Positions 1 to 64,000 of a stretch of 64,000 nt of DNA are shown in pieces. The notes below the pieces were generated by a model, which was given only the letters and a program-made list of their open reading frames with translations, ran no database searches and was not told the origin of the DNA. Each line of letters starts with the position of its first letter. Within the stretch, counting starts at the first letter, position 1. Source of the stretch: Planctomycetota bacterium (GTDB lineage: Bacteria; Planctomycetota; Phycisphaerae; Phycisphaerales; UBA1924); contig JBCBSM010000001.1 in assembly GCA_039819165.1 (NCBI GenBank), forward strand, positions 1,364,001 to 1,428,000. The letters are read 5' to 3'. Both the position numbers and the translations under genes were made by a program.

Positions 1-833
1 TCGCGCACCAGCGACGGCCCGCTCAAGGTCGGCTTGGCCTTGGTGCCCGACGCGAACATCGGACCCAGGCCCAGGTAGTCCGCGCCGTCCAGCACCGCTC
101 GCCTCGCGTGATCCAGCGTCGCACAGGACACGCCAACGAGCAGCCGATCGCCCCCCAGCCGCCGTACGTCCCGGGCCGGAGCGTCGCCCTGGCCGAGGTG
201 AACCCCCCGCGCGCCCGCCAGCAGCGCCACGTCGGGTCGATCGTTGACGACGACGTCCACGCCGTACCGCGACGCCAGCGCGACGAGCGTGCGAGCCCGG
301 CCGAGCAGTTCGCGGCCGTCCACGTGCTTCTCGCGGAGCTGCAGGCAGGTTGCGCCGCCCGCGCAGGCGGCCTCGGCGACCTCCGCCCAGGGCCGGCGGC
401 ACGCCTCCTCGGTCACCAGCACGCACAGCCGCCACCGCGGGCTCATGCCCCCGCCAACCGCGAGGGCCAGCTCGCGTTGCAACTCGTAGACCCCGTAGCG
501 GGCCGACTCGAAGGGCGCGGACGCGATGCCGAGGCCCTTGGCCGCCTCCTCGCACACGCGGAGAGCCTCCGCCGCCCGATTGCCGGCCGCCAGCACAATG
601 GACGCCAGTCCGGGCCGCTCCGACTCATCCGGGGCGGAGATCGTCGCCCCGACGTCGCGCGCCACATCCCGGGCGGCAAGCAGCCGGACCCCGCCGGCGG
701 CGGCCGCCTGGCGGGCCTCGTGCCGCATCAGCTTGAGCTTCTCGGCCGCCTCCCCGTCATCGAGGCAGAAGCGGGCGACGTCCTCGAGGGTGCGTAGGCC
801 CTCGCACGCGCGGTTCGCGTTGGCATCCAGCAT
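1..833 (-). CDS. thiE: Thiamine-phosphate synthase with N-terminal ThiD2-type domain (3' end cut by window edge)
   Basis: ThiE couples HMP-pyrophosphate and thiazole phosphate to thiamine phosphate in the cytoplasm. Two blocks are visible. Residues about 1-110 begin MLDANANRACEGLRTLEDVA, matching the ThiD2-type domain found fused to ThiE in some bacteria. From about residue 133 a TIM-barrel ThiE domain follows, with LQLREK near residue 160 and the phosphate-binding GADYLGLGPMF..GTK near 245. The C-terminal part lies outside the window. The ATG at 833 was chosen because the ThiD2 motif starts there; an in-frame GTG 18 bp upstream is possible. The gene lies downstream of the rRNA terminator on the same strand. 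No TPP riboswitch is visible in the 80 bp before it. Confidence 0.88.
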   Translation of the reverse strand, partial: MLDANANRACEGLRTLEDVARFCLDDGEAAEKLKLMRHEARQAAAAGGVRLLAARDVARDVGATISAPDESERPGLASIVLAAGNRAAEALRVCEEAAKGLGIASAPFESARYGVYELQRELALAVGGGMSPRWRLCVLVTEEACRRPWAEVAEAACAGGATCLQLREKHVDGRELLGRARTLVALASRYGVDVVVNDRPDVALLAGARGVHLGQGDAPARDVRRLGGDRLLVGVSCATLDHARRAVLDGADYLGLGPMFASGTKAKPTLSGPSLVR

Positions 834-916
834 GCGCGCAAGGCCCTGCACGCAAGATGGTAGTGAGACGGGCAGGCCAACCGGCGTTCGCAACCCCGGC
901 GCGGCGCCGAGGGCGC

Positions 917-953
917 AAAAAGAGAGCCCCGAGTGCGTTACCACTCGGGGCTC
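917..953 (-). terminator. Rho-independent terminator of the 23S-5S unit
   Basis: Positions 924-935 and 942-953 form a perfect 12-bp stem with a 6-nt loop. Read on the minus strand it is followed by CTCTTTTT. It lies just past the 3' end of the 5S rRNA. Confidence 0.85.
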
Positions 954-955
954 AA

Positions 956-1062
956 GCTCGGCGATGACCTACTTTCCCGCGAGGCAGTATCATCGGCGGC
1001 CTGGGCTTAACTGCTGTGTTCGGGATGGGAACAGGTGTCTCCCCAGACCTATGGTCGCCGAA
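956..1062 (-). rRNA. rrf: 5S ribosomal RNA
   Basis: The minus strand carries the conserved 5S core CCCATCCCGAACACAGCAGT, a helix I formed by TCGGCGA and TCGCCGA at the two ends, and the 3' block GGGAAAGTAGGTCATCGCC. The length of about 107 nt is shorter than the usual 115-120 nt; short 5S rRNAs have been described in planctomycetes. It follows the 23S gene by about 215 bp in the same transcription unit. Ends are estimated from helix I and may be off by a few bases. Confidence 0.93.
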
Positions 1063-1191
1063 TGTCCCGCTGGGGCGTTTCCGCCGCATGGGACTACGTC
1101 ATCTCCGGCTCTCTGGTCCGGTCGGGATCGAACGCGTGCGGCCGCCGTGCGTGTGCACGTCGGCCCGCACGAAGCGGGGCATGCGACGACG

Positions 1192-1221
1192 AACATGACC
1201 GTGATCAACATGACCGTGATC
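1192..1221. repeat. 15-bp perfect tandem repeat in the 23S-5S spacer
   Basis: AACATGACCGTGATC occurs at 1192-1206 and again at 1207-1221. It is followed at once by a near-complementary segment (ATGGT), so a small hairpin could also form. It lies in the transcribed spacer between the 23S and 5S rRNAs. Confidence 0.8.
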
Positions 1222-1276
1222 ATGGTTCGCGATTTCTGGCGAGTCTCGCCGCGATGGTTCGCGGCGGCTGGTTGGT

Positions 1277-4008
<2,732 letters not shown>

Positions 4009-4160
4009 ACCAACCCGACGCCGAGAACGACACCGCGTTGGCGAACCAAACGCACCTACACGCATCCGACCCCGAAGGGCCGAACACGCCCGGACCGCGC
4101 GACATTGCGTCGGGCGATCCGGTCTAGCGCTCGCTTGAAATCTTGTGTTGCTACCCGCTT

Positions 4161-4230
4161 GTTCTTCCATCCACGAGTGCGTCCGACCGGACCCGAGGGC
4201 CCCGTTGCACGCACGCACTTCCAGAAGAAC
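4161..4230 (-). other. Stem-loop in the 23S leader
   Basis: GTTCTTC at 4161-4167 pairs with GAAGAAC at 4224-4230, and AGTGCGT at 4176-4182 pairs with ACGCACT at 4213-4219. Together they form an interrupted hairpin in the leader between boxA and the 23S gene. A role in processing or antitermination is possible but not shown. Confidence 0.5.
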
Positions 4231-4249
4231 AGCGTTCGATCCGAACCGG

Positions 4250-4262
4250 TTGTCAAAGAGCC
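4250..4262 (-). promoter_or_regulatory. boxA-like antitermination site
   Basis: The minus strand reads GGCTCTTTGACAA, against the bacterial boxA consensus TGCTCTTTAACAA (11 of 13 match). It lies about 90 nt downstream of the promoter and about 240 nt before the 23S gene. NusB/S10 binding is expected from the family of sites, not shown here. Confidence 0.65.
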
Positions 4263-4350
4263 GCGGGTCGGCAGCGAATCCTCGCGACCGTCCCAGTCGC
4301 CCCCAGGCCAAGCCTGTTTGCCCGAGTTGAAACCCGTGCGGAGCGAGGGG

Positions 4351-4378
4351 ATGTTAGCCCGAACCCCGCCACCGTCAA
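4351..4378 (-). promoter_or_regulatory. Sigma-70 type promoter of the 23S-5S unit
   Basis: On the minus strand the -35 TTGACG (4378-4373) and -10 TAACAT (4356-4351) are separated by 16 bp. The site lies between the end of the upstream operon (4455) and boxA, so the 23S-5S pair can be transcribed independently of any 16S gene. Confidence 0.65.
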
Positions 4379-4454
4379 TCAAGCGGGGCGAATTCGACGC
4401 CAAATTTCGCGTCGCGCCGCGGCCTCTCGGGCCGGACGCGCAGGCCCTACGGGC

Positions 4455-6527
4455 TCAGCCGCCGCCGCCGCCACCGCCGCCCTTCGGATCGAAGCCACCC
4501 GGATCGCGATCCCGGTCGCGATCCCGTCCCCGATCGACCGGGTCTGGGGGGAGTTCGACCGCCAGCGGCTGGCCCTGCCGCGTGCCCTCTTCGGCCGACG
4601 ACGTCAGCCGGGCGTACAGCCTGCCCTGGCGCTCCGAGCCCACCTGCCTGCGCACGATGGGCGGCCCGTCGAGGAACGAGAAGTACGCGATGGGCTGCGT
4701 CGTCCGCTCGACCAGGCCCTCGCCGCGGACAGCCTCGGTGGTGACGTCCACCAGCAGCACGTCGAGCTGGATGGGCACCTCGTCGGGCACGGGCTCGCCC
4801 TCTTCGCCGCCCTGCTGGCCGGGCAAGCCCGACGCGCCCACGCCCCTCGCGTCGAACTGGTCGTCGCCCTCCGCCGCGTCGGCGTCGACGAGCACGAAGG
4901 ACAGGTCGTCGGGCATCCGCGCCCTTCCGGCCAGCAGCTCGCCGGGCCGCAGCGTCACCGTGCCCCGCCGGTAGTAGCCGTAATAAAAGACGAACGCCTC
5001 GAGCGTGGCCGACGGCTCGCTCGGGCCGAGGCCCACGGCATTGCCGTCGTTGGCGCTGACCACGAAGAAGGCCGTCTTCGGCGCCACCTGCACCGGGTCG
5101 CTCCAGGGCGAAGCCTCGCTCAGCAGGATCGGCGACTCGGCCATCGCCTTCTGCTCGTCGATCAGCACCGAATCGCGGCCGAAGGCGGGGTTGTTGATCG
5201 CCAGCCGCGTGCGATAGCGATAGGTCGCCCCCGCCCGCGCCGTGACGTCGTGGGCCCACATCCGGGCGGCCGTCTCGCGGAGCAGCCGCTCGTCGGGCTC
5301 CTCCTCGGCGATCCGCTCGATGGCCAAGCCCGTCTCGGGATCGAATCCCAGCCTGCGGATCTCCTCCTCGTTCTCGGCCAGCCGCGCCTCGAGCTGCTCC
5401 TTCTGCTCGACGAGCCGCCGCACGGCGGGATCATCCTCGTCGTCGGCGTCGCCGGGATCGCGCGGCGGCCGGCGGGTGCCGCGTCCGCGGGGTTCGGCTG
5501 CCTGGCGATCGCCGCCGCCCCGGGCGCTGGACGACTGCCGCTCCTCGGTGATCCGCTCGTCGAAGTTCTCGATCCGACGCTTGAGCGTGGCGTTCTCGCG
5601 CGACAACCGCTGCACCTCATCGGTCGCGCTCCGACGCTGCGCCATCCGCTCGCGGAGCTGCGTCGGCGCGACCCACGCCTCCCCGGCGATCATCCGGTAG
5701 GGCTGCGGGCGGCGATAGTCGGCCGCGAACTCGTACGCCCCGCGGGCGTCGGCCGCGAGCTGTTCGCGCGTCAGCGTGCCGTCGGCGACCTCGGCCCGCA
5801 GGTCGGCCATGAGGTTGGTGCCGCCGGGCATGCCCTCGATGACGACGATGTCGGACCACGAGCCGTCGGGCTGCAGTTCCTGGCGCTCCAGCTGCAGGCC
5901 GAACGCCTCGACGCTTGCCCACCAGTTGAGCGGCAGCGGACGCAGCTCGCCGCCCACGCCGTCTGGGTCGTCGCGGAAGGCGGCCTCGAGCGCCACGCCG
6001 TCGTAGGTCGCCTCCACGCTGACCATCGCAAGGTCGTACGGCTGCTCGTCGCCGACGAGCGCAGCCAGCTCCTCGCTCGCCAGCACGTCGTACGGGTCGA
6101 GCGTGCCCGCGTAGGTCTCGGCGATGGGCCGGCTGGGCGCGGGCGGCGTGACCTCCACGTAGCGGACGTCCTCGCCGGCGGCCTGCCCGCTGACCTCGAT
6201 GGCGGTCACCTCGCCAAGCGCCGCGATCGTCGGCCGCACCGCCACGCCGCCGGTCACGCGGGCCTCGATGCCGTCGAGCACGTCCATGCGACCCTGCGCA
6301 TCGGGCAGCTCCACGTCGGGCTGGGTCATCCGGCCCTCGCTGCGTTCGGCCAGCTCCTTGGCGGGCTCGAAGACCTCCTGCGGCCGATACTCACGGTTCT
6401 CGATCTGGACCGTGTTGGGCTCGATCACGAACTGCATCGCTACGACGCCCGCGGCGACGGCGACCATCGCGCCCAGCAGGATCTTCTCGACGTGCGCCTC
6501 GAAGAAATTCACACCCTTGAGCTTCAT
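4455..6527 (-). CDS. Single-pass membrane protein of the PilM-like operon (third gene)
   Basis: A 690-residue protein. A short cytoplasmic start (MKLKGVNFFEAHVEK) is followed by one membrane helix at about residues 12-36. A long extracytoplasmic part then holds two predicted coiled-coil stretches, around the RENATLKRRIENFDERI segment and around EQKEQLEARLAENEEEI. It ends in a Pro/Asp/Arg-rich and poly-Gly tail. The ATG at 6527 has GAGGAG 6 nt upstream, and the ORF further upstream is not protein-like. It begins 19 bp after the preceding gene. By position it could be a structural partner of the PilM-like ATPase fold protein, comparable with the pilus-locus membrane proteins of Akkermansia. No family could be assigned from sequence alone. 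Confidence 0.8.
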   Translation of the reverse strand: MKLKGVNFFEAHVEKILLGAMVAVAAGVVAMQFVIEPNTVQIENREYRPQEVFEPAKELAERSEGRMTQPDVELPDAQGRMDVLDGIEARVTGGVAVRPTIAALGEVTAIEVSGQAAGEDVRYVEVTPPAPSRPIAETYAGTLDPYDVLASEELAALVGDEQPYDLAMVSVEATYDGVALEAAFRDDPDGVGGELRPLPLNWWASVEAFGLQLERQELQPDGSWSDIVVIEGMPGGTNLMADLRAEVADGTLTREQLAADARGAYEFAADYRRPQPYRMIAGEAWVAPTQLRERMAQRRSATDEVQRLSRENATLKRRIENFDERITEERQSSSARGGGDRQAAEPRGRGTRRPPRDPGDADDEDDPAVRRLVEQKEQLEARLAENEEEIRRLGFDPETGLAIERIAEEEPDERLLRETAARMWAHDVTARAGATYRYRTRLAINNPAFGRDSVLIDEQKAMAESPILLSEASPWSDPVQVAPKTAFFVVSANDGNAVGLGPSEPSATLEAFVFYYGYYRRGTVTLRPGELLAGRARMPDDLSFVLVDADAAEGDDQFDARGVGASGLPGQQGGEEGEPVPDEVPIQLDVLLVDVTTEAVRGEGLVERTTQPIAYFSFLDGPPIVRRQVGSERQGRLYARLTSSAEEGTRQGQPLAVELPPDPVDRGRDRDRDRDPGGFDPKGGGGGGGG

Positions 6528-6546
6528 CGCATGCTCCTCGCGGCGA

Positions 6547-7914
6547 TCATCGTGGGCCGTCCCCGTCGCCCGAATCCTCGGGCTCCTCCTCGGGGTGCGG
6601 TTCCATTCCAAGATTCGTGCGGATCACGTCGGGCATCAGCGGTGCCGTCCACGATCGCAGGTAGATGAACTCCAGCTGCAGATCGAGCTGCACCACGTGC
6701 GCCGGGCCGTAGAAGTAGCCCTGCTCCACGTGCTCCCACGCGTCCACCGGGCCGACGTCCAGGTCCGTGACGGTGATCAGATTCTGCTGCGCGGTCGCAT
6801 CCAGGATCTCGGGGATCCGCCGCGAATCCACGACGAGCGACATCCGCACCGGCCGGATGTCGTAGAGCTGGTTCGACCAGCCGGGATCGCGCCCCGAGGG
6901 CGACACGACGTACCGCGGCTCGAAGACGCCGGTCCGCGGGCTTGGCCCGACGTCGCCGGCAACCTCGACGCCGTCCTGCATCGTCGTGCGCGTGACGTCG
7001 AACGGCGGGGCCGACAGCGACACCACCCGCTTGATGGGCGCCTCGACGATCGGCAGCAGCTCGCCATTGCGTGTATTCGCCAGACGCAGGAAGCCGACGA
7101 CGTCCTCCGCCAGCCAGTAGTCGTACTGCCAGAACCACGTAGTGGCGTGCAGCGGCGGCCGCGCCAGCGCCTGCCGCGGGAAGGACAGGCCAGCCGACGT
7201 CGGCAGCTCGCCCGAGAACACGTCCAGCGACATGTAGATCGAGTGGTCCTGGGCGCGCCGTGCGTACAGGTTCAGCCGCTGCTCCTTGAGCTCGTCCTGG
7301 AGCGCGTCGGCTTCCTCGGCTGTCAGCTCGCTGCGGCCGCTCTTGGCCTGCTCACGCTCCAGCAGCCGCTGCTCCTCGTCGCGCAGCCGCTCGAGGACCA
7401 TCTGCGGCTCGGGCGGCGTCGTCGCGTTCAGGCTCGCAACCAGCGCCTCGTACGCCGCTTGCGTGCCCGGATCGTCATCGGGCACCAGCAGCTTTTGCAT
7501 CTGCAGCCGGAGCAGCTGGGCCTGGGTGCCGTCGGCCGGCTCCTTGGGGAAGAGCCCCTCCACCAGCGGACCTCGACCCTTCTGGTTGAAGTCCGCGATG
7601 GTGGCGACCGCCTCCTCGATGCGGGCGTCCTGCAGCTCGAGCTGCTCGCGGAAGAAGCTCGTCCGCTTCTCGTGCGGCAGCACGCCCGACTCGCGGATCT
7701 CCTCGAGCCCCTCGAAGGGCGCCGGGAGGCTGTAGCTCACGGTGAGGCCCTTGAGTTGCTGCAGCAGCCGCTCGCCCTCGCTCCGCTGGCTCTCGCGGAT
7801 CTGCTGGTTCATGCCGCCGCTGACGAACCACGCCGCGGGCAGCACCACCAGGATGACCAGCACGCTGACGCCCAGCGGCCACCGCTTCTTGACCAGGGTC
7901 ATCGCGTTGCTCAC
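6547..7914 (-). CDS. Membrane protein of the PilM-like operon, possible PilN/PilO-type component (second gene)
   Basis: A 455-residue protein with one N-terminal membrane helix at about residues 10-32 (KKRWPLGVSVLVILVVLPA), then a coiled-coil-prone stretch and a mixed alpha/beta periplasmic part. The architecture of a short cytoplasmic tail, one helix, a coiled coil and a small fold is that of PilN/PilO and of the pilus-locus protein Amuc_1100 of Akkermansia; sequence identity to these was not testable. The GTG at 7914 overlaps the stop of the upstream gene (GTGA); an ATG at 7902 is the alternative start. Translational coupling implies stoichiometric production with the PilM-like protein. Confidence 0.8.
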   Translation of the reverse strand: MSNAMTLVKKRWPLGVSVLVILVVLPAAWFVSGGMNQQIRESQRSEGERLLQQLKGLTVSYSLPAPFEGLEEIRESGVLPHEKRTSFFREQLELQDARIEEAVATIADFNQKGRGPLVEGLFPKEPADGTQAQLLRLQMQKLLVPDDDPGTQAAYEALVASLNATTPPEPQMVLERLRDEEQRLLEREQAKSGRSELTAEEADALQDELKEQRLNLYARRAQDHSIYMSLDVFSGELPTSAGLSFPRQALARPPLHATTWFWQYDYWLAEDVVGFLRLANTRNGELLPIVEAPIKRVVSLSAPPFDVTRTTMQDGVEVAGDVGPSPRTGVFEPRYVVSPSGRDPGWSNQLYDIRPVRMSLVVDSRRIPEILDATAQQNLITVTDLDVGPVDAWEHVEQGYFYGPAHVVQLDLQLEFIYLRSWTAPLMPDVIRTNLGMEPHPEEEPEDSGDGDGPR

Positions 7915-9965
7915 GAGCCACCCCCCCGCCGCTCGTCCTCGTCGAGCAGATGTAGCGTCCACGTCGCCTCGAAGTAGAGCCTCGTCGCGTCGTCGGGCAG
8001 CGTGGGCTCGGGCCTGGGGATCGGATAGCGGTTCGCCAGGTCGGTCGAACCCGGCGCCCCCAATCCCTGCCCCGGTCGGCCGGCACGTGGCCCGCCCGAC
8101 CCGACCGTGCCGCCGGACCCGGTCACCTGCCTCGGCGGCGCCGCGCGCCCCGGACGGCCCGGCGTCTGCTGCGCCCGTCGGCCGGGAGGGCTCGCCTGAC
8201 GCCCGCGCTCCCGCGACGGTGGCTCGATTTCGCTCCCGCCCGACGGGGGTTCAAGCTCACCGCCGCCCCCCGCGCCCCGCATCTGGGCGCCGGTGACCTG
8301 CCGGCGGGCGACCCACGTCGAGCCGTCCACCACGATCTTGTAGGGCACGCCCTCGCGGATGCCCTCGTTCTGCCGCAGCCAGCTGTCGATCGAGCTGACG
8401 ATGAACGACTCGGCCGCGTCCGGGCGATCCGTAAATGCCCGCACCACCACGCGGATCTGCGGCACGCTCGGCCCCTGGGGCTCGTCGAATCGCGTCGGAT
8501 CGGGCTGCGGCGGAGGCACGTACTCGGTCGCCACCGCCTCGATCTGGATCACCGGCGAGTCGACCTGGTTGGGGCCATCCTCGCGGTTGAGCTCCTCGGC
8601 GTACTCGAGCATCAGGCTGAGGTCGTCGACGAGGTGCGGGAAGATGTCCCGCCCCTCGGCCAGCGCAACGAGGTTCGACGCGGTGCGGTCGATCGCCTGC
8701 GAACCCGTCACGTCCGACGCCTCGCGCTTCAGCCCCTCGCCGATGTTGAGCACCTGCCGGATGATCGGCGGCTCGGGGTACGCATCTACCGCGGCGCGAT
8801 CCAGGAACGGCCGGATGAACATCGCCCCGCCCGCGACCACCGCGATGCCCGCCGCCGCCGCGAACCATGGCGTCTTGCGGCGCCACACGGCCTCGCGCAC
8901 GATGGCCGCGGGCATCAGGTTGGCCTCGAGGGTCGCGAAGTCCAGACCCTGGAGCGCAAGGCCGTACGCGGTCATCAGCTGGCTGGCCGACTCGCCGAGC
9001 GTCGCCGCCTGCGGCCCGTCGATCTTCGCCCGCTTGAATTCCTCGACCGGCAGCACGCTGAGCTGCAGCTGCTGCTGGAGCGACTTGCGGATGCCCGGCA
9101 GCTTGAACGTCGCGCCCACGCCCACGACGCGCTGCAGATCCGAATCGCTGTGCAGCGACTGGTAGTAGCCGATCGACCGCTGGATCTCCTGGCCCAGGTC
9201 GGCGAACACCGGACGCATCGCCTGCAGCACGTGCCGCGCGCTCTTGCTCTTCTGCACGTCCCGCTTGATGACCTCGGCCTTCGAGTAGCTGACCGAGAAC
9301 TGGTCGACGATCGCCTGCGTGAAGTTGTGCCCGCCCAGCGGGAAGGTCCGCACCCAGACGCGGCCGGCCTCGGCGATGATGATGTCCGTCGAGGTCGTCC
9401 CGACATCCACGATCACCGTGCCCGCCGTCCGCTCGTCGAACACCCAGTCGTACGCCATCGCGTTGTACGCGGCGAGCGGACTGAGCGTCACGATGTCGGG
9501 CACCAGCCCGAAGTCGTCGTAGAGCTGCAGCTGGTCGCGGATGCGCTGCTTCGTCGCCGCGAAGATGCCCACCTCCACGTCGGGCGACTCCGGCGAGCGG
9601 AACGTCTGGAAGTCCCACTCGACCTCGTCCAGCGAGAAGGGGATCTGCTGCTCGGCCTCGAATTGCACGATCTTGGGAACCTGCTTGGGTTCCACCGGCG
9701 GCAGCTTGGCGAAGCGGGCGAACGCCGCGTGCCCGGGCACCGACACCGCCACCCGGGCCTTGCCCAGGTCGTACTGGTTCACGAACGCGCCCATCGCGAT
9801 GCGGATCGCGTCGTCCGCGTTCAGTTCGGGCGTCGATAGCACCCGCTTGTGCGCCTGCACTGCGAAGTCGGCCACGCGGACGCCTTCGCCGTCCAGCACC
9901 AGCTTGACGGCCTTGATGCCGCCCGCGCCCACCTCGATGCCCCAGCACGCGTTCGAGTTCGCCAT
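7911..9965 (-). CDS. pilM: PilM-like actin-fold protein with long C-terminal extension
   Basis: The N-terminal 350 residues match PilM: WGIEVGAGGIKAVKL at the start, the phosphate-binding IVDVGTTSTDIIIAE near residue 185, and the SIGYYQS..GVGATFKLPG region typical of the family. PilM is a cytoplasmic FtsA/actin-like protein that recruits PilN. Unlike ordinary PilM (about 350 residues), this protein is 684 residues. A membrane helix at about 362-382 follows, then a periplasmic domain, then a Gly/Pro/Arg-rich linker (about 560-640) and a short folded tail. It may therefore be a PilM-PilN fusion. The ATG at 9965 is chosen because the actin-fold motif starts there. Confidence 0.85.
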   Translation of the reverse strand: MANSNACWGIEVGAGGIKAVKLVLDGEGVRVADFAVQAHKRVLSTPELNADDAIRIAMGAFVNQYDLGKARVAVSVPGHAAFARFAKLPPVEPKQVPKIVQFEAEQQIPFSLDEVEWDFQTFRSPESPDVEVGIFAATKQRIRDQLQLYDDFGLVPDIVTLSPLAAYNAMAYDWVFDERTAGTVIVDVGTTSTDIIIAEAGRVWVRTFPLGGHNFTQAIVDQFSVSYSKAEVIKRDVQKSKSARHVLQAMRPVFADLGQEIQRSIGYYQSLHSDSDLQRVVGVGATFKLPGIRKSLQQQLQLSVLPVEEFKRAKIDGPQAATLGESASQLMTAYGLALQGLDFATLEANLMPAAIVREAVWRRKTPWFAAAAGIAVVAGGAMFIRPFLDRAAVDAYPEPPIIRQVLNIGEGLKREASDVTGSQAIDRTASNLVALAEGRDIFPHLVDDLSLMLEYAEELNREDGPNQVDSPVIQIEAVATEYVPPPQPDPTRFDEPQGPSVPQIRVVVRAFTDRPDAAESFIVSSIDSWLRQNEGIREGVPYKIVVDGSTWVARRQVTGAQMRGAGGGGELEPPSGGSEIEPPSRERGRQASPPGRRAQQTPGRPGRAAPPRQVTGSGGTVGSGGPRAGRPGQGLGAPGSTDLANRYPIPRPEPTLPDDATRLYFEATWTLHLLDEDERRGGGS

Positions 9966-10241
9966 CGCGTCATTCCTTACTTGCGAGCCAGGCGGCTCGC
10001 CCTGTCTTCCTGCCCCGGCACCCACGCATCCTCGATCGCGTGATCCACCCGGCGCATCCGCCGCCGCGGTCCGCTTATATGACCCCATCCGAAGAGGTGC
10101 CGATCGTACACCGAGCACGGTCCGCGGCGTGGCACCGAGCGGTGCATCGCCGCCGCCGACCTCCATACGAGCCTGCAGGCGTGCAGTTTCGGGCGGCACC
10201 GCCGCGTTACAGCCCCGTGACCGAACCGCCCCGGGAGGGCC

Positions 10242-11594
10242 CTAGGCCGCCTCGCCCCGGATCGCCCCGGCCATCAGGCCCACCAGCATCTGGCCCTTGG
10301 GGTCGACCGCGCCCTGGTAGTGCAAGACGTCCAGGCCGCAGGGCGCGGCGATGCCCATCGCGGCGACCAATGGGCCCGTGGACGACCACCGGGTGGGGTT
10401 CTGCTGCCACGCCATGGCCGCCACCATCTCCTCGGGCTTGCCCTGCTCAAGGAGTTGCAGCATCTCCCGGTCGTGCTGCACGACCCGCTGGAGGAACTGC
10501 TGGCTCTCCTGGGATTGGTCCATCAGCTGGACCTGGTCGCCGAACATCTTCCCAACGTGGCTCAGATCGGACGACGCAACGACCAGCGTGCGGCCGCCAA
10601 GCTCGGCCAGCGCCGCCCGGACCGCCTCGACGAACGCCGGGATGCCCACGCCGTTGCCGTCGTAGCTCTCGCCGTTGTTAGCCGCGGCATCGTGCACCAG
10701 GGCCGCGAACACCCGCGGGTACGCCCCCTGCTCGTCGGGGCCGAAGACGTGCTGGATCCACGGGATCTGTAGCTCGATGGAGTGCTCCCGCTCGTGGTCG
10801 AAGCGGTGCTCGAAGAGCCCCTCGCCCAGGGACGCCCGCAGCCGATCGGCCAGCTCGCGGTCGGCCGGGCACTGGCCCAGCGGGCTCTGGTAGCCCTTGT
10901 CGCAGCCGCACACGCCCGACGAGCGCCCATAGTGGTTGGGCCCCAGGATCAGCACGCGATCCGGCCGGTCGACCACCCGCAGCCGCCCGTACGCCGCGGC
11001 GTAGACGTTGGCGCCGCGGGTGTAGTCGATCGCCGGCACCGCCAGCCCGGGCGGCAGGGCGTCCAGGCTCGGGTTTTCCGCATCCTTCAGGGCCGCGTCG
11101 ATGACCTGGTCGAAGTGGGCCCGAAGGGCGTCGGCTGCCCCCTCGGCGATCTGCTCGTCGGTCGCATCCTCGCCGAGCGACTTTCGAGCGAGGGCCTCGG
11201 CGTAGTCGGCCGTGTTCGACGGCGGCAGCACCTCGCTGCTGTCGAAGGCCCGGGTGAAGTCCGTCCACACCGTGTCGAAGGTCGGACCGTGCAGCAGCGC
11301 CGCATTGTCCAGCTGGGCCACCAGCAGCTCGACCGATCGCCGCTCGAGCCCCTGGCCGACCTGGGCCACGATCTCGTCGATCGTCCGCGTGCCGTCCATC
11401 AGCGGCAGCACGTGCTGCGCCGCCGGCGACGTAAAGACGACCTTGCGGCTGATCTGCCGCGCGTCGGCCACGCCCAGGGCGGGCTGACCCTTGATCTCGG
11501 CTGGAAAACCCTTGATCTGCCTCAACTTAGGGTGCGTGTGATGCTCCGCGGCCGGATCGAACTCGGGCAGCGGCGGATTGGCTTCATCGCTCAT
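10242..11594 (-). CDS. MEMO family protein (AmmeMemoRadiSam system protein B) with N-terminal PqqD-like domain
   Basis: Residues about 165-450 carry the MEMO fold signatures: LGPNHYG, HSIELQIPWIQ, ASSDLSHVG and a late PCGLDVL. These supply the His/His/Cys metal site of the dioxygenase-like family. The first 150 residues contain a segment (..HVLPLMDGTRTIDEIVAQVGQG..) that resembles the PqqD/winged-helix peptide-binding modules of radical-SAM maturation systems. MEMO proteins often occur with AMMECR1 and a radical SAM protein, but neither is adjacent here. The start at ATG 11594 was chosen because upstream sequence is not protein-like. It is divergent from the gene at 11754. The substrate is unknown. 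Confidence 0.85.
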   Translation of the reverse strand: MSDEANPPLPEFDPAAEHHTHPKLRQIKGFPAEIKGQPALGVADARQISRKVVFTSPAAQHVLPLMDGTRTIDEIVAQVGQGLERRSVELLVAQLDNAALLHGPTFDTVWTDFTRAFDSSEVLPPSNTADYAEALARKSLGEDATDEQIAEGAADALRAHFDQVIDAALKDAENPSLDALPPGLAVPAIDYTRGANVYAAAYGRLRVVDRPDRVLILGPNHYGRSSGVCGCDKGYQSPLGQCPADRELADRLRASLGEGLFEHRFDHEREHSIELQIPWIQHVFGPDEQGAYPRVFAALVHDAAANNGESYDGNGVGIPAFVEAVRAALAELGGRTLVVASSDLSHVGKMFGDQVQLMDQSQESQQFLQRVVQHDREMLQLLEQGKPEEMVAAMAWQQNPTRWSSTGPLVAAMGIAAPCGLDVLHYQGAVDPKGQMLVGLMAGAIRGEAA

Positions 11595-11753
11595 GGTGGA
11601 TCCTAAGCGCAGCCCGCGTCGCACGCCTCCCCGGGGCCCCTCTGGCATGGACATGCGCGGGCCCGACGCTACCATTGCCGCTCCGCTGCGAAACGCCCGC
11701 TCGGAACACCGCCGTCGGGGTGGCCCCGCCATCCAGATAGGGAGCGATGATCG

Positions 11754-12074
11754 ATGCTCGACTCACTGGCCACCGGCACCCAGGTCACCTGCACGATCAC
11801 CTCCGAGCCGCGTTCGGACGCGAAGGCCAAGACCATCAGCCGTCTGATGAAGCTCGATTCGAGCATCCAGCGGGGCCTCCGAAGGGCCCAGCGGCGTCGC
11901 CGCCAGAGTATGCGGGTCTACACCCGCGGCGGCCGCGACTGGTACGCCCGCGAAAAGGCCAGCAAGGGCGGCATCGTCCGCCAGGGCGAGACCTTCACGC
12001 TGACCTACGTGCCGCATCTCGCCCCCGACCTGCGCTCGGTCGAGCCCTATCTCTCCATCGAGTCCAAGGCCTGA
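11754..12074 (+). CDS. Conserved-looking basic protein, function unknown
   Basis: A 106-residue cytoplasmic protein, strongly basic in its centre (RRAQRRRRQSMRVYTRGGRDW), with beta-rich flanks. It has no signal peptide and no recognised family. The RBS-like GGGAGCG lies about 9 nt upstream. It ends 2 bp before the start of the copper-binding lipoprotein gene, so the two are probably co-transcribed. The basic patch could bind nucleic acid, but this is only a suggestion. Confidence 0.7.
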   Translation: MLDSLATGTQVTCTITSEPRSDAKAKTISRLMKLDSSIQRGLRRAQRRRRQSMRVYTRGGRDWYAREKASKGGIVRQGETFTLTYVPHLAPDLRSVEPYLSIESKA

Positions 12075-12076
12075 GC

Positions 12077-12511
12077 ATGCCCCGGCCACGATCCCTCAGC
12101 AGGGGCGTTTGCCTCGCGATGGCCGCGTGCGCCGCCATCCACGCGGGCTGCTCCGAGTCCGCCCCAGAGGCCCAGGCCTACGCCTACACGACCCAGGGCC
12201 GCGTGACGATGCTGCCCGGCGGCGGCCCCGCCAACACCCTTCGCATCTGGCACGAGGACATTCCGAGCTTTGTGGGCCAAGACGGGTCGGTCGTCGGCAT
12301 GAACTCGCACGACATGGGCTTTCCGAGCGTCGACGAAGGCATCGATCTGTCGGCCATCGAGGTCGGCGACCCCGTGCGGTTCCGCTTCGAGGTCACGTGG
12401 GGGCCCTCGACGTCGCTCGAGGTCACCATGATCGAGGAACTGCCCGCGGACACCACGTTCGCCTTCGAGCAGCCGCCCGCCGAGACCGAATCGTCCGACG
12501 ACCCGGGCTGA
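12077..12511 (+). CDS. CusF-like copper-binding lipoprotein
   Basis: A 144-residue protein with a lipoprotein signal ending AAIHAGC. The mature part follows the CusF/copper-binding pattern: TTQGRVTMLPG, LRIWHEDIPSF, VGMNSHDMGFPS, and a GDPVRFRFEVTW strand. In CusF, Cu(I)/Ag(I) is held by His, Met and Trp residues, and the H-E-x-I-P and M-x-F positions are kept here. It would sit in the periplasm as a metal chaperone. No Cus efflux gene lies next to it. ATG 12077 follows the previous stop by 2 bp. Confidence 0.8.
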   Translation: MPRPRSLSRGVCLAMAACAAIHAGCSESAPEAQAYAYTTQGRVTMLPGGGPANTLRIWHEDIPSFVGQDGSVVGMNSHDMGFPSVDEGIDLSAIEVGDPVRFRFEVTWGPSTSLEVTMIEELPADTTFAFEQPPAETESSDDPG

Positions 12512-12570
12512 CGCGCCGCTCCCCCAACCCGCAGGCGGCCCGCACCCACACCTGTATACAAGAGGCGACG

Positions 12571-12611
12571 AAAAAACCCGGTGCTCTGCTCGTCTGAGCG
12601 GAACACCGGGT
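12571..12611 (-). terminator. Rho-independent terminator of the glycosylase gene
   Basis: ACCCGGTG at 12576-12583 pairs with CACCGGGT at 12604-12611. On the minus strand the hairpin is followed by TTTTTT. It lies 92 bp past the glycosylase stop codon. Confidence 0.75.
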
Positions 12612-12702
12612 CTCGTGGGGGTCTGTGTATCGAAGCGTCATCCGATTCGCAGCCACCCAAGGCCGGTTGCCGACCGCCGCAATTTTCTGGCTGCCGCGGC
12701 CG

Positions 12703-13503
12703 CTACCCGCGGCTGCTCGGGACGGGCAGATCCAGCCGCTCCAGCACGCACTTGAGGTCCTCCCAGACCTTCCTGCGGGTGTCCGGCGTGTAGTTCCGCA
12801 GCAGGTACGCCGGGTGGTAGGTGGGCAGGACGGCCGTCTCGGTGCCCCCGGGCGTGGTCATGGGCCACCACTGCCCCCGAAGGTCCCGCATCGCGGACTG
12901 CTGGCCCGTGAGCAGGCGGGCGCTGGGTAACCCCAATGCCACGATCGCCTCGGGCCGGATCGCGTCGATCTGGCGGTACAGGAACGGCGCACTCGCCTCG
13001 GCCTCCTCGAGCGTCGGCGTCGCGTTGTTGGGCGGGCGGACCTTCAGCACGTTGGCGATGTACACCGCCGGCCGCTCCAGCCCCATCGCCGAGATCATCT
13101 GGTCGAGCTTCTGCCCCGCCCGCCCGACGAAGGGCCGGCCCAGCCGATCCTCGTCCGCGCCCGGCGCCTCGCCCACGAACATGATCCTGGCGTCCGGATC
13201 GCCCTCGCCGAACACGATGGTCGAGTGCGGGGTGCCGAAACGCTCGTGGGGCTTCTGGGCCTCGTAGTCGGCGCGGATGGCCTCGAGAGCCCGGGCGCCC
13301 CGAGCGCCCTCGGTCCCCGCGGGAGGCTCGACCTCCACGACTCGTGCGGGGGGAGCGGTCGTCTCGGGAGCGCGACGCTGCGGCATGGCTGGAGCCTCCG
13401 GAGCGATCACCAACCACGGCACGCCAACGCCGCCCCATGCCCGCGCGTCCTGCGCGGCGAGCCGGCGGAGATCCCCGAGATCGCGTCCGTGCGCATCGCC
13501 CAC
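12703..13503 (-). CDS. Uracil-DNA glycosylase, family 4-like, without Fe-S cysteines
   Basis: A 266-residue protein with the family 4/5 uracil-DNA glycosylase core: the first motif GEAPGADED, GRPFVGRAGQKLDQMI, the NVLKVRPPNN stretch, and the second motif HPAYLLR. It should excise uracil from DNA in base-excision repair. Family 4 enzymes hold a [4Fe-4S] cluster with four cysteines, two before VFGEG, one in NVVKCRPP and one shortly after. Here all four positions are other residues (for example NVLKVRPP), and the only cysteine in the protein lies near its C-terminus. The GTG at 13503 gives an N-terminal helix (RDLGDLRRLAAQDARAW); an ATG lies further in. A terminator follows. Confidence 0.85.
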   Translation of the reverse strand: MGDAHGRDLGDLRRLAAQDARAWGGVGVPWLVIAPEAPAMPQRRAPETTAPPARVVEVEPPAGTEGARGARALEAIRADYEAQKPHERFGTPHSTIVFGEGDPDARIMFVGEAPGADEDRLGRPFVGRAGQKLDQMISAMGLERPAVYIANVLKVRPPNNATPTLEEAEASAPFLYRQIDAIRPEAIVALGLPSARLLTGQQSAMRDLRGQWWPMTTPGGTETAVLPTYHPAYLLRNYTPDTRRKVWEDLKCVLERLDLPVPSSRG

Positions 13504-13550
13504 GGTGGGTTGTAGGCGATCGAGCGCGCAAGCAGCCCGATGCGGCGACG

Positions 13551-13754
13551 CTACCGACCGCTGCGGATCCGCTGCGACCACGCCAGGTAGGCGATCATGC
13601 CCCGCAACATCTCGCGCTTGGACTCCGGCACGCCCCGGCCGAACGCCGTGTGCCAGCGCCACGCGTAGTAATCGCCCCGCAGCTTGGCGCCGGCACCGAT
13701 CAGCAGCCGAAACGCCGCGAGGGCCGCCGGCGGCAGATCGCGGAGCACACCCAC
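13551..13754 (-). CDS. Small protein of unknown function downstream of the epimerase
   Basis: A 67-residue ORF beginning VGVLRDLPPAALAAFRLL and ending in a basic helix. The composition (YYAWRWHTAFGRGVPES) looks protein-like and not like a shadow. The GTG start lies 1 base after the epimerase stop codon (TAGCGTG), which fits translational coupling. No family is recognised. The gene is short and its start is uncertain. Confidence 0.5.
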   Translation of the reverse strand: MGVLRDLPPAALAAFRLLIGAGAKLRGDYYAWRWHTAFGRGVPESKREMLRGMIAYLAWSQRIRSGR

Positions 13755-13755
13755 G

Positions 13756-14889
13756 CTAGCGGTCCGCGCCGCCGGGGTGCAGCCCCGAGCGATCGGCCCC
13801 GGCCTCGACGATGGCGCGATGCCAGCCGACGGTCTCGGCCAGCCCCGCGTCGAGGTCCACGAACGGCCGGTAGCCGAGCAGGTCCGCGGCGCGATCGATG
13901 CGAGCCAGGGAGTGCCGCACCTCGCCGTGCCGCGGATCGGCGTGCCGCGGGTGGGGAGCATCGCCGCCGACGAGGCCCTTCAGGACGCCGGCAAGCTCGT
14001 TGAGCGACGTAGCGGTGCCGGTGCCGATGTTCGCCAGCGCGCCCGCTGGTGGCCCAGACGCCGCACCGGCCAGCAGGTTTGCCGCCACGACGTTGGCCAC
14101 GAAGGTGAAGTCGCGGGTCTGCTCGCCGTCGCCGAAGATGACCGGGGCCTCGCCCGCCAGCATCGTCCGCGCGAAGGCGGGGATGACCGCGGCGTAGGCC
14201 GAATCGGCCCGCTGCCGAGGCCCGAACACGTTGAAGTACCGAAGGGACACCCCGTCGATGCCATAGGTCCGCGACCAGGTCTCCACCAGGTGCTCGGCCG
14301 CCAGCTTGGAGGCGGCATAGGGCGAGAGCGGACGCGGCGGCTGGGATTCGTCGCAGGGCGAGCGATCGCCGCCGTTCGCCGGGTCGCCCTGCCCGTAGAT
14401 CGAACTCGAGCTCGAGAACACGATCCGCCCGCCGCCGGCCGCCCGCAGCGCCTCGAGCACCCGCATCGTGCCCGTGGCGTTGACGTCCCACGCGCGGGCG
14501 GGCTGCTCGATCGACAGCGGCACCGATCCCACGGCCGCGAGATGGAAGACCAGCACGGGCCGGCTCGCGCCGTTGCCCGGGTCCGCCGGCTCGAAGGCGA
14601 AGGCGTCCGCGAGGGCATCGCGGTCCAGGATCGATCCGTGCACCACCGCGACACGCTCGGGCTCCAGGTCCGCCAGGTCGGCCAGGGCGGCGGCGGACGA
14701 ATTCGAGAGGTCATCGATGACCCGCACCCGAGCGCCCAGCGACACCAGCGCATCGACCAGGTGGCCACCGATGAAACCCGCGCCGCCCGTGACCACCACG
14801 CGGCGACGCTCGAACGTCGCACGAACGCCCTCGATCATCTCGGCCGGGAAGCGGAGCACGGCGGGATGGTAGTCGCCGCCGGAGCGCAC
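13756..14889 (-). CDS. NAD-dependent nucleotide-sugar epimerase/dehydratase (extended SDR)
   Basis: A Rossmann protein of the GalE/WbpP type. NAD-binding GGAGFIGGH occurs near residue 35, the SSSSSIYG serine block near 150, catalytic YAASK near 190, and RYFNVFGPRQ and FGDGEQTRDF follow in the order typical of UDP-sugar 4-epimerases. The likely reaction is C4 epimerisation of UDP-GlcNAc/GalNAc or UDP-glucose; the exact substrate cannot be read. At 377 residues it is slightly longer than usual. The GTG at 14889 opens the ORF, but ATG 14838, just before ERRRVVVTGG, is an equally good start. It is divergent from murC. Confidence 0.88.
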   Translation of the reverse strand: MRSGGDYHPAVLRFPAEMIEGVRATFERRRVVVTGGAGFIGGHLVDALVSLGARVRVIDDLSNSSAAALADLADLEPERVAVVHGSILDRDALADAFAFEPADPGNGASRPVLVFHLAAVGSVPLSIEQPARAWDVNATGTMRVLEALRAAGGGRIVFSSSSSIYGQGDPANGGDRSPCDESQPPRPLSPYAASKLAAEHLVETWSRTYGIDGVSLRYFNVFGPRQRADSAYAAVIPAFARTMLAGEAPVIFGDGEQTRDFTFVANVVAANLLAGAASGPPAGALANIGTGTATSLNELAGVLKGLVGGDAPHPRHADPRHGEVRHSLARIDRAADLLGYRPFVDLDAGLAETVGWHRAIVEAGADRSGLHPGGADR

Positions 14890-14962
14890 GCCCCGCGCCG
14901 TGGCTCCGCGCCGGATCGGCCACGCTCACGGTGGATCGCCGCGGCTACCGATACGCTACTCC

Positions 14963-16492
14963 GTGAGCCAGCCGCCCCCCGACCGCACCCCCGCCTCGCT
15001 GATCGGCCGCGCCTCGCGTGTCTTCCTCGTCGGCATCGGCGGTGCGGGCATGTCGGCCATCGCCCGCGTGCTGGCGGCCCGTGGCGCGGAGGTCCACGGC
15101 TGCGACGCCACCGCCACGCCCATCACCGACGCTCTGGCCGCGGACGGGCTACGGCTGGCCATCGGGGACGACGCGGCGCTCCCGGGCGGCACCGATCTGG
15201 TCATCGCCTCGGCCGCGATCCCGGCCGACCACCCCGTCCGCACCCGGGCCGACGCCTCGGGCGTGCCCGTGCTGGGCTACTCGGCCGCGCTCGGTGGACT
15301 GATGGACCGCCACACGGGGATCGCCATCGCCGGCACCCACGGCAAGAGCACCACCGCCGCCATGCTGGGCGCAGCCCTCGTCGACGCGGGCCTCGATCCC
15401 ACCGCCATCGTCGGCGCCACCAGCCGGCAGCTCACCAGCGGCGCGCTCGCCGCGGACGAAGGTCCGGTCGGCTCCCGCCTCGGAGCGCCGGTGGTCCCCC
15501 GGGGCCCGCTCGCCGGCCGCCCGGGCCTGCTCGTCGCCGAGGCGTGCGAATTCAACCGCTCCTTCCTGGACCTGCGGCCGACGATCGGCTGCATCGGCGG
15601 CATAGAGGCCGACCACCTCGACCAGTACGGATCGCTCGGCGCGGTCGTCGACGCCTTTGCGCGCTTCGCGGCGTTGCTGCCGCCCGCCGCCGACGGCGGC
15701 GTGCTGCTCATGGGCCACAACGACCCCCACCGCTTGACGGTGTCTGCAGCAACCTCGGCCCGGGTCGAGACGGTCGGCTGCAACCCGCACGCCGACTGGA
15801 CGGCGACCTACGACGAGCCATCGGGAGTCGTCTCTGTGCGGCACGGCGGGACCCAGGCCGCGTGGCGGCAGCGGATGCCCGGCCCACACAACGCCGAGAA
15901 CGCCGCCATGGCCTTCGCGGCCGCCTGCACCGCGGGCGCGGACGCATCGGTTGTCGCCGAATCGCTCGGGGCCTTCCGAGGCGTCGACCGACGCTGCCAG
16001 TTGCTCGGCGAGCGCCCGGTCGCCGGCGGCGCGGTCCGCGTCTACGACGACTACGGCCATCACCCCACCGAGGTCGACGCCACGCTGCGGGCCATCCGCC
16101 GTGCCGAACGGCCCGAGGCCCGCGGCGGGCGGCTGATCGCGGTCTTCCAGCCCCACCAGCACACGCGGACGCGGTTCCTGCTCGACGGCTTTGCGGCCTC
16201 GTTCTCCGCCGCCGACCACGTCGTCGTGCCCGAGATCTACCGCGTTCGCGAGACCGAGGCCGACCGGCGCTCGGTCGGCGCCCAGGACTTGGTCAATCGT
16301 GTGCAGGCGCAGGGCGTGGACGCGGTGCACGTGCATCCGTTCGCGAACGTGGTCGCGCACCTGGACCGCGCATGCCGACCTGGCGACGTCGTCGTCGTCA
16401 TGGGCGCCGGTCCGGTGTGGCAGGTCGCCCGCGACTTCATGGCCAACGGAGCGCCGCGGGACGCAACCCGGCCGGCGGTCGCCCATGCCTGA
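14963..16492 (+). CDS. murC: UDP-N-acetylmuramate--L-alanine ligase
   Basis: MurC adds L-Ala to UDP-MurNAc using ATP, the first stem-peptide step of peptidoglycan synthesis. Visible motifs are the N-terminal Rossmann VFLVGIGGAGMSAIA, the ATP-binding GTHGKSTTAAM near residue 124, EACEFNRSFL, and the GPHNAENAAMAFA and DDYGHHPTEVDATL blocks of the central and C-terminal Mur domains. It has 509 residues, close to the family norm. The GTG at 14963 is used because the Rossmann strand follows at once. The end overlaps murB by 8 bp. Confidence 0.95.
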   Translation: MSQPPPDRTPASLIGRASRVFLVGIGGAGMSAIARVLAARGAEVHGCDATATPITDALAADGLRLAIGDDAALPGGTDLVIASAAIPADHPVRTRADASGVPVLGYSAALGGLMDRHTGIAIAGTHGKSTTAAMLGAALVDAGLDPTAIVGATSRQLTSGALAADEGPVGSRLGAPVVPRGPLAGRPGLLVAEACEFNRSFLDLRPTIGCIGGIEADHLDQYGSLGAVVDAFARFAALLPPAADGGVLLMGHNDPHRLTVSAATSARVETVGCNPHADWTATYDEPSGVVSVRHGGTQAAWRQRMPGPHNAENAAMAFAAACTAGADASVVAESLGAFRGVDRRCQLLGERPVAGGAVRVYDDYGHHPTEVDATLRAIRRAERPEARGGRLIAVFQPHQHTRTRFLLDGFAASFSAADHVVVPEIYRVRETEADRRSVGAQDLVNRVQAQGVDAVHVHPFANVVAHLDRACRPGDVVVVMGAGPVWQVARDFMANGAPRDATRPAVAHA

Positions 16493-17396
16493 CCTCGCCG
16501 GCGTCGCCATCGGGCCCATCGCCCGCATCCCCACGTGGTTCCGCATCGGCGGTGGTGCGGACCGCTACGCCGACGTGCATTCGGCCGCCGACCTGCGGGC
16601 CTGCCTGGAACTCGATGCCAACGCCCTGGTGCTGGGCCGCGGCGCCAACCTGCTGGTGCTCGACGGCGGCGTGCCGCAGCTGGTCCTGCGGCTGGCCGGG
16701 CCCGAGCTGGCCGGCATCGAGATCGATCGCGACGCCGGCGCTCTCCGAGTCGGCGCGGCCGCGGACCTCCAGCGGACCCAGATCGTGACGGCCCGCGCCG
16801 GCCTGCGCGGGCTCGAGACCCTCGCCGGCGTGCCCGCCAGCATCGGCGGCGCCATCGCCATGAACGCCGGCGGCGCGCACGGCAGCACGTTCGACCACCT
16901 CCGCCGCATCACCGCCATGCGGCGCGATGGGGCCGTCGTCGACCTCGATCCCGCGCAGCTCGGCGCCACCTACCGCGACGGCGGCCTGGGCGATGCCATC
17001 GTGCTCGCGGCCGAGTTCGCGCTCGAATCGGACGACCCGGCGGCCGTCCGCACCGACCTGAAGCGCGTCATGGAATCCAAGCGGACCAGCCAGCCGCTGG
17101 CCTCCCGCAGCGCGGGCTGCGTGTTCAAGAACCCGGTGGTCGACGGCGGCATCGACGGCGTGGCCTCGCCCGGGCAGCGCACGAGCGCGGGGCTGCTCAT
17201 CGATCGCGCCGGATGCAAGGGCCTGCGCCGCGGCGGCGCGGCCGTGAGCGATCGGCACGCCAACTTCTTCGTCGTCGACGCTCGCTCGGCCCGGGCCGCC
17301 GACGTGCTCGAACTCATCCATGACGTGCAGCGGCGGGTCCACGAGTGCTTCGGCGTGCGGCTCGAGCCCGAGATCAAGATCTGGGGGACGCCGTGA
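16485..17396 (+). CDS. murB: UDP-N-acetylenolpyruvoylglucosamine reductase
   Basis: MurB is a FAD enzyme that reduces UDP-GlcNAc-enolpyruvate to UDP-MurNAc. The sequence shows the TWFRIGGGADRY start, the FAD-binding LGRGANLLV, the LAGVPASIGGAIAMNAG block, the catalytic-serine region SAGCVFKNP, and LIDRAGCKGLRRGGAAVSDRHANF near the end. The 303-residue length fits type II MurB. It overlaps murC by 8 bp, and its stop overlaps the start of ddl (GTGA). Gene order murC-murB-ddl is the classical dcw arrangement. Confidence 0.95.
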   Translation: MPDLAGVAIGPIARIPTWFRIGGGADRYADVHSAADLRACLELDANALVLGRGANLLVLDGGVPQLVLRLAGPELAGIEIDRDAGALRVGAAADLQRTQIVTARAGLRGLETLAGVPASIGGAIAMNAGGAHGSTFDHLRRITAMRRDGAVVDLDPAQLGATYRDGGLGDAIVLAAEFALESDDPAAVRTDLKRVMESKRTSQPLASRSAGCVFKNPVVDGGIDGVASPGQRTSAGLLIDRAGCKGLRRGGAAVSDRHANFFVVDARSARAADVLELIHDVQRRVHECFGVRLEPEIKIWGTP

Positions 17397-18343
17397 CGCC
17401 CGAACCGAGAACACGGGTGCTGGTGCTGGGCGGCGGGCCCGACGCCGAGCACGCCGTCAGCCTGGAGAGCAGCCGGGCCGTCGCCGACGCGCTCGCACAG
17501 CACGGCGGCTTCGAGGTACACCGAGAGGTCGTGGGTGCGCTCACGCAGGCGGATCTCGCCGCCCTCCCCGGCGAGGTGATCTTCCCGGTGCTGCACGGTC
17601 CATGGGGCGAGGGCGGGCGGCTGCAGCGGCTGCTCGAGGGTGACGGGCGGCCCTTCGTCGGCTGCGGCTCCCGCGCCGCGCGGGCCGCCATCGACAAGAT
17701 GTTCGCCAAGCAGGTGGCCATCACCCTGGGCATCCCGACGCCGCCGGCAGCGGTGTTCCACCCCACCGACGACGCGCCGCCCCTCGATCCGCCGCTGGTG
17801 CTCAAGCCCGTGCACGAGGGCTCGAGCGTCGGGCTGCACATCTGCCGGTCCGCCGAAGACTGGCACGCCGCGCTGCCCGAGGCCCGCGCGTCCATCGCGC
17901 GGCGCGAGACCGCCTGCTTCATGGCCGAGCGGTTCACGCAGGGGCGCGAGCTGACGGTCGGCGTCCTGGCGGGCCGTGCGCTGCCTCTGATCGAGATCGC
18001 ACCGAGCGCAGGGGTGTACGACTTCGCCGCCAAGTACGAGCGGGACGACACGACCTACGCCGTCGCACCGGGGCTGCCGCCGGGGGTGACCGAGACGCTG
18101 CAGCAGCAGAGCCTGGCGCTGGCGGACGCGCTGGGCTGCGGCGCGATCTGCCGCGTGGACTTCATCCTTGATGGCAACGGGCGGGGCCAATTCCTCGAAG
18201 CCAACACCATGCCGGGATTCACCGCCCACTCGCTGCTGCCCATGGCCGCCGCCCACGACGGGCTGGACATGCCCGCCATCTGCGGCCTGCTCGTGGAGCG
18301 GGCCCTCGCGCACACGCCCGACGCCGCGGGACGATCCGCGTAG
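17393..18343 (+). CDS. ddl: D-alanine--D-alanine ligase
   Basis: Ddl is an ATP-grasp enzyme that makes the D-Ala-D-Ala terminus of the peptidoglycan precursor. Seen are LVLGGGPDAEHAVSLESS, the substrate-loop PVLHGPWGEGGRLQ, KPVHEGSSVGLH of the ATP-grasp, FAAKYERDDTTY, CRVDFILDGNG, and FLEANTMPGFTAHSLLP. At 316 residues it is of normal size. The GTG at 17393 overlaps the murB stop by 4 bp. It is followed 13 bp later by the FtsQ-like gene. Confidence 0.95.
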   Translation: MTPEPRTRVLVLGGGPDAEHAVSLESSRAVADALAQHGGFEVHREVVGALTQADLAALPGEVIFPVLHGPWGEGGRLQRLLEGDGRPFVGCGSRAARAAIDKMFAKQVAITLGIPTPPAAVFHPTDDAPPLDPPLVLKPVHEGSSVGLHICRSAEDWHAALPEARASIARRETACFMAERFTQGRELTVGVLAGRALPLIEIAPSAGVYDFAAKYERDDTTYAVAPGLPPGVTETLQQQSLALADALGCGAICRVDFILDGNGRGQFLEANTMPGFTAHSLLPMAAAHDGLDMPAICGLLVERALAHTPDAAGRSA

Positions 18344-18355
18344 GCTGGACGAGAC

Positions 18356-19360
18356 ATGGCACGATCGAGCACCAAACGCGGATCCAAGAAGGCCACCAAG
18401 AAACGCGGCTCGTCGCGGGCCGCCGAGACGCCGACGGCGTGGCCCGCCCGGCGCATCGCGGTGCTGGTGGCCAGCGTGCTCATCGCGACCGGCGTCGTGC
18501 TCGCGGGCGGCCTGGGCATGCCCGCGCTCCGCGACCACGCGGCGGGCATCCTGGGGACCCGCCAGCCCACCCTCGCGCTGCACCTCTACCCGCCACGCTG
18601 GATGCCGCGGGACGAGGCCGAGCGCATCCGCCGGCTGGCCAGCGACGCCTACGCCGAGACGGCCACGGATGCCGCCAGCCCGAGCCGCGAGGCGCTCAGC
18701 GCAGCGCCTCTCAAGGCGATCCACGACGTGCTGGTCGATACCGGCTGGGCCGCAACGCCGCCCCGCGTCCGCCGCGGGCGGCTGGAAGCCGCCGCCGACG
18801 CGGAAGCCCGCCCGCGCAGCGACGTCATCGTCGAAATGGCCTGGCGACGCCCCGCGGCCGTGGTCCGCTGGGTCCCCCGCACGCTCGACGGCACCCGCGG
18901 CGCGATCCGAGATACCGCCATCGACCGCGAGGCCCGGGTGCTGCCGCTGGCCGGCCCCCCCGAGTCTCTCGCGGGTTGGCCCGTGATCCTCGTGCCCCAG
19001 GATACGCCCACCGCCACCGGCGCCGCCGGCACCACATGGCCGGGCCGGGACGTCGCCGACGCCCTGGGCCTGCTCGAACTGCTGGCCGACGAGGAGTTCT
19101 TCGAGCAGGTCGCAGCCGTCGACCTGGCCGAGTACGCGCGCGGCCGCCGGATGCTGCTGGTGTCCAGGCGGGGTGGCCGCGTGGTCTGGGGTGCACCCGA
19201 GGAGGCGGGCGTCTTCCAGGGCGAGGTCGACGACGCCCGCAAGCTCGCCAATCTCCGAAGTCTGGTGCAGGCCACCGGCTACATCGACGGCGGCGAGGCC
19301 CGCACCGAGATCATGCTGTCGGGCCCGGTCGTGCTCGAGGGCGACCCCGGCGCGCCATGA
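18356..19360 (+). CDS. FtsQ/DivIB-like membrane protein
   Basis: A 334-residue bitopic protein. It has a basic cytoplasmic tail (SSTKRGSKKATKKRGSSR), one membrane helix at about residues 33-55, and an extracytoplasmic domain. The domain carries a divergent FtsQ-like pattern: VEMAWRRPAAVVRW, then an IDREARVLPLAG element, then GWPVILVPQ, comparable to the beta-domain 'd..G.vLP......lP.i' pattern. Together with its place after ddl this supports FtsQ, a divisome scaffold. Similarity is weak and the call rests largely on context. Its stop overlaps the next ATG (ATGA). Confidence 0.6.
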   Translation: MARSSTKRGSKKATKKRGSSRAAETPTAWPARRIAVLVASVLIATGVVLAGGLGMPALRDHAAGILGTRQPTLALHLYPPRWMPRDEAERIRRLASDAYAETATDAASPSREALSAAPLKAIHDVLVDTGWAATPPRVRRGRLEAAADAEARPRSDVIVEMAWRRPAAVVRWVPRTLDGTRGAIRDTAIDREARVLPLAGPPESLAGWPVILVPQDTPTATGAAGTTWPGRDVADALGLLELLADEEFFEQVAAVDLAEYARGRRMLLVSRRGGRVVWGAPEEAGVFQGEVDDARKLANLRSLVQATGYIDGGEARTEIMLSGPVVLEGDPGAP

Positions 19361-20745
19361 CCGCCACTGACGAGCAGGCCGTCCGCGGCTCGCCCGCGCA
19401 CGACCGCTGGGCGCACCGCCGCGCCGAGCCCCGAATGTTCGCGTTCCTGTGGGCGGTCTACCTGCTCGCCGCGGGCCTCTCGACCCTGGGCGTGGCGCTC
19501 ACCCGCGGGCCATGGACGCTGCTGGACAAGTCGGTCTACCAGCACGCGGCCCGCATCATGCTCGTCTGCGTGGCGCTGGGCGTGGCCGTGCTGTGGCCCA
19601 TGGTCCGCCTGAGCCAGCAGGTGCCCGCGAGCGGCCGATCGTGGCGGGCCATCGCCAAGGACCTCGTCGTGCTCGTGCTGCCGGTGCAGGCGGTGCTCTG
19701 GGCGCAGGCCGCGGCGCGATCGGGCTGGGCACTCGACCTGATCGCCGCGATGTCCGCGGCGCTGCTCGCCTGGCCGCTGCTCCTCGGCGCGCTGCTGGCC
19801 GCCGTGCTGCGCGGACCCTCGCCCGCCCCCCGCGATGGCGCTCCGCGGAGCGTCTTCGCCGGCGTGGACGGGCCATCGGCGGCGACGCGCTCGCTCGCCA
19901 TGGCCGCCGTCATCGCCCTGGCCCTGCTGCCGCTGCTCGCCCTGGCGACCGGGCCGGCCTGGGCGGCCATGCTCTCGCCGGTCTCCGCCGTCGTCGATCT
20001 CGCCCGCGAGCGCGACGTCGGCCCTGCTGCGTCGTCGGTGGTCGACGGCCGCTGGGCCGCCCTCGCCGCCCTGGGAGCCGCCGCGGTCGTGGCCTGGCTC
20101 GGCGTCTGCCTGCTGGAGATCGCCAGCCCTCCCGCTCGCGGTGAGGGCCCTGAGGGCGCACGCCCCGGGGGCGAGGGCCCAAGTGGTCGCTCACCGGCGG
20201 ACCAACTAGCATCTCCTTCGGTCCCGGGCACGGACGACCACGCTCAGGCGGGCCCTCGCACGGAGGAGCACTCCCCCATGGACATCATCACGCCCGAAGA
20301 GAAGGCCAAGCTCCAGCAGCGGCTGGCCGACCTCATCGCGAACCGGCCCAAGATCTCCGCCCGCATCGCCGAGGCCCGCGCCCTCGGCGACCTCAAGGAG
20401 AACGCCGAGTACCACAGCACCCGGGAACTCCAGGGCCTCGAGGAGGCCGAGATCCGCCGCATCGAGGAGCGGCTCGGCACCGCCCAGGTGGTCGACGACG
20501 ACCTCGCCAAGGACGCCCAGGTCGTGTTCCTGGGCTGCATGGTCAAGATCCGCGAGGTCGGCAACGACGTGGACGAGATGGTCAAGCTCGTCGGCGAGTT
20601 CTCGGACGATCCGCCCGACGACTACGACGAGGTCACCGTCGCCAGCCCCATGGGCAACGCCCTGATGAAGGCCCGCGTCGGCGAGACCGTCCGCGTTAAC
20701 GCCCCCCGCGGCGTCAAGCGGTTCGAGGTCGTCGAGATTCTCTAG
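19357..20745 (+). CDS. Polytopic membrane protein ORF that continues in frame into GreA
   Basis: The ATG at 19357 overlaps the FtsQ-like stop codon by 4 bp, so translation from here is likely. The first 260 residues hold about six hydrophobic segments and no recognised family. No stop codon then occurs before the greA stop at 20745. The two are joined by a linker of about 50 residues rich in Gly, Pro and Ser (..RGEGPEGARPGGEGPSGR..). Either this is a real membrane-tethered GreA fusion, or the membrane ORF is terminated by something not visible (for example a sequencing frameshift) while GreA is made from its own start. GC-rich inverted repeats lie in the linker at 20126-20182. Confidence 0.5.
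   Translation: MTATDEQAVRGSPAHDRWAHRRAEPRMFAFLWAVYLLAAGLSTLGVALTRGPWTLLDKSVYQHAARIMLVCVALGVAVLWPMVRLSQQVPASGRSWRAIAKDLVVLVLPVQAVLWAQAAARSGWALDLIAAMSAALLAWPLLLGALLAAVLRGPSPAPRDGAPRSVFAGVDGPSAATRSLAMAAVIALALLPLLALATGPAWAAMLSPVSAVVDLARERDVGPAASSVVDGRWAALAALGAAAVVAWLGVCLLEIASPPARGEGPEGARPGGEGPSGRSPADQLASPSVPGTDDHAQAGPRTEEHSPMDIITPEEKAKLQQRLADLIANRPKISARIAEARALGDLKENAEYHSTRELQGLEEAEIRRIEERLGTAQVVDDDLAKDAQVVFLGCMVKIREVGNDVDEMVKLVGEFSDDPPDDYDEVTVASPMGNALMKARVGETVRVNAPRGVKRFEVVEIL
20278..20745 (+). CDS. greA: Transcription elongation factor GreA
   Basis: GreA rescues backtracked RNA polymerase by stimulating transcript cleavage. The protein is 155 residues. The N-terminal coiled coil is clear: EEKAKLQQRLADL, then the signature EARALGDLKENAEYHSTREL. 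The C-terminal FKBP-like domain ends VRVNAPRGVKRFEVVEIL, close to the family's usual C-terminus. The ATG at 20278 is preceded by GGAGGAG, a strong ribosome-binding site about 11 nt upstream, which argues for independent initiation even though the upstream membrane ORF reads through in the same frame. Confidence 0.9.
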   Translation: MDIITPEEKAKLQQRLADLIANRPKISARIAEARALGDLKENAEYHSTRELQGLEEAEIRRIEERLGTAQVVDDDLAKDAQVVFLGCMVKIREVGNDVDEMVKLVGEFSDDPPDDYDEVTVASPMGNALMKARVGETVRVNAPRGVKRFEVVEIL

Positions 20746-20747
20746 GC

Positions 20748-20818
20748 GCTCCGCAGCGGCCATCCGGCCGCACACCCGCTCTTGCGGCGGGGCCGGCATG
20801 CGTCCGGCAGGCCCTGAG
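20748..20818 (+). repeat. Two-hairpin interspersed repeat, copy A (downstream of greA)
   Basis: The repeat starts 2 bp after the greA stop. The first hairpin is GCGGCC-ATCC-GGCCGC (20756-20771), the second GCCGG-7 nt-CCGGC (20792-20808), ending GGCCCTGAGC. A second copy with the same stems but different loops lies at 34698-34770, downstream of rplU, in the same orientation. Confidence 0.65.
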
Positions 20819-20987
20819 CCGACCTACGCCACCCCGCGCGACGCGGGTGTGACCGGCTTAAGGCCCTCGACGACCAACCCGACGCCGAAATGCGGCCGCG
20901 ACGGATCCCAAGCCTGCGGTACTCTTCGTGTATCGCAATGCCGACGCGGGCCCGCACGCGGACCGCGCCGGCGGAAGGAGGATCCCC

Positions 20988-21881
20988 ATGGCGGCACCCG
21001 GCACACTGGCGGCGATCCGCAGGACCGCGGCGTGCGGCGCACTGGCCGGCGGCGTGGCCGCGGGCGGCGTCGCGGCCGGCCTCTCCAGCGGCTGCGCGTT
21101 CCACGGCTCGCACTGGGGCCACGCCTCGTACCACCAGGCCGACTACGAGCTCAGCATCTCGGCCGAGCACCCCGGCGAGCCGCCCGACCTGGTCAAGGTC
21201 GAGAACTCCAACGGCAGCGTCCGCGTGGTCGAACACGACGACGCGAGCACCATCGTCATCGACGCCACCGTCCGCCTCCGCACCGACGACCGCGCCGAGC
21301 GGTTCGACATACTCGCCTCGGTCGAGGCCGGCAACGTGCTCCGCGTTCGCCCGCTCTGGCCCGACGGCCGCAAGCTCGGCAACGAATCGTGCTCGTTCCG
21401 CATCGCCGCACCGCGAGAGACCGCGCTGGACGTCCGCACCAGCAACGGCAGCATCGTGGTCGAGGGCGGCGACGAGGGCGCCGTGCTGCGGAGCTCCAAC
21501 GGGGCGATCACCGTCGTCGATCGCGCGGGCTCGCTCGTTGCCACCACCTCCAACGGCAAGATCACCGTCCTGCGCACCCGCGGCGAGCTCGACCTAGAGA
21601 CCTCGAACGGCGGCATCCGCGTCGAGGACGCCCACCTCGGCGACGGCGCCCTGCGCGCGGTGACCAGCAACGGCAGCATCAACGCCGAGATCGGCGACGC
21701 CCTGCCGGGCCGCGTCTACGCCCGCACCACCAACGGCACCGCCCGCATCTACCAGCGGCCCGAGGGCGGCTCGACCAAGACCATCGCGCGAGGCCGTACG
21801 CTGGAGCTGGCCATCGGCGACGCCTCGGGCGAGGTCGACCTCCGCAGCTCCAACGGCTCGGTCACGCTGACCACCCGCTGA
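20988..21881 (+). CDS. DUF4097-type beta-repeat lipoprotein
   Basis: A 297-residue protein with an Ala/Gly-rich signal ending SSGC (lipobox), so it is probably lipid-anchored in the cell envelope. The mature part contains repeated beta strands with a TSNGSI-type core (ENSNGSVRV, RTSNGSIVV, RSSNGAITV, TTSNGKITV, ETSNGGIRV, TSNGSINAE, TTNGTARIY, RSSNGSVTL), the hallmark of DUF4097 beta-solenoid proteins. The function of the family is unknown. AAGGAGGA lies 7 nt before ATG 20988. It ends at a bidirectional hairpin terminator shared with the convergent gene. Confidence 0.88.
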   Translation: MAAPGTLAAIRRTAACGALAGGVAAGGVAAGLSSGCAFHGSHWGHASYHQADYELSISAEHPGEPPDLVKVENSNGSVRVVEHDDASTIVIDATVRLRTDDRAERFDILASVEAGNVLRVRPLWPDGRKLGNESCSFRIAAPRETALDVRTSNGSIVVEGGDEGAVLRSSNGAITVVDRAGSLVATTSNGKITVLRTRGELDLETSNGGIRVEDAHLGDGALRAVTSNGSINAEIGDALPGRVYARTTNGTARIYQRPEGGSTKTIARGRTLELAIGDASGEVDLRSSNGSVTLTTR

Positions 21882-21933
21882 CCACGGCCGCCTGCAATCC
21901 CAGAAGCTCCAAAAGAACGAAGCTCCAAAGAAC

Positions 21934-21963
21934 AAGGCCCCGGACGCTTCCACCCGGGGCCTT
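21934..21963. terminator. Bidirectional hairpin between convergent genes
   Basis: AAGGCCCCGG at 21934-21943 pairs perfectly with CCGGGGCCTT at 21954-21963. Flanks are moderately T-rich in both directions (CGTTGTG on plus, GTTCTTTGG on minus). It lies between the DUF4097 gene and the convergent secreted protein gene. Confidence 0.7.
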
Positions 21964-21999
21964 CGTTGTGTCGTCGTGCTGAACCGTGCTTCGGCGTTG

Positions 22000-24285
22000 C
22001 TAGTCGCAGCCGCCATCGAAGGCGGTCTGGAACGCCAGGAAGTCGAAGATCGTGAAGCTGCCGTCGCCGTCGAAGTCGGCCCGCGGGTCGCTCGTGTCGA
22101 AGGCGGTCTGGAACGCCAGGAAGTCGAAGATGGTCAGGCTACCGTCACCGTCGAAGTCGGCCGGGCAACTCGAGCAATCGATGGTCAGGATCTCGAAGGC
22201 GTCGATGCCCGCCTCGGTCACCGAGTCGTTGGGGTTGTCGGCCACCGAGAAGCGGATGCGGAACGTCGTCGTTGCGGGCACGAAGTCGGCGATGCGGTAG
22301 GCGTGCAGCGCCCACTCGTTGGGACCGCCGCTGAACTCCTCGACCTCGGTCCAGGTCGAGCCGCCGTCGCCCGACACCTCCACGAGCAGCGAATCCTGAT
22401 CGGCGTCATCGTTGGTGAACCACTTGGCGAAGCGGACGTAGGCCTCGTCGCCCAGATCCGACACGTCGTAGACGGGGCTGGTCAGGATCGTCGGCCCGCC
22501 GTCGACGTCGGTGTTGCCGCCATCGGGACCCGTGAGATAGGCACGGCCCGAGCCGTCGAAGTCGCTGACGGGATCGCCGCGATCGCCTGATCCGCCGGGC
22601 AGCCCGCGGGACCACGCGCCGTCGTCGAGGTCGACGTTCTGGACGCTCCAGCCTGTCGAGGTCTCGAAGTTGTCGGCAAAGATGACGTCGGTCTCGCCGA
22701 CGACCTGCGCCTTGTAGGCGATGAACGGGGCCGACAGCGGAGCGCGGAATAGCCGCCCGTCGGTGGCCTCGGCCTCGAACCAGTAATCCACGTTCTCGAG
22801 GCAGGGCAGCCCGGGCAGGGTGGCCTCGAACTCGCCGCCGCCCTGGGCGAACATCGGCACGACCACCGGATCGGGCTCGCCCGGCACGCTCAGGTGCATC
22901 CGCACCCGGTCGTCATCGACCTGGCCGGCCAGCTCGTTGATGCTCACGCGGACGGTCTCGCCGAAGGGGGCGAGCGTTGTGGGCGCGCCGCCGATGGGCT
23001 CGATCTCCAGGCTCGCCGCGCCGTCGGTGCCAACGTCAAGGATGAACAGGCCGCGCTCGATGTCCGAGACGATCACCACGCCGCTATCGAAGAACGGGTA
23101 GGTGCTCCACGCGCCGTTGAAGGACGGCGAGTCGCTGCCCGGGAAGGTGTCGAAGTAGGCCACCTCGGTGGGGTTCAGCGGATCGCTGCCCACGTCGAAG
23201 ACGCGCAGGCCGCTGCGGTAGTTGGCCTGGTACAGGTAGTCACCCGCGAGGTAGTTGTTGTGGTCGACCGCCCGCCGGCCGCTGGTGAAGGTGCTCACCA
23301 GGCGGGGATCGGTGATGTCCGACACGTCGAAGACGCGGGTGGTCGTCACGCTGACGGTGTCGCCCTCGTCCAGCTCGTCGTTGAGGTAGAGCAGCTGCTT
23401 GTCGTTGCTCAGCCAGGCTTGGTGGGTGTACCGCAGGTCGGCGTAGCTGGTGCGGCCGACGCGGAACATGTTGCCCTTGTCGGTGACGTCGATGATCTCC
23501 AAGCCATCGAAGCCGTTGGAGCAGAACGCGATCTCGCGGCCCGCGTACGGGCCATCGGTGTACGTCACGACCTGGGCGTCGTGCACGTAGTGGGTGCTCC
23601 ACGAGCCGACGATGGTCGGATCCTCGGGATCGTCGAGGCTGACGGCGATCAGGCCGCCGTTGGCGACGTTGGCGCCCACGAGGTAGAGGTAGCCCGAATC
23701 CGGGTTGGCCACAATGTTGTGCGTCGTCTCGTGGCCGAGCTGGGTCTTGTTGCGGACGAGCGTGACCTCGCCGGCATCGATGTTGCGCAGGTCGATCACC
23801 TGGATGCCGGCGCCACCCTCGCTCACGCCGTAGGCGTACTCGCCCATCACCTTGATGTCGTGCCATTGGCTCGAGGGGCCCGCGATCGAGCCGACGATCT
23901 TCGGATTGGTCGGATCGGTGATCTCGACGAAGCCGAAGCCCCGCTGCAGGCCCATGATGGCGTACTCGCGGCCCGACGGCGAGGTGTATCCCCAGCAGTC
24001 GTTGCCCGCGCCGTGGCCGCCCGGGAAGGCGCTCAGCGGGATCCACGACAGCAGCGTGACGTTGCTGGCGCTAAAGCTATCGGTCGGATCGTCGGGGCCG
24101 CCCGGTCCGCCATCCTGCATGGACAGCGACCACATCGGCGCCTCCACGGCGGGCAGCGCGTCGACCAACTTTCGCCAGCTGTCGTGCGCATCGGCGCTGG
24201 TGGACAGCAGGCCCGCGGCGCCCACGAGCAGGAGCGGCGAGGTCCAGCGCAGCGTGCGCACGAACGACGAGTGCGTTATCTTCAT
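22000..24285 (-). CDS. Secreted choice-of-anchor B (LVIVD-repeat) protein with two dockerin-like repeats
   Basis: A 761-residue secreted protein with signal peptide MKITHSSFVRTLRW..LLSTSADA. Residues about 75-430 form a beta-propeller-like choice-of-anchor B region with repeated IVGS, IQVIDLRN, LEIIDVTD and LRVFDVGS strands. A beta-sandwich region follows (FADNFETSTGWSVQNV..), which reads like a jelly-roll. The last 55 residues hold two EF-hand/dockerin-like units, each DFDGDGS-[LF]TIFDFLAFQTAFD. The tail is probably a surface-attachment or sorting module typical of this lineage. The gene is monocistronic, with the ATG at 24285. The ligand of the propeller is unknown. Confidence 0.85.
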   Translation of the reverse strand: MKITHSSFVRTLRWTSPLLLVGAAGLLSTSADAHDSWRKLVDALPAVEAPMWSLSMQDGGPGGPDDPTDSFSASNVTLLSWIPLSAFPGGHGAGNDCWGYTSPSGREYAIMGLQRGFGFVEITDPTNPKIVGSIAGPSSQWHDIKVMGEYAYGVSEGGAGIQVIDLRNIDAGEVTLVRNKTQLGHETTHNIVANPDSGYLYLVGANVANGGLIAVSLDDPEDPTIVGSWSTHYVHDAQVVTYTDGPYAGREIAFCSNGFDGLEIIDVTDKGNMFRVGRTSYADLRYTHQAWLSNDKQLLYLNDELDEGDTVSVTTTRVFDVSDITDPRLVSTFTSGRRAVDHNNYLAGDYLYQANYRSGLRVFDVGSDPLNPTEVAYFDTFPGSDSPSFNGAWSTYPFFDSGVVIVSDIERGLFILDVGTDGAASLEIEPIGGAPTTLAPFGETVRVSINELAGQVDDDRVRMHLSVPGEPDPVVVPMFAQGGGEFEATLPGLPCLENVDYWFEAEATDGRLFRAPLSAPFIAYKAQVVGETDVIFADNFETSTGWSVQNVDLDDGAWSRGLPGGSGDRGDPVSDFDGSGRAYLTGPDGGNTDVDGGPTILTSPVYDVSDLGDEAYVRFAKWFTNDDADQDSLLVEVSGDGGSTWTEVEEFSGGPNEWALHAYRIADFVPATTTFRIRFSVADNPNDSVTEAGIDAFEILTIDCSSCPADFDGDGSLTIFDFLAFQTAFDTSDPRADFDGDGSFTIFDFLAFQTAFDGGCD
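22016..22161 (-). repeat. 81-bp tandem duplication encoding the dockerin-like units
   Basis: A 35-bp stretch beginning TCGAAGGCGGTCTGG is identical at 22016 and 22097, and the rest of each unit is near-identical. The 81-bp period equals 27 codons, so the duplication keeps frame and doubles the Ca-binding unit of the gene's C-terminus. Confidence 0.8.
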
Positions 24286-24441
24286 GTACGTTACTCCCCA
24301 GGCACGGTACGCACCCTTACTACGCGCTCGTTTCCCAGAATCCGCGTTGCGGCATCAGTTCTTGGAACGCAAGGCCCGACACGAGCGTTAGGCCTCCGGG
24401 GCCCCAGAGCGGGCCCCGCACTCCCTTCGCGCACCAACCCC

Positions 24442-25332
24442 ATGGAGTTCCACGTGCTTCCATCCATAAGCAGAACGGTCTGGGCCGCCCTGCTGCTCGC
24501 GGCCGCCCTCGGCCTGCCCGGCGGGTCGGCCGCCGCCCAGGAGGGCCAGCGGCCGCTGTTCATCGACGACGCCGAGAGTCCCACGCTCTCGCTCGTGTGG
24601 ATCCAGAAGGACGGCGAGCGGATCGAGCTCACGCAGACCCAGCCCTGGGGCACCAAGACCGATCGGCAGTGGCTGGGGTACAACGTGGAGTCCTTCGTGG
24701 CCGTCGGCGGCACCCGCATCGACCTCCAACAGGGGCACCCGCTCGGATCGGTCGTCCGCGTCGGCTTCTATAAGACCGATAACAAGGAACCCTTCTTCGT
24801 CGACATCAAGCCAGGCTCGGTTGTTGAGATTCACCTCTCGGGAGTGCGATTCCTCGAGGACGCCGAGCCGACCGTCGCGACGGCGATGCAGCACCTCCAG
24901 TACACGCTGGCCGACGTGCAGAGCTGCGGCCTGGACCCCAGCGCCATCGACCAGTACAACACATCCAATCCCGAGGACACCCTGGGCGACCAGGTGACCG
25001 AGCGGAACGCCCGGCCCGGCGTCCTGCGGCTTGTGGCGGCCGGCGAGCCCACCGAGCGGCGGCGGACGCTCGAGCCCTACGAAGCCGGCCGCAGGGGCCG
25101 CGACGGCGAGCCCGCCGAGCGGCGGGGCACGATCGAATTCCGCCGCGACGCCGACACCGGCGCGATCGGCTTCGTGGCGCAGATTCCATACGAGCTCTTC
25201 CGCCACGTCCGCGATCCCTGGCACCGGGCGGACCCGGGCACCTTCTTCGAGCCCTACCACTTCCACATCGAGTTCGAGTCGCTGCCGACGCGCGCGCTGG
25301 CAACCCCGGACGGGGCAGCCGCGGATCGCTGA
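24442..25332 (+). CDS. Secreted protein of unknown function
   Basis: A 296-residue protein with a clear signal peptide (SRTVWAALLLAAALGLPGGS, cleavage near AAAQ). The mature part is mixed beta with a WLGYNVESFVAVGG segment and a Gly/Arg/Glu-rich stretch in the middle (EPYEAGRRGRDGEPAERR). It ends with a FEPYHFHIEFE strand. No family is recognised. It is divergent from the choice-of-anchor B gene with 156 bp between starts, and is followed 16 bp later by a peptidase gene. Confidence 0.75.
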   Translation: MEFHVLPSISRTVWAALLLAAALGLPGGSAAAQEGQRPLFIDDAESPTLSLVWIQKDGERIELTQTQPWGTKTDRQWLGYNVESFVAVGGTRIDLQQGHPLGSVVRVGFYKTDNKEPFFVDIKPGSVVEIHLSGVRFLEDAEPTVATAMQHLQYTLADVQSCGLDPSAIDQYNTSNPEDTLGDQVTERNARPGVLRLVAAGEPTERRRTLEPYEAGRRGRDGEPAERRGTIEFRRDADTGAIGFVAQIPYELFRHVRDPWHRADPGTFFEPYHFHIEFESLPTRALATPDGAAADR

Positions 25333-25348
25333 TCCGATAGACTCGGCG

Positions 25349-26371
25349 GTGGTACACCGACCGATCTTTGACGGCCACCTCGATCTGGCGTACCTCGCCG
25401 AGGTCGGCCGCGACATGCACGCCGAGCCCGACGACTGCCGCGGCACGCTGCTGCCCGCCGCCGTTACGCTGCCATCGCTGAAGTCCGCGAACGTGCGCGG
25501 TTGCCTGGCGACGATCTATACCGCCCCCGAGGACACCAACGGCGATCCGGGCTCGCACCTCGGACCCTCGGGGCACGCCTACCCCGCCGGCGATGCCGAT
25601 GCCGCCCACCGCTGCGGCCTGCGGCAGCTCAAGCTGTACGAGGCCTGGCGCGACGCGGGCGTGGTGTCGTTCCTGGATGATGATCGCGACGCCCCGCTCC
25701 GCATCGGCGTGCTGATGGAGGGGGCCGACCCGATCCGGACGCCCGATGAGGTCGCGTGGTGGGCCGAGCGGGGCGTCGTCGCCATCGGCATGACCTGGGC
25801 CCGAGGCACGCGGTACGCCGGCGGCAACGCGAGCGGCGGCGGGCTGACCGACGCGGGCCGCGACCTCGTGCGGGCCATCGACGAGGCCGGCCTGTGGCAC
25901 GACGCCTCGCACCTCAGCAATGCGTCGCTGGATGAACTCCTCGAACGCTCGACGGGCAGGATCTTCGCGAGCCACAGCAACGCCCGCGCGCTGCTCGACG
26001 ACAACGAGCGGCACCTCACCGACGACGCGATCCGCGCCATCGCCGGCCGGGGCGGCATCATCGGCGTCAACCTGTACGCGGGCTTCCTAGATCCTGCGTT
26101 CCGATCGGGTCACACGAGGCCGCCCCTGGCGAGGGCCGCCGACCACGCCGACCACCTCGCGTCGATCGCGGGCCGCGACAGGGTGGCGCTGGGCACGGAC
26201 CTGGACGGCGGATTCGATGCCTCGTGCCTGCCCGAGGGGGTCGAGCATCCGTCCGATGTTCACACCCTCTTCGGGTTGCTGGCCGATCGCGGCTGGAGCG
26301 AGGCTCAGCTGGCCGGCTTCGCGGGAGGCAACTGGGCGGCGCTGCTGGGCGTCGCCTGGCCGCCGGCGTGA
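25349..26371 (+). CDS. Membrane dipeptidase family (peptidase M19)
   Basis: A 340-residue zinc amidohydrolase of the renal dipeptidase family. The binuclear metal ligands are visible in order: FDGHLDL (His and Asp), VLMEGAD (bridging Glu), DASHLS (His), ASHSN (His), and VALGTDLDGGFD (Asp) near the end. It should hydrolyse dipeptides, often with D- or dehydro residues. No signal peptide is seen with the GTG start at 25349, so it is probably cytoplasmic. The 3' end overlaps the convergent M48 peptidase gene by 67 bp. Confidence 0.88.
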   Translation: MVHRPIFDGHLDLAYLAEVGRDMHAEPDDCRGTLLPAAVTLPSLKSANVRGCLATIYTAPEDTNGDPGSHLGPSGHAYPAGDADAAHRCGLRQLKLYEAWRDAGVVSFLDDDRDAPLRIGVLMEGADPIRTPDEVAWWAERGVVAIGMTWARGTRYAGGNASGGGLTDAGRDLVRAIDEAGLWHDASHLSNASLDELLERSTGRIFASHSNARALLDDNERHLTDDAIRAIAGRGGIIGVNLYAGFLDPAFRSGHTRPPLARAADHADHLASIAGRDRVALGTDLDGGFDASCLPEGVEHPSDVHTLFGLLADRGWSEAQLAGFAGGNWAALLGVAWPPA

Positions 26372-27375
26372 CCGCCCGAGAGACGGGCGGACCAGCGGTC
26401 GGCGAGCGTGCGCGGCGGGTCGTCATCGACGCGGCACACGGCGCACCAGAGGACGGGCGGGCCGAGCGAGGCGCCCTCGCCCGACGGCGCGGCCGACGGC
26501 GGCGGCGCGGGAGGCAACGCCGCGAGCGGCCGGAGCATCCGCTCCTGGTAGCGGGCGGGGCGGCGGTAGGTCGCCTCGGAGGCCTGCGCCTCGGCAAAGT
26601 CGGTCTGCAGCAGCTGCTCGATGCGGGCGATGCGGGCCTCGGGATAGGGGTGCGTCGAGAGGAACTCGGGCGGCCGCGCCGCGCCGGCGCTCATCGAGCC
26701 GAGCACCTTCATGACCTCCAGCTGGCCGCTGGGCTTGTAGCCGGCGCGGGCCATGTACCGCATGCCGAGCATGTCGGCGGTGAGCTCGTCCTCGCGGCCG
26801 TACTGCAGCAGCACGAGCTGGCCGCCGACCTGCAACGCTGGCACGCCGAGCTGGCCGTAGCGGCTGAAGGCGCTGTCCTCATCGGACACGCCGACCGCGA
26901 TGGCCGCACCGGCGATGGCGATCTGGAGGAGTTGGGCGTTCGCAAGCCGCTCGTTGCCGTGGCGATCGGTGACGTGGCCGATCTCGTGGCCCAGCACGCC
27001 GGCGAGCTGCGCCTCGCTCGTGAGGCGAGACGCCAGCCCACGCGTTATGAAGACCTGGCCGCCCGGCAGCGCGAAGGCGTTCAGCACGTCGGAGTTGAGG
27101 ATCTGGAACTCCCAGGGCAGATCGTCCGGCACGCCCTCCTCGACGTGGGGCACCATCGAGAAGCCGACCTCGGAGACGTACCGCCGGATGTTCTCGTCGG
27201 GGATGGGGCCGCCGAATTGCTCGGTGAAGCCGGGCGCGGCCTGGAGACCGAGGGCCGCCTCCTGCTGCCAGCTGATGGGGCTAAAGAAGCGATCACCCGT
27301 GGCCGGGCTCGTCTGGCAGCCCATGAGCGGGACGATCGCGATCAGCAATAGCAGCACGCGGCGAATCGGGGACAT
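26305..27375 (-). CDS. M48 family metallopeptidase, lipoprotein
   Basis: A 356-residue protein. The lipoprotein signal LLLLIAIVPLMGC is followed by an M48 (BepA/HtpX-like) catalytic domain with HEIGH near residue 127 and the third zinc ligand in EDELTADMLG. These peptidases act in the periplasm, often in outer-membrane protein quality control. The last 85 residues are Pro/Ala/Ser-rich and lie partly in the overlap with the convergent dipeptidase gene. ATG 27375 sits before the hydrophobic core; an ATG 15 bp upstream is possible. It is divergent from menG. Confidence 0.88.
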   Translation of the reverse strand: MSPIRRVLLLLIAIVPLMGCQTSPATGDRFFSPISWQQEAALGLQAAPGFTEQFGGPIPDENIRRYVSEVGFSMVPHVEEGVPDDLPWEFQILNSDVLNAFALPGGQVFITRGLASRLTSEAQLAGVLGHEIGHVTDRHGNERLANAQLLQIAIAGAAIAVGVSDEDSAFSRYGQLGVPALQVGGQLVLLQYGREDELTADMLGMRYMARAGYKPSGQLEVMKVLGSMSAGAARPPEFLSTHPYPEARIARIEQLLQTDFAEAQASEATYRRPARYQERMLRPLAALPPAPPPSAAPSGEGASLGPPVLWCAVCRVDDDPPRTLADRWSARLSGGHAGGQATPSSAAQLPPAKPAS

Positions 27376-27423
27376 TCCACGGACCTCCATGGACGGGCGT
27401 CGGGCGGCGATATCGTGGAGGGT

Positions 27424-28239
27424 ATGGAGCAGGGGCCGCCGAGTACGTCCGAAAACCAAGACCGCCCCGGCGCTCCGCCGCAGCCCGCCTGGACCGACGA
27501 GCGGCTCGCCGAGGACCCCCACCGCGATGCCGAGAAGGCCGACCGCGTGCAGCGGATGTTCACGGCGATCGCCGGCAGCTACGACCTCAACAACCGCGTG
27601 CACTCGCTGCTGCTGGACCAGCGGTGGCGGCGGCACGCCGTCAAGACCGCCGCCGTGCGCACGGGCGACGTCGTCGTCGATGTCGCCTGCGGCACGGGCG
27701 ACCTCACCGAGGCCTTCGCCGCCACGCCCGCGGCGCGGGTCATCGGCGTGGACTTCACCTTCGCGATGCTCGAGCGGGCGCGGCGCCGCCAGCGATCGCT
27801 CGCGGGTGCGATGTCGGGCAAGATCGCCTACGTCGAGGGTGACGCCATGCGGCTGCCCCTCGCTGACGCGTGCTGCGACGTGGTGTCGATCGCCTTCGGC
27901 CTGCGGAACGTGCAGGAGCCGGCGCGGGCGCTCGCCGAATTCCGCCGCGTGCTGCGGCCCGGCGGGCGGCTGGTGATCCTGGAGTTCGGTCGGCCGCGGT
28001 TCCCGCCGGTGCGGTGGGCCAACGACCTGTACACGAAGGTCATCATGCCGCGGACGGCGACGTGGATCAGCCGCGATCGATCCGGTGCGTACAAATACCT
28101 ACCGCGTTCGATCGAGACCTTCCTGGACCGGCCGACGATCCTGGCGATGCTGGGCGAGGCCGGCTTTGCAGAAACCGGCGCTCGGTCGCTCTCGGGCGGC
28201 ATCTGCGCCTGCTATAGGGCGATCGCTAACGGGGAGTAG
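27424..28239 (+). CDS. menG: Demethylmenaquinone/ubiquinone methyltransferase
   Basis: A class I SAM methyltransferase of the UbiE/MenG family that methylates the quinone ring in the last step of menaquinone synthesis. Seen are FTAIAGSYDLNNRVHSLLLDQRW, the SAM motif VVVDVACGTGDLTE, EGDAMRLPLAD, IAFGLRNVQEP and LRPGGRLVILEFGRP, and the C-terminal KYLPRSIETF block. It has 271 residues. ATG 27424 is used; an upstream GTG is possible. The product quinone would feed the NADH dehydrogenase encoded further along. Confidence 0.93.
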   Translation: MEQGPPSTSENQDRPGAPPQPAWTDERLAEDPHRDAEKADRVQRMFTAIAGSYDLNNRVHSLLLDQRWRRHAVKTAAVRTGDVVVDVACGTGDLTEAFAATPAARVIGVDFTFAMLERARRRQRSLAGAMSGKIAYVEGDAMRLPLADACCDVVSIAFGLRNVQEPARALAEFRRVLRPGGRLVILEFGRPRFPPVRWANDLYTKVIMPRTATWISRDRSGAYKYLPRSIETFLDRPTILAMLGEAGFAETGARSLSGGICACYRAIANGE

Positions 28240-28419
28240 CCGCGATTTATCGGACAGCGCACGCGTTGCGGGCGATTGCTGCCGGCCCCCGAGATTGACG
28301 ATCGATCCTCACCGATGCGAGCCCGTTGCGGCGATAGACCCCCGCCCGGGTCGGGCGACGCCGCCCGCCGGACACGCACCCGTATGGCCCCGATGCGCTG
28401 GGGCGGTGGAGGCTCAACC

Positions 28420-29127
28420 ATGTGCACGGACGCGCTGCGGCAGCGGTTCTTCGACGTCCTGGTGACCGGCGATCGCGCCGGCGCCCGGGCGGTGGTCGAC
28501 AAGGCGATGGAGACCGGCGAGTCCGCCGCCGACCTCATCACCGAGCTGTACTGGCCGACGTACGAGCGGATCGAGAAGCTCTTCCGCGGCGACCAGCTCA
28601 GCAAGCTGTGCCACCACTACGCCACGCGGCTGCTCCGCGTGCTGGCCGACCAGACGGCGGGCCTGATCATCCCGCAGGCCTCCAACGGCCGCTCGGTGCT
28701 GGTGTTCTGCGGACCGCGGGACTCGGACGACCTGGCGGGGCAGCTGGCGGTGGATTTGCTTATCGGACGCGGTTTCGAGGTCCGCTACGGCGGCGGCGGC
28801 GTTCCCAACGACGAGGTCATCGCCGAGGTCAAGGAGACCCAGCCCTCGATCCTGCTGATGTTCGCCAGCGGCTCCAACGACCTGCCGCACATCCGCCAGC
28901 TCATCGACACGCTGCACGAGATGGGGGCCTGCCCCGACCTGCAGATCGCGGTTGGCGGGGGCGTCTTCAACCGGGCGGCGGGCCTGGCGGACGAGATCGG
29001 GGCCGACATCAGCGGCGTGGATCCGCTGGACGTGGTCGAGCTGCTGATCGAGGAGCCCACACGCCGCAGCGGCAAGGAGCGGAAGGCCCGGGGCCCTCGG
29101 TCCGGCCAGGCCGTGCGGGCCGCCTGA
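28420..29127 (+). CDS. B12-binding-fold protein lacking the axial histidine
   Basis: A 235-residue cytoplasmic protein with two domains. Residues about 5-85 form a helical cap like the B12-binding-2/MetH cap (LVTGDRAGARAVVDKAM.. then WPTYERIEKLFRGDQ). Residues about 90-215 form a Rossmann B12-binding domain with VLVFCGPRDSDDLAGQLA, GFEVRYGGGGVPNDEV, and VGGGVFNRAAGLADEIGAD. The usual DxHxxG motif, whose His ligates cobalt, reads SDDLAG here, so base-off/His-on B12 binding is not possible. A GGTGGAGG ribosome site precedes ATG 28420. It lies upstream of an ECF sigma gene, so a sensory role is possible but unproven. Confidence 0.8.
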   Translation: MCTDALRQRFFDVLVTGDRAGARAVVDKAMETGESAADLITELYWPTYERIEKLFRGDQLSKLCHHYATRLLRVLADQTAGLIIPQASNGRSVLVFCGPRDSDDLAGQLAVDLLIGRGFEVRYGGGGVPNDEVIAEVKETQPSILLMFASGSNDLPHIRQLIDTLHEMGACPDLQIAVGGGVFNRAAGLADEIGADISGVDPLDVVELLIEEPTRRSGKERKARGPRSGQAVRAA

Positions 29128-29281
29128 GGCCACGGAATCGGAAGTTGGCGCGGGCGGACGGGGTGGTGGCCCCGCCTGAACGTCCAAGAACGACGCCGAT
29201 GGTGGCGGACGGTCCCCGGCGGGGGTGCAACTCCGCGGGGACCTTGCTGTATAGTCTCGGTATCGCGGAGACCCACTCCCC

Positions 29282-29869
29282 ATGGATCGCCTGAGCGAGC
29301 GAGAACTGATCGGCCGCGTGCTGGGTGGCGAGCGCGAGGCGGCGGCCACGCTGATCCGGGCCCACCAGGCCTCGCTCTATGCGTACATGCTTCGGATGTG
29401 CGGCAAGCCCGAGGTGGCCGAGGACGTGGTCCAGGAAGCCTTTGTCCGGGCGCTGACCAACCTGCACCGATTCGATCCGCGGTTCCGGTTCTCGACGTGG
29501 CTGTTCACGATCGCCAAGCGGCTGTACCTGAACGCGGCGCAGAAGTCGTCGCCGGCCTTCGACACCGACCGGGTGGGCATCGCCGCGGGAACGGGCGAGA
29601 CGCCGCACGCCGCCGCCGCGGAGGCCGAGGCGCATGCGGTCGCGCGCAGCGAGCTGGGCGAGGCGCTCGCGATGCTGCCGGAGGTCCAAAGAGAGGTGCT
29701 GGTGCTCTTCCACCAGTGCGATTGGCCCATCGCCCGCATCGCCGAGCACCTGCTCATCCCCGAGGGCACGATCAAGAGCCACCTGCACCGCGGACGGCGG
29801 AAGCTGCGGGCGGCGCTGACGCGGGTACGCCTGCACGCGATGTCTCCCGTGCGGGAGGCGCAGCCATGA
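29282..29869 (+). CDS. ECF RNA polymerase sigma factor
   Basis: A 195-residue sigma-70 family protein of the extracytoplasmic-function type. Region 2 is seen in VVQEAFVRALTNLHRFDPR and FSTWLFTIAKR. Region 4 is seen in LAMLPEVQREVLVLFHQ, IAEHLLIPEGTIKSHLHRGRRKLR. It directs RNA polymerase to a stress or envelope regulon. A -10-like TATAGT lies at 29250-29255, 27 bp upstream of the start. Its stop overlaps the start of the next gene (ATGA), the usual sigma/anti-sigma arrangement. Confidence 0.93.
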   Translation: MDRLSERELIGRVLGGEREAAATLIRAHQASLYAYMLRMCGKPEVAEDVVQEAFVRALTNLHRFDPRFRFSTWLFTIAKRLYLNAAQKSSPAFDTDRVGIAAGTGETPHAAAAEAEAHAVARSELGEALAMLPEVQREVLVLFHQCDWPIARIAEHLLIPEGTIKSHLHRGRRKLRAALTRVRLHAMSPVREAQP

Positions 29870-30822
29870 GCGAACGCATCCCGGAGCGGCAACCCAACGC
29901 CGACGCCATGCCCAACGCCCGGGATCTGGTCGATGCGTTCTTCGATGGCGAACTGGCCGCCGACGAGCGGGGCCCGCTGCAGAGTGCGCTGGCCGACGAC
30001 CCGGAGCTGGCACTCGAGTTCTCACGGACCAGCGAGGCCGTCGCGCTGCTGCGGGCCGAGGGCGCCCGCGAGGCGCTCGACGTCGATCTCTCCGAGCGGG
30101 TGCTGCTGGCCTGCGAGCCCGGGCAGGGCTTCCTGAGCGGGCGGCAGCGGCGGTTCGTGCGGGCGGGCCGCGTGGCGGTGGCGCTCGCGGCGGTTGTGCT
30201 GGCGGCGGGCGTCGTCGTGTGGTACCGCGTGACGCCGGCGGAGCTGAGGCTGACGCCGAGCGAGCGGCCGCTGTCGGGCCTGGTGCCGCAGCTGCAGGAC
30301 GACGCGGGCCAGGTGGGCCGGGCGTCGCCGGTGCTGGCCGAGGGCCTGCGCGAGGCCATCGACGGGGGCGAGCGGGACGCGGTGATGCTGGCGTGGAACC
30401 TGGACTCGGACCCCGTGGCGGCCTTCCCGCTGGCCCGCCGCGACCAGCGTGCGCCCCACGCCGAGGACCCGTTCCTGGCACGGCGCGACCTGGTTGCGGG
30501 CGACGGCCTGCTGCCCTCGACGGCGGGCACCGCGCTCGGCATGCGGTACGCCGATGAGTCCGATCGTCGCCGGCCTCCCTCGCTGGCATCGTCCGTCGAC
30601 GCACCGCCGATGATCGAGCCGCTGCGGATGCGGCCGCGGATGGCGGCGCGGGTGACGCGGTCGTTCGATGCGGGGTCGGACCTGGGCTGGCCCCGGGGCG
30701 GCGCGGCCGACGGCGTGTGGCGGCGGACCTTCGCGGCCCCGCCCAGCGTGCCCTCGGGCGACGCGTTCCGCGCGACGCTGCGGATGTGGGTCGGGGTGCC
30801 GCTCGAGCACCTCCCCGAGTGA
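29866..30822 (+). CDS. Probable anti-sigma factor (transmembrane)
   Basis: A 318-residue protein. The N-terminal cytoplasmic part has the anti-sigma pattern LVDAFFDGELAADERGPLQSAL, like zinc-finger-type anti-sigma domains. One membrane helix lies at about residues 99-118 (VAVALAAVVLAAGVVVWY), followed by an extracytoplasmic domain of about 200 residues. The His-x3-Cys-x2-Cys motif of ZAS anti-sigmas is absent, so no zinc site is expected. It overlaps the sigma gene by 4 bp and is predicted to sequester that sigma at the membrane. The role is inferred from context and architecture. Confidence 0.72.
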   Translation: MSERIPERQPNADAMPNARDLVDAFFDGELAADERGPLQSALADDPELALEFSRTSEAVALLRAEGAREALDVDLSERVLLACEPGQGFLSGRQRRFVRAGRVAVALAAVVLAAGVVVWYRVTPAELRLTPSERPLSGLVPQLQDDAGQVGRASPVLAEGLREAIDGGERDAVMLAWNLDSDPVAAFPLARRDQRAPHAEDPFLARRDLVAGDGLLPSTAGTALGMRYADESDRRRPPSLASSVDAPPMIEPLRMRPRMAARVTRSFDAGSDLGWPRGGAADGVWRRTFAAPPSVPSGDAFRATLRMWVGVPLEHLPE

Positions 30823-30827
30823 ACACC

Positions 30828-32243
30828 ATGCGATACGCCGGCTCGCTGGCCCTCGCGTTGATGCTCGCCCTGGCGGCGCCGGTGCTGGGATCCTCGCCCG
30901 AGTTGCTCTCACGGTTGCCCCGCGAGACCTCGATCGCGATCGCCGTGCGAGATGGCGCGGGCCTGCGTGGGGGCGCGATCGGGCACGCGGTGCAGCGATG
31001 GATGCACGAGCAGGGCGCCCTGGAGTCCTCGCGTCGAGCGTGGGGCGTGCTGGCGCGGCGGCTGGGCGTGGAGGAGGACGTCGCGTTCGACGGCCTGCTC
31101 GGGCGGAGCGCGGCGATCGCATTCGCGAGACGGACGCCGGGGGATGAGCCCGCGTGGCTAGTCGTGGCGGCGGTCGATAGCGCCCTGGATGCGCGGCTGG
31201 CGCGGCGCACCCGGGCGGTGCCGCGGCGGCTGGTGCACGGCCGGGCGGTGCTGGGCCTCGAGGAAGAAGCGTTCCTGCTGGCGACGCTGCCGTCCATGCC
31301 CGACGGGCGGCGGGTGCTGGCGTTCGCACCCGCGGAGTCCGGGTGGCTGCTGTCCCGCACGCTGGCGGTAGCGTCGGGCACGGCCCCGTCGTTGCCGGCC
31401 GAGCAGATCGCCGAGGTCCCCGAGGGCTCGCGGATCAGCGCCTTCGTGCGGGACGAGCCGATGCCCAGCCTGCTGGGGCCGTGGGTGCGCAACCGGCTGC
31501 CGCTGGTGGTGTCGGCGTCGACGCGGGACGCCCACGTCGACGTCCGGTTCCGCACGGCCCGCGGTGCACTGGATAGCGCGCCGCAGCGACCGGCGAGCCC
31601 GCTGCAGCCGGTCGACGAAGCGTTGATGGTCGTCCGCGGGCCGACGGACCTGGCCGTCCGCGGCGTGCTGGACCACGCGGGGCTGGGCGGGGTGCTTCCC
31701 AGCGGCGTGGCGCTCGCCGAGGGCGTCAGCGAGATCCGCGTCGTGCGTGAGGGCGGCGGCACGCTGGAGCTGACCGCCCGGGTGGCCGTCGAGGGCGGCG
31801 CGCCGCGCCGGTTTGCGCGCTTCGAGGCCTTCGCGGGCGAGCTGGTCGAGTTCGACGTCGAGCCCGTGCGGCTGGTGCGGATCCGGGGGCTGAAGGACAC
31901 GCCGGCGTCGCGGGCGCTCTTCGGGCCCGAGTCGTCGCTGGCGTGGACCACCATCGACCACCGCGACGCGACGCGGGACCTGGTGCTGGCGGTCACGCCG
32001 GGGCGGGCCGACGGCCGGCAGACGCCCGCGGTGGCGGCGGTGCTGGGCGTCGCCAGCGGCGGCCCGCTCGACCCCGACGGCTTCAGCGGCCTAGTGCGGC
32101 CCTACGACCTGTGGGCCCGGGTGGCCCACCTGGGCGACGAGGGCGGGCTGCCCGCGCTGGCGGCCCTCTTCGAGAGCGTGGAATGGTCGGCCCACGCCGA
32201 GGGCGATCACCTCGGCGGCTCGGTCGTGCTGCGGCTGCGGTAG
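30828..32243 (+). CDS. Secreted protein of unknown function in the sigma operon
   Basis: A 471-residue protein with signal peptide [18 protein letters not shown]. The mature part begins [17 protein letters not shown] and is rich in alternating beta strands, resembling DUF3352-type proteins that open with a similar 'LP.dt...v.v.d' motif. It begins 5 bp after the anti-sigma stop, so it is probably co-transcribed and possibly part of the signal-sensing module. No catalytic motif is seen. Confidence 0.78.
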
Positions 32244-32344
32244 CCGGCCCCGGAGCAGCGCTGGGCCCCACCACTGGCGTACTACCCTGTGCTCCGATCC
32301 GGCGCGTGCCGGCGGTCACGCACGCCCCGAGATCCAGAGCACCT

Positions 32345-34219
<1,875 letters not shown>

Positions 34220-34357
34220 ACTTCGGTCGCCACCACCGAGAATCCAAGCTATCATCTCGGCTCCGCCGCGGGACGGGCTTCAAGCCGGGGGCTGCCGCCC
34301 CTGCCCCGGGTCTCGTGCGGAAGATGGTTGGGCCCCTCGATCGGGCCGGGTGAGCGG

Positions 34358-34684
34358 ATGTACGCGATCATCGAGGAATCGGGCGGCCAGCGGAAGGTGG
34401 CCGAGGGCGAGGAGATCCTGATCGACCTCGTCGAGGGCGGCGAGATCGAGAAGGGCAAGGCCATCACCTTCGACAAGGTCCTGGTCATCGGCGAGGCCGG
34501 CGGCGGGGCCAAGGTGGGCACGCCCTTCGTCGACGGCGCGAGCGTGGCGGCCGAGGTCGTCGAGCCCGTGTCCAAGGGCGAGAAGATCTTCATCTACAAG
34601 TACAAGCCCAAGAAGTTCTACCGCCGCAAGACGGGCCACCGCCAGCGCTACACGAAGGTGAAGATCACGGGCCTGAAGGGCTAG
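34358..34684 (+). CDS. rplU: 50S ribosomal protein L21
   Basis: A 108-residue protein matching L21: MYAIIEESGGQRKVAEGEE at the start, KAITFDKVLVIG in the beta barrel, and the rRNA-binding IFIYKYKPKKFYRRKTGHRQ. L21 binds 23S rRNA early in assembly. L27 and obgE, its usual partners, are not next to it. A -10-like TATCAT occurs at about 34250. A repeat and a palindromic hairpin follow the gene. Confidence 0.95.
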   Translation: MYAIIEESGGQRKVAEGEEILIDLVEGGEIEKGKAITFDKVLVIGEAGGGAKVGTPFVDGASVAAEVVEPVSKGEKIFIYKYKPKKFYRRKTGHRQRYTKVKITGLKG

Positions 34685-34697
34685 GTCATTTTCGATC

Positions 34698-34770
34698 GCT
34701 CCGTAGCGGCCGTCCGGCCGCGACGCTCGCTTTCGAACGGCCTCGCCGGAGTGAATCCGGCGGGCCTGAG
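34698..34770 (+). repeat. Two-hairpin interspersed repeat, copy B (downstream of rplU)
   Basis: Structured like copy A at 20748-20818. GCTCCG is followed by the first hairpin GCGGCC-GTCC-GGCCGC (34706-34721), then a variable spacer, then the second hairpin GCCGG-7 nt-CCGGC (34745-34761), then GGGCCTGAGC. Stems are conserved while loops and spacer differ. Confidence 0.65.
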
Positions 34771-34842
34771 CGGACGCACGCGCTACATCTGGATCGAATC
34801 TGCTCTAGCGATCGCCCTGCAGCGCGCGACCGAACGAAAGCG

Positions 34843-34858
34843 CCCGCCGATCGGCGGG
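34843..34858. terminator. Palindromic hairpin between rplU and the convergent gene
   Basis: CCCGCCGATCGGCGGG is a perfect 16-bp palindrome, followed on plus by TGTTCT and on minus by GCGCTTTCG. It sits between convergent genes, so a terminator for one or both is likely, though the T-tracts are weak. Confidence 0.5.
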
Positions 34859-34892
34859 TGTTCTGCGTTGGTGGGTCCGTGCCTGCGCGGAT

Positions 34893-36833
34893 CTACGGGC
34901 AGCCGTTCTCGATCAGTTGGATGGCGGTCATCACGTCCATGAAGTCGAGGGTGCCGACGGGGGCGGCCAGGTCAGCGGTCATGTCGCCGGCGTTGTAGAG
35001 GTTGATGTAGGCCAGCAGGTCGAAGATGTTGAGGCTGCCGTAGCGATCGTCGAGGTCGACCACCGAGCACGGGCCGACGTGGACGACGCGATCGGCGAAG
35101 TCGCCCACGGTGCCCGCCAGGACGGTCGGCGTCCCGCCGCCGGGCCACTCGATGGTGATGGTCACCGCGTCGGCCTCGTCCACGCTCGAGCCCAGGCCGA
35201 AGAAGGCCTCGGCGGGCTCCTGGCCGGCCATGCTGGTGCCGGCGGTCAGGATGCGGGACATGAACAGCGACTCGGCGGCGCCATCGACCTGGACGCGGAC
35301 GACGGTGCCGATGGCGTGGAAGTTGGCGCCGAGCTGCCGCGGGCGGATAGTGAGCCAGCGTGCGTCGGCGGCGTCGAGCGGCTCGTTGCGGAGAATCTGG
35401 AGCTTGGAATCGTCGCAGCCGGTGGCACCGGTGAGCATCAGCGTATGGATGACGTCGAGGTCGCCGTCTCGCTCCAGGTCGGCGGCGACGATGCACGAGC
35501 CACGGTTCTCAGCGTTCAGGTCGGGCGCGGGCATGTCCCAGAAGGCGGGCTGCACGCCCGGATCGGCGGCGTTGATCATCATGCGGGCCAGATCGAGGCA
35601 GTTGTTGAAGCCGTTGGTCATGGCCAGGTCGGTCCAGCCGTCGCGATTGAAGTCCTGGAAGGTGGCGCCCCAGCCCACGCCGAAGTCGCCCGACACGCCG
35701 GCCTCGCGGGCCCGCTCGACGAACTGCACGGGGTCTGCCGAGCGGGCGACGTAGAAGTCGTTGGTGATGGCGCTGTCATCGCTCTTGGCAACGAAGACAT
35801 CGAAGAGGCCGTCGTTGTCGCAGTCGCCCAGCGTGGCGCCCATGTCGTTCTCGGGGATGGGGCTGGTGGCGCCGGCGGCGAAGGTCACGTCGTCGAAGGG
35901 GTTGAGCAGCCGGACGCCGGGGCGGGCGGGGTCCTCGTACGTGCCGGTGTTGAGCCAGAGATGGTTGTGGTCGAAGTCGATGGCGGCGTAGACGTCGAGC
36001 AGGCCGTCCTCGTTGAAGTCGTGCATCAGAATCTGCCAGAAGCTGCCGAAGTGGTCGGTGCCGGGCTCGGGCACGCCGGGCGCCATGGTGGCGATGGTGA
36101 CGTCCTCGAAGCGGCGGCCGCCGGTGGCGTCGCCGGGCACGTTGAGCAGCAGCCGGGCGCCGATCTCGTAGGGCTGGTTCTCGCCGGCCTCCTGCCAGAG
36201 CCCGATCATGACGTCCATGAAGCCGTCGTTGTTGAGGTCGCCCGCGGCGATGCTGCCGGCGTGGCGGCGGAAGATGGGGATCATCGCACCGGGCTGGAAG
36301 GCGGCGTGGTCGCCGAGCATGTCGATGGCGTCGATGCCGGTCTCGGTGCTCACGTCGGCGAACGTGCCGTCGGGCAGCTGGCGATACAGCCTGGGCTGCG
36401 TCCACGCCTCGTCGATCTCGGCGGTGCGCTCGGCGAAGGCGTCGCCGCAGACGATGAGGTCCAGGCGGCGGTCGCCGTCGTAATCGAACCACAGGGCGGC
36501 CCGGTTGCGGGGCTTGGCGGGCAGATCGCATCCCGAAACGCCCACGGCCTGTGCGATCTCGTCGAAGGTGCCGTCGCCGCGGTTGGCGAACAGCAGATCG
36601 CAGTTGCCCTCGCTGTTGGGCACGAACAGGTCGACGTCGCCGTCGTTGTCGAAATCGGCGGCGGCGACGCCCATGGTGTAGCCGTTGGCGGCGGCGTACG
36701 GGTGGGCGGTCACGCCGGCGGCGTCGCTGGCATCGATGAGTTCGAATGGCGTCTGGGCCGTGGCGCTCGCAGCGGCGAGCCCCGTGAGTGCAAGTGCTGT
36801 TGTACCAATAGATAGCGTGTGCTGGGCGAGCAT
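34893..36833 (-). CDS. Secreted FG-GAP/VCBS repeat protein with dockerin-like C-terminus
   Basis: A 646-residue secreted protein (signal TTALALTGLAAASATA). It contains many FG-GAP-type beta-propeller units with Ca-binding DxDxDG loops: DFDNDGDVDLF, DYDGDRRLDL, DLNNDGFMDV, DFNEDGLLDV, DCDNDGLFDV, DFNRDGWTDL, DLERDGDLDV. An ASPIC/UnbV-like strand region (TITIEWPGGGTPTVLAG) follows. The tail (DRYGSLNIFDLLAYINLYNAGDM..) is a dockerin-like module of the same lineage-type as that of the gene ending at 22000. ATG 36833 has GGGGGAT upstream. Such proteins are surface-exposed; the ligand is unknown. Confidence 0.87.
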   Translation of the reverse strand: MLAQHTLSIGTTALALTGLAAASATAQTPFELIDASDAAGVTAHPYAAANGYTMGVAAADFDNDGDVDLFVPNSEGNCDLLFANRGDGTFDEIAQAVGVSGCDLPAKPRNRAALWFDYDGDRRLDLIVCGDAFAERTAEIDEAWTQPRLYRQLPDGTFADVSTETGIDAIDMLGDHAAFQPGAMIPIFRRHAGSIAAGDLNNDGFMDVMIGLWQEAGENQPYEIGARLLLNVPGDATGGRRFEDVTIATMAPGVPEPGTDHFGSFWQILMHDFNEDGLLDVYAAIDFDHNHLWLNTGTYEDPARPGVRLLNPFDDVTFAAGATSPIPENDMGATLGDCDNDGLFDVFVAKSDDSAITNDFYVARSADPVQFVERAREAGVSGDFGVGWGATFQDFNRDGWTDLAMTNGFNNCLDLARMMINAADPGVQPAFWDMPAPDLNAENRGSCIVAADLERDGDLDVIHTLMLTGATGCDDSKLQILRNEPLDAADARWLTIRPRQLGANFHAIGTVVRVQVDGAAESLFMSRILTAGTSMAGQEPAEAFFGLGSSVDEADAVTITIEWPGGGTPTVLAGTVGDFADRVVHVGPCSVVDLDDRYGSLNIFDLLAYINLYNAGDMTADLAAPVGTLDFMDVMTAIQLIENGCP

Positions 36834-36946
36834 GCCGAATCCCCCACGGCGCTCCGCAGCGGTGCTGCGGGAGCGCAGGCTCTCCACGAAGTCGGCATTC
36901 CTCGCGGCGCGATTGTCGCGGAATGCGAACTGCGTGTCAAGACGAA

Positions 36947-37510
36947 CTAGGGCGAGGGGGATGGCGGCGGATCGCCCGTCGGCACGAAGGTGCCCCGCGT
37001 GCGGTCCTTGGCGACGCCCGGGAAGCGCAGGGCCTGGCCGTGGAAGACGCACCAGACGCCGGGCTCGAGCACGGCGGCCGCGAAGAGGGCCTCGGTGAGG
37101 TTCTGCAGGCCGTCGCTCCGCTGCATCGCGAAGGGCCGCATCGCGCCCGTGAGCACGATGGGGGCGGCGGGCCGCGGGAGCTCGTCGTGCAGCCGACGGC
37201 CCGTGTCGGCCAGGGTGTCGGTGCCGTGCAGGATGACCACGCCCGTGGGCCGGTTGGCGAGGGCCTCCCCGGTGGCTTGCACGATGGAGTCGCGGTCGGC
37301 CTCGGTCAGATCGAGGCTGTCCTTGCTCATCAATTCGCGGACCTGGACCTCGGCGTCGGCCAGACGCAGGCGGCGGAGCATCCGCCGGACGATGGAGCGG
37401 TGGTTGGCCAGCTCGCCGGTGAACTCGTCGTAGGTCTTCTCGATCGTGCCGCCGGTGGTGAGGACGGCGATCCGGCGGGCGTGGTCGGCTTGGTTCGCGG
37501 ACGCTGGCAT
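36947..37510 (-). CDS. Short asparaginase/glutaminase-family protein
   Basis: A 187-residue protein that matches only the N-terminal domain of L-asparaginases. The first catalytic-threonine motif TTGGTIEKTYDEF lies near residue 18, and the second motif HGTDTLADTGR lies near 95, followed by PIVLTGAMRPF. The C-terminal domain of the usual enzyme (about 330 residues) is missing and the protein ends in a PPPSPSP tail. Short single-domain asparaginase-like proteins exist in some bacteria and archaea, so this may be functional and not truncated. No signal peptide is seen. Confidence 0.82.
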   Translation of the reverse strand: MPASANQADHARRIAVLTTGGTIEKTYDEFTGELANHRSIVRRMLRRLRLADAEVQVRELMSKDSLDLTEADRDSIVQATGEALANRPTGVVILHGTDTLADTGRRLHDELPRPAAPIVLTGAMRPFAMQRSDGLQNLTEALFAAAVLEPGVWCVFHGQALRFPGVAKDRTRGTFVPTGDPPPSPSP

Positions 37511-37584
37511 GGGCGGATTATCCGCGGTCGATTCCTAGGATTCCGCCAACGGAGCCAGCAGCTCATCATCCGAGCCCCCGCACC

Positions 37585-39027
37585 ATGAGGGATCACGCCG
37601 TGCCGACATCCACCGCCGCCGACGCCCTGACGCAGTACCAGTGGGAGCCGCAGCCCGAGGCGCAGGCCCTGGTCAATCGCCTGCTCGCTCGGGCGAGGGC
37701 CGCGTGCCCGCAGATCGAGAATCTAGCGGGCCGGATGCTCGACGAGACCGCCACCCGCTTCCAGGACTGGGTGGACTTCATCGAGGTCGAGGACGATGCG
37801 GGCATCCGCGATGACCTCGACCGCGTGGGCTTCGAGGCGGCCGAGCGGCCGGGAGCCGAGCAGGCGTTCCACCACCCGGGCGGCATCTTCCCGATGATGC
37901 TGCTGCGGCGTGGCGGCGGCGCGGATCGCGTGGGCCTCAAGGTCGATAGCGTGGCCGACTTCCTGCACGCGTGGCCCGTGATGCTCGATCCGGCCGCGAC
38001 GGGGCGGTCGGCCGAGGTGGACGCGACCATCGAGGGCGGCCCGGGCACAACGCTGCGGATGGCTCGGGCGTTCGCCGGCGGCGGCTGGGAGCTGTGGGCG
38101 GTGGAGCGGCACGGCGACCGCGGCTTCGAGACCCGCGCAACGCAGCCCGCGTTCGCGGCTGCCTGGTTGCGGCACGCCGAGGCCATCTACAACCGCCGCC
38201 GGGACTTCGAAGACGCCGCCGACGGCTTTGCGCACGCGATGGACCTGGTCGACGCGGCCATCGGCGATCTCGGCCGCGACGCGGCGTGCGACCTCTTTTT
38301 CGAGGGCGAGCGGCGGTACTGGATGCGGCGCAACACGGCCGCCCGTGTGCAGTACGCGCGGCAGTGCCGGCTCGGACTGGGCTGGGCCAACCACGACCAC
38401 CACACCTACCGGTCGTCCCGCGAGCAATTCCCGCGGCTGGTCGCGCTGCTCGAGAAGCTGGGCTTCTACTGCCGCGAGCGGTTCTACGCGGGCGCGGAGG
38501 CGGGCTGGGGCGCACAGGTGCTCGAGCAGGACGAGACGGGCATCGTGATCTTCGCCGACGTGGACATGAGCCCCGAGGAGGTCACGGGCGACTTTGCGCA
38601 CGCCGGTTTTGCCCCGCGGGAGGGCGACGAGCTGGGCACGGTCGGCCTGTGGGTGGCGCTGCACGGCGAGGCGGCGATGCAGGCGGGTATGCACCACCTC
38701 GAGTGCATGTTCGACCACCACGCCCTCGTCGAGCAACTCCAGGGCGAGAGCGGCATCGCGACGATGGACCCCTTCACTACCTTCCCCTACCTGCGGCAGG
38801 CCTTCACCGAGGGCGAGCGGTGGATCGTGCCGTCGCACCGGCTGAAGCCGCTGCTGGATCGCGGCACGATCTCACGGGAGCAGGCCGAGCTGTTCGCGAC
38901 CAAGGGCGCCGTGGGCAGCCACCTGGAGAACCTGGAGCGCAACGACGGGTACAAGGGCTTCAACCAGACCGGCGTGAGCGACATCATCGCCCGCACGGAC
39001 GCCCGGAAGCTGGCGGCGACGAGCTAG
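37585..39027 (+). CDS. Conserved-looking cytoplasmic protein, function unknown
   Basis: A 480-residue protein with no signal peptide or membrane helix. It is rich in Trp, His and acidic residues. Two possible blocks are visible: a helical N-terminal part, and a C-terminal part (from about residue 270, starting LGLGWANHDHHTYRSSREQF) with an LEQDETGIVIFADVDMSPEEV strand and a GMHHLECMFDHH cluster. The His-rich DHHTYR and MHHLECMFDHH stretches could bind metal. No family is recognised. Divergent from the asparaginase with 74 bp between starts. Confidence 0.78.
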   Translation: MRDHAVPTSTAADALTQYQWEPQPEAQALVNRLLARARAACPQIENLAGRMLDETATRFQDWVDFIEVEDDAGIRDDLDRVGFEAAERPGAEQAFHHPGGIFPMMLLRRGGGADRVGLKVDSVADFLHAWPVMLDPAATGRSAEVDATIEGGPGTTLRMARAFAGGGWELWAVERHGDRGFETRATQPAFAAAWLRHAEAIYNRRRDFEDAADGFAHAMDLVDAAIGDLGRDAACDLFFEGERRYWMRRNTAARVQYARQCRLGLGWANHDHHTYRSSREQFPRLVALLEKLGFYCRERFYAGAEAGWGAQVLEQDETGIVIFADVDMSPEEVTGDFAHAGFAPREGDELGTVGLWVALHGEAAMQAGMHHLECMFDHHALVEQLQGESGIATMDPFTTFPYLRQAFTEGERWIVPSHRLKPLLDRGTISREQAELFATKGAVGSHLENLERNDGYKGFNQTGVSDIIARTDARKLAATS

Positions 39028-39214
39028 GGAGACGACGGCCGGCGCAACGTGTTCCGCCGCGTGGCCGCTATGTTGGAATGATGGGCCGCTCCCGATCGGA
39101 AGGCTGCGTAGGGGTGCTGGACGTTCTTGCGCTCGCGACGCTCCCGGTTGCCGGCGGCGGCGGCCCGATCACGCTCCTCAGGCTGGCTGCATCCCCGGCT
39201 ATGCAGCGGCCACG

Positions 39215-39331
39215 ATGACGCTCTCGTGGATCTACCGGCCATCGTGCATCGACGACTTCGACGCCGATGGTGAGCTGACGCTGTTCGATTTTCTGGCGTT
39301 CCAGAACGTGTTCGGGCTGGGTTGCCCCTGA
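39215..39331 (+). pseudogene. Orphan dockerin-like C-terminal fragment
   Basis: A 38-codon ORF from ATG 39215 encodes SCIDDFDADGELTLFDFLAF followed by QNVFGLGCP and a stop. This is the same Ca-binding tail type that ends the secreted proteins at 22000 and 34893. No signal peptide or body of a protein can be followed upstream in this frame. It reads as the remnant of a lost secreted protein gene. The rest of 39028-39410 shows no other gene. Confidence 0.55.
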
Positions 39332-39410
39332 GCGTTCGGAACACGTCCAAGATAATCAGGATCCATCTCGGATCGTGCGTGATCGCGACATCGTCCGCCG
39401 TGTCAGACGA

Positions 39411-40796
39411 CTAAATTCTGCCACGAAGAGCTGCCAGATTCGCCTGTACGTCCGACCTGTCATGGAAGAATGTCATAAGATCGTCGATCGCCGCGAGGAT
39501 CTCGTCCCGCTGCCGACCACTTCTGATCTGGTTGATGAGCTCGGCAACCAACAGGTCACCGATGAGCCCCGGGCGCACGGCATCGGCGATCGCGTAGAGC
39601 TCGGTGCGGTAGGCATCGATGGCCTCGCGGCCGGTCTGCATCTGCCGCAGGGGCGACCTGGCCTCCCGACGCGAGAGAAACACCCAGTGCGTCGAGTTGA
39701 GGAGGATGTCGAGGAATACCTCGCGTCCGTCGGGGCCGTCGGCGCCGATGGGTCGGAGCAGCGATGCGCTGTCGAGCACCTCCGCGCACCGGTCCGAGGG
39801 CGCCCCGTCGGACCGCGTCGCGACGAGCAACTGGAAGGCGAGCTTTGCGCCGGCGAACTGCTCGGAAACGGCCGCCGTCGCCTGCTCGAAGAGAACGGTG
39901 AGTTCCTCCGGCCAGTCCGTCGTCGATGAACCAGCGAGCCGCTCGCCGTAGTGCTCCAGCAGCGTCGCGGAGATCTCCGCGTCACCCCAGCACGTTTCGG
40001 GGAACAAGCCGACGACCTTGTCCGTGTGACTGTGGTTGCTCGCAGCAACGTACGCATCGATCACGTTCCGCAGGATCGTGATGAAGCTCGGTCGTTCCAG
40101 TATGGCCGGCTCGCGCTGGAACGCCTCGAGGATGGCGATCATCCGATCGCGGTCCGAGTTGGAGTAGCTCTCGCCCAGATCGAATCGAGTACTCAGGATC
40201 ATCGCTTCCAGGAAGAGCTGGTCGATTTCTAGCTGCTTCTCCACCGCGGCCGGCACGGCGTTTCCGGCGATATCGGCCGAGATGGCCTTGCGCTGTGCAT
40301 CAAATCGCTCATCCAAGGTCGTATCGAGCGATGACTCGATGGCAACCATGCGGCCCTCGATGTCGGCTTCGACCTTCCGGTCGAATGCCTGCTGGAAGAC
40401 GTAGCCGATGATCGCAAAGACGCCGACGATCGCCACGGTCGTGAAGCTGGCGATCGTGCCCACGATGAGGCCCACGCGGCGGAAGCGATGATCTTCACGC
40501 TCCGTCGCAAGCCTGTTGACGCGCTGGGCGACCAGCGAGACGACGGCCTCGGTGCGCTCCTCGGCGCTGAGCACCTCGCCCGCCCACGCCCCGCGCACCC
40601 TGGCATCTTCCGCGTCGCGCTCGATGGCGTTGCGCCACGCGCCGAGATGGCCCGGCGTGATGGACACCTTGAGTTCTACCTGCTCGGCGTGCTGCCCCCC
40701 CTGTTCGAGGGAGTCGAACTCGGCCTGGGCACGCAAGATGGCACCGAGCATGGCCTCGCGGTAGTTAGATTCGGTGTTATTCGGAGCAATCGGCAT
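39411..40796 (-). CDS. Membrane protein with coiled coil, function unknown
   Basis: A 461-residue protein. Residues 1-105 are helical and acidic; one membrane helix lies at about residues 108-132 (VGLIVGTIASFTTVAIVGVF). A predicted coiled coil (EADIEGRMVAIESSLDTTLDERF) and a mostly helical C-terminal domain of about 270 residues follow. Base composition is less GC-rich, and codon choice is less biased, than in neighbours, which could reflect recent transfer. ATG 40796 was chosen because the upstream part is not protein-like. No family is recognised. Confidence 0.7.
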   Translation of the reverse strand: MPIAPNNTESNYREAMLGAILRAQAEFDSLEQGGQHAEQVELKVSITPGHLGAWRNAIERDAEDARVRGAWAGEVLSAEERTEAVVSLVAQRVNRLATEREDHRFRRVGLIVGTIASFTTVAIVGVFAIIGYVFQQAFDRKVEADIEGRMVAIESSLDTTLDERFDAQRKAISADIAGNAVPAAVEKQLEIDQLFLEAMILSTRFDLGESYSNSDRDRMIAILEAFQREPAILERPSFITILRNVIDAYVAASNHSHTDKVVGLFPETCWGDAEISATLLEHYGERLAGSSTTDWPEELTVLFEQATAAVSEQFAGAKLAFQLLVATRSDGAPSDRCAEVLDSASLLRPIGADGPDGREVFLDILLNSTHWVFLSRREARSPLRQMQTGREAIDAYRTELYAIADAVRPGLIGDLLVAELINQIRSGRQRDEILAAIDDLMTFFHDRSDVQANLAALRGRI

Positions 40797-40953
40797 GTGA
40801 CCGTCCCCTATTTGCGGGTGAAGGGACCCTGCGGACTGCAAGGCGCAGCGGCACGAAACGCCTATCTGCTGTTCTAATGCGGCGTTACTAACGAGCGGCG
40901 GCTGTCGAGCAACGCCAGCCGGAGCGATCATCTAGATGTCGGAAGACCCAACG

Positions 40954-41472
40954 TTAGAGAGCCATCGCCACCGCGACGCCGATCCAGAGGAAGGCCGCCG
41001 CCTGCACGCCGGCGACGAGGTCGTCCAGCAGGATGCCCCAGCCGCCGGGCGTCCTCTGGACGATGTTGGCGGGCCACGGCTTGAGGATGTCGAAGCCGCG
41101 GAACATCAGGAAGGCCAGCAGGGCCGAGCCGAGGGCGCCCGCGCCGCCGCCCAGCGGCGGCATGAGGGCGATGGTCAGGGCCATGCCCGCGGTCTCGTCG
41201 GCGACGACCTGGCCGGGGTCCTTCTTGCCGAAGCGGGCCTCGGCCCGATCGCCCAGCACGACGCAGGCCAGCGAGAAGACGATGGCGCACGCGAGCATGG
41301 CGACGCGGATGGCCCCGTCGCTGCCGAGTCCGAGCGCAAGCCCGAGGACGCCGGCCAGCGCGGCGGGCGGCAGCGAGCCCCAGGTGCCCGGCGCCGGGCG
41401 GAGGTGTCCCAGGCCCCCCACCGTCAGCCACGCGAGCCGAGCGTCCTTCTTGAGCTTGGCGGATCCGATCAT
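40954..41472 (-). CDS. pgpA: Phosphatidylglycerophosphatase A
   Basis: PgpA dephosphorylates phosphatidylglycerol phosphate to phosphatidylglycerol in the inner membrane. Signatures are the N-terminal GGLGHLRPAPGTWGSL, the KDPGQVVADETAGM block with acidic residues, and FRGFDILKPWPANIVQR. It has 172 residues and several membrane helices, as usual. Its ATG overlaps the pgsA stop by 4 bp, placing two consecutive pathway steps in one operon. Confidence 0.93.
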   Translation of the reverse strand: MIGSAKLKKDARLAWLTVGGLGHLRPAPGTWGSLPPAALAGVLGLALGLGSDGAIRVAMLACAIVFSLACVVLGDRAEARFGKKDPGQVVADETAGMALTIALMPPLGGGAGALGSALLAFLMFRGFDILKPWPANIVQRTPGGWGILLDDLVAGVQAAAFLWIGVAVAMAL

Positions 41473-42140
41473 CCTGGGGCCTCCGCATCGACATCGCCCG
41501 CCCCGGCTTCCGACGAGGCCCGGACCGCACGCATGAGATAGGGCACCGCCGACCAGGCGGTCACGAGCGTGGTGGCCCAGGCAGCGGCGGCGATGGCCCA
41601 GGCAATGCCGCGGGGCTGCTCAATGGGCCAAATGGCCACGGCGAGCAGGCAGGCGGGGATTACTAGCGATTGCATGATCATTTTCAATTTGCCGCTCAGG
41701 CTCGCCGAGAAATCCACGCCCCGGGCCTCGAAGGCCCCGCGGATCGAGGTCACCAGCAGCTCGCGGCCCAGGATGACCACGACCATCCAGCCCGTGAAGC
41801 CTGCGGCGGGCGCTCCGGCGGGCCCGGCGGCGAAGGCCGGCCCGGCGAGCATCACCAGGGTGCCAAGCACCAGCAGCTTGTCGGCAAGGGGGTCCATGAC
41901 GCGGCCGAGGATGGTCACGGCGTTCCACCGGCGGGCAAGAAAGCCGTCGAGGGCGTCGGTGGCCGCCGCAATGGCGAAGAGCGTCGCCGCGGTGAGCAGA
42001 TCGGTGCGCGGGCCCACGGCGACGCCCACCGGGTCGGCGTCGGCCAGGAGCGCGACGACGGTGGCCGCCAGCGCCAGCCGCAGGATGGTCAGGGCATTGG
42101 GGATGTTCTGGCGTGGCCCCGTGGCCGCGGGCTGCTGCAC
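41469..42140 (-). CDS. pgsA: CDP-diacylglycerol--glycerol-3-phosphate 3-phosphatidyltransferase
   Basis: PgsA makes phosphatidylglycerol phosphate at the inner membrane. The CDP-alcohol phosphotransferase motif DALDGFLARR..GRVMDPLADK is complete, with its D..DG..AR...G...D...D spacing. PNALTILRLAL lies at the N-terminus, and several membrane helices follow. The 223-residue length is a little longer than E. coli PgsA. The start codon is GTG 42140. The stop overlaps the pgpA start. Confidence 0.95.
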   Translation of the reverse strand: MQQPAATGPRQNIPNALTILRLALAATVVALLADADPVGVAVGPRTDLLTAATLFAIAAATDALDGFLARRWNAVTILGRVMDPLADKLLVLGTLVMLAGPAFAAGPAGAPAAGFTGWMVVVILGRELLVTSIRGAFEARGVDFSASLSGKLKMIMQSLVIPACLLAVAIWPIEQPRGIAWAIAAAAWATTLVTAWSAVPYLMRAVRASSEAGAGDVDAEAPG

Positions 42141-42287
42141 GCCGCAGCGTAGCCGCGGCGCGGGGCGACCCGGACCGCCGCCGGAGCGTGTGCGCCACCA
42201 CGCTGGACGCTGTTGGACGCTGGCTCTATCGTCAGCCCTTATTCGCGGATCGGAGGCTCCCGACTGCGGGCGTGACGCGCTCGCCCG

Positions 42288-43274
42288 ATGGTCGGCACTC
42301 GGCCCGCGCTGTCCGAGGCGGTGTCGAACGTGATCAGCCCCGTGTTGCTCTACCTCGCACTAGCGATCGGCGGCGTGGGCGTTGCCATCTCCATCCCGAG
42401 GAAGCGATACCAGGCCCAGCTGATCGGCGGCATCGTGGCGGCCACGGGCGTCGGCCTGCTGATCCTGCCGCTGGGCTTCACGAGCCTGGCGCGCGAGGAC
42501 GGCCTGCCCAACCCCTTCTTCCACGTGTTCGCGATCATCGCGCTGGGCTCGTGCCTGCAGGTCATCACCCACCGCCGCCCGGTGTACGCGGTGCTCTACT
42601 TCGTGCTGAGCATCCTGGCGAGCGCGGGGCTCTACGTGCTGCTGGCGGCGGAGTTCATGGCGCTGGCGCTCGTGGCGATCTACGCGGGGGCCATCCTGAT
42701 CACCTACGTCTTCGTGATCATGCTGGCCACCCAGCAGCCCACCGAGGACGACCTCGACGCCCTGGCGGAGTACGACGCGGTGGGCCGCGGCCCGCTGACG
42801 GCGACCATCGCGAGCTTCGCGCTGCTGGCGGCCTTGACCACCATGCTCTTCCGCGGCATCGATGAGCTCCCCGAGCCCTCGGCGGTCGACCAGATCGCCG
42901 TGCTGGACCGCATCCCGGGCCGCGTGGAGCGGGTGCTGGAACGCGAGGAGCTGATCCAGTCGGGCGACCGCGTGCTGAGCGTGGCGGCCGTCGCGGGCGA
43001 GCCACGGGCGATCGTGGAGACCAGCGGCGGGGGCACACGCCAGGTCGCCCTGCCGGCCGACCTGGCGCCGTACAACAGCGAGGCGCTGGGCTTCAACCTG
43101 CTGGCGGACTATCCAGGCACGATCGAGATCGCGGGCGTGCTGCTGCTGATGGCGATGGTGGGTGCCGTGGTACTGGCCCGCAAGTTCGCGCAGATCGACG
43201 AGGAGGAGAAGGCGGCGGCGGCGATGGCGGCGAGCGATCGCCTCGGTGGCGCGGGGGGCGGCAACGATGCCTGA
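42288..43274 (+). CDS. nuoJ: NADH-quinone oxidoreductase subunit J
   Basis: NuoJ is a membrane subunit of complex I. The hydrophobic core is recognisable: FFHVFAIIALGSCLQVI, AVLYFVLSILASAGLYVLL, EFMALALVAIYAGAILITYVFVIML, then the final helix EIAGVLLLMAMVGAVVLARK. A soluble loop of about 80 residues (about 195-275) lies before the last helix, longer than in E. coli NuoJ. ATG 42288 opens the ORF; a GTG at residue 12 is another possible start. The stop overlaps nuoK by 8 bp. The divergent pgsA start lies 147 bp away. Confidence 0.9.
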   Translation: MVGTRPALSEAVSNVISPVLLYLALAIGGVGVAISIPRKRYQAQLIGGIVAATGVGLLILPLGFTSLAREDGLPNPFFHVFAIIALGSCLQVITHRRPVYAVLYFVLSILASAGLYVLLAAEFMALALVAIYAGAILITYVFVIMLATQQPTEDDLDALAEYDAVGRGPLTATIASFALLAALTTMLFRGIDELPEPSAVDQIAVLDRIPGRVERVLEREELIQSGDRVLSVAAVAGEPRAIVETSGGGTRQVALPADLAPYNSEALGFNLLADYPGTIEIAGVLLLMAMVGAVVLARKFAQIDEEEKAAAAMAASDRLGGAGGGNDA

Positions 43275-43635
43275 CGCACTCCTGCACGCCTCGACGCTGC
43301 TGGGCCAGGCGGCCTTCCCCGAGCCCATGGCGGCCTCGCACCTGGCCCACTACCTGGTGGTCTCGGCGGCGATGTTCGCGCTGGGCGTCGTCGGCTTCCT
43401 GACGCGCCGCAACCTGATCATCATGTTCCTGTGCACGGAGATGATGTTCCAGGCCGCTGGCATCGCGCTGATCGCCTTTAGCCGCTACCACCTCAACCAC
43501 GACGGCCAGACGTTCGTGATCTTCGTGCTCACGGTGGCGGCGGCCGAGGCGGCCCTGGCGCTCGCGCTGGTCGTATTCCTGTTCCGCAAGCGGGACTCGC
43601 TGAGCGCCGAGGCGTGGTCGGAGCTGAAGGGATGA
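43267..43635 (+). CDS. nuoK: NADH-quinone oxidoreductase subunit K
   Basis: A 122-residue subunit with three membrane helices. The second holds LIIMFLCTEMMFQAAGIALIAF, in which a membrane-buried Glu is part of the proton path. FVIFVLTVAAAEAALALALVV forms the third. It overlaps nuoJ by 8 bp and nuoL by 4 bp. Confidence 0.95.
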   Translation: MPDALLHASTLLGQAAFPEPMAASHLAHYLVVSAAMFALGVVGFLTRRNLIIMFLCTEMMFQAAGIALIAFSRYHLNHDGQTFVIFVLTVAAAEAALALALVVFLFRKRDSLSAEAWSELKG

Positions 43636-45962
43636 GCATGGACCTGCTCTCGGGCATCGGCACCGGCCTGCTGGCCGCCGCGGACGGGCCGTTCATCCCC
43701 GGCGGGTCGGCGCCGGCGTTCGTCGGGCTCATGCCGCTGCTGCCGCTCGTTGGCGCGGCGCTGTGCGTGCTGCTTGCGTGCCTGGGCGTCAAGAGCAAGC
43801 TGCCGGGCTACGCCACGGTGGGCCTGCTGGCCGGTTCGTTCGTGGTCGCGGTGCTGGCGTATCTCGGCGGCAACGACGGCGACAGCTACGGCGTGGCGAC
43901 GATGTTCCGCTGGATCCACGCCTCCGCGGGCGATGCCACGCTCGTCGCGAACTTCGCGTACTACATGGACGGCCTGTCCATGCTGTGGATGCTGTTCGTG
44001 ACCGGGCTGGCGACGGTCATTGCGCTGTACTCGACGGAGTACATGAGCCACGATCAGGGACTCGGATACTGCCGCTTCTTCTTCGCATTCAACGTCTTCG
44101 TCTTCAGCATGTCGAGCCTGGTGATGGCCGACAACTTGCTGCTGCTCTTCCTGGGCTGGGAGGGCGTGGGCCTGTGCAGCTACCTGCTGATCGGCTATTT
44201 CTACAAGAAGCCCGAGGCCATCGCGGCGGCGAAGAAGGCCTTCATCATCAACCGCATCGGCGACCTCGGCCTGCTGATGGCCATCGGCGCGATCTACGTC
44301 GTGTTCGGCACCATCGAACTGCGGCCGCTGTTCGAGATGATCACCCAGGGCGTCGACGGCAACGGCGGCGCGATCGACGGCACGTGGGTCGTTGTGGTCA
44401 TCCCGCTGCTGCTGACGGCGGGCGCCTTCGGCAAGAGCGCCCAGCTCTTCTTCTATGTCTGGCTCCCGGACGCGATGGAGGGCCCGACGCCGGTGTCGGC
44501 CCTGATCCACGCGGCGACCATGGTCACCGCGGGCGTGTACCTGATCGCGCGGATGTTCCCGCTCTACGCCGCCGACGACGCGATGATCGCGCTCACGGTG
44601 GTCGCGTGGTCCGGGGCGATCACGGCGTTCTGGGCGGCGACGATCGAGTTCGCCCAGTACGACATCAAGCGGATCATGGGCTACAGCACCATCAGCCAGC
44701 TCGGCTACATGTTCGCGGGGCTCGGGCTGCTGGGCACGACGGGCGCGGTGTTCCACGTGTTCACACACGCGTTCTTCAAGGCCACGCTGTTCCTGTGCTG
44801 CGGGGCGGTCATGCACGGCTTCGGCGGGCAGCTCAGCCTCCGCCGGCTCTCGGGCGTCATGAAGATGCCCGGCTTCCAGATCACGGGCATCTGCATGTTC
44901 ATCGGCTGCCTGAGCCTGAGCGGCGTCCCGTTCACCGCGGGCTACTTCTCGAAGGACATGATCCTGGCGCAGGCCTTCGCCACGCCGCAGGAGATGATCG
45001 GTGGCTCGTTCCTGATCGGCCTGCTGCTGCTGCTGACGGCGGCGATGACGGCGTACTACACCTTCCGGGTGTTCTTCCGGGTCTTCGTCGGCCCCAGGCA
45101 CTTCGAGCCGGGCGACGACGACCACGGCGATGATCATGACAACGGTCATGGCCACGACGGGGACCATGACCCCGCGGACGAGGACGAAGGCGACGTGCTG
45201 CACACCGGCTTCCACCCGCACGCGCCGGGTTGGGCCATGAACACCGCCATGGTGCTGCTGGCGGTGGGCACGATTGCGGCGGCCGGTCTCTACTTCGTGA
45301 ACAAGAAGGACCACGGCTGGGCGGGATCGATGGTCGGGCAGTCGAGCGCGGCGTTCGCGTCGCCCGGCCTCAGCCACGGCTCCACCGGGGGCGAGGGTCA
45401 CACGTTGCGGCCGGAGCGTTCGGACGGCATCCTGCCCGTCGCCCTCGGCGACGCGGACGGCGCCGCGTCCGAGGCCGCGGCGGCGAGTGCGGCCGACGAC
45501 GCGGTCGAGGCCGGCACGCTGCTCGGCCAGGATCCCTTCAAGATCATGTACTACGTGTCGGCGGTGCTCGGGCTGATCGGCATCGCGACCGCCGCCTGGT
45601 TCCACGGGCCGCGGGGCGTGTGGGGCCTGGGCTTGGGCAACCGCCGGACGCCCAGCGCCGTGCGCATGGACGCCGTCGCGGCCCGCTTCGGCCCGATCCC
45701 GCGGTGGGCGGAGCACAAGTGGTACGTCGATGAGTTCTACCACGCGCTCATCGTCCGCCCGCTGCGGGTGGCCTCGGAGTTGTTCTTCATCGTCGATCGG
45801 CTGCTGGTCGACGGACTCGTGGACCTGTTCGGCGCGGCGCCCCGCTGGATCGGGCACGCGCTCCGGCCCGCGCAGAACGGCGTGTTGCACGCCTACGCGT
45901 CGGGCATGGTGGCGGGCACGGCCGTGCTCATCCTGGTGATCGTCGTGGTGACGCTGCTCTAG
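43632..45962 (+). CDS. nuoL: NADH-quinone oxidoreductase subunit L with His/Asp-rich insertion
   Basis: NuoL is an antiporter-like proton-pumping subunit of complex I. Typical stretches include LLLLFLGWEGVGLCSYLLIG, FIINRIGDLGLLM, and YVWLPDAMEGPTPVSALIHA. The lateral helix region ends in VDEFYHALIVRP. It has 776 residues, longer than E. coli NuoL (613). The excess includes a His/Asp-rich loop at about residues 491-525 (GDDDHGDDHDNGHGHDGDHD) and a linker at about 570-630. The start overlaps the nuoK stop by 4 bp. Confidence 0.96.
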   Translation: MSMDLLSGIGTGLLAAADGPFIPGGSAPAFVGLMPLLPLVGAALCVLLACLGVKSKLPGYATVGLLAGSFVVAVLAYLGGNDGDSYGVATMFRWIHASAGDATLVANFAYYMDGLSMLWMLFVTGLATVIALYSTEYMSHDQGLGYCRFFFAFNVFVFSMSSLVMADNLLLLFLGWEGVGLCSYLLIGYFYKKPEAIAAAKKAFIINRIGDLGLLMAIGAIYVVFGTIELRPLFEMITQGVDGNGGAIDGTWVVVVIPLLLTAGAFGKSAQLFFYVWLPDAMEGPTPVSALIHAATMVTAGVYLIARMFPLYAADDAMIALTVVAWSGAITAFWAATIEFAQYDIKRIMGYSTISQLGYMFAGLGLLGTTGAVFHVFTHAFFKATLFLCCGAVMHGFGGQLSLRRLSGVMKMPGFQITGICMFIGCLSLSGVPFTAGYFSKDMILAQAFATPQEMIGGSFLIGLLLLLTAAMTAYYTFRVFFRVFVGPRHFEPGDDDHGDDHDNGHGHDGDHDPADEDEGDVLHTGFHPHAPGWAMNTAMVLLAVGTIAAAGLYFVNKKDHGWAGSMVGQSSAAFASPGLSHGSTGGEGHTLRPERSDGILPVALGDADGAASEAAAASAADDAVEAGTLLGQDPFKIMYYVSAVLGLIGIATAAWFHGPRGVWGLGLGNRRTPSAVRMDAVAARFGPIPRWAEHKWYVDEFYHALIVRPLRVASELFFIVDRLLVDGLVDLFGAAPRWIGHALRPAQNGVLHAYASGMVAGTAVLILVIVVVTLL

Positions 45963-45981
45963 ACGGGGGACCCCCTTCGCG

Positions 45982-47607
45982 ATGGACTCGGCGATGCTCT
46001 TCCTGCTGATCCTGCTGCCGCTGGTGTTCGCGGTGGGCATCGGCGTATCGCCGCGGCAGCACGCCCGCGGCATCGCGACCATCGGCACGCTTCTGCCGAT
46101 CATCCCGATGGTGATCGCGCTCGTGCGGTTCGATTTCGCCAGCCCCGGCCTGCAGTTCGTCGGCTCGGTGCCCTGGGTGCCGCAGCTCGGCCTGGAGTTC
46201 GGCGTGGGCGTCGACGGCGTGGCGCTGCTGCTGATCGCGCTCACCGTGCTGCTGGGACCGATCTGCGTCATCGGCAGCTACAGCGCGATCCAGGAGAACC
46301 AGAAGACCTTCTACGGCTGGCTCGTGGGCCTGCAGGCGGCGATGACCGGCGTCTTCGCGGCGACCGACCTCGTCTTCTTCTACGTGTGCTTCGAGTTCAC
46401 GCTGCTGCCCATGTACGTGTTGATCAACCTGTTCGGCTCGGCGAACCGGCGGCGTGCGGCGACCAAGTTCTTCCTGTACACCTTTACGGGCTCGATCGTC
46501 GCGCTCGCGGGCCTGGTGTATGTCGTCTTCCACCACCGCAGCCTGACGGGCCAGTGGACGATGGAGATCGCCGAGCTGGCGGCGACGGCATCGACGATGC
46601 CGCTGGACGTGCAGGCGCTGGTGATGGTCGCGCTGCTGCTGGGCTTCGCCGTCAAGGTGCCGCTATTCCCGTTCCACACGTGGCTACCGCTGGCGCACAC
46701 GGAGGCCCCCACCGCCGGCTCGGTCATCCTGGCGGGCGTGCTGCTGAAGCTGGGCACCTACGGCATCTTCCGCTTCGTGCTGGGATTCGTGCCCGACGCC
46801 GTCATCGAGTACGCGGCCATCATCGCGGCGCTGAGCATCATCGGCATCGTGTACGCCGGCCTGATCTGCTGGCTCCAGAAGGACGTGAAGAAGCTGGTAG
46901 CCTATTCGTCGGTGAGCCACCTGGGCTTCTGCGTGCTCGGGCTGGTGGCGCTCAACAACGTCGGGCTCACCGGCTCGGTGCTGTACATGATCAACCACGG
47001 GCTGTCGACCGGCGCCCTGTTCCTGTGCATCGGCATGATCTACGAACGCTACCACACCCGCTCGATGGACGAGCTGGGTGGTCTGGCGGGCAAGATGCCC
47101 ATCTGGTCGTCCTTCATGGTGTTCTTCGTGATGGCCTCGGTGGGCCTGCCGGGCCTCAACGGCTTCGTCAGCGAGTTCATGTGCATCATCGGCACGTTCC
47201 AGAGCAATGCGGCCTGGACGAGCGAGGGCCGCATCGGCGCCGAGGGCGGCACGCTCGGCCCCTGGTTCGCGCTCGCCGCCGGCACGGGCGTCATCGTGGC
47301 GGCGATCTACCTGCTGTACATGACCGGCCGCGTGGTCTTCGGCACCCTCCGCGAGCCGAAGGGCCACGATGGCCACGGGCACGATCACGGCGCACTGCCG
47401 ACCGACCTGAACGCCCGCGAGATCGGGCTGCTGAGCGTGCTGGGCGTCGGCTGCCTGGTGCTGGGCGTGTACCCCACGCCGCTGATCGAGGCCATCGAAC
47501 CCTCCGTGGGCCAGACGCTAGCGCAGTACGAGGATCGCCTGGAGGCGCACGCCGAGGCCCTCGCCGAGGCGCCCGCAACGCTCGCCGAGCCGGACGGGGA
47601 GGGCTGA
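45982..47607 (+). CDS. nuoM: NADH-quinone oxidoreductase subunit M
   Basis: An antiporter-like proton-pumping subunit. Typical features are FVCFEFTLLPMYVL-like sequence (VCFEFTLLPMYVLINLFGS), KVPLFPFHTWLPLAHTEAPT, KKLVAYSSVSHLGF, and INHGLSTGALFLCIGMIYER. It has 541 residues. A short His-rich loop KGHDGHGHDHG occurs at about residues 460-471. It starts 19 bp after nuoL. Confidence 0.96.
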   Translation: MDSAMLFLLILLPLVFAVGIGVSPRQHARGIATIGTLLPIIPMVIALVRFDFASPGLQFVGSVPWVPQLGLEFGVGVDGVALLLIALTVLLGPICVIGSYSAIQENQKTFYGWLVGLQAAMTGVFAATDLVFFYVCFEFTLLPMYVLINLFGSANRRRAATKFFLYTFTGSIVALAGLVYVVFHHRSLTGQWTMEIAELAATASTMPLDVQALVMVALLLGFAVKVPLFPFHTWLPLAHTEAPTAGSVILAGVLLKLGTYGIFRFVLGFVPDAVIEYAAIIAALSIIGIVYAGLICWLQKDVKKLVAYSSVSHLGFCVLGLVALNNVGLTGSVLYMINHGLSTGALFLCIGMIYERYHTRSMDELGGLAGKMPIWSSFMVFFVMASVGLPGLNGFVSEFMCIIGTFQSNAAWTSEGRIGAEGGTLGPWFALAAGTGVIVAAIYLLYMTGRVVFGTLREPKGHDGHGHDHGALPTDLNAREIGLLSVLGVGCLVLGVYPTPLIEAIEPSVGQTLAQYEDRLEAHAEALAEAPATLAEPDGEG

Positions 47608-47612
47608 GCGGC

Positions 47613-49223
47613 ATGGCCGACAAGATTGCGCTGATCTGGCCCGAGATCGTCCTGTTCGCGACGACGTGCATTGTGCTGGTGCTCGGGCTCTCGCCGAACA
47701 AGAAGTCGAGGATCCTGTGCCTGCCGGCATCGATGATCGGCATGGGCGTGGCGGGCGCGCTGGCGCTGGCGCTGGGCGGCGGGCCGGATGCCGCGCAGGC
47801 AACCGACTCGGTGCTGCCGATGCTGCCGAGCTTCGCGAAGGTCGCCATCGCGGCCGTGGGCCTGCTGCTGCTGCTGCTGCAGGCGGGGCTGATCGATCGC
47901 CGCGAGGAGGCCTTGGTCGCCGCCGGCGGCCCCTACCGCCCGCTGCGGATGAACCGGGCGGAGTACTACGCCCTGACGCTGTTCTCCCTGACGGGCCTGA
48001 TGCTGTGCGCATCGGCCGACGACCTGATCTGGCTGTTCCTGGCGCTCGAGCTCACCAGCCTGCCGACCTACGTGATGGTCGCGATGTCGTCCTCGCGAGA
48101 CCGTGCGCAAGAGGCGGCGGTCAAGTACTTCTTTCTGGGGGCGCTGGGGGCGGCCACGTTCCTGATGGGCTTCGTGCTGCTCTACGGCGGCACGGGCACG
48201 GCCCACCTGCCCGAGATGGCGGCCTTCTTCGCGGCCAACGGCATCAACTCCGTCGCGATGGCGGGCATCCTGATCTCGATCGCGGGGCTGGGCTTCAAGA
48301 TCGCGGCCGTGCCCATGCACTTCTACACGGCGGACGTCTACCAGGGCGCGGCGTCGCCGGTGACGGCCTTCCTCGCGTTCGTGCCCAAGACCGCGGGCTT
48401 CCTGGCGCTGCTGCTGGTGTGCGCAACGGTGGGCTGGAACCAGGGCGGCGAGGCGGGCGGGCTGCCCGAGGCCGTCCGCATCCTGCTGTGGGTGATGGCG
48501 GCCGTCACGATGACCGTCGGCAACGTGCTTGCGATCGTGCAGCACTCGATCAAGCGGATGCTGGCCTACTCGTCGATCGCCCACTCGGGCTACATGCTCG
48601 TCGGGCTGCTCGCGGGCCCGGGCGACGGCACCTTCGCTACGAGCGGCGTGTCGGCGGTGGTCTTCTACCTGGCGGCCTACGGCGTGATGAACACCGGCGC
48701 CTTCGCGGTGCTGGCCTGCCTGGAGCGGCGGGCGGCCGACCGTGGCGAGCCCCGCGAGATCGAGAGCTTCGAGGAGCTCCGCGGCCTGTGGAAGCGCGAG
48801 CCGCTGCTCGGCGTGCTGCTGGGGATCGTGGCGCTCAGCCTGCTGGGCTTTCCGCCGCTGCTGGGCTTCCTGGCGAAGCTGCCGCTGTTCACCTCGGGCA
48901 TCGCGGCGGGCGAGATCACGCTGGTCGTGATCCTGGGCGTCAATTCGGCGATCGCCGCGTTCTACTACCTCCGCATCGTCAAGGCCGCCATCATCGATGC
49001 CCCCGAGGGCGGGGACGACGGAATCTCGTGGCACCCGCAGCGGGCCCAGCGTCTGGCGGTCGCGGCCGCGTCGGCGTTCGGTGTGATCGCGCTGGCGCTG
49101 TCGGCGAGGCTGATGGCGAGCGCCGCCGAGGCGTCGGCCGCCTACGTCCCGCCCGTGCAGCAGGCCGACGGAAGCGAGCCCGGCGATGCCCGCGTCGCGG
49201 CGGTCGACGAGCGCGGCCGCTAG
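47613..49223 (+). CDS. nuoN: NADH-quinone oxidoreductase subunit N
   Basis: A 536-residue antiporter-like subunit. Seen are LIWLFLALELTSLPTYVMVA, AAVKYFFLGALGAATFLMG, AVPMHFYTADVYQGAASPVT, and IKRMLAYSSIAHSGYMLVG. The end of the gene overlaps the 3' end of a convergent gene by 4 bp. It starts 5 bp after nuoM and closes the nuoJ-N set. Confidence 0.96.
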   Translation: MADKIALIWPEIVLFATTCIVLVLGLSPNKKSRILCLPASMIGMGVAGALALALGGGPDAAQATDSVLPMLPSFAKVAIAAVGLLLLLLQAGLIDRREEALVAAGGPYRPLRMNRAEYYALTLFSLTGLMLCASADDLIWLFLALELTSLPTYVMVAMSSSRDRAQEAAVKYFFLGALGAATFLMGFVLLYGGTGTAHLPEMAAFFAANGINSVAMAGILISIAGLGFKIAAVPMHFYTADVYQGAASPVTAFLAFVPKTAGFLALLLVCATVGWNQGGEAGGLPEAVRILLWVMAAVTMTVGNVLAIVQHSIKRMLAYSSIAHSGYMLVGLLAGPGDGTFATSGVSAVVFYLAAYGVMNTGAFAVLACLERRAADRGEPREIESFEELRGLWKREPLLGVLLGIVALSLLGFPPLLGFLAKLPLFTSGIAAGEITLVVILGVNSAIAAFYYLRIVKAAIIDAPEGGDDGISWHPQRAQRLAVAAASAFGVIALALSARLMASAAEASAAYVPPVQQADGSEPGDARVAAVDERGR

Positions 49224-50047
49224 CTGTCGTCGAGCCGGCGGAGCACGAAGCGCTGGATGGCGACGCCCGCGACGCCCAGCACGAGCCAGCCGGCCGCCAG
49301 CACCTCGGGCCGCACGGCGTCAAGATCCATCGATTCGCCGCGAGCCGAGAGCAGCAGTCCTGTGCCCAGCGGCCAGAGAGCAGCGCCGAAGAAGGCCGTC
49401 GCGGCGGCGTTGATCCGGCCGGGCGACGACGCCCCCACGACCGCGCCTCCGATGCCGGCCGCGACGATCGCGAGCAGCGCATAGCCGCGGATGTCCTCGG
49501 GGATCTGGCCCCACAGGTCGCGCAGGCCCTCCTCGGCCGCGGCCGAAGCGTCCAGAGTCATGGCGGCGGCGGGATCGAGGTCCACGAGCGGCGAGGCGGC
49601 CTGGATGGCATCGGCGGCGGTGGCCTGGATGGGCGTGCCGTCGGCAGGCTGATGAGCCACCAGGGGCTCGAACCCAAGCCCCAGCGCCACGAGGATGCCG
49701 GCGGCGACCAGCGCGGACGCGACGCTGCCTGCCACGAGGCACACGATGGCCCGCATCGCCGCCAGGGCCGCGATCACGCCGATGGCGGCCCCGACCGAGG
49801 CGGCGAGCAACGCCGAGGGCACGCCGGCGACGTCCTCGATGGGCAGGTGCCGGGAGGCCCACAGCCCGCCGGCGAGGCCCAGCGAACCGCCGACGGCGGC
49901 GAGGGCGATGCTCACGGCACGCGCGCCGGCGGCCCACAGCATCAGCCCGACAACCACCAGCACGCCGGCGGCCTCCGGCGAGCGTGCGGCCGCGAGGGCC
50001 TGCATCAGGATGTCCGTCGAGCCCATCTGGCCGTCCACGGCTTGCAT
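49220..50047 (-). CDS. Polytopic membrane protein, function unknown
   Basis: A 275-residue protein with about six to seven hydrophobic segments and an acidic loop (LVDLDPAAAMTLDASAAAEE) between them. The starts of the segments read ..AAGVLVVVGLMLWAAG.., AALAAMRAIVCLVAGSVASA and YALLAIVAAGIGGAVVGAS. No family is recognised, though the size and pattern resemble small channel-like proteins. The ATG at 50047 follows a CGG-rich region; the stop overlaps the nuoN stop region by 4 bp (convergent). Confidence 0.72.
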   Translation of the reverse strand: MQAVDGQMGSTDILMQALAAARSPEAAGVLVVVGLMLWAAGARAVSIALAAVGGSLGLAGGLWASRHLPIEDVAGVPSALLAASVGAAIGVIAALAAMRAIVCLVAGSVASALVAAGILVALGLGFEPLVAHQPADGTPIQATAADAIQAASPLVDLDPAAAMTLDASAAAEEGLRDLWGQIPEDIRGYALLAIVAAGIGGAVVGASSPGRINAAATAFFGAALWPLGTGLLLSARGESMDLDAVRPEVLAAGWLVLGVAGVAIQRFVLRRLDDS

Positions 50048-50827
50048 CCCCCGACGCCGATAAGGTACCTCCCGGCGTCCGCTGCGACCACGAACCGTCC
50101 CGGTATCCCGGGCTGGTTCGCGGGCTTGATCGACCCGCAGCAGGCCGGCATCGGAGAAAGCAAGCGACGGCGGCCCGCGGCCGCGTCGGATTGGCCGGGC
50201 TCCACCGGTTGGATCCCCTGTGCCGCCGCCTATCGGCCGCGTTGGCTGCAACCCGCCGCGCACCGGCCGCGTACGGTCTGCCCGGAGCGTCGTCCGGCTG
50301 GATCCGGGCGGCACCCCACAGAGCCGGCCCCCGCATGCCGGCCTGAGAAGCAGGCCGCAATAAGCCGGCAGCACGCCGATGTCCGGCTCGCGAGCCGCGC
50401 GAGAGCACCCGGACACACAGATGCCCGAGGCAGCCCCGCGGTGCGGCCGACGCCGGCCGGCATTGCGTAGGCGCCCGCGGACTGGGAGCAATCGATGACG
50501 CAGCTACCGAGCAGCAGGATTTGTCTAGCCTGTGGCGGACCTTCCTGATATGCTTGCGGACGCTGGAGGCGGCGGGGTGCGGCCCCACCAGCGCGAGGAC
50601 GTGAGACCTGCTTCGTACCCACCCGGCGGCCCCTGGCACGGTGCCCGGTCCGCCACCCACGCTCGCCCGAGCGTGTGACGCGCTCGCCCGCAGCCCGCGG
50701 GCGGCGACGGGTCGATCCGCCCGCCGGAGCGACCAACCATGCCGGCCCCGGCCCACCCCGGCCGGCATCGATGCCCCGAAGATGCACCGTGCAGCACGGT
50801 GTCGCATAGAGCCAGCGAGGAGCGGTC
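50048..50827. other. Long intergenic region upstream of the giant exoprotein gene
   Basis: About 780 bp without a supported gene. It holds no recognised RNA. A weak -35/-10-like pair (TTGTCT at 50521 and TGATAT at 50546) has 19-bp spacing and is not convincing. The right end holds two hairpins listed separately. Reading frames here look like chance ORFs of high-GC DNA. Confidence 0.6.
50739..50801 (+). promoter_or_regulatory. Two leader hairpins upstream of the giant gene
   Basis: ATGCCGGCC (50739-50747) pairs with GGCCGGCAT (50760-50768), a 9-bp stem. CACCGTG (50785-50791) pairs with CACGGTG (50795-50801), a 7-bp stem with a 3-nt loop. The second ends 26 nt before the start codon, close to the GAGGAG ribosome site. 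They could stabilise the mRNA or control translation. Confidence 0.4.
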
Positions 50828-53800
50828 ATGAAGCCCAACCGCCGTTCGACGACCCGCCCGTACGTTCGCCAACGCTCCGGCCTCAAGAAGCAGGACGCGC
50901 ACGGCGCGGCCTCCCGCTTGGCCGATCTCGCCGGACGGGCCCAGCGGCCCGACGTCGAGCCGCTCGAGCCGCGGCAGCTGCTCTTCGCCCTGACCGTCGA
51001 CCCGTCGTCGGTGGACCCCACCACGGGCGTGGGCATCGCGACGGCCTACTTCGGCTACACGATTCCCTACCTGCAGTTCCCCGATGACATCGGCGACGAC
51101 GACGACGAGCTCGTCGACGAGGACTTCGACGAGGAGGGCGGCAACGGCACGCCCGTGATCTCGCAGACCGTCTTCGACGGCTCGAACCTGTTCATCCAGC
51201 ACAACATCACGCCGTCGGCCGACATCCAGCTCGTGTCGCCGCCGGGCGTGGACCCGAGCCAGAGCGACGAGGCCCGCGTGCAGGTGCTGCTCCAGGAGGG
51301 CGAGCAGTTCACGCTCTCGCTGGTAGCCTCGGAGGACCGCACCGACCTGATCCGCGCCGTCCGCAGCGTGCAGCTCGACTTCTTCGCCGCGCCGGGCTCG
51401 ACGCAGGGGCTCGACCTGCAGAACACCCGGGTCAACCTGTTGTTCCAGGGCCAGGTCGTCGAGTCCTTCGAGGGCGTCGCCGAGCTCGAGGCCTTCCGCC
51501 AGGGCGGCGTGTCGGGCTCGGGCGTGGGCACCTTCCTGTTCGCCGCGTCGCCGATCCTGTCGGGCGAGGCCTCGCCGGCGTTCGACTCGATCCAGTTCGT
51601 GTCGATCGGCGGCCCGAGCGCCGCCTTCCAGTTCGACAATTACGCCGCAAACGTCCCGCCGGGCAACTTTGCCGACCTGATCGAGGGACGCATCTTCGGC
51701 GTCGAGGTCACCCTGGCCGGCTTGCCGGGCACCACCGCCGAGTTCTTCGACCTCTACGGTCGACCGATCATCCAGACCATCGCCGTCGGCATCCCGGATG
51801 CCGACCTGGAGCTCCCGATCGTCGATCGAGACGATAACGGCGTGCCGGACTTCAACGATGGCATCGGCCGCATCATCCTGAGCAACTACGACGCCGCGAC
51901 GACGCTGACCATCTTCGGCGGCACGATCGAGGCCGGCGACCCGGACCCCGACGCCGACTTCTCGCAGGGCGGCTTCAACTTCGTCGGCGTCCAGGACCTG
52001 CTGGGCTTCGGTGATCAGTTCGAAGAGGCCGGCTTCGGCTTCCGGCTCGTGCCCGATGGCGACGGCGAGGTCGACGGCCTCCCGCCGGCCGCGGGCTCGG
52101 TCGCGCTCGGCTCCCCGTACTTCCGCGACAACACCTCGCAGGCGTCATACAACCCGGCGGGCCTGCCCGCGACGCGGAACTTCGTGGACCCCGATCAGGG
52201 CATCTTCGCGCTGGGCACCCAGCCGCTCGGCAGCGTGATGCTGCACGGCATGCTGTTCGGCAACTCGGTATTCAACGGCCCGGTCGACCGCCTGGCGTTC
52301 ATGCCGGTGTACGGCTCGGTCACGGTCAAGGGCGACCTGGGGACCTTCGTCGCCGGATCCGAGGCGGGCCACTGGGTGCCCGACGACACCAACGACATCA
52401 CCAAGACCGGCGGCCAGCTCATCGTCGAGCGCACGCTGGGCCAGGTCCACATCGCCGGCCGCTCGCTGCTGGACACCACCGTGGTCGGCGACCTGAGCTC
52501 GCCCGCCACCCGCCCCGCGGGCGACATCATCACCTACTTCGAGCTCGAGTTCCCGCTGGGCATCGATACCGATGGCGACGTCGACACCCGCACGACCATC
52601 GAGGCGCTGCTCTTCGGCGGCGCGATCGGCCGGGCCGAGGCGGCGATCTCCAACACCATCAGCCCCGTCGCACGGTTCGACCAGGCGCCCATTACCGGCG
52701 GGAGCTACTTCCGCAACGATTCGATCGGCAGCGCCGAGTTCATCGGCAACGCCGGCAGCCAGGTCCAGGTCATCGGCGACATCGGCTACGGCGACCCGGT
52801 CAACACCGCCGAGGACGCGGTGGACGTCTACGCGATCGCGCTGGACGGCACCCGGCCGGTCATCATCGAGGCCAGCACCACCTCGCCGGCATGGGAGATC
52901 CGGATCGTCGATGCGCGGGGCCGGCAGGTCGCCGCCGTGGCGAACGACGAGACGCTGATCAACACCGGCCGCTACTTCCTCGAATACACCCCCGAGTACG
53001 CGGGCGTGTACTACATCGTCATCTCCGATGCGCCCGAGGGCGATCTCGCGGGCGGCTTCTTCTACGCGCTCAACATCAGCGGCCTGGCGCCCGTCACGCT
53101 GGGCACCTACCGCACCGGCTCGGGCCTCGGCACCCCGGCGGTCGCCTTCGAGCCCGGCGTCTCGACCACGAGCGGCTCGATGTCGCTCAACGTGCTCTCG
53201 GGCGCGATGGGCTCCATCCGCGCGGGCACGGGCTATTCCTCCAGCGGTGGCGGCCAGGTGAGCGCCGACGAGGCGATCAACTTCACCGACGAGGGCACCG
53301 CAACGGGCGATGCGCCCGACGAGCGGGCCAACCTGGCCGCGGGCAGCTACACCATCACCGGCGGCGACCTGTTCGAGATCTATGCCGGCTCGGACATCGA
53401 GACCACCGCCGAGCCGCTGACCTTCCAGATCGGCGGCAACCTGGGCTACCTCATCACGGGCCAGTCGCCGATCATCGGCGTCAACCCCAACGAGGGCGAC
53501 GTGCTCGCCGGCCCCGCCCTGACCTTCAACGTCTCGGGCAGCATCGGCTTCCTCGACATCGCCGGCGGCCTGGGCATCGACCAGGACGTCGATACCCTGC
53601 CGATCCCCGGCGTGGGCGCACCCAGCTCGATCTCGTTCCGCACGGGCCTCGGCGGCGGCGCGGGCGACATCGGCTTCATCCGCGTCGGATCGCACGTGGG
53701 CGCCGACACGGTCAACATCGTCACGTCGCCGGGCTCGACGATCGGCGGCTTCGTCATCGTGCAGGACGTGGCCTTCGATCCCGAGCAGATCTTCCTGGGC

Positions 53801-56800
53801 ATCGACGGCGGCACCTTCGGCAACGCCGTCAACCTTGATCTGGGAGCGGGCAGCGACCTGCGCTTCTTCGACACGCCCCGCATCGTGTCGCAGGCCTCGG
53901 CCCGCGCGGGCCTCGACCTGCTGATCGGCGAGACCATCGAACTCGTCGACGACGCCGGCGGCACGTTCACGATTACCGTGAGTGGCGGCGGCGCACCGGG
54001 CACGAACGTCGGATTCATCCGCTTCATCGCCATCGATGGCTCGGACGGCGTGGCCCTGGGCACCATCGAGGTCGACCTCTCGGGCGGCCGCACGCTGACC
54101 ATCAACGGCGTGGACGGCACCGCCGACGACGTCATCAGCATCGGCCGCATTGACGTGCAGAACGCCGACGGCCAGTCGGACATCAACATCACCGGCGACG
54201 TGCAGATCGACGTCTGGCAGATCGTCCAGACCGGCGGCGGCGCGTTCGACTCGATCACCAACCAGACGCCCGGCGGTGACATCGTCGCCATCGACGTGGC
54301 GGGCATCAACACCGTCGACATCGAGGGCGATCTGGGCCGCACCCAGGTGTCGGCCTTCGGCCCGACCCGCATCTCGCCGTTCTACGGCATCAATGGCAGC
54401 GGCATCCAGGGCATCCTGGGCCCCGAGACCTTCCAGATCATCGCGGCGACGATCGAGCCGGACTGGAACGGCCAGCTCTACCGCCCCATCGGCGATACCA
54501 ACTACGACGCCGGCAACGGCTACCTGAGCGATCTCGGCTCGCCGCTGGACCCGTACCTCGACGGCCTGTTCGTCCGCGGCGGCAACGTCGCCCTGGTCTC
54601 GGTCGAGGGCTCGGTGGGCGACATCATCCTCGCGCCGACCGCGACGCTGACGCAACTCAACGTGGATGACGACGACATCACCTCGGCGAGTGGCTTCGAC
54701 GGCATCTTCGGCACGATCTACGCCGGCGACATCAACTCCATCGACGTGGGCGACGGCGTCGTGGCCCCCACCCAGAACTCGCTGTCGACGTCGGGCATCT
54801 TCGCCGCCGACGACATCATCCAGCTGATCGCCGAGGACGCGGTGATCGCCGCGAACATCATCGCCGGCAACGCGGTCGCCGAGGGCGGCTTCGGCGGCGA
54901 CAACGGCATCATCGATCTCGACCTGAGCAACACGCTCATCACCGATGCGTTCATCGGCGCCAACAACCTCGACGTCTTCTGGCTCTCGATCAACTACGGC
55001 GACGACTTCCTCCGCACGGGCGAGGTCCAGAACATCATCGGCACCGACGGTACGCGGATCTTCCGCACGCAGATCTCCGCGGGGTCCTACGACGAGATCA
55101 ACATCGATGGGGATCTCGATGCCGTCCAGCTCGACTCGGCCGGCGATCTCCGCCTGATCCAGGCCGCCAACATCATCAACAGCACCGCCGGCGGCACCGC
55201 CCGCGAGCTGTTCCGCTCGCTCTTCTTGATCGACGGCGACGTGGATGACATCATCCTCGGCGACGGCAGTTCGGCGGGTCCGTTCGCGGGCGTCCTCTCG
55301 GACACCACGTTCAACATCTCCGGCGAGATCGAGAACGGCATCGACGCGCGGCTCGTGCAGCGTTCCGACATCGGCGTCGCGGGCACCATCAACAACTTCG
55401 ACGCCGAAGAAATCCGCTCCACGCAGATCAGCACGGGCCAGATCGTGGACTTCGAGGTCGTCGGAGCCATCCGCGCCTCGGAGATCAGCGTCTCGGGTCC
55501 GCTGGCCAGCCTGGTCGCCGACGAGATCACGGGCACGGCCATCAGCATTACGGGTCCGGACGGCCGCCTCGACCTGCTCCAGGTCCGCACGCTGTTCGAC
55601 GGCGCCATCCTGGCCACCGGCCCCATCGCGCTCGTCGAGGCGACCGAGGGCGACCTCAAGGGCAGCCTGATCACGCGGACCGCCCGCGGCAACGTCGACG
55701 CCCTGGTCGCCTCCCGCGACATCCTCCTCGAGACCGACATCAGCGGCACGCTGACGAGCCTCGATGTCGGCCGCAACCTCGGCGCCATCGACAACCCGAC
55801 GGTCTTCCTCGTCCGCGGCGACCTCGCGGGCGCCGACATCTCGGGCGGCGGCCTGTATTCCGACCTGCGGGTGGGTGACAACGTCACCGGCCCCATCGTC
55901 ATCGGCGGCCTGCCGGGCCTGCCGGGCAACAACCAGATCCCCACTGGCACCATCGAGGCCTTCGGCAACATCGGCCTAGTCACCATCAACGGCGACTTCG
56001 GCGGCAGCATCATCAGCCACTCGGGCGGCATCGGCGATGTCATCATCAACAACGGCTCGCTGCTGCCGCAGGCCAGCGTGTCGGCCTTCAACTCCAGCAT
56101 CAACAATCTGGTCATCAACAGCGGTCATCTGCTGGGCGACGTCCACGCCGACCGCGTCATCTTCAACATCACCCTCAACGGCTCCGAGGATGGCGTCTTC
56201 GGCGACATCGGCGTCAACCCCGAGCTGTCGAGCTTCGCGGCGGCGACCAGCCTCCGCAACCAGCTGCCCCCGGGCGTGGGCGTCAGCATCGCCTTCGACG
56301 GCCCGCGGATCACCGCCGGCGAGGACGTGGGCAACATCCTGCTGACCAACGGCTCGATCTTCGAGACGCTGATCTTCGCCAACGACGCCATCGGCGGCAT
56401 CCGCGTCACGGGCAACATCCAGAACGACGGCTCGACCTCGGGCTTCGGCACGCAGATCGTCGCCGGCAACTCGATCTTCCTGGTCGAGGCCACCGGCAGC
56501 ATCAGCAACGCCTTCATCGGCGCGGGCATCTTCGACCTGGGCGCCGACGGCCGCGCGGGCGGCACGGGCGACAACGCCGACGCCGTCAAGTCGGGTCGCG
56601 TGCGGACCGTCTCGGCAGGCGGTGACGCGACCAACGTCGCCATCGCTTCGGGCATCGTGGCGGGCGCCGACGGCATCTACAACACCGCCGACGACCTCCA
56701 CGCGATGGGCATCTCGATCATCCAGACCGTCACCGTGGGCGGCGCCGTCACCAACGTCAGCGCCCACACCGACACGGGCCTGCCCAACGCCACCGCCGGC

Positions 56801-59800
56801 ATCACCACGGGCGGCCAGGCGACCCCGGTCGCGGGCGGCGCGCTCGCGACGATCGGCTTCGTCGCCGACCAGTCCACCTTCGACTTCGCCTCGCTGGGCA
56901 CCGTGCTCACCGCGGGCGAGGCCTTCGAGTTTACCCGCGGCGTCGCCACGGGCACCATCACCTTCTCGGGTCCCGGCACCGCCATCTGGGATGCCGCCCA
57001 GGGCCGCCTGCTGCTGGTGAGCACCAGCATCGCCTCGACGGTGCAGATCTCCAACGTCAGCACCGGCGCGCTCGAGGACTTCGACATCATCACCAACGAC
57101 GACGCCTCGATCGGCCGCATCGACGTCGACGCCGTGCTGTTCGGCGACTCGGACATCATCATCGACGGCTTCGCCAACGAGATCGTCGTCGACGGCTTCT
57201 TCGGCACCGGCGACATCTTCGTCGGCAACGACATCCAGCTGCTGCAGACCGGCACCGCCGAGAACCCCGGCTCGCTGCTCACCGAGGGCGAGATCCGGGC
57301 CGTCTTCCTCCGCAACCTCGTCGTCACGGGCGATCTGGGCGGCGAGACGCCGCAGCGGCCGGGCGAGTTCACGACCCCGACCATCACCATCTTCGGCACC
57401 GCCGGCATCGAGGTCGGCGGCGGCATGCGGGCGGTCATCAGCGCCGACAACGGCATCCAGGGTGCGCTCTCGGTCGCCGGCGGCATCTCCGATAGCCGCA
57501 TCCGCTCGGGCGACGGCATCGGCCAGGTGAACTCGTCGAACATCATGCGGTCGCGGATCTCGGCGGCCAACGGCATCGCCGGCGTCACCGTGCCCGGCTC
57601 GGTGTTCGATACCTCGATCATCGCCGGCGCCGACCTGGGCCGCGACGGCTCCTTCGGCGGCACCGGCCTCGACGCCGACAGCACCAACGGCGGCAACATC
57701 GGCGCCGTGACCGTGGGCGGCAACTTCCGCGAGAGCGACGTCGTCGCCGGCCTGCTGCGGGGCCCCGATGGGTTCTTCGGCACCAGCGACGACCTGGTCT
57801 CGGGAGGCCGCTCGAATACTGGTCCGGTCAGCATCGCCGGCAGCGACGTCGGTTCGAACCGCGGCTCGGAGTCCTACGGCGTGTTCGCGACCGGCGAGGT
57901 TGGCCTGGTCACCGTGGGCGGCCTCGAGGTCGACGAGTTGCTCAACTTCTCGGTCGACCTGCAGGACACCCTGCCGGGCGTCTTCACGGTCGAGGACATC
58001 AGCGTCGCGTTCGACGGCGGCGTCTACATCGCGTCGATCACCTTCAACCAGGCCATGGACGCCGCCTCGGTCCGCGAGGGCCTGCTGATCAGCGAGGTCC
58101 GCGACGGCGGCGTGGTCACCATCCGCCTCAACGAGGGCGTGGACTACCTCTTCGATTTCGACGACGACTCCAACACCGCGCTGGTCACCTTCCTGACGAC
58201 CGTTACCGAGCGGGACCTGCCGCTGCTGCCGGGCCTGCCGGCCCCGGGCCTGTACCGCTTCGAGCTCGACCCCGGCATCGTGCAGGCCCAGAACGTGGCC
58301 GCCCGCCTCGATGCCGACGGCGACGGCTTCGCCGACGAGGACACCTTCTTCTCGGCCGACGCCTTCGTGGGCGACGTGGGCGACAAGATCAACCCGGGCG
58401 TGGTCACCGTCGATCGCGGCCTGCTCGGCCCCGGCCGGGTGGACTTCTACGGCCCGGGCAGCCTGGACGTCGCGCTGGACGACAACCTGCAGCCCGACGC
58501 GCTGCCCGACATCAACACGACCTTCACCCTCCAGGGCTTCCTCGGCGACCACCCCGACAGCGACGCTCAGGCCTTCGCGCTCGCCAGCGACGTGGACGTG
58601 TACACGATCACGCTGCAGGCCGGCCAGATCCTCCGCCTGGGCGCCAACACGGGCTCGGCCTTCAACGCCGGGATCCTGCTGCTCGACGAGGACGGCTTCG
58701 GCCAGCTCGGCTTCAACACCGCCAGCATCACCCTGCCGGCCGACACCAGCCAGCTGCTCGAGGGCGTCACGACCTTCGGCAACGACTTCCTCATCACCGA
58801 GACGGGCACCTTCTTCCTGGTGGTCACCAATGGCACCATCCAGAACATCTTCGACGACGACGGCGTGGAGAACATCCTGCCGGCGGCGGGCCTCGTGGGC
58901 AGCTACGAGTTCACGCTGCAGGTCTTCGACGACGGCGACTCGGGCTTCACCGCCTCGACCAACTCGGGCGACGGCCGCCGCCTGATCGAGGCGCCGAGCG
59001 CCAGCGCCTTCGCCGGCGCCGATGGCACGCTGGGGACCACCGATGATCGCGCCTCCATCACCGTGGGCGCCTTCACCTTCACCGTCGACGCCGCCACGGG
59101 CGAGGTCACCGGCACCGACAGCAACGGCGTGACCTCCTCGCGGGACGCCAGCGGCACGAGCACCGTGCTCATCGAGTCGGCCATCGGCAACCCGGGCGCC
59201 CGCGGCCTGCCGGGCGACATCACCGCCGACGTCGACGTCTACCACCTCAACAACCGCCAGAACCTCCAGGCCGGCGACCTGCTGGAGATCACCGTCAAGC
59301 TGTCCGAGACGGGCGCCGATCTCGGCGGCCGCCGCTTCACGGGCACGCTGGAGACCATCACGCAGGACTTCGCCGGTTCGGTGCAGCTCGCACTGTTCAA
59401 CACCACCAACTCCACCGGTGTCGCCGACGGCGAGCTGGTCTTCTCGCCCACCGAGTTCCTGCCCAGCGCCGCCGAGGGACCGGCCGTCTTCGCCGAGGAC
59501 GACATCCTCAGCTACGGCACCGACGAGAACGGCGACTTCTTCATCGTCACGCAGGTGCCCGAGACCGGCACCTACGCGGTCTACCTCCAGGGCGTGTTCA
59601 ACGCCGACTACCAGATCGAGGTCCAGCGCAGCGTCGTCGCGCCGGGCGTCGAGGCCTTCGCCGGACCCGATGGCACCTTCGGCACCTTCGACGACATCGA
59701 GCGCCTGCTGCAGGGCCGCTTCCGCTACACCTTCAACGCCGGACCCGATGGCACGCCGGGCACGGCCGACGATTCGGTCGACGGCGCGCTCATCCCCGTC

Positions 59801-60553
59801 TCGCAGAACGTGCTCATCGAGTTCGATGGCGGCGAGATCGATTGGCTCGAGGTCGGCGGCCAGATCACCGAGCTGCTGCCCTACAGCAGCTCCGCCCTGG
59901 GCTTCACGGGCACCATCGACGACATCCCCGTCGATCGCTTCGTCCGCGATCAGGTCGTCGACAACCTCAATTCCATCTTCCAGTCCGCGGGCTTCGACGT
60001 CACCTTCTCGGAAAACGCCGGCGACTTCGAGTTCCAGGACTTCTCGACCGTCTTCGTCACCGATACCGCCGACCCGGTCAACTTCACCTTCTCGGCCGAC
60101 CCGCTGGGCTTCTTCTTCAACCCCTTCGCCTTCGAGATCGGCGGCTTCAATTTGGGCTTCGAGGAGATCTTCGGCTACTCCGAGCGGTCCGACGCCTTCA
60201 ACATCGACGGCTCGGACGAGGCTGCCGTCTTCGTGCCCCAGCTCATCGCGCTGGGCTTCAACCCCAGCGAGTCCGACGTCACCGAGCTCACCGAGTCGCT
60301 CAGCGCCGCCATCGGCCGCCGCGTGGGCGAGCTGCTCGGCCTGCGGACGACCACCGGGGTCTTCCCCTCGCCCGCCGTCGACGTGCTGGCCTCCAACTCG
60401 CCGGGCACCACGCCCACGGGTGGCGGCTCCTACGTCATCCCCGACGCGCTGCGTCGCCTCTCGACCGACTTCGACGCGCTGTCGGACACCGACTTCTTCC
60501 TGGGCGCGCAGAACTCCGCCTCGCTGCTCGACCTCATCCTGGCCGACCGCTAG
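50828..60553 (+). CDS. Giant LEPRxLL surface protein, beta-solenoid-like
   Basis: A 3,241-residue extracellular protein. Residues 46-52 are LEPRQLL, the N-terminal motif of planctomycete LEPRxLL exoproteins. An acidic stretch follows at about 85-110. Much of the length is short Gly/Asp/Ile-rich beta repeats (..GNIGLVTINGDFGGS.., ..NNLVINSGHLLGD..), as in right-handed beta-helix adhesins. Two PPC-like domains lie near 663-740 (DVYAIALDG) and 2589-2700 (VDVYTITLQAGQIL). An SbsA/Ig-like stretch lies near 2388-2460. Five GxDGxxGTxDD motifs lie near 1946, 2311, 2729, 2946 and 2971. The end (about 3000-3241) resembles a degenerate metzincin. GAGGAG precedes ATG 50828; a strong terminator follows. 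Confidence 0.88.
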   Translation: MKPNRRSTTRPYVRQRSGLKKQDAHGAASRLADLAGRAQRPDVEPLEPRQLLFALTVDPSSVDPTTGVGIATAYFGYTIPYLQFPDDIGDDDDELVDEDFDEEGGNGTPVISQTVFDGSNLFIQHNITPSADIQLVSPPGVDPSQSDEARVQVLLQEGEQFTLSLVASEDRTDLIRAVRSVQLDFFAAPGSTQGLDLQNTRVNLLFQGQVVESFEGVAELEAFRQGGVSGSGVGTFLFAASPILSGEASPAFDSIQFVSIGGPSAAFQFDNYAANVPPGNFADLIEGRIFGVEVTLAGLPGTTAEFFDLYGRPIIQTIAVGIPDADLELPIVDRDDNGVPDFNDGIGRIILSNYDAATTLTIFGGTIEAGDPDPDADFSQGGFNFVGVQDLLGFGDQFEEAGFGFRLVPDGDGEVDGLPPAAGSVALGSPYFRDNTSQASYNPAGLPATRNFVDPDQGIFALGTQPLGSVMLHGMLFGNSVFNGPVDRLAFMPVYGSVTVKGDLGTFVAGSEAGHWVPDDTNDITKTGGQLIVERTLGQVHIAGRSLLDTTVVGDLSSPATRPAGDIITYFELEFPLGIDTDGDVDTRTTIEALLFGGAIGRAEAAISNTISPVARFDQAPITGGSYFRNDSIGSAEFIGNAGSQVQVIGDIGYGDPVNTAEDAVDVYAIALDGTRPVIIEASTTSPAWEIRIVDARGRQVAAVANDETLINTGRYFLEYTPEYAGVYYIVISDAPEGDLAGGFFYALNISGLAPVTLGTYRTGSGLGTPAVAFEPGVSTTSGSMSLNVLSGAMGSIRAGTGYSSSGGGQVSADEAINFTDEGTATGDAPDERANLAAGSYTITGGDLFEIYAGSDIETTAEPLTFQIGGNLGYLITGQSPIIGVNPNEGDVLAGPALTFNVSGSIGFLDIAGGLGIDQDVDTLPIPGVGAPSSISFRTGLGGGAGDIGFIRVGSHVGADTVNIVTSPGSTIGGFVIVQDVAFDPEQIFLGIDGGTFGNAVNLDLGAGSDLRFFDTPRIVSQASARAGLDLLIGETIELVDDAGGTFTITVSGGGAPGTNVGFIRFIAIDGSDGVALGTIEVDLSGGRTLTINGVDGTADDVISIGRIDVQNADGQSDINITGDVQIDVWQIVQTGGGAFDSITNQTPGGDIVAIDVAGINTVDIEGDLGRTQVSAFGPTRISPFYGINGSGIQGILGPETFQIIAATIEPDWNGQLYRPIGDTNYDAGNGYLSDLGSPLDPYLDGLFVRGGNVALVSVEGSVGDIILAPTATLTQLNVDDDDITSASGFDGIFGTIYAGDINSIDVGDGVVAPTQNSLSTSGIFAADDIIQLIAEDAVIAANIIAGNAVAEGGFGGDNGIIDLDLSNTLITDAFIGANNLDVFWLSINYGDDFLRTGEVQNIIGTDGTRIFRTQISAGSYDEINIDGDLDAVQLDSAGDLRLIQAANIINSTAGGTARELFRSLFLIDGDVDDIILGDGSSAGPFAGVLSDTTFNISGEIENGIDARLVQRSDIGVAGTINNFDAEEIRSTQISTGQIVDFEVVGAIRASEISVSGPLASLVADEITGTAISITGPDGRLDLLQVRTLFDGAILATGPIALVEATEGDLKGSLITRTARGNVDALVASRDILLETDISGTLTSLDVGRNLGAIDNPTVFLVRGDLAGADISGGGLYSDLRVGDNVTGPIVIGGLPGLPGNNQIPTGTIEAFGNIGLVTINGDFGGSIISHSGGIGDVIINNGSLLPQASVSAFNSSINNLVINSGHLLGDVHADRVIFNITLNGSEDGVFGDIGVNPELSSFAAATSLRNQLPPGVGVSIAFDGPRITAGEDVGNILLTNGSIFETLIFANDAIGGIRVTGNIQNDGSTSGFGTQIVAGNSIFLVEATGSISNAFIGAGIFDLGADGRAGGTGDNADAVKSGRVRTVSAGGDATNVAIASGIVAGADGIYNTADDLHAMGISIIQTVTVGGAVTNVSAHTDTGLPNATAGITTGGQATPVAGGALATIGFVADQSTFDFASLGTVLTAGEAFEFTRGVATGTITFSGPGTAIWDAAQGRLLLVSTSIASTVQISNVSTGALEDFDIITNDDASIGRIDVDAVLFGDSDIIIDGFANEIVVDGFFGTGDIFVGNDIQLLQTGTAENPGSLLTEGEIRAVFLRNLVVTGDLGGETPQRPGEFTTPTITIFGTAGIEVGGGMRAVISADNGIQGALSVAGGISDSRIRSGDGIGQVNSSNIMRSRISAANGIAGVTVPGSVFDTSIIAGADLGRDGSFGGTGLDADSTNGGNIGAVTVGGNFRESDVVAGLLRGPDGFFGTSDDLVSGGRSNTGPVSIAGSDVGSNRGSESYGVFATGEVGLVTVGGLEVDELLNFSVDLQDTLPGVFTVEDISVAFDGGVYIASITFNQAMDAASVREGLLISEVRDGGVVTIRLNEGVDYLFDFDDDSNTALVTFLTTVTERDLPLLPGLPAPGLYRFELDPGIVQAQNVAARLDADGDGFADEDTFFSADAFVGDVGDKINPGVVTVDRGLLGPGRVDFYGPGSLDVALDDNLQPDALPDINTTFTLQGFLGDHPDSDAQAFALASDVDVYTITLQAGQILRLGANTGSAFNAGILLLDEDGFGQLGFNTASITLPADTSQLLEGVTTFGNDFLITETGTFFLVVTNGTIQNIFDDDGVENILPAAGLVGSYEFTLQVFDDGDSGFTASTNSGDGRRLIEAPSASAFAGADGTLGTTDDRASITVGAFTFTVDAATGEVTGTDSNGVTSSRDASGTSTVLIESAIGNPGARGLPGDITADVDVYHLNNRQNLQAGDLLEITVKLSETGADLGGRRFTGTLETITQDFAGSVQLALFNTTNSTGVADGELVFSPTEFLPSAAEGPAVFAEDDILSYGTDENGDFFIVTQVPETGTYAVYLQGVFNADYQIEVQRSVVAPGVEAFAGPDGTFGTFDDIERLLQGRFRYTFNAGPDGTPGTADDSVDGALIPVSQNVLIEFDGGEIDWLEVGGQITELLPYSSSALGFTGTIDDIPVDRFVRDQVVDNLNSIFQSAGFDVTFSENAGDFEFQDFSTVFVTDTADPVNFTFSADPLGFFFNPFAFEIGGFNLGFEEIFGYSERSDAFNIDGSDEAAVFVPQLIALGFNPSESDVTELTESLSAAIGRRVGELLGLRTTTGVFPSPAVDVLASNSPGTTPTGGGSYVIPDALRRLSTDFDALSDTDFFLGAQNSASLLDLILADR

Positions 60554-60615
60554 GCGAACGCCACCCGACCGGGCGACGCGAGAAGCCCGGCGGCATCACC
60601 CAGCCCCATCCCGCC

Positions 60616-60652
60616 CCGCCGAGTGCAGCCCTCCGGGCCACTCGGCGGTTTT
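60616..60652 (+). terminator. Rho-independent terminator of the giant gene
   Basis: CCGCCGAGTG (60616-60625) pairs perfectly with CACTCGGCGG (60639-60648), followed by TTTTA. It lies 63 bp after the giant gene's stop codon. Confidence 0.85.
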
Positions 60653-60682
60653 ACTTCTGGGGCCGCCGACCTCGATCGATCG

Positions 60683-62452
60683 TCAGCGACTGGCGTCGGC
60701 CGCCCGGACGACGTGCGTGCCGGCGGGCACGTTCGTCAGCGTGGTCCGCAGGCCGTCCGCGCCGGGCCAGAGGATCTCCACACGCTCGGCCGGCGCACCG
60801 CCGAGAGCCGCGTGCACGACGAACGCGTGCTGCTTGCCCTGGTGCCCGCCGATGCCGACGAGCTGCCTCGATTGCGTGATGCGTTCGCCGCCGACGACCG
60901 CCGTCACCCGCACGATGGCGCCCAGCGGGTCGCGGGCGACGCCGCGCTCTGGGGCGCCCACCAGCCGCAGCACCAGGCCACGCCGCGCGTCGCCGTCGGC
61001 GGCCCGGTTCTCGAAGATCCGCAGCCGGGGCGTCCGGCCCGCCCGCTGGCTCGCCGGCAGGCGGTTGAAGCTCTGGCCCACGACAATATCGAGATCGCCG
61101 TCGCCGTCGAAGTCGGCCAGCGAAGGCTGGCCCGCGCCGATGTGGTCGATGCCCGACCAGCTCGTCACGTCTACGAGGCCGCCGTTCCGCTGCGCAAAGA
61201 TCCGCAGCCGCTGGTTGTCCGGGTAGTCGCTCGAGCACAGCAGCACATCGAGGCGACCGTCCAGGTCGAAGTCGGCCAGCGCGCCGTAGATGTCGCCCTG
61301 GTTCCAGCTGCGGACGGCCGGGTCGGCGGGCACGCGATCGAGCGAGAGGCCTTCGCGGGCAACGAACAGCGGACCCGCGAAGCCGTCCTCCCGCAGCAGC
61401 ACCCGCGAGCGGTCGGAACTTTCGCCCGCCCAGCCGTGGGTGATCTCGGTGAGCAGCACGTCGAAGTCGCCGTCGTTGTCCACGTCGCCGACGGCCGCGT
61501 CGAAGGTGTTGCCGTTGGCGCGGAAGGGCCGCTCGTCGTCGCGCTCGAACCTGGGATCCGTGCGTGCGCGCTCCTTCAGCCATTCCGGATAGCGGCCGTG
61601 GCGGATCGCGTCGCCGTCGAGCTTGACCGACGCCGCGACGTCCACCGCACCGCCCTCGGTCGGCCGCCACAGCCGGTTCCACCGACGCCCGTAGTTCAGC
61701 TCGAGGATCTCGGGGACGACGCCGCTCCGCGAGTCCTCTAGCAGGTCGGCGACCAGCACGCCGTAGGTCGGCCGCCCGCCCGCGTCGGCCTCGCCATCGA
61801 ACGCGACGCCGTCGGTCGGCCACGGCAGTCGCTCGAAGCCACCGTCTTCGCGCTGGCGGAGCACGTCGCTGGCGAAGCCCGCGAGGCCCCCGCCATAGCG
61901 CTCGTACCAATGACCGACGACGAGATCCAGCCGGCCGTCGGCGGGCGGCAGGTCGGCCACCGCGATGGCGCACGCGGTCGCCCTCGTCGCCGCGTCTATG
62001 GGCGTGAACGCGCCCACCGGATCGCCGAAGGTGCCGTCGCCGTTGCCCCGCAGCCACGCCAGCCCCCGCGGCGTGCCCGCGGGCGGCGGCTCGAAGTCGG
62101 GGTTGTTCACGTCGAGATAGCGGGACACGATCGCGTCGGCCATGCCGTCGTTGTCCACGTCGGCGAACACCGTGATGTCGCCCCGCCGCCGCTCGGGCAG
62201 CCCGCTCCGCTCCACCTCGACGAATCGCCGCGCCCCGCCGCCGGCCGGCCGGTTGAGGAACACGCGGGTCCGCTGCACGATCAGGTCGTCGAAGCCGTCG
62301 GCGTCGAGATCCGCGAAGGCGGCGTGCTGGGCCTCGATGCCGTCCAGCCCGAGCCGCGCGGTCGCGTCGGCGAAGCGCACCTGCGCGGCCGCGCCGCTCG
62401 CCGCCACGACGCCGGCGAGACCCGCCGCGATCCGCGTCCGCCGCACGACCAT
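60683..62452 (-). CDS. Secreted FG-GAP protein with C-terminal ASPIC/UnbV domain
   Basis: A 589-residue secreted protein (signal RIAAGLAGVVAASGAAA). FG-GAP/VCBS units with DxDxDG loops run through residues 30-480 (DLDADGFDDLI, DVDNDGMADAI, DVDNDGDFDVLL, DFDLDGRLDVLL, DFDGDGDLDIVV). The last 110 residues match the ASPIC/UnbV module: GLVLRLVGAPERGV..DPLGAIVRV.., QSRQLVGIGG, and VEILWPGADG. Such proteins are surface-exposed and probably bind ligands or Ca. ATG 62452 begins the signal. The upstream gene lies 7 bp away on the same strand. Confidence 0.88.
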   Translation of the reverse strand: MVVRRTRIAAGLAGVVAASGAAAQVRFADATARLGLDGIEAQHAAFADLDADGFDDLIVQRTRVFLNRPAGGGARRFVEVERSGLPERRRGDITVFADVDNDGMADAIVSRYLDVNNPDFEPPPAGTPRGLAWLRGNGDGTFGDPVGAFTPIDAATRATACAIAVADLPPADGRLDLVVGHWYERYGGGLAGFASDVLRQREDGGFERLPWPTDGVAFDGEADAGGRPTYGVLVADLLEDSRSGVVPEILELNYGRRWNRLWRPTEGGAVDVAASVKLDGDAIRHGRYPEWLKERARTDPRFERDDERPFRANGNTFDAAVGDVDNDGDFDVLLTEITHGWAGESSDRSRVLLREDGFAGPLFVAREGLSLDRVPADPAVRSWNQGDIYGALADFDLDGRLDVLLCSSDYPDNQRLRIFAQRNGGLVDVTSWSGIDHIGAGQPSLADFDGDGDLDIVVGQSFNRLPASQRAGRTPRLRIFENRAADGDARRGLVLRLVGAPERGVARDPLGAIVRVTAVVGGERITQSRQLVGIGGHQGKQHAFVVHAALGGAPAERVEILWPGADGLRTTLTNVPAGTHVVRAADASR

Positions 62453-62459
62453 CTCCCGC

Positions 62460-64000
62460 CTAGGCCCGCGCCGCCTTGCGACGGCCGCCGGCCTTCTTCT
62501 TCGCCGCCTTGGTGCGCGACGACGCCGGCTTGGCCTCGACCTGCGCCGACGAGGCGCGCGCCGCCTTCTTCGTGGTCTTCTTGGCCGCACGCTTCGGGGC
62601 CGACTTGCTCGCGACGGCCCTGGGCGTCGGCTGGGCGCGGCGCGAGCGGGTTGCCGTGGCCGACTTTGCGGCCACCTTCTTGCTGGCCGCCTTCTTTGCT
62701 GCGGCCTTCTTTGCTGCGGGCTTGGTGCCGGCGGCCGACGCCCGCGCGGTCTTGGCGGCGGCCTTCTTGGCGGGCGTCTTGCTCGCCGCCGACTTTGCCG
62801 CCGCCGGCTTGCGGGCCGCCCGTGACTTGGGCGCCGCGGGCACGCCGCCCTCGGCCAGCTCCTCCACCACGCTGGCGAGCTGGCTGAGCTTCTCGACCGC
62901 CGCCGGCGAATTGCCGGTCTCGGCCTGCAGCTCGCTCGCCGCCGCGTGCGCCGCGAGCACCGCCTCGTGCAGCGCCGCCCGCGAGGCCTCCGCCCGCTCG
63001 GCCGCCCCGGTGAGGGCGTCCATCTGGGCCTTCACGTCGCCCTCGGACTCGGCGATCGCGTTGGACACCTCGACCTGGCGATCCAGGACCGCATCGATGG
63101 CGCCGCGGCCGGCGTCGGCGATCGCGTCGATGGCCGACTCCAGTTCCGCCTGCGCGCCTTGGGTGCCCTCGATGGCACGCTGCCGGAGCGCGTCGGCCTC
63201 CTGCGTGGCCTTCGCGAGCGCCTTGGTGTGCTTCTCCAGCTCGCCCTTGGCGGCCTGGACCGCGTCGCTCCGCACCGCGTCGACGTCCTTGGTCAGGTCC
63301 TCGACGAGCGAACGCAGCCCCTCCGCGTGCCGGCGGACCTCCTCCTCGGGCACCCGCATCGATTCCTCGATCTCCTTGCGGCGCTCGACCATCGCGGCCT
63401 CGGCCGCCTCGGCGAGCTTGGTGGCCCGGGAGATCGATTGCTGCAGCGCGTCCCGCTGCTCGATGACGCGGTCCATCCACTGCGCGATCGAGTCGATCGA
63501 CTCCGACAGCGCCCGCCGCGCCTCGTCGGCCTGTCGCCGGCAGCGATCACCCGCCTCGGCCGTCTCGTCCATACGCTGGGCGGCGTCGGCGGCGCGATCC
63601 GCGATCGCCGCCAGCGTCCGCGGCGAGGGATCGGGCACACCAGCGCCTGCGGTCTCGAAGATGTGCTCGGCCCGGGCGCACAGCCGGCGAACGCCGTCGA
63701 GATCGTGCTCGAACACCGCCCGCGCCGCCGCCCGAGCCTCGCCCGCCGTCTCGAGCGCCGCCCGCGCCTCGTGGCGGACCTTCTCGACCATGGGCTCGAC
63801 GCGCTGCTCGACGTACTTCGTCGCGTCGGCGCCGATGCTCTTGGCCTTGGCCTCGTGCGCCGTCAGCGTGTCGGCAAGCCGCGCCTCGGCCTGCGAGACC
63901 GTGTCCCGCGCCGCCACGTCGGCGGCCTCGACCAGCTCGTCGATGCGGCCCGTCAGCCCCGACACCCGCTCGCCCAGATCGCCGTGCGCCGTGTCGCGGA
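62460..64000 (-). CDS. Coiled-coil protein with histone H1-like tail (5' end outside the window)
   Basis: At least 513 residues; the reading frame stays open and coiled-coil-like to the window edge (LGERVSGLTGRIDELVEAA), so the true start lies beyond 64000. The visible part is a long acidic, Ala-rich coiled coil with regular heptads. The last 120 residues are an Ala/Lys/Pro-rich tail (KKAAAKTARA, KKAAAKKAASKKVAAK), as in bacterial histone H1-like proteins that bind DNA. The combination suggests DNA binding or chromosome organisation linked to a filamentous coiled coil. It is followed 7 bp later by the ASPIC protein gene. Confidence 0.8.
   Translation of the reverse strand, partial: RDTAHGDLGERVSGLTGRIDELVEAADVAARDTVSQAEARLADTLTAHEAKAKSIGADATKYVEQRVEPMVEKVRHEARAALETAGEARAAARAVFEHDLDGVRRLCARAEHIFETAGAGVPDPSPRTLAAIADRAADAAQRMDETAEAGDRCRRQADEARRALSESIDSIAQWMDRVIEQRDALQQSISRATKLAEAAEAAMVERRKEIEESMRVPEEEVRRHAEGLRSLVEDLTKDVDAVRSDAVQAAKGELEKHTKALAKATQEADALRQRAIEGTQGAQAELESAIDAIADAGRGAIDAVLDRQVEVSNAIAESEGDVKAQMDALTGAAERAEASRAALHEAVLAAHAAASELQAETGNSPAAVEKLSQLASVVEELAEGGVPAAPKSRAARKPAAAKSAASKTPAKKAAAKTARASAAGTKPAAKKAAAKKAASKKVAAKSATATRSRRAQPTPRAVASKSAPKRAAKKTTKKAARASSAQVEAKPASSRTKAAKKKAGGRRKAARA

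Follow-up and report, generated by a model that had tools for sequence, protein, structure and literature searches.

In the genus represented by the window (the whole 64,000-nucleotide stretch of planctomycete DNA analyzed here), the gene for a six-helix membrane protein and the gene for the transcription factor GreA form one continuous reading frame. This gene fusion is genuine and specific to the genus. The explanation that we consider reasonably probable is that the fused locus makes two products: a membrane-GreA protein translated from the upstream gene, and free GreA, which would be expressed through a promoter, leader, and start codon that lie inside the fused frame.

Architecture of the fused protein

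The fused ORF occupies positions 19357 to 20745 of the forward strand as a single open frame of 462 codons plus a TAG stop, with no internal stop codon, and encodes a protein of 48.8 kDa. Its start codon shares bases with the TGA that ends the ORF immediately upstream (ATGA). A preliminary description of this DNA had read the frame as passing from this coupled start through six hydrophobic segments and a Gly/Pro linker into a complete GreA, and translation, Pfam searches, and an AlphaFold2 model all bear out that layout. Residues 16 to 258 form the membrane domain, residues 259 to 307 the linker, and residues 308 to 462 the Gre factor. For the fusion, AlphaFold2 predicts (mean pLDDT 76.6) six long helices within residues 25 to 256, then a low-confidence linker from about residue 257 to 305, and finally a Gre fold.

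A stop-free frame taken alone is weak evidence for a fusion because this DNA is GC-rich; the fusion’s frame happens to stay open back to position 18439, and shuffled linkers are often open as well. However, the ORF is fused in all seven genomes of the genus and every difference in linker length is a multiple of three, and the arrangement therefore reflects more than chance.

The GreA portion (positions 20278 to 20745, forward strand; 155 amino acids, 17.3 kDa) is recognized by both Pfam and Foldseek. The N-terminal coiled-coil domain GreA_GreB_N (PF03449) matches residues 310 to 378 with 67.9 bits against a cut-off of 24.5, and the C-terminal domain GreA_GreB (PF01272) scores 56.5 bits against a cut-off of 26.9. 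Foldseek aligns this portion with 1grj and with further solved structures of GreA, GreB, and Gfh1. The acidic tip reads GDLKEN, and its residues D345 and E348 (fusion numbering) are invariant in the seven fused genomes. In Escherichia coli GreA, D41 and E44 at the coiled-coil tip are described as necessary for transcript cleavage (PMC6829880). Because the score against the NCBIfam GreA model TIGR01462 (127.4 bits) falls under the NCBI naming cut-off of 139, we file the domain as a member of the Gre family that is closest to GreA, and not under that named model. The fusion is the only PF01272 match in the window’s genome, and a search of that genome with the whole protein and with PF01272 recovered no second, free GreA gene.

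The membrane part (positions 19402 to 20130, forward strand) includes a conserved WAHRRxEPR motif and, after the second of its six helices, the sequence WPMVRLSQ. Divergence at the three codon positions among the six relatives (.236/.180/.427) reveals protein-level constraint, and the membrane gene is therefore functional and in use. Based on the modeled helices, the N-terminus and the even loops of the fusion together carry nine basic residues (K or R) versus four in the odd loops. This balance, together with the number of helices, suggests that the C-terminus, and with it GreA, is placed inside, in the cytoplasm.

Modeled alone, the membrane domain reaches a pLDDT of 87.4 and adopts a fold like that of ABC-2-type permeases. 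Members of that group (PmtCD, NosY, ABCG2, and ABCA1) align to the six-helix model with a best Z of 12.8 and an rmsd of 4.5 to 4.6 over 202 of 247 residues, although helical bundles can reach such Z values without kinship. We take all 50 matches listed for this structure comparison to be ABC transporters, in part by their titles. The likeness is kept at the level of resemblance because the best Foldseek E value for the domain is 0.44 and a Pfam search with 28 members, read up to an E value of 1, yields no ABC-2 profile. The membrane part thus differs from ABC-2-type permeases in lacking their sequence profile, and also in that no ABC ATPase occurs among the neighboring genes scanned. No model of either Pfam or NCBIfam matches the membrane family above cut-off.

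The fusion sits in a cell-wall gene cluster, where it follows a Mur ligase gene (positions 14900 to 16492, in the murC position), murB, ddl, and the ORF of 334 amino acids whose stop it overlaps (positions 18356 to 19360, forward strand). This last ORF reaches no Pfam cut-off and matches nothing in NCBIfam; presumably, ftsQ is the gene to be expected at its position. Among five loci of relatives that were scanned upstream of the membrane gene, four have a MurB match and two have ddl, such that each locus has at least one of them. On the other side of the fusion, the ORF at positions 20928 to 21881 has a weak match to DUF4097 (Toastrack) that lies below cut-off. In one relative (locus L144), the ORF downstream of greA at positions 4261 to 5283 matches DUF4097 just over cut-off.

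Distribution of fused and separate genes

The fused frame is free of stops in all seven genomes of the genus, and the relatives’ proteins share 59 to 63% identity with that of the window. We read the DNA of 121 loci from the 163 genomes of the bacterial family that were searched, with 42 left unread. This sample was chosen rather than random: it comprises roughly one representative of each genus, further genomes with long “open frames,” 18 of the 20 matching genomes of genus g83, all eight of genus g55, and some of those of g39 and g3. The fusion is present at seven loci, all from this genus, whereas 99 loci carry the two genes separated by a stop and 15 lack a membrane match in the stretch read. 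Outside the genus, none of the 114 family genomes read is fused.

Across the family, greA mostly lies next to the membrane gene. At least five of the 15 genomes without a membrane match at the locus (G067, G116, G122, G123, and G171) carry the membrane gene elsewhere, and G070 has no ATG near the expected GreA start. Open-frame lengths had suggested fusions in other genera (for example, in G013, G023, and G139), but the DNA reveals a stop between the parts in these cases, as it does in every locus fetched from outside the genus that has a membrane match.

These data also bear on whether an error of sequencing or assembly in the linker could have removed a stop codon or a base. The named relatives are assemblies of uncultured cells (metagenomes), which lends this concern some weight. 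However, the same open fusion recurs in seven of seven assemblies at the protein identities given above, which rules out such an error as the origin of the fusion; we consider it exceedingly improbable. The preliminary description had proposed examining whether the fused frame is conserved in relatives and had named separate genes in close relatives as a result that would count against it. Conservation holds within the genus and fails outside it, and separate genes are indeed what the other genera have. Thus, the fusion is derived, and the reading of these separate genes as a sign of error falls away.

The linker DNA as a candidate greA control region

The linker codons 259 to 307 (positions 20131 to 20277, forward strand) encode a segment that is disordered in the model, and their composition and substitution pattern are like those of noncoding DNA. 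We predict that this DNA doubles as the control region of greA, with promoter-like boxes, a leader, and a Shine-Dalgarno sequence. Specifically, a -35-like TGGTCG (positions 20184 to 20189, forward strand) stands 17 nucleotides before a -10-like TAGCAT (20207 to 20212, forward strand), and a Shine-Dalgarno-like GGAGGAG (20262 to 20268, forward strand) precedes the GreA ATG at 20278 by 9 nucleotides. All seven fused genomes carry TGG(C/T) in the same place as the first box and TA(G/A)CAT as the second, and the other six genomes of the genus have AGGAAGG at the corresponding Shine-Dalgarno place. The promoter-like boxes, as well as the structured leader discussed below, add to the preliminary description, which had pointed to the internal ribosome site as a hint that free GreA may be made. 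Because this site is conserved in all seven genomes, free GreA is very probably made in addition to any fusion product.

The -10-like box has a further property that may explain how the two genes became joined. Its TAG is out of frame in the window, and in many relatives the TAG or TAA with which this box opens is the stop codon of the membrane gene. In all seven fused genomes the box lies in phase +1, such that six of them read it as xTA GCA T and one as xTA ACA T. In this genus the box is therefore out of frame and supplies no stop, and ribosomes read on.

Support for the box comes from the 80 loci with separate genes to which these counts apply. At 58 of the 80, a TANNNT hexamer occurs within 20 nucleotides of the membrane gene’s stop. 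When these 58 unfused loci are aligned on TANNNT, positions -23 to -20 are occupied by T (72%), G (57%), G (78%), and C (55%), and the hexamer that begins with them lies exactly 17 nucleotides before the box. Moreover, among the 45 relatives whose membrane gene ends in TAA or TAG, this stop opens the -10-like hexamer in 33 (for example, L008, L010, and L011), compared to a background of 82 in 440. A plain consensus promoter scan found nothing at nine of 12 matches. Despite this null result, we infer that the boxes constitute comparative evidence for a real greA promoter. The stop codon of one gene inside the -10-like box of the next makes a compact stop-promoter overlap, and if such a box slipped by one base relative to the frame, two genes could become one. 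A brief literature search yielded no clear precedent, by title, for stop codons that overlap a -10 box.

The leader that follows the box is predicted to form two hairpins in six of the seven fused genomes, and the window’s own leader is shorter and different. For these hairpins, 94.9% of cells are paired, versus 28 to 48% when the structure is slid. Covariation is weak, in that two pairs have changes on both sides and 138 of 500 shuffles score as high. An Rfam scan of three loci revealed no known RNA family in the leader; the one microRNA match, with an E value of 0.28, is a chance match and falls outside it. We also considered whether a 21-base block of the leader is a genomic repeat, but it is present as one exact copy per genome in six of the seven genomes and is absent from the window’s genome.

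A search of the 130 nucleotides before greA with loose criteria found terminator-like hairpins with T runs at 36 of 87 loci (for example, L095, L119, and L121), compared to 18 of 87 in shuffled sequences and 7 of 87 on the reverse strand.

A precedent for a structured greA leader is GraL, the leader RNA of E. coli greA, a gene described as having a promoter to itself and a structured leader ahead of its start codon (PMC6829880). As far as GraL is described in that source, the fusion genus would resemble it if its promoter-like boxes and predicted hairpin leader work as such. Its leader, for which Rfam gave no match, differs in that it would also be translated as part of the fusion. By analogy, the greA leader hairpins of the family are possibly attenuators like GraL.

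Retention of the frame and possible roles of an anchored GreA

If the linker DNA serves greA, it is reasonable to ask whether the frame through it is kept by selection or is simply tolerated. Between the box and the ribosome site, the three codon positions diverge by.26/.31/.305 among the six relatives and by.338/.375/.420 among all seven genomes. Before the box, the values are.353/.356/.421 and.409/.392/.489, respectively. In neither stretch does the third position exceed the others by more than a little. The GC content of the linker at third positions is.67 to.74, compared to.91 in the genes. Conservation of the linker as protein can be ruled out given that codon periodicity is almost absent. 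This absence and the low third-position GC indicate that no linker peptide is clearly preserved, although flexible linkers would give the same picture.

The lengths of the linker offer a different view. Its segments measure 160, 136, 133, or 127 nucleotides before the box and 71, 113, or 128 after it, and the differences are always multiples of three, such that greA is in phase 0 with the membrane gene in all seven fused genomes. Counted by hand on a tree, at least five length changes have occurred, all by threes, which would have a probability of approximately 0.004 by chance if each change were random. Helix 6 belongs to the first segment, and coding by itself would maintain multiples of three there, yet the alignment gaps lie beyond this helix. 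In g83, a genus without the fusion, the two genes stand in all three relative phases, distributed 8/5/5 among 18 of its 20 matching genomes.

None of the seven linkers contains an in-frame stop, nor do the 210 nucleotides before greA. Each linker stays open in 33 to 57% of shuffling trials (P.33 to.57), and the product is approximately.0025 if the genomes are independent. However, 11 of 14 wrong-frame readings of the linker outside the box are also open, and the absence of stops alone may therefore be evidence as weak as approximately 0.2. The chance estimate thus ranges from about 0.2 to 0.0025 depending on the model, and these are tests made after the fact on seven related genomes. Taken with the lengths, the data give moderate support to the view that the linker frame is kept by selection.

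One possibility is that the run-on is tolerated: the stop was lost when the box shifted phase, the C-terminal GreA is harmless, and only the free GreA from the internal promoter matters. The manner in which the linker evolves, like regulatory DNA and not like protein, fits this explanation, as do the conserved boxes and ribosome site and the leader hairpins predicted in six of seven genomes. Running on also happens elsewhere, as eight of 80 unfused frames extend at least 90 nucleotides past the membrane match. In five of the eight genomes of genus g55 (L120, L165, L166, L167, and L168), the membrane frame crosses the box and the leader and stops 4 or 13 nucleotides before greA. Given that these frames run through unfused, running on is not special to the fusion. 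However, the frame ends in g55 vary, lying at -4, -13, -42, -56, or -113 (the last at the box itself), and this spread has arisen in a genus that is less deep than the fusion genus in the tree as drawn from 55 genomes chosen by hand. In the diverged fusion genus, by comparison, the frame has survived at least five length changes. We therefore consider tolerated run-on unlikely. The run-on frames of g55 were also considered as a sister state of the fusion, but g55 does not group beside the fusion genus, in a tree whose backbone is weak.

Alternatively, the frame might persist because ribosomes translating it cover the hairpins of the greA leader and thereby let transcripts from the upstream operon reach greA, with the fusion as a by-product. 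The g55 stops at -4 or -13 in five of eight genomes have the geometry of translational coupling, and the terminator-like hairpins in 36 of 87 greA leaders, as found by the loose search relative to its shuffled and reverse-strand controls, could be the structures so covered. Coupling, however, needs only a stop near the greA start, whereas none of the seven genomes of the fusion genus has an in-frame stop within the 210 nucleotides before greA. We regard this explanation as quite improbable.

The two-product explanation accounts for the locus as follows. Elsewhere in the family, the membrane gene often ends at or beside the -10-like box of the putative greA promoter. A phase shift in the ancestor of the genus would have put the box one base out of the membrane frame, and ribosomes translating the membrane gene, on meeting no stop, would cross the promoter, leader, and Shine-Dalgarno sequence and enter GreA in frame. 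If the boxes are a working promoter, one product would be free GreA of 17 kDa, made from that promoter, the leader, and the internal start. The other, of 49 kDa, would join the six membrane helices to a cytosolic GreA through a flexible tether of approximately 50 residues. Because the membrane gene is functional and no stop precedes GreA, its translation should yield this fusion. Thus, judging from the sequences, both free and membrane-anchored GreA are probably made in the genus. The tethered GreA would face the cytoplasm, where it could reach RNA polymerase, and selection would keep the frame.

A more specific proposal is that, in addition to free GreA, these bacteria permanently maintain a pool of the factor anchored in the membrane. 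The ABC-2-permease-like anchor might then bring transcript cleavage to RNA polymerase at the membrane, or might couple the state of the membrane protein to the rescue of backtracked polymerase. We offer this proposal tentatively, as a possibility that is open to considerable doubt.

Gre domains in larger proteins are already known, and what appears to be new here is the addition of a membrane anchor to a known factor by gene fusion. The Gre portion has the same coiled-coil N-domain with an acidic tip and the same C-domain as free E. coli GreA (1grj) and other Gre factors, but in this genus it also ends a larger protein, as the C-terminal domain that follows six membrane helices. The long GreA fusions represented by the NCBIfam models PRK14720 and PRK06330 likewise have Gre at the C-terminus, and the Gre part of the window’s protein matches the C-terminal end of both models. 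In contrast, the protein has no match to their N-terminal parts. Conflict-system proteins are described as using the GreA/B-C domain inside multidomain proteins with effector, TPR, and PIN domains (PMC8195603). Relative to the proteins as described there, a whole GreA follows a membrane domain in the fusion, beside cell-wall genes. Our search, which was thin on subscription journals, found no membrane-domain fusion of GreA, and that source was the one relevant result on tethered or fused GreA in general.

The fusion ties to greA a membrane family that matches no Pfam or NCBIfam model. If cells make the fusion and it is active, we would know of no earlier transcript-cleavage factor that is tethered, and the membrane organization of RNA polymerase rescue would become testable. 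Should the proposal of an anchored GreA pool be true, the fusion would serve as a “Rosetta stone” by which an entire membrane family of planctomycetes could be assigned to transcription elongation.
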